From Burkholderiaceae bacterium (lineage in GTDB: Bacteria > Pseudomonadota > Gammaproteobacteria > Burkholderiales > Burkholderiaceae_C): DNA of 14,215 nt. The notes beneath the pieces were generated by a model, which made no database searches, was not told where the DNA came from, and saw only the letters and a list, made by a program, of their open reading frames with translations. Position 1 is the first letter of the stretch. Every line of letters starts with the position of its first letter. Position numbers and translations under genes: made by a program. This document shows, one piece after another, positions 1 through 14,215 of the stretch. The DNA lies in contig JALRBF010000353.1 of NCBI GenBank assembly GCA_023262365.1, positions 1 through 14,215 of the forward strand, given 5' to 3'.

Positions 1-749
1 AAGGTTTTTACGTGGTGGCCCCGGCACTGCGTGGTTTCGGTCAAACCCAGTTTTTGCATCCCAACATACCACGCAGCGGCGAGTTGGCAGCCTTGGGGCG
101 CGACTTGGTATCTTTCACCGCGGCCTTGTCGCTAGGCCACCCTATACTGGTTGGCCATGATTGGGGCGCACGCGCAGCGGCCAATGCGGCGGGGCTGGCC
201 CCCACACTGGCCAAAGCGCTGGTGATGATTTCGGTGGGCTACGCCACCAACCTGGCCACGCAAGCGCTGAGCGTGGACCAAGCGCAGCGCTACTGGTACC
301 ACTGGTTCATGGCCACGGCCAAGGGCCAAGCGGTGGTGCGACGCGACCCAAAGGCCTTTGCCCAACACATGTGGAACACCTGGGCGCCGCCGGGTTGGTA
401 CACCGAAGAAGAATTTACCCTCACCGCGCAAGCGTTTGACAACCCCGACTGGGTGGATATCACCTTGCACAGTTACCAACACCGCTGGGGCCATGCCGCG
501 GGCCACGCCCTGCATGCGGCCGATGAACAAACGCTCACGCCACCGCCGCCGGTAAATGCGCCCACCCTGATGCTGCACGGGGAACTGGACGGCGCCAGCC
601 TACCGGCCAGCTCTGAGGGCAAGGAGTCGTTTTTTACTGGGCCCTACGAGCGCCACGTGTTGGCCGGGGTTGGGCATTTTCCGCCGAGGGAGCAACCTGC
701 CGAGGTAGTGCAACGCATCATGTCATTCGTCGCACGCCACCTAAGCTAA
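1..749 (+). CDS. Alpha/beta hydrolase with Asp nucleophile (epoxide hydrolase / dehalogenase-like), 5' end missing
   Basis: The reading frame is open to the left edge (it reads G-F-Y before the GTG at 12), so the true start and the first strand with the HG oxyanion motif lie outside the window. Numbering from the GTG at 12, the nucleophile elbow is G-H-D-W-G with Asp50. That places it with epoxide hydrolases and haloalkane/haloacid-type dehalogenases rather than with Ser esterases. Asp193 in GELDGAS is the probable acid and His222 in GVGHFP the base. The cap region has YWYHWF (94-99) and SYQHRWG (154-160), rich in Tyr, Trp and His as expected for a substrate pocket. The usual APD-x-RG element reads APALRG here. 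The substrate cannot be told from the sequence; calling it an epoxide hydrolase would be inference. The next gene begins 5 nt or about 100 nt downstream, depending on its start. Confidence 0.85.
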   Translation, partial: GFYVVAPALRGFGQTQFLHPNIPRSGELAALGRDLVSFTAALSLGHPILVGHDWGARAAANAAGLAPTLAKALVMISVGYATNLATQALSVDQAQRYWYHWFMATAKGQAVVRRDPKAFAQHMWNTWAPPGWYTEEEFTLTAQAFDNPDWVDITLHSYQHRWGHAAGHALHAADEQTLTPPPPVNAPTLMLHGELDGASLPASSEGKESFFTGPYERHVLAGVGHFPPREQPAEVVQRIMSFVARHLS

Positions 750-754
750 GCCCT

Positions 755-1330
755 TTGCCACGCTCGCCGCAAGCGGCACGACCTAAGAACAGTGGCAAGC
801 CAGACGCGAGCTCTGCTATATTCGATCCGAAGTTGTACGAGAGATTGCTTATGCCGACAGTCCGAGGTCAGTTCGCTGTTGACATAGCCAAGCTTCAAGC
901 GCTTGGAATGGTCGACCCACACTCAAAAGAGAGCCTGGATATTTTCCAGTCGGGACAACTCTCGGCCGAAGAGCGGCTGTACTACACTCTATGGTCGTGC
1001 CGCATTCTCAGCGCGGTCAACCTGTCGGAGGGGCAGCGATTGCTTGCTGAGGGCGACGATGTGGCAACCGGATATTTTTTGATTGACGGGGGTGCCATGT
1101 ACGTGTCGGGCGAGACCGCTTACCGGCTTGGCCCTGGCGCGGTGATTGGCGTGGCTGAGGGCATGGCGCGCAGACCGATGCGCTTTGACGTATTCATCAC
1201 CAAAAACTCCCGCGCCATGAGCATTCCGCTTTACCAGGCCGATGCCGCGTTTGCCAACCTGCCCCCCACCATGCGCGGCATTTTCTCCACCGTAACGGGG
1301 CGCACCCTGGGGCTGCCCAAAGATGGCTGA
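755..1330 (+). CDS. Cyclic-nucleotide-binding-domain-like protein (first of a tandem pair)
   Basis: The 191-codon frame starts at a TTG 5 nt after the hydrolase stop. An ATG at 851 (159 residues) has a partial Shine-Dalgarno GAGAG 7 nt upstream and a possible promoter before it, and may be the true start. The C-terminal 100 residues resemble a CNBD beta-roll: RLLAEGDDVATGYFLIDGGA matches the beta1-beta3 pattern, followed by LGPGAVIGVAEG at the phosphate-cassette position. The canonical FGE...R-A cassette is degraded to GVAEGMARRPMR, so cAMP or cGMP binding is doubtful. There is no helix-turn-helix, hence not a CRP-type regulator. The last 8 nt overlap the next CNBD gene, indicating translational coupling. 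Codons in the first third (AGA, ATA, CTA, GGA, CGA) are less GC-rich than in the surrounding genes. The function is unknown; a sensory or scaffold role is inference. Confidence 0.7.
   Translation: MPRSPQAARPKNSGKPDASSAIFDPKLYERLLMPTVRGQFAVDIAKLQALGMVDPHSKESLDIFQSGQLSAEERLYYTLWSCRILSAVNLSEGQRLLAEGDDVATGYFLIDGGAMYVSGETAYRLGPGAVIGVAEGMARRPMRFDVFITKNSRAMSIPLYQADAAFANLPPTMRGIFSTVTGRTLGLPKDG
817..822 (+). promoter_or_regulatory. Possible extended -10 element (TGcTATATT)
   Basis: TATATT at 817-822 is preceded by TG at 814-815, which is an extended -10 pattern. It would start transcription near 829, leaving a short leader before the ATG at 851. No convincing -35 is visible. If real, it favours the shorter ATG start of the first CNBD gene. 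Confidence 0.25.
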
Positions 1331-1670
1331 TTTTTATAAGGTCGTGTACCAAGATGGCGAACACATTTTCGAGGCCGGGGCGAACGCGGGAAACCTGTAC
1401 ATCCTGATGGACGGTTGCGTTGAGCTGGTAGGGAGCGACGGGAAAGCTTTCGCCGAGGTCCCGCGGGGCCAATCGTTTGGCGAACAAGCGTTTTTACGTG
1501 GCGGCATTCGCGGCGCCGGCGCCCGCGCCAAGGGCGTCACCACGTGCGCAAAAATTGCTGCTGAGGACGCCGCGGCGATGCTCGCCAATGCCTCGCCGCT
1601 GTTGGTTCATATTCTTGAGGCGTTACTCATGCAACAAAACATGAATAACGCCCTGCGGCGCCCGCTTTAG
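1323..1670 (+). CDS. Single cyclic-nucleotide-binding domain protein (second of the pair)
   Basis: This 115-residue protein is almost entirely one CNBD. IFEAGANAGNLYILMDGCVEL (15-35) is the classic beta-roll start, and SFGEQAFLRGGIRGAGARA (51-69) looks like an intact phosphate-binding cassette with Gly53, Glu54 and an Arg at about 63. A short C-terminal helix (91-112) follows. No DNA-binding or output domain is attached, so it probably acts by binding a partner, plausibly the preceding CNBD-like protein. The ATG lies inside the upstream gene (8-nt overlap). The domain begins right at beta1 without the usual N-terminal helices, so a split of one two-domain protein is a possible alternative. 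The TAG stop overlaps the stop of an ORF on the other strand. Confidence 0.75.
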   Translation: MADFYKVVYQDGEHIFEAGANAGNLYILMDGCVELVGSDGKAFAEVPRGQSFGEQAFLRGGIRGAGARAKGVTTCAKIAAEDAAAMLANASPLLVHILEALLMQQNMNNALRRPL

Positions 1671-1801
1671 CCGCGCAATTTGAGCGCGTCGGCGGTGCGC
1701 TGCAGTCGCGCGTCGCGCACCCGAATCAAGGCGTCAATCGGGTGGCGGGTCGTCTTGGGCGGCACCCACACCATATCAAGCACAAACTGCAGCAAACTCA
1801 T
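1667..1801 (-). CDS. Predicted 44-residue small protein downstream of chaC
   Basis: The ATG at 1801-1799 has a good ribosome-binding site: GGAG at 1811-1808, spaced 6 nt. The frame runs 44 codons to a TAA whose bases overlap the TAG of the convergent CNBD gene. The peptide begins MSLLQFVLDMVWVPPK, a hydrophobic amphipathic stretch, and ends in an Arg/Leu-rich helix-like tail (DALIRVRDARLQRTADALK). Codon use is GC-rich at third positions, like neighbouring genes. It starts 47 nt after the chaC stop on the same strand and could be co-transcribed with it. I do not recognise the family. A longer in-frame version starting further upstream would overlap chaC and is not needed. Confidence 0.45.
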   Translation of the reverse strand: MSLLQFVLDMVWVPPKTTRHPIDALIRVRDARLQRTADALKLRG

Positions 1802-1818
1802 GGCTTTCTCCACTAAAA

Positions 1819-1830
1819 ATCCTAATCCTA
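1819..1830. repeat. Short tandem repeat (ATCCTA x2) between chaC and the small ORF
   Basis: Two perfect adjacent copies of ATCCTA (TAGGAT on the - strand) lie in the 47-nt gap between the chaC stop and the small ORF. TAGGAT could serve as a weak -10 for the small ORF. It may equally be chance. Confidence 0.3.
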
Positions 1831-1848
1831 CGCGCGCGGCCGATAGCC

Positions 1849-2532
1849 CTAGACCGATTGCGCGTTCATCAACTGCTGCACCCGCTGGCACAAACGCTTG
1901 AGCCGCTGGTCGGTGATGCCCAGTTCAAGCAGGTGGCGGTAGGTGTCAAACAGGTAGTCGCTGGCCCGCCCCAGCGGCCCCTCACCGCTGGCCAGCAGCT
2001 CGGCCTCTTGCGCCGCCGACAAATCGGGCACATAGCGCTCGTGTGCGCGGTTGGCAGTAAAAGTCAACACGGTTACCCAGCCGCGGGGGCTGCGTGCACG
2101 CGTAAGCACCGGTTGATAGGCCATGGTCAGCATCTCACGCCGCCACAACACGTCCATTTCCTCACGCTCTGCGCCTTGAGGCAGTTGGTACAACACGCCT
2201 TGGCAGGAGCCGCCGCGTTTGAGCGAGAGCATCAACCCCGGGCGCTGCGGGCTGCCGCGCCCGCTGCGTGCCCATAGGCAAAACGCGCGGTGGTAGCCGT
2301 AAACCTGCCCAGCACAGCGTTGGTCAAAGTAAAACGCGGGGTTCCATATCAGCGAGCCAAAGCCAAACACCCACAGCCGTTGGCCTGGGCCAACTTGTTG
2401 CAGCATGGTGTCGATTTCGTGCGCCCGTTGGGCCTCACTCATGAGCGGCACATCCGGGCCCAGCAACTCGCGCACGGAGGCTTGCAAGTCCCCGCGCAAA
2501 ATACTTTCTCGGGTAATAACAACAGAGGGCAT
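1849..2532 (-). CDS. chaC: ChaC-like glutathione-specific gamma-glutamylcyclotransferase
   Basis: ChaC-family enzymes cleave glutathione to 5-oxoproline and Cys-Gly in the cytosol, lowering the thiol pool and recycling cysteine. The 227-residue length is close to E. coli ChaC (about 231). The family signature is clear: WVFGFGSLIWNP (54-65), the Y/F-GSLIW loop that binds the gamma-glutamyl group; YGYHRAFCLWARSGRG (78-93), the 'RRF...S..hRG' block; GVLYQL (112-117); and LWRREM (129-134), whose Glu133 is the likely catalytic general acid/base. About 50 residues precede the core, as in bacterial homologues. The ATG at 2532 has no clear Shine-Dalgarno; the internal ATG at codon 31 has none either. 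It diverges from the flavoprotein gene across 113 bp. The function is assigned with good confidence; in vivo substrate specificity is inferred from the family. Confidence 0.9.
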   Translation of the reverse strand: MPSVVITRESILRGDLQASVRELLGPDVPLMSEAQRAHEIDTMLQQVGPGQRLWVFGFGSLIWNPAFYFDQRCAGQVYGYHRAFCLWARSGRGSPQRPGLMLSLKRGGSCQGVLYQLPQGAEREEMDVLWRREMLTMAYQPVLTRARSPRGWVTVLTFTANRAHERYVPDLSAAQEAELLASGEGPLGRASDYLFDTYRHLLELGITDQRLKRLCQRVQQLMNAQSV

Positions 2533-2542
2533 AACTTGGCTT

Positions 2543-2548
2543 TATCTT
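2543..2548 (-). promoter_or_regulatory. Weak candidate -10 for chaC (TAAGAT)
   Basis: TAAGAT read on the - strand ends 10 nt before the chaC ATG. With no Shine-Dalgarno visible, this spacing would give a leaderless or nearly leaderless mRNA. No good -35 is seen. Confidence 0.2.
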
Positions 2549-2645
2549 ACGCCATGGGGCGCGGCAGCCCCACTTAACCCCATCGGTTGTGCGTGTCGCC
2601 GCCGCGCCAGCCCGCCGAGCCCACCGCCGCTAGGCTTAACGCCTC

Positions 2646-4361
2646 ATGATTGCGTCTGCCGACTCGGCCCCCCTTCCCAGCGAAACCGACCTGCTCGTCA
2701 TCGGCGCCGGGGCCGGCGGGTTGGCCACGGCCCTGGCCGCTAGCGTGCTGGGCCTACGTGTCACGTTGTGCGAAAAAACCGATACCGTGGGCGGCACCGC
2801 CGCCACCTCAGCCGGTACCCTGTGGATACCGGGCAACCGCATCAGCCACGCCGCGGGCTATCGCGACAGCGTAGCGGCCGCACGCCAATACCTTGACCAC
2901 CTCATTGGGCCCGACGACCCGCACGGACGGCGTGAGGCGTTTTTGCAAACCGCCAACGAGGCGGTGGATTTTTTTGCACAACACACCGCGGTGCAGTTCA
3001 TGCCTTGTGGCCGGCACCCGGACTACCTGACCCACCCCGGTGCCGCGGTGGATGGGCGCGCCATCATCCCCCAGCCTTTTGACGGCCGCGTGTTGGGCCG
3101 TGGGTTCGCACGCGTGCGCCCGCCCATTCCGGAGTTCATGGTGTTGGGCGGCATGATGGTGGGCAAAGCCGACATTGCGCCACTGGTGCACCGTTTTGCC
3201 TCGTGGGCAGCGTTTGCGCACGCCACGCGGTTGTTCATACGCTACCTCAGCGACCGCTTGCGCTACCCGCGCGGTACCCGGCTGGTCATGGGCAACGCCT
3301 TGGTGGCGCGGCTTTACCACAGCCTTCGCCAACGTCAGGTGGCCGTGCATTGGCACACCCGCTTGGTGCATTTGCAGCACGACGCAGGCCGCGTCAGCGG
3401 CGCCACCGTGCAGCAGGGGTCAACCCGCCACACCATTCGAGCCCGCCTTGGCGTGGTGGTGGCCACCGGCGGGTTGGGGCACAACGCCGCGTGGCGCCAG
3501 CGTGCCCTGCCCGCACCTGTCGCCATGCAAAGCCTGGCCGCACCCGGCAACACCGGCGACGGCGTCGAGGCCCTGGTTGCGCTGGGCGCCCACGTGGACG
3601 CCGCAAGCCAAGCACCAGGGGCGTTTTGGACGCCCGTCTCACGCCTGCAGCGCGCCGACGGCAGGGTCGGCTGGTACCCCCACCTGTCGCTTGACCGCGC
3701 CAAACCGGGGTTAATTGCCGTCAACGCCAACGGGCAGCGTTTTGTCAACGAAGCCGATTCGTATCACGACTTTGTGCAAGGCATGTACCAACCCCAAGCC
3801 AACGGCCAGCCCTCCATTGCGGCCTACCTGTTGGTAGAAAGTCGTTTTGTTACCCGTTATGGCTTGGGTGCGATTCACCCGGGCACGCGCCGACTGCAAC
3901 CGTGGGTCGACGCGGGCTACGTGCTGATGCAACCCACGGTTGAGGCGTTGGCGCGCGCCGCCGGCATTGACCCCGCTGGACTACTTGCCACCTTGGCGCA
4001 ATACAACCGCGACGCCCGAGCCGGCACCGACACCCAGTGGGGCAAGGGCAGCACGGCACTTAACGTGTTCAACGGCGACCCCGATCACCCCGGGCCCAAC
4101 CCGTGCTTGGCCCCCATCGAGCAAGGCCCGTTTGTGGCCTTGCGCGTGTGGCCGGCTGACATTGGCACCAGCGCAGGTGCCCAAACCAACGCCAACGGCG
4201 AGGTGCTCAACGCACTGGGCACGCCCATTGGCGGCGTGTACGCCGTGGGCAGCGACATGGCGTCGGTGATGCAAGGAACCTACCCCGGCCCAGGCACCAC
4301 ATTGGGGCCAGCGTTGACCTTTGGCTACCGCATCGCTCGGCACGCCGCGCAGCAAGCCTAG
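2646..4361 (+). CDS. FAD-dependent 3-ketosteroid delta1-dehydrogenase-like oxidoreductase
   Basis: This 571-residue flavoprotein belongs to the fumarate reductase / 3-ketosteroid dehydrogenase superfamily. The N-terminus has a Rossmann dinucleotide fold, VIGAGAGGLATAL (18-30) with Glu43 at the end of beta2, then GGTAATSAGTLWIPGN (49-64), typical of KstD-type enzymes. A PDY...GR.I.P.PFD.R.LG block (about 125-150) and the C-terminal GTYPGPGTTLGPALTFGY (544-561) are family hallmarks. Tyr127, Tyr373, Tyr546 and Gly550 appear to match the catalytic Tyr119, Tyr318, Tyr487 and Gly491 of Rhodococcus KstD1, so desaturation of a ketone next to a ring is plausible. No steroid-degradation genes are nearby, and annotators often label such proteins simply 'FAD-binding protein'. 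No strong Shine-Dalgarno precedes the ATG. The gene converges on mlrC, sharing a CTAG that holds both stops. Confidence 0.85.
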   Translation: MIASADSAPLPSETDLLVIGAGAGGLATALAASVLGLRVTLCEKTDTVGGTAATSAGTLWIPGNRISHAAGYRDSVAAARQYLDHLIGPDDPHGRREAFLQTANEAVDFFAQHTAVQFMPCGRHPDYLTHPGAAVDGRAIIPQPFDGRVLGRGFARVRPPIPEFMVLGGMMVGKADIAPLVHRFASWAAFAHATRLFIRYLSDRLRYPRGTRLVMGNALVARLYHSLRQRQVAVHWHTRLVHLQHDAGRVSGATVQQGSTRHTIRARLGVVVATGGLGHNAAWRQRALPAPVAMQSLAAPGNTGDGVEALVALGAHVDAASQAPGAFWTPVSRLQRADGRVGWYPHLSLDRAKPGLIAVNANGQRFVNEADSYHDFVQGMYQPQANGQPSIAAYLLVESRFVTRYGLGAIHPGTRRLQPWVDAGYVLMQPTVEALARAAGIDPAGLLATLAQYNRDARAGTDTQWGKGSTALNVFNGDPDHPGPNPCLAPIEQGPFVALRVWPADIGTSAGAQTNANGEVLNALGTPIGGVYAVGSDMASVMQGTYPGPGTTLGPALTFGYRIARHAAQQA

Positions 4362-5872
4362 CCCGCGCCCGGTGGTTGCCACTGCGTGTCGGGATCGAGC
4401 GGAAAGATAGGGCGCCGCAGGCGGCGAAAGGTCAATTCGGTGTAATCTGACGTGCAAACCCCGTTGCCGGCGCAATCCACCGTGGCAGCGGCCAACTGGC
4501 CCAACCCTGCACGCCAGTGCACCCGGCTCTTGAGCATGATGAAGCGCTTTTGCATGGGGTCAATGCCCAAGGACAACAACGCGTTGGCGTCAAAGGGCTC
4601 CACATGCCGAGAAATCAGCACCACCTCCACCGCCCCGGTGTCGACCACCGCCGCGTGCCCCATGTCTTGCCGTGCACCTTTGGCCATGGGGCCCTTGGCG
4701 CGGTAGCGCCCAAACGACAGGGTCTTGACGACACCCTCAATCGGCAACGCCGCGTGCGCGTGCGGCACCTGCGTCATGGCCAACTTGCCACCCACAGCCA
4801 AACTCACCCGCGCCCCCACCCCCGCTTGCATGCACTGCGTCACGGCTTGGGGGTCATAAATGGCAAAGGCGGCAACGTCCTCCAACCCTTGGGCCATGAT
4901 CTCAGCCAGCACCCGCGTGGCATCCATGGTGCCACCGGAGGCGGTGTTGTCGTAGTGGTCAAGCAGCACGATCGGGCCGGGACGCTCGGGCTTTAGGCAG
5001 GCCGCGCGGGCCACGGCCTGCTCGAGCGGCTCAATGGTGTACACAAAGGCCTCACGCTGCGCCCACGCCATGGCCAACAATTCGTCCCGCCATTGCGCGG
5101 CCAAGGCCGCGTCGTTGTCGGTTACCACCACCACGCTTAAGCCCGCCCCCTCAATGTCGGCGTGCGGAAAGCCAGTAAACACGCTGGCACACAGCGCGCC
5201 TTGTTGCTCCATGGCTTGGGCGCGGGCTTGCAGGCTTCGGTTGGGCTCGTCTTCGCTGCTTTGGCGCATCACGTGCGGAATCATGGGCACCCGGCCCCAC
5301 GCCGTGGTCGGCTTGACCCGCCCTTGCACCGCAGCCAACACCGCACGGGCCACACGTTGCCCGGTTTCGTAGGCGTCAACGTGGGGGTAGGTTTGGTAAC
5401 CCGCCACGGCTTGCGCCAACTCCACCATGTCGGGGTACACATTGGCGTGCATGTCGTACGCCACCCCCAGCGCGGCAGTCGGCGCCACCGCCCGCACGCG
5501 GCGCAACAACTCACCCTCGCCATCCTCGTGTTGCTCGGTCACCATGGCCCCGTGCAGGTCAAGCAAAATCGCGTCGTACGCTTGCCCAGCCAAGGCTTGC
5601 ACAATCGTTTGGCTCATGGTCTCGTAGGCATCGGTTTGCACCACGCCACTGGGCGCGGCATGCGCCGCCAGCGCCACGTCGTACGCCCAGCCCAAGCGCT
5701 CCACCTCATCAAGATAAGCGGCCATGGCCATGCCGGTGCCGCGAAACGCGGCCACCGCCTCAGCCCCAACCGGCGGCTGGGCGCCCTGGGTCAACGCAAA
5801 GCGCTGCAAATCGGTGGGCACCGGCGAAAAGGTGTTGGTCTCGTGCATCATCATCGCAATCAAAACCCGCAT
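4358..5872 (-). CDS. mlrC: M81 family metallopeptidase (MlrC / microcystinase C-like)
   Basis: The frame stays open far upstream (to 6421), but the start is set at the ATG 5872-5870, with an AGGAG ribosome-binding site 7 nt upstream and the expected length (504 residues). The family is a zinc peptidase named after MlrC, which finishes off linearised microcystin. Most members have unknown peptide or amide substrates. The zinc-site motifs are all present: HETNTFSP with Glu11, LDLHGAM with His107, YDMHANV with Asp140 and His142, and YPHVDAYETG with His164. Their spacing closely matches the MlrC residues reported as ligands. The C-terminal half carries LLDHYDNTASGGTMDATRV, the second conserved block. 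It diverges from a DMT exporter, so handling of a small peptide or amide compound is a reasonable guess, not a demonstrated role. Microcystin as substrate should not be assumed. Confidence 0.88.
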   Translation of the reverse strand: MRVLIAMMMHETNTFSPVPTDLQRFALTQGAQPPVGAEAVAAFRGTGMAMAAYLDEVERLGWAYDVALAAHAAPSGVVQTDAYETMSQTIVQALAGQAYDAILLDLHGAMVTEQHEDGEGELLRRVRAVAPTAALGVAYDMHANVYPDMVELAQAVAGYQTYPHVDAYETGQRVARAVLAAVQGRVKPTTAWGRVPMIPHVMRQSSEDEPNRSLQARAQAMEQQGALCASVFTGFPHADIEGAGLSVVVVTDNDAALAAQWRDELLAMAWAQREAFVYTIEPLEQAVARAACLKPERPGPIVLLDHYDNTASGGTMDATRVLAEIMAQGLEDVAAFAIYDPQAVTQCMQAGVGARVSLAVGGKLAMTQVPHAHAALPIEGVVKTLSFGRYRAKGPMAKGARQDMGHAAVVDTGAVEVVLISRHVEPFDANALLSLGIDPMQKRFIMLKSRVHWRAGLGQLAAATVDCAGNGVCTSDYTELTFRRLRRPIFPLDPDTQWQPPGAG

Positions 5873-5984
5873 GCTCAATCTCCTACTGCGTGTGGGCGTG
5901 CCGCCTGTTGTGGGCCGCACCATGCCCCTAAGGGTACGCCAAAGCCGCGCCTCGCGCGCGCCAGCTTGTCCCACCCAGTCCTGA

Positions 5985-5990
5985 TACAGT
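5985..5990 (+). promoter_or_regulatory. Candidate extended -10 for the DMT transporter (TGaTACAGT)
   Basis: TACAGT is preceded by TGA, a partial extended -10 match, and lies 9 nt before the ATG at 6000. A TTGTCC at 5966-5971 is too close (13 nt) to be an ideal -35. No Shine-Dalgarno precedes the ATG, so a leaderless transcript is possible. The rest of the 127-bp divergent gap (5873-5999) holds the mlrC ribosome-binding site and a CG-rich run, and nothing else I recognise. Confidence 0.25.
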
Positions 5991-5999
5991 GCCATCACC

Positions 6000-6920
6000 A
6001 TGCATGCCACCACCCAGGGCCTTTGGATTACGTTGGCCGCCGTTTTGGCGTGGGGTGCGCAGTTGCCCATTGCGGCGGGGGCCATGCAGCACATTGACTC
6101 GGCCACCATCAACCTCATCCGGTACGCCGTGGCATCGGTCATTTTTGTGCTGCTGCTTTGGCAGCGCGCGGGTTGGCAGCCGCTTTGCCTGGGCCTGCGC
6201 ACACCGCTGGTGTGGTGGGCGGGGGGCTTGGGAATGGCCGGTTCGGGCTCGCTGGTGTACCTGGGGCTGCAATACACCCGCCCCGAAATCGCGGTGCTGT
6301 TGATTGCCCTGCAACCCACCATGACCGCGATTGCCGAATGGGCGCTGTACCGTAAGCGCCCGCCGCGCTTTACGCTGCTGTGCATGGCCGCAGCGTTTGG
6401 GGGTGTGGCGTGGGCGGTCACGCGCGGTGGCGAACTGCTGCTGCAGCCCAGCCGCCAAGCCAGCCACGAACTGCTTGGTAGCCTGCTGGTGATTTTGGGC
6501 GCGTCGTCTTGGGTGTTTTATACGCTCACCAGCATCAAGCTGCGACCGTGGAGTGCGCTGCAAATTACCGCGGTCACATGCGTCACCGCGCTGCCTTCGT
6601 TGCTCGTCTTTTGGCTGCTCTACCACGCCCTGGGCCACACCCTGATGCCACAGGCGCAGGCCTGGCCCGAAACCGGTCTGCGTTTGGCCTTTTTGGCCTT
6701 GGGCGGGGTGGTGGCGGCCATGTTTTTGTGGAACGCAGGAGCCGCGCGCATTGGCACCCTCAACGCCATGCTGGTGCTTAACCTGATGCCCGTTGTGACC
6801 TTTGGCGTTCGAGCCCTTGAGGGCGTGCCGTTGCACCCCACCGAGGTGTGGGGCGCGTGCGTGGTGATGCTGGCACTCATGGCCAACAACTTGTGGCAAC
6901 GCCGCCACAGCAACCGCTAA
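6000..6920 (+). CDS. EamA/DMT superfamily inner-membrane transporter
   Basis: The 306-residue protein has about ten hydrophobic helices arranged as two EamA repeats: roughly residues 7-140 and 160-300, joined by a polar stretch (SRQASHEL) near 152-159. The family is of drug/metabolite exporters of the cytoplasmic membrane that move amino acids, metabolites or toxic compounds. Diagnostic features are GLWITLAAVLAWGAQ at the N-terminus, INLIRYAVASVIF (helix 2), YLGLQYTRPEIAVLLIALQPTMTAI (helices 3-4, with the conserved Pro), and in repeat two GTLNAMLVLNLMPVVTFGV. The substrate cannot be predicted. It is divergent from mlrC, and a functional link (export of a product or substrate analogue) is speculative. 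The next gene follows closely on the same strand without an obvious ribosome-binding site. Confidence 0.88.
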   Translation: MHATTQGLWITLAAVLAWGAQLPIAAGAMQHIDSATINLIRYAVASVIFVLLLWQRAGWQPLCLGLRTPLVWWAGGLGMAGSGSLVYLGLQYTRPEIAVLLIALQPTMTAIAEWALYRKRPPRFTLLCMAAAFGGVAWAVTRGGELLLQPSRQASHELLGSLLVILGASSWVFYTLTSIKLRPWSALQITAVTCVTALPSLLVFWLLYHALGHTLMPQAQAWPETGLRLAFLALGGVVAAMFLWNAGAARIGTLNAMLVLNLMPVVTFGVRALEGVPLHPTEVWGACVVMLALMANNLWQRRHSNR

Positions 6921-6948
6921 GCGCGTGCCATCGTCACCCGCCCACGCC

Positions 6949-7800
6949 ATGAAGCACAGGGTCATTTTCCCCGAAACCGCCAAAACGGCGCTGCAAACCA
7001 GCTACCGGCAGTTTGTGATTCATCACCGAGCGCAACGCCGGGCCAAGCAAATGGCGTGGGCCCTCGCCATGGTGGGCGTGGTGTGTGGCCTGGCCTGGTC
7101 GGTGACGGTGTGGGCAAGCATGGTGCCGCCCCGCATGCAACAAGCCACGGCCAGCGCACTGCTGGCGGCCACGGCCTTTGCCGCACTGGGCGTGCTCAGC
7201 GGCTGGCGTGCTTGGCACAGCCACCAACGCCTCAAAACCGAACCCGAGCAACGGCTGCGAAACGACTGGGGCGTTACCCTCACGGCACAGGGGCCCCACG
7301 TGCAAGCACACATGACGGTGAACCGCGCGTTTCGTGTGGACGAGCCGATTGACTTAATGGCAAGCGGCAGCTACGGCGCCATCACGCGCGAGCAGCATCA
7401 GGCGCTGGTGCGCACCATGGACCGCAACTGGGTACTGGAGCGCATGACCCAAGACGACGCCTGGCACGGCGTACGTGCCAAGCATCGGGCGCGTTACCTG
7501 TTGCGCAGCAACTACCCCGGCTCGGAGGCCGCGCCGCATTTTGTGGTGCACATCTCCGAGGCCGACTTTGTCACCATCGACGCGGTGGAGCCCGTCAGCG
7601 CATCCGACGACGCCCAGAGCCGCACCCGGCTGCAAATGGTGTTTCAAAACCGCGTGGGCGCCACGGCCGATGCGCCGCTGCTGGCCTTGCAACAGGCACT
7701 GGAGGCACGCCGCATGCTGCCTTTGGATACCGCCGTGTACCTGCAGCTCAAGGCGCTGTGGCTGGCCAGTGCCGCACCGCGCACCCCGCGCGCGCCCTAG
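6949..7800 (+). CDS. Unrecognised membrane protein with two N-terminal transmembrane helices
   Basis: I chose the ATG at 6949 (283 residues) over an in-frame GTG at 6925 that lies only 4 nt after the transporter stop; neither has a convincing ribosome-binding site. Residues 1-34 are basic and likely cytosolic (RQFVIHHRAQRRAK). Helix 1 spans about 36-59 and helix 2 about 67-89. After a short basic/acidic linker, a soluble domain of roughly 190 residues follows, containing mixed alpha/beta sequence (HFVVHISEADFVTIDAVEP at 197-215) and an Ala/Leu helix near the end. The two-helix hairpin plus soluble domain resembles membrane-anchored proteins such as YcxB-type or DUF-class proteins, but I recognise no motif and assign no function. 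It is probably co-transcribed with the transporter, and it ends at a stem-loop. Confidence 0.7.
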   Translation: MKHRVIFPETAKTALQTSYRQFVIHHRAQRRAKQMAWALAMVGVVCGLAWSVTVWASMVPPRMQQATASALLAATAFAALGVLSGWRAWHSHQRLKTEPEQRLRNDWGVTLTAQGPHVQAHMTVNRAFRVDEPIDLMASGSYGAITREQHQALVRTMDRNWVLERMTQDDAWHGVRAKHRARYLLRSNYPGSEAAPHFVVHISEADFVTIDAVEPVSASDDAQSRTRLQMVFQNRVGATADAPLLALQQALEARRMLPLDTAVYLQLKALWLASAAPRTPRAP

Positions 7801-7801
7801 C

Positions 7802-7825
7802 GCCCACTGGGCAGGGCCAGTGGGC
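7802..7825. terminator. Bidirectional stem-loop between convergent genes
   Basis: There is a perfect 9-bp inverted repeat: GCCCACTGG (7802-7810) and CCAGTGGGC (7817-7825), with a 6-nt loop. It sits in the 39-nt gap between the stop of the membrane protein (+) and the stop of ldcA (-). No T-run follows on either strand, so it is not a textbook intrinsic terminator. It may still stop transcription or protect the 3' ends of both mRNAs. Confidence 0.55.
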
Positions 7826-7839
7826 CGCATTCACGCGGG

Positions 7840-8745
7840 CTATACGTGCCCCCACAGCACAAACACGTCGCGCCCCTCTTGCTGCACCTGTACCGTGGCC
7901 CCCACAGGCAGCGCCACCTTGGCCACGCCGTGGCCAAACGGCAAGCCACTGAGCACGGTGGCGCGTGTGTGCTCGCGCAGCCATTGCCACACATGGTTTA
8001 AACCGTAACCCGCGTCTTGCCGGCTGGCGGCAAAGCGGTTGAAGGCCCCCAGCAAAATTACCTGCTGGCGCTGCAACACCCCGGCGTGGGCCAGTTGCGT
8101 CAACATGCGCTCCACGCGATACGGTGCCTCACCCACGTCCTCCAAAAACAACGCACCGCGCTTGACTTCGGGCCAATACGGCGTGCCCACCAGCGAAGCC
8201 ACCACGCTTAGGTTGCCACCCCACAGCGTCAGCCCACGCCAGCCGCGGGTCGCCGCCTGCGCGGCGGGCACACGCCAGCCCACGCCTTCGCCAACGCCTT
8301 GCGTCAAATCCTTCCAACACGCCACCGTAGTGGCGTGCGGTGGCTGAACTTGGCCAAAGTCCTCAATGAGGGCTGGCCCATGCCAACTCACGGCCCCAGT
8401 TTTGGCCAGCAACGCCAACTGCAACGCGGTGAAATCGCTAAACCCCACCCAGCGCGCGCCCCGCGCCATGGCGCGCGCCATGGCCGCATAAGGCAAATCA
8501 GGCAACAGCCGCGATACGCCATAGCCGCCGCGGGTGGTCATCACCACATCGGCACCGCTGGCCGCGGCCCGCTGGAGGCCCTCCAGCCGTTGCGCATCGC
8601 TGCCAGCAAAACGGGTTTCTCGCGCCAGCGCGTGTTCGTCCAGCACCACCCTCATGCCCATGGCTTGCAGGCGGCGCACGCCACGGTGCACGTCGGCCAC
8701 GCGCCGCACCGCGCTGCTGGGGGAACACACATACACCCGAGTCAT
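7840..8745 (-). CDS. ldcA: Muramoyltetrapeptide (LD-)carboxypeptidase, peptidase S66
   Basis: LD-carboxypeptidase removes the terminal D-Ala from tetrapeptides released during peptidoglycan turnover, so that tripeptides can be recycled in the cytosol. The 301-residue protein (Pseudomonas LdcA is about 307) has the S66 motifs: VYVCSPSSAV at the N-terminus, MTTRGGYGVSRLLP (69-82), and WVGFSDFTALQ (99-109) with nucleophile Ser103. GGNLSVVASLVGTPY (176-190) is followed by LFLEDVGEAPYRVERML (199-215), with Glu202 as the likely triad acid, and GLPFGHG (267-273) with His272. Spacing of Ser, Glu and His matches LdcA (Ser115/Glu217/His285). The ATG at 8745 is 4 nt after the stop of the tadA-hydrolase gene, indicating coupling. 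A longer TTG-started frame from 8784 would overlap that gene and adds no family sequence. No signal peptide is seen, consistent with a cytosolic location. Confidence 0.93.
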   Translation of the reverse strand: MTRVYVCSPSSAVRRVADVHRGVRRLQAMGMRVVLDEHALARETRFAGSDAQRLEGLQRAAASGADVVMTTRGGYGVSRLLPDLPYAAMARAMARGARWVGFSDFTALQLALLAKTGAVSWHGPALIEDFGQVQPPHATTVACWKDLTQGVGEGVGWRVPAAQAATRGWRGLTLWGGNLSVVASLVGTPYWPEVKRGALFLEDVGEAPYRVERMLTQLAHAGVLQRQQVILLGAFNRFAASRQDAGYGLNHVWQWLREHTRATVLSGLPFGHGVAKVALPVGATVQVQQEGRDVFVLWGHV

Positions 8746-8749
8746 GGCC

Positions 8750-10159
8750 TTAAGTGTGACACAGCGGCCCCAGCACCTGCTCAAGCAATGGGCCCACGTC
8801 GCTCAAGGCCGGGTGCACCCACTCTTGCACAAAATGCCCCGCCTGCGGCCAATGCAGCACACTGGCCTGCGGCCAACACGACTGGTGCAAGGCCTGCATC
8901 ACCTCGGTGCCACACACCGGGTCGGCGCCGCCCACCACCATGCGCACCGCCATGTGTGGCTGCGCCGCCCACCACCGCCGCGCCTCACGCATCAGGCCCG
9001 CGCCCTCATGCCCAGGGCCATCGGGCACCAGGGCAGGAAAGGCGCGCAGCGCCGCGCGGTACCCGGCGTTGGGAAACGGCGCAGCGTGCGCGGCGCATTC
9101 CTCGGCCAACAGGTGCGGGCAGGCGCGCTGCAGCAGCGCGGCCACGTCAAACGCCGGCTGCCTGGCGCAAAACGCACGCCACTGCAAAAACCCATCGGGC
9201 AGTGGCACGCTACCGTCAGGTAGCAGGGTGTTAAGTACCAACAAGCCGTCACACGTCCAGCCCGCGTCCATGGGCAGCGTAAGGCCCAACAGCCCGCCCC
9301 AGTCTTGCACCGCCAAGCGCAGGCGCCGCACGCCCACGTGCGCCAGCCATTGCTGCAGCACCTGGCGATGCGCTGGCCAACTGTGCCAAGACGCGTGCTT
9401 GGGCTTGTCGCTTTGACCAAAGCCAATCAGGTCTGGGGCCAACACCCGATGCCCCCAGCCCGCGAGTGTGCCAATCCAGTGGCGCCACACATAACTCGAG
9501 GTTGGGTTGCCGTGCAGCAGCACCCACGTGATGGCCGCGTCCTGCGGCCCGGCCTCAAGGTAATGCATGCGCAGCCCGCGCAGGGCCGGCAAATGGTCGA
9601 CATGGCGCGAGACCACGCCCGGCGGTAGTCCGTGAGCAAAGCACGCCTCGGGCGTGCGCAGCGCATCGTCACGCAGTGGCCACGGCGCGGCCCGGCGACG
9701 CGGCACAAAAAACTGCTGCAACAACGCCGCGGCCTCGTCTGCCCGCACGCCCGCCGTGACCGCAGGCGCACCGGCTTGGTAGGGGCCATCAAACAATTGC
9801 GTCACCGACGCCAGTGCCCCCGTGCGCGGCTCGGGCGCGGCGTACACCACACGCTTGAGGCGGGCGTGCCAGCTGGCCCCGGCACACATCGCGCACGGCT
9901 CGGCCGTCACGTACAACGTGCAATCGGTTAAACGGTAGTTGCCCAAAGCCTGCCCGGCGGCGCGCAAGGCCCGCACCTCGGCGTGCGCAGTCGGGTCGTG
10001 CGCACCAATCGGCGCGTTGTGCGCCGCGGCCACCACGTGGCCGTTGCACACCACCACCGCCCCCACTGGCACCTCACCTTGCGCCGCGGCTTGCCGCGCC
10101 TGCTCCAACGCCAAGCCCATCCAGTGGGCGTCGTCGCGCTCGGGTGGCGGGGCACTCAC
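8750..10159 (-). CDS. tadA: TadA tRNA(adenine-34) deaminase fused to a DhlA-like haloalkane dehalogenase domain
   Basis: One uninterrupted frame of 469 residues holds two enzymes. Residues 1-155 are TadA, which deaminates A34 of tRNA-Arg(ACG) to inosine: the zinc site HAE (His59, catalytic Glu61) and PCAMC (Cys89, Cys92) are intact, and positions match E. coli TadA within two residues. Residues 166-469 are an alpha/beta hydrolase of the haloalkane dehalogenase I type: LRTP...LPALRGLRMHYLEAG, HGNPTSSYVWR (216-226), APDLIGFGQSDKP (241-253), VQDWGGLLGLTLPM (nucleophile Asp286, Trp287), GFLQWRAF (Trp327), AD-PVCG (Asp413) and AGHFVQE (His442). Trp287 and Trp327 align with the halide-binding Trp125 and Trp175 of DhlA. 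The linker (about 153-166) is Arg/Pro-rich. The GTG start overlaps the upstream TGA (GTGA). A frame from 10201 is longer but adds only non-conserved sequence. Dehalogenase activity is inferred from residues, not known. Confidence 0.9.
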   Translation of the reverse strand: MSAPPPERDDAHWMGLALEQARQAAAQGEVPVGAVVVCNGHVVAAAHNAPIGAHDPTAHAEVRALRAAGQALGNYRLTDCTLYVTAEPCAMCAGASWHARLKRVVYAAPEPRTGALASVTQLFDGPYQAGAPAVTAGVRADEAAALLQQFFVPRRRAAPWPLRDDALRTPEACFAHGLPPGVVSRHVDHLPALRGLRMHYLEAGPQDAAITWVLLHGNPTSSYVWRHWIGTLAGWGHRVLAPDLIGFGQSDKPKHASWHSWPAHRQVLQQWLAHVGVRRLRLAVQDWGGLLGLTLPMDAGWTCDGLLVLNTLLPDGSVPLPDGFLQWRAFCARQPAFDVAALLQRACPHLLAEECAAHAAPFPNAGYRAALRAFPALVPDGPGHEGAGLMREARRWWAAQPHMAVRMVVGGADPVCGTEVMQALHQSCWPQASVLHWPQAGHFVQEWVHPALSDVGPLLEQVLGPLCHT

Positions 10160-10788
10160 GGCGCGCCCGGCTCGTCCGCCAGCCCCAGGCGCTGCATCCA
10201 CTGTGCCAGTGCTTGCTCATTGGCGTTGCCGCTGGCGTAGCGCGCGTACATGGCTCGGTGCGCCTCGGGCCGGTGCTGGTTGAGCTTAAGCGCGCACTGC
10301 ACATTGTGCACCTGCAGCGTAAAGGCCACCACCCCGTCGAGCATGCGTTCGGTGTAAGACGCCGGCAACCCCCGCCACTGCTCGGCGTAGCTGGGTTCGT
10401 GGTCGGCAATCAGCCGTTTAAGCAGCGCGTCTTTGGCCTGCTCGCCTTGCAACACCTGCGCCCGCGCGCGGCAGTGCACCGCCAAGTAGCTCCAAGTGGG
10501 CACGCGCTGCTTGTCGTTGTACACCGCCGGCGACATGTACGCGTGCGGCCCCACAAACAGCACCAAGACCTCAGCCGCCGCATCGTGCAGTTGCGCAGCC
10601 TGCGCATTGGCCTTGGCCACGTGGCCGTGCAGGGTCCACGCACCATCGGCCGCCACCTCAAGCGCCAAGGGCACGTGGCAGGCGTGTGCCGCGCCCTGCG
10701 CGTTGTGCGTAATAAGGCTAGCCAACGGGTGCGCACGCACCACCGCCTCGGCGTGTTCGGGGTAAGCAAACTGGCGCGGCAAATACAT
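10156..10788 (-). CDS. PaiB-family FMN-binding protein
   Basis: This 210-residue split-barrel protein matches the PaiB family ('FMN-binding negative transcriptional regulator'), named after a Bacillus protein linked to sporulation and protease control. In proteobacteria it is more likely an FMN-binding oxidoreductase or detoxification protein than a repressor. Motifs in order: MYLPRQFA (1-8), HPLASLITH (20-28), HGHVAKANAQ (54-63), VLVLFVGPHAYMSPAVY (74-90), VPTWSYLAVHCRARA (96-110) and the C-terminal KLNQHRPE (168-175). These are the flavin-contacting blocks of the family, at the family's usual length (about 200-215). The ATG at 10788 has AAGGGG 5 nt upstream; an adjacent TTG is one codon earlier. 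The gene lies 21 nt after smpB and its TGA overlaps the GTG of tadA, so it is an internal cistron of this operon. The biological role here is unknown. Confidence 0.88.
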   Translation of the reverse strand: MYLPRQFAYPEHAEAVVRAHPLASLITHNAQGAAHACHVPLALEVAADGAWTLHGHVAKANAQAAQLHDAAAEVLVLFVGPHAYMSPAVYNDKQRVPTWSYLAVHCRARAQVLQGEQAKDALLKRLIADHEPSYAEQWRGLPASYTERMLDGVVAFTLQVHNVQCALKLNQHRPEAHRAMYARYASGNANEQALAQWMQRLGLADEPGAP

Positions 10789-10809
10789 CAAAGCCCCTTG
10801 CGTTGCGCC

Positions 10810-11325
10810 CTAGGTGCGCTGCTTCATGGCACGCTCGACCTCACGCTTGCCCTCGCGTTCTTTAATGGTGGCGCGCTTGTCGTACTCGGCTTTGCCTCGG
10901 GCCAGCGCCACGTCGCACTTAACCTTGCCACCCTTCCAATGCAAGTTCAGCGGCACCAAGGTAAACCCACGTTGGTCCACCTTGCCCATCAAGCGCCTGA
11001 TTTCATCTTTGTGCATCAGCAGCTTGCGCGTCCGCGCGCCCTCGGCGCTTACGTGGGTTGAGGTGCTGCGCAGCGGCGAGATAAGGCACCCAATCAAAAA
11101 CAACTCGCCCCCACGCACCACCACATAACCCTCGCTGATTTGCGCCTTGCCCTGGCGCAGCGCTTTGACTTCCCAGCCCTGCAGCACCACACCGGCCTCG
11201 TGGGTTTCTTCAAAAAAATAGTTGTACGACGCGCGCCGGTTATCGGCAATGCGCGCAGGCATGGCCCTGGCCACCTTTTTTTTAGGCGGCGTGGCAGAGG
11301 CGGTAGGAATCGGTTTGCGCGACAT
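10810..11325 (-). CDS. smpB: SsrA-binding protein SmpB (trans-translation)
   Basis: SmpB binds tmRNA and brings it to stalled ribosomes, enabling tagging and release. The core is unmistakable: [43 protein letters not shown], followed by SPL....[46 protein letters not shown], and a basic tail ([20 protein letters not shown]) that would enter the mRNA channel. The ATG at 11325 gives 171 residues, with a 21-residue Lys/Pro-rich N-terminal extension; a second ATG at codon 22 (11262) would give 150 residues starting right at the core. The extension contains an A8 run. The gene heads the - strand operon and diverges from ratA, the usual arrangement in beta- and gammaproteobacteria. Confidence 0.96.
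11276..11283 (-). repeat. A8 homopolymer within the smpB N-terminal extension
   Basis: Eight consecutive A residues (as read on the coding strand) occupy Lys codons 15-17 of smpB. The frame phase creates an A-AAA-AAG sequence, a known slippery type. A -1 shift would hit a stop about 12 codons later, so slippage would abort the long form rather than make a fusion. Confidence 0.5.
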
Positions 11326-11382
11326 AAACCCCAGGCAATGCGTCCACCGTGCAGGCGCGGTGCGTTGGCACCCCGGGGCTAC

Positions 11383-11428
11383 TTACAATGCCGCTTGCAT
11401 GGCCAGTGTTGTAAAACCCCCATTGTAA
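11383..11428 (+). promoter_or_regulatory. ratA promoter region with TACAAT -10 and an inverted repeat
   Basis: TACAAT at 11384-11389 is a 5/6 match to the -10 consensus. TTGGCA at 11365-11370 is a good -35 hexamer but only 13 nt away. TTACAATG (11383-11390) is the exact reverse complement of CATTGTAA (11421-11428), which abuts the ratA start codon. A regulator could bind both arms, or this may be chance. No clear Shine-Dalgarno precedes the ATG. Confidence 0.35.
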
Positions 11429-11865
11429 TGAAGACGGTTGAGAAATCGGTGTTGTTGTGGCACACGCCGCAGCAAATGTACGACCTGGTAACCGCCGTGC
11501 ACCACTACCCCGACTTTCTGCCCTGGTGCCACGAGGCCCAGGTGCTGGCCCACCACCCCGACGGCGTGACCGCGGCCATTGGGCTGCGCGTGGCCGGCAT
11601 CAGCCAGCGCTTTACCACCCGCAACACGCATCAAGCCCCGCACCAAGTCAGCCTTGCACTGGTGGACGGGCCGTTTAGCCACCTGCAAGGGCAATGGCGC
11701 TTTGACCCGCTGGACGACGGGCGCGCCTGCAAGGTGTCGCTGCACCTTACTTACCAAATCGCCAGCGGCAAACTGGCCGCGTGGTTAACCCCGGTGTTTG
11801 ACAAAATCGCCGCCAACCTGGTGCAGGCGTTTGTGGACCGCGCCGAGCGCGTGTACCCCACATGA
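11428..11865 (+). CDS. ratA: RatA/Coq10-like START-domain protein
   Basis: The family (SRPBCC, Coq10/RatA) is a hydrophobic-ligand-binding START-like fold. Mitochondrial Coq10 chaperones ubiquinone, while E. coli RatA was reported to block 70S assembly. The 145-residue protein begins MKTVEKSVLLWHTPQQMYDLV, with YPDFLPWCHEAQVL (28-41), the conserved 'FLPWC' signature, then RFTTRNTH and VDGPFSHLQGQWRF (about 90-105), the other hallmark block. It ends with a C-terminal helix, FDKIAANLVQAFVDRAERVY. The start at ATG 11428 gives the family length; the frame stays open to 11140 but that part overlaps smpB. The last 4 nt (ATGA) overlap the start of rnfH. smpB divergent from ratA-rnfH is a widely conserved arrangement. 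A quinone-related role is an inference from the family. Confidence 0.93.
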   Translation: MKTVEKSVLLWHTPQQMYDLVTAVHHYPDFLPWCHEAQVLAHHPDGVTAAIGLRVAGISQRFTTRNTHQAPHQVSLALVDGPFSHLQGQWRFDPLDDGRACKVSLHLTYQIASGKLAAWLTPVFDKIAANLVQAFVDRAERVYPT

Positions 11866-12203
11866 GCGCTTGCCTCACCATTGAGGTGCTGGCGAGCCTG
11901 GGCCCGCGCCGGTGCCTGCGCACCCAACTGACGCTGCCGGCCGCGGCCTGCGTGGCCGATGCCCTGGCCGCGTGGCAAACCCAACACCCCACCCACCCTG
12001 CCCCCGCAGGCGGCTGGGCCGTGGGCCTTGCTGGGCGCCGGGTGCCGCCCACACAACCTTTGCAAGCGGGCGACCAACTCAGCCTGTGCCGCCCGCTGCG
12101 GGTTGACCCCAAAACCGCCCGACGCCAGCGTTTCGCCGCCCAAGGCACGCGCCGCGCCGGCTTATTTGCCGCCCGCCGCCCCGGCGCCAAGCCTGGCTAC
12201 TAA
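11862..12203 (+). CDS. rnfH: RnfH family protein (RatB, UPF0125, ubiquitin-like fold)
   Basis: The 113-residue protein starts at an ATG that overlaps the ratA TGA (ATGA), so the two are translated as a coupled pair. The beta-grasp RnfH pattern is present: a first strand LTIEVLASLG, VADALAAWQ (helix 1), VGLAGRRVPPTQPLQAGDQLSLCRPLRVDPKTARRQR. The ending GDQ.SLCRPL.VDPK.ARR is the best family signature, usually read as 'GDRVEIYRPLxxDPKxxRR'. The last 25 residues are an Arg/Ala-rich tail (RFAAQGTRRAGLFAARRPG) longer than in many relatives. The molecular role of RnfH is poorly defined. The RnfH name comes from linkage to rnf genes elsewhere, and no rnf genes occur in this window. Confidence 0.92.
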   Translation: MSACLTIEVLASLGPRRCLRTQLTLPAAACVADALAAWQTQHPTHPAPAGGWAVGLAGRRVPPTQPLQAGDQLSLCRPLRVDPKTARRQRFAAQGTRRAGLFAARRPGAKPGY

Positions 12204-12217
12204 GCGCGCTGCGGTGC

Positions 12218-13719
<1,502 letters not shown>

Positions 13720-13734
13720 ACACCGCCGCCCGCC

Positions 13735-14215
13735 ATGCCCCACCACAAAATCCTCATCCTCGACTTCGGCTCGCAAGTCACCCAGCTGAGTGCCCGGCGC
13801 ATACGCGAAGCCCACGTGTACTGTGAGGTGCACCCCTGCGACGTGAGCAACGACTGGCTGCGCGATTACGCTGCCGACGGCCAGCTCAAAGGCATCGTAC
13901 TCTCGGGCAGCCACGCCAGCGTGTACGCCGAATCCACCGACCACGCACCGCAAGCCGTCTTTGAGCTGGGCATACCCGTGCTTGGCATTTGCTACGGCAT
14001 GCAAACCATGGCGCAACAGCTAGGCGGCACCGTGCAAAGCGGCGACACCCGCGAATTCGGTTACGCCGAAGTGCGCGCCCGCGGCCACACCCGCTTGCTG
14101 CAGGCCATTGAAGACTTTCGCACCCAGCAAGGCCACGGCATGCTGCGCGTGTGGATGAGCCACGGCGACAAGGTCACCATGTTGCCACCGGGCTTTGTGT
14201 GCATGGCCTCTACGC
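13735..14215 (+). CDS. guaA: GMP synthase (glutamine-hydrolysing), N-terminal part
   Basis: The gene runs off the right edge. 160 codons are present and no stop occurs. The visible part is the class I glutamine amidotransferase domain: [21 protein letters not shown] (5-25), [14 protein letters not shown] (53-66), [16 protein letters not shown] (83-98) with catalytic Cys86, the same residue number as in E. coli GuaA, and MSHGDKV near 140. It hydrolyses glutamine and passes ammonia to the ATP-pyrophosphatase domain, which lies outside the window, to convert XMP to GMP. The ATG at 13735 is 15 nt after the guaB stop; there is no strong ribosome-binding site, so coupling to guaB is likely. 'GSHASVY' in place of the usual GGPxS motif appears to be common in betaproteobacterial GuaA. 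Confidence 0.97.

Follow-up and report, generated by a model that had tools for sequence, protein, structure and literature searches.

Why an essential deaminase that edits tRNA should be joined in one reading frame to a hydrolase resembling haloalkane dehalogenases is the question raised by a locus of a Burkholderiaceae bacterium (GenBank assembly GCA_023262365.1). The window, i.e., the whole stretch of DNA that was analyzed, comprises positions 1 to 14,215 of contig JALRBF010000353.1 and has a length of 14,215 nucleotides. We examined whether the fusion is genuine, how widely it occurs, and what became of the hydrolase in related genomes.

The fusion gene and its two domains

The in-frame fusion of TadA to a DhlA-like hydrolase, described in the original prediction, was confirmed: one frame of 469 codons carries both domains, with the domain scores and residues given below. 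The coordinates 8750..10159 were also correct, but the location of the gene on the minus strand had been missed. The frame is open from 10159 to 8750, beginning with GTG and ending with TAA, and stops are present when the same interval is translated on the plus strand. A longer version starting with the GTG at 10201 is formally possible. The fusion protein has one match of 100% identity in its own genome. The genes are tightly packed in the order FMN_bind_2, tadA-hydrolase, ldcA: the start codon of the fusion (GTG, 10159) shares bases with the TGA that ends the upstream FMN_bind_2 gene (10156..10791, minus strand), in the sequence GTGA, and the ATG of ldcA (7840..8745, minus strand), which encodes an LD-carboxypeptidase (Pfam Peptidase_S66; below the NCBIfam PRK11253 cut-off), stands 4 bases past the stop codon of the fusion. 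A second alpha/beta hydrolase (Abhydrolase_1, 54.9 bits) is encoded at 3–749 on the plus strand and is cut by the left end of the window.

The TadA domain (residues 8–156; 9692..10138, minus strand) scored 163.7 bits against the equivalog model NF008113, above its cut-off of 150 bits. The residues of the HAE and PCxxC motifs, H59, E61, C89, and C92, which we take to be the zinc and proton-shuttle residues of TadA, are present and were invariant across 42 aligned proteins. The likeness to the TadA proteins of E. coli (1z3a) and S. aureus (2b3j) consists of this zinc site and a sequence match over residues 8–156. Unlike the natural chains among the matches listed, which have 144–183 residues, the chain of the window adds a 300-residue hydrolase after TadA. 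It is the single TadA match at E ≤ 1e-20 in its genome, in which tRNA-Arg(ACG) was also found (L181 and L182, anticodon acg); no other tRNA with A34 was present among the 25 tRNAs detected in this draft genome.

The hydrolase domain (residues 165–452; 8804..9667, minus strand) matched Pfam Abhydrolase_1 with 63.2 bits. Its score against PRK00870 (NF002043) was 226.6 bits, below the cut-off of 265 bits, and for this reason we term it HLD-I-like rather than a member of that model. The solved structures nearest to it by sequence were those of DppA (2xt0; 222 bits over residues 167–450), DpaA (7avr; 170 bits), and DhlA (155 bits). When aligned with DppA and DpaA, the catalytic pentad is complete, comprising D286 and W287 (9299..9304, minus strand), W327, D413, and H442. 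From the DhlA literature, we assume that D286, H442, and D413 form the catalytic triad and that W287 and W327 are the halide-stabilizing tryptophans. The predicted model of the whole protein (mean pLDDT, 86.2; under 50 at residues 1–5 and in part of the linker) contains an alpha/beta hydrolase fold with a cap, as in DppA and DhlA, and Foldseek aligned it with 2xt0 (TMt 0.93, rmsd 1.9, 40% identity over its length) and 1b6g (TMt 0.83). The likeness to the HLD-I enzymes DppA, DpaA, and DhlA (1b6g) thus extends to the full-length fold and the catalytic pentad, and the differences are the fusion to TadA and the sequence HGN in place of the HGE of 2xt0 and 7avr. The hydrolase in the window is probably still catalytic.

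The two domains are connected by a linker (residues 157–164; 9668..9691, minus strand), in which the pLDDT of the model falls under 50 at residues 158–162. As the original prediction had observed, the junction contains no stop codon and no ribosome-binding site. There is no ATG or Shine–Dalgarno sequence in the linker of the window, and no Met at this place in two close relatives, P0002 and L001, in which the frame across the junction is the same. The GTG at codon 152, the only start codon in the linker stretch of the window, was likewise correctly described as lacking a ribosome site, and it shows no Shine–Dalgarno pairing (0.0 kcal/mol). The TTG codons 146–147 are accompanied by a Shine–Dalgarno-like tetramer but lie within the last helix of TadA.

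Distribution of the fusion

The protein search scored 7999 candidates, of which 7777 had E ≤ 0.001. The best 120 of the 7999, the protein of the window included, all had both a deaminase and an alpha/beta hydrolase Pfam domain. Where these relatives carried a database name, it was TadA or deaminase, with P0068 naming both parts; fusions in sequenced relatives, which the original prediction had thought possible, are therefore present in the databases under these names. The fused entries include Variovorax terrae, Hydrogenophaga, Ramlibacter, and Acidovorax. One further close relative, L001, is 74% identical to the fusion of the window and is cut by the end of a contig labeled Candidatus Fonsibacter lacus; it is unlikely to come from that organism, and the public record appears to contain a binning error.

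A TadA scoring over the cut-off was found in 139 of the 150 genomes of the window's family, and one locus per genome was analyzed. Here, a fused hydrolase is called eroded when at least one pentad residue is lost. The 139 loci comprised 35 catalytic fusions (window included), 47 eroded fusions, and 57 unfused tadA genes, so that 82 of the family loci are fused. Three loci (L001–L003), which were a contig-end fragment, an unrelated deaminase, and a duplicate of the window, were left out of the counts, and G090, whose TadA match did not reach the cut-off, is not among the family loci. In the order-wide search of 120 genomes, 15 loci outside the family were analyzed, and a catalytic fusion was found in two of them (L147 and L149); these 15 were partly picked for their long frames, and we therefore state no frequency of the fusion for the order. 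With these two loci added to those of the family, the analysis covers 84 fused loci, 37 of them catalytic. Based on these results, a large group of Burkholderiales commonly carries the fusion.

In both fused and unfused loci, ldcA lies close to tadA: 72 of the 84 fused loci and 54 of the 57 unfused family loci have it on the same strand, no more than about 300 nt away, counts that include some fetched stretches ending earlier. The hydrolase is therefore situated between two old neighbors. The hydrolase was not found as a separate frame next to tadA in any fetched stretch, and the arrangement that the original prediction had named as counting against it, with separate tadA and hydrolase genes in relatives, is thus absent from these loci.

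In a tree built from TadA and LdcA together, a branch with a support of 99 united 73 fused rows of the family with a single unfused row (L101); eight fused rows without a usable LdcA were left out of this tree. The eroded locus L073 was placed outside the fused branch. The unfused locus L086 fell inside the branch on TadA alone and outside it on TadA plus LdcA. The two fusions from another family, L147 (G200) and L149 (G151), grouped with fused members of the window's family on TadA and with an unfused family on TadA plus LdcA, and a transfer of the fused gene is possible in these cases.

Some family genomes showed peculiarities of their own. L082 (G124) belongs by its code to the genus of the window. 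It carries an eroded hydrolase, and its TadA shares only 51% identity with that of the window, which means either a very deep genus or a contig in the wrong bin. GuaB was tried as a placement marker and dropped as too conserved, since the GuaB of G124 was 78% identical and the best other full-length match 81%. Four family genomes that are 96–100% complete (G042, G006, G123, and G090) had no TadA over the cut-off; the gene may be truly lost, highly divergent, or missing through a gap. ARAGORN found tRNA-Arg(ACG) in five of the six genomes without TadA that were checked, including three of these four; the match in G123 was partial, being cut at 65 bases. Given this tRNA in five of the six, we do not claim a loss of TadA.

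The wide distribution also bears on the reality of the gene in the window. An assembly or gene-calling artefact is conceivable because the window comes from a draft genome of 376 contigs that is 91% complete. The architecture is, however, repeated in 83 further loci of other genomes, some of them single-contig, and both Pfam domains occur in every one of the best 120 matches. An indel near the A6 run, which the original prediction had proposed to check by resequencing, is not needed to explain the frame, which the relatives share; an assembly or frame error at this run is ruled out by the 84 fused loci, window included, together with the frame of the relatives. We therefore give an artefact practically no chance.

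Possible internal starts and loss of the catalytic residues

All five catalytic residues are intact in 35 of the 82 fused family loci, and the other 47 lack at least one of them, usually all. Among these 47, the nucleophile was lost in 46, the acid in 43, and the histidine in 45; the one locus retaining the nucleophile (L051) has lost the neighboring residue. The pentad was intact in 169 of the 223 fused proteins listed. Most eroded loci have lost the cap region along with a large share of the C-terminal half. The length quartiles of the eroded domain were 207, 231, and 271 residues, with similar values across separate branches. The longest extension, 428 residues in L085 (G079), is an eroded hydrolase with long alanine-rich inserts.

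Two parts of the hydrolase have nevertheless been kept in relatives without catalytic residues. One is the N-terminal core (residues 161–283; 9311..9679, minus strand), in which A166, L167, R168, H216, D243, G246, G248, S250, D251, and P253 were identical in all 47 eroded loci, K252 and K254 were conserved at 0.96, and W at position 221 (Ser in the window) at 0.94. The other is the segment PFPN-A-GYRA (residues 361–374; 9038..9079, minus strand), which belongs to the cap; P361, P363, D at position 364, and G366 in this segment ranged from 0.91 to 0.96 (P361, 0.94; P363, 0.94; G366, 0.96). The mean conservation of TadA was 0.75 and 0.77 in the two groups, i.e., equal for catalytic and eroded fusions. 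For the eroded protein P0138 of Alicycliphilus denitrificans, the predicted model (mean pLDDT, 80.0) had strands of the core in the hydrolase-derived annex as well as a last helix, and it still matched dehalogenases (7avr; E 7e-14, TMt 0.46); a second alignment of this model was filled by TadA and hardly covered the annex.

The dN/dS ratio was calculated for 23 pairs whose TadA parts shared 80% identity or more, namely, 12 eroded–eroded, 4 catalytic, and 6 mixed pairs and one TadA-GNAT pair. These pairs are few, partly overlap, and are in some cases near saturation. For the eroded–eroded pairs, the ratio was 0.09–0.64 in the core (residues 161–283) and 0.23–0.86 in the C-terminal part; the corresponding values for the catalytic pairs were 0.21–0.35 and 0.18–0.34, and the C-terminal part of the mixed pairs gave 0.54–0.85. 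The median net charge of the domain was 0 in eroded and −2 in catalytic fusions. A generally basic, RNA-binding surface on the annex was considered and set aside, as a net charge of about zero gives it no support.

Erosion does not seem to have had a single origin. A tree with one eroded clade was rejected (p-AU 2e-5) for 73 rows, from which L147 and L149 had been removed as members of another family, and L073 once its position outside the fused branch was known. The eroded label changed 13 times on the best 73-row tree, and the starred branches of a larger, weakly resolved tree forced only two changes. Not every eroded domain is cleanly maintained, as the frame of L075 is cut by a stop, leaving a remnant of 113 residues, and the similarity continues beyond it. 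Within the fused clade, L101 lacks the hydrolase completely, and the annex is thus dispensable in at least one lineage. A separate related hydrolase was found in only one of the 47 genomes with an eroded fusion (G041; E ≤ 1e-35, with at most 15 candidates scored per genome).

Catalytic and eroded fusions also differed in the linker. An in-frame ATG was present in the linker of 16 of the 37 catalytic fusions (14 of the 35 family loci, and both L147 and L149) and in none of the 47 eroded ones (Fisher's exact test, 2e-7, with relatedness ignored). Of 17 linker ATGs, 12 stand 10 to 12 codons ahead of the invariant R168. The sequences upstream of the linker ATGs include AAGGAG and GGAGG, and their mean anti-Shine–Dalgarno pairing was −6.5 kcal/mol, compared with −2.6 for other in-frame ATGs in the TadA part of the same genes and −2.7 for those in the hydrolase part (p 2e-5). 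The listed proteins showed the same pattern: a linker Met was present in 21 of the 162 catalytic proteins but in none of the 40 eroded ones (p 0.017), after 21 of the 223 had been dropped for want of the linker motif. The narrower linker stretch was defined only after the count over a wider stretch (residues 140–176) had been seen, and over the latter the contrast was weaker (ATG in 18 of 37 catalytic vs. 9 of 47 eroded fusions, p 0.005). Any start codon with a Shine–Dalgarno-like tetramer occurred in this wider stretch in 20 of 37 and 19 of 47 (p 0.27). The density of ATGs in the linker (17 in 673 codons) was not above that in the TadA part (135 in 5311), and a relatedness-controlled test of ATG against erosion had only one to three usable pairs and shows nothing. 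GTG and TTG were rejected as general internal starts, as those in the linkers of catalytic fusions were not better paired than others (p 0.996); L005 and L013, in which a GTG or TTG with a Shine–Dalgarno sequence takes the place of the linker ATG, are the only plausible non-ATG cases.

Catalysis seems to outlive the loss of a linker ATG, because 21 of the 37 catalytic fusions have none. Both the window and P0002, which is 73% identical to it, lack a linker ATG yet keep the pentad, and this points to catalysis inside the fused chain.

Probable origin and possible role of the fused domain

The reading that we favor, and regard as moderately probable as a whole, is that one bifunctional chain arose by loss of a stop codon and that its hydrolase later became a scaffold-like annex in many relatives. 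A free hydrolase gene beside tadA would have lost the intervening stop in an ancestor of the Comamonadaceae-like clade; as no separate neighboring tadA and hydrolase genes occur in the fetched stretches, this loss is inferred rather than seen. The hydrolase would initially have kept its own start, so that both a fused and a separate product could come from one gene, an ability that many catalytic relatives seem to retain. In the lineage of the window, this start would have gone, and the hydrolase would work, if at all, only within the TadA chain. There, D286 would make a nucleophilic attack on a small substrate unconnected with tRNA, and the TadA part would deaminate A34 of tRNA-Arg(ACG). In many relatives, catalysis would have been lost and the scaffold retained as an annex that serves TadA structurally or through contacts. 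That the scaffold is kept after the loss of catalysis suggests that selection on the fused domain is partly non-catalytic; its role may lie in stability, in the form of the dimer, or in contact with the tRNA or a partner. More tentatively, as a quite possible history, a metabolic enzyme may have been captured by TadA and several times independently stripped to a conserved scaffold serving the deaminase. The window would then represent the stage before stripping, apparently a single sealed chain that has no internal start and in which both active sites are intact.

The linker ATGs could also be read to mean that TadA and a free, internally initiated hydrolase are the relevant products of the gene, and that the fused chain is a by-product, tolerated after operon neighbors had lost the stop between them. 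The frequency of these ATGs in catalytic fusions, their strong pairing, their position near R168, the two loci with a GTG or TTG in their place, and the repetition of the pattern in the listed proteins all agree with such an arrangement. We nevertheless consider it unlikely, as the window, P0002, and L001 have no linker Met and the window has no Shine–Dalgarno sequence, the linker ATG density is not raised, the contrast weakens over the wider stretch, and the conserved domain in the 47 eroded genes without a linker ATG is left unexplained. The hydrolase could also be a passenger that, once useless, simply decays in frame behind TadA, its core reflecting slow decay or the avoidance of misfolding. 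The graded series from L034 and L043, which have lost two residues at the nucleophile, through the remnant in L075 to the absence in L101 fits such decay, as does the faster evolution of the C-terminal part in eroded than in catalytic genes. Neutral decay would not, however, be expected to leave ten positions identical in every eroded locus, to keep the distant P361/P363/G366 motif beyond an often deleted stretch, to give a core dN/dS below 1 in all 12 eroded–eroded pairs, or to end at a similar length on separate branches; it is distinctly unlikely in our judgment.

The hydrolase might instead act on the tRNA, a modified base, or a toxic nucleoside linked to TadA. Although the fusion is stable over many genera and the whole pentad persists in most of the listed fused proteins, the loss of catalytic residues in 47 of the 82 fused family loci, with TadA and the domain retained, argues against such coupling and against the chemical repair of modified bases that the original prediction had offered. 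A possible stand-in hydrolase was present in only one of the eroded genomes (G041), and separate relatives of the hydrolase lie away from tadA in nine genomes without a fused tadA, in three with a catalytic fusion (G064, G082, and G110), and in G041. The chemistry of the hydrolase is dispensable, which makes a chemical connection of the two activities unlikely, and we regard functional coupling as highly improbable. Of the other rationales in the original prediction, co-expression by fusion and a scaffold role both gain support. The prediction was borne out in part; it had missed the strand, the eroded fusions, the internal start codon of many catalytic relatives, and how common the fusion is across a large clade.

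Added domains are also found on other TadA-type deaminases. In eukaryotic ADAT2/ADAT3, the N-terminal domain of ADAT3 is reported to bind the tRNA (PMC9643335). This added domain is N-terminal, has another fold, and belongs to a different subunit, whereas the bacterial annex is C-terminal and has a charge that does not suggest tRNA binding; the parallel holds in principle only. Among the loci outside the window's family, L148 (G153) combines TadA with Y_phosphatase3 (197.6 bits), and L150 (G202) was judged to do so by the same HCTAGKDRTG motif; L144 (G225) combines TadA with Acetyltransf_10 (GNAT; 69.5 bits), and L146 (G181) is alike, as judged by motif. These TadA-Y_phosphatase3 and TadA-GNAT proteins resemble the fusion described here in carrying an extra enzyme domain after TadA, in the same order, and differ in that the domains are unrelated and occur in two other bacterial families of the order.

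The architecture itself is present in public databases under the name TadA, and both domains are in or near known families. A paper on dehalogenase mining reportedly mentions multidomain dehalogenases with a deaminase domain, and we therefore make no priority claim for the architecture as such. Among the open-access titles and abstract openings listed, none described the fusion or its erosion. What we believe to be new is the repeated reduction of the fused enzyme to a conserved, TadA-borne scaffold, together with the connection that this reduction may have with an internal start. The family offers a natural series of one gene, always with TadA, in which the hydrolase is catalytic (with what is probably its own start, or with none), dead, or lost, so that the origin and entrenchment of pseudo-enzymes are directly testable in many parallel lineages. 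The series is also a warning that, across a large group of bacteria, proteins with no other name than TadA carry a second large domain, which matters for the choice of TadA orthologues for base editing and for genomic counts of dehalogenases.
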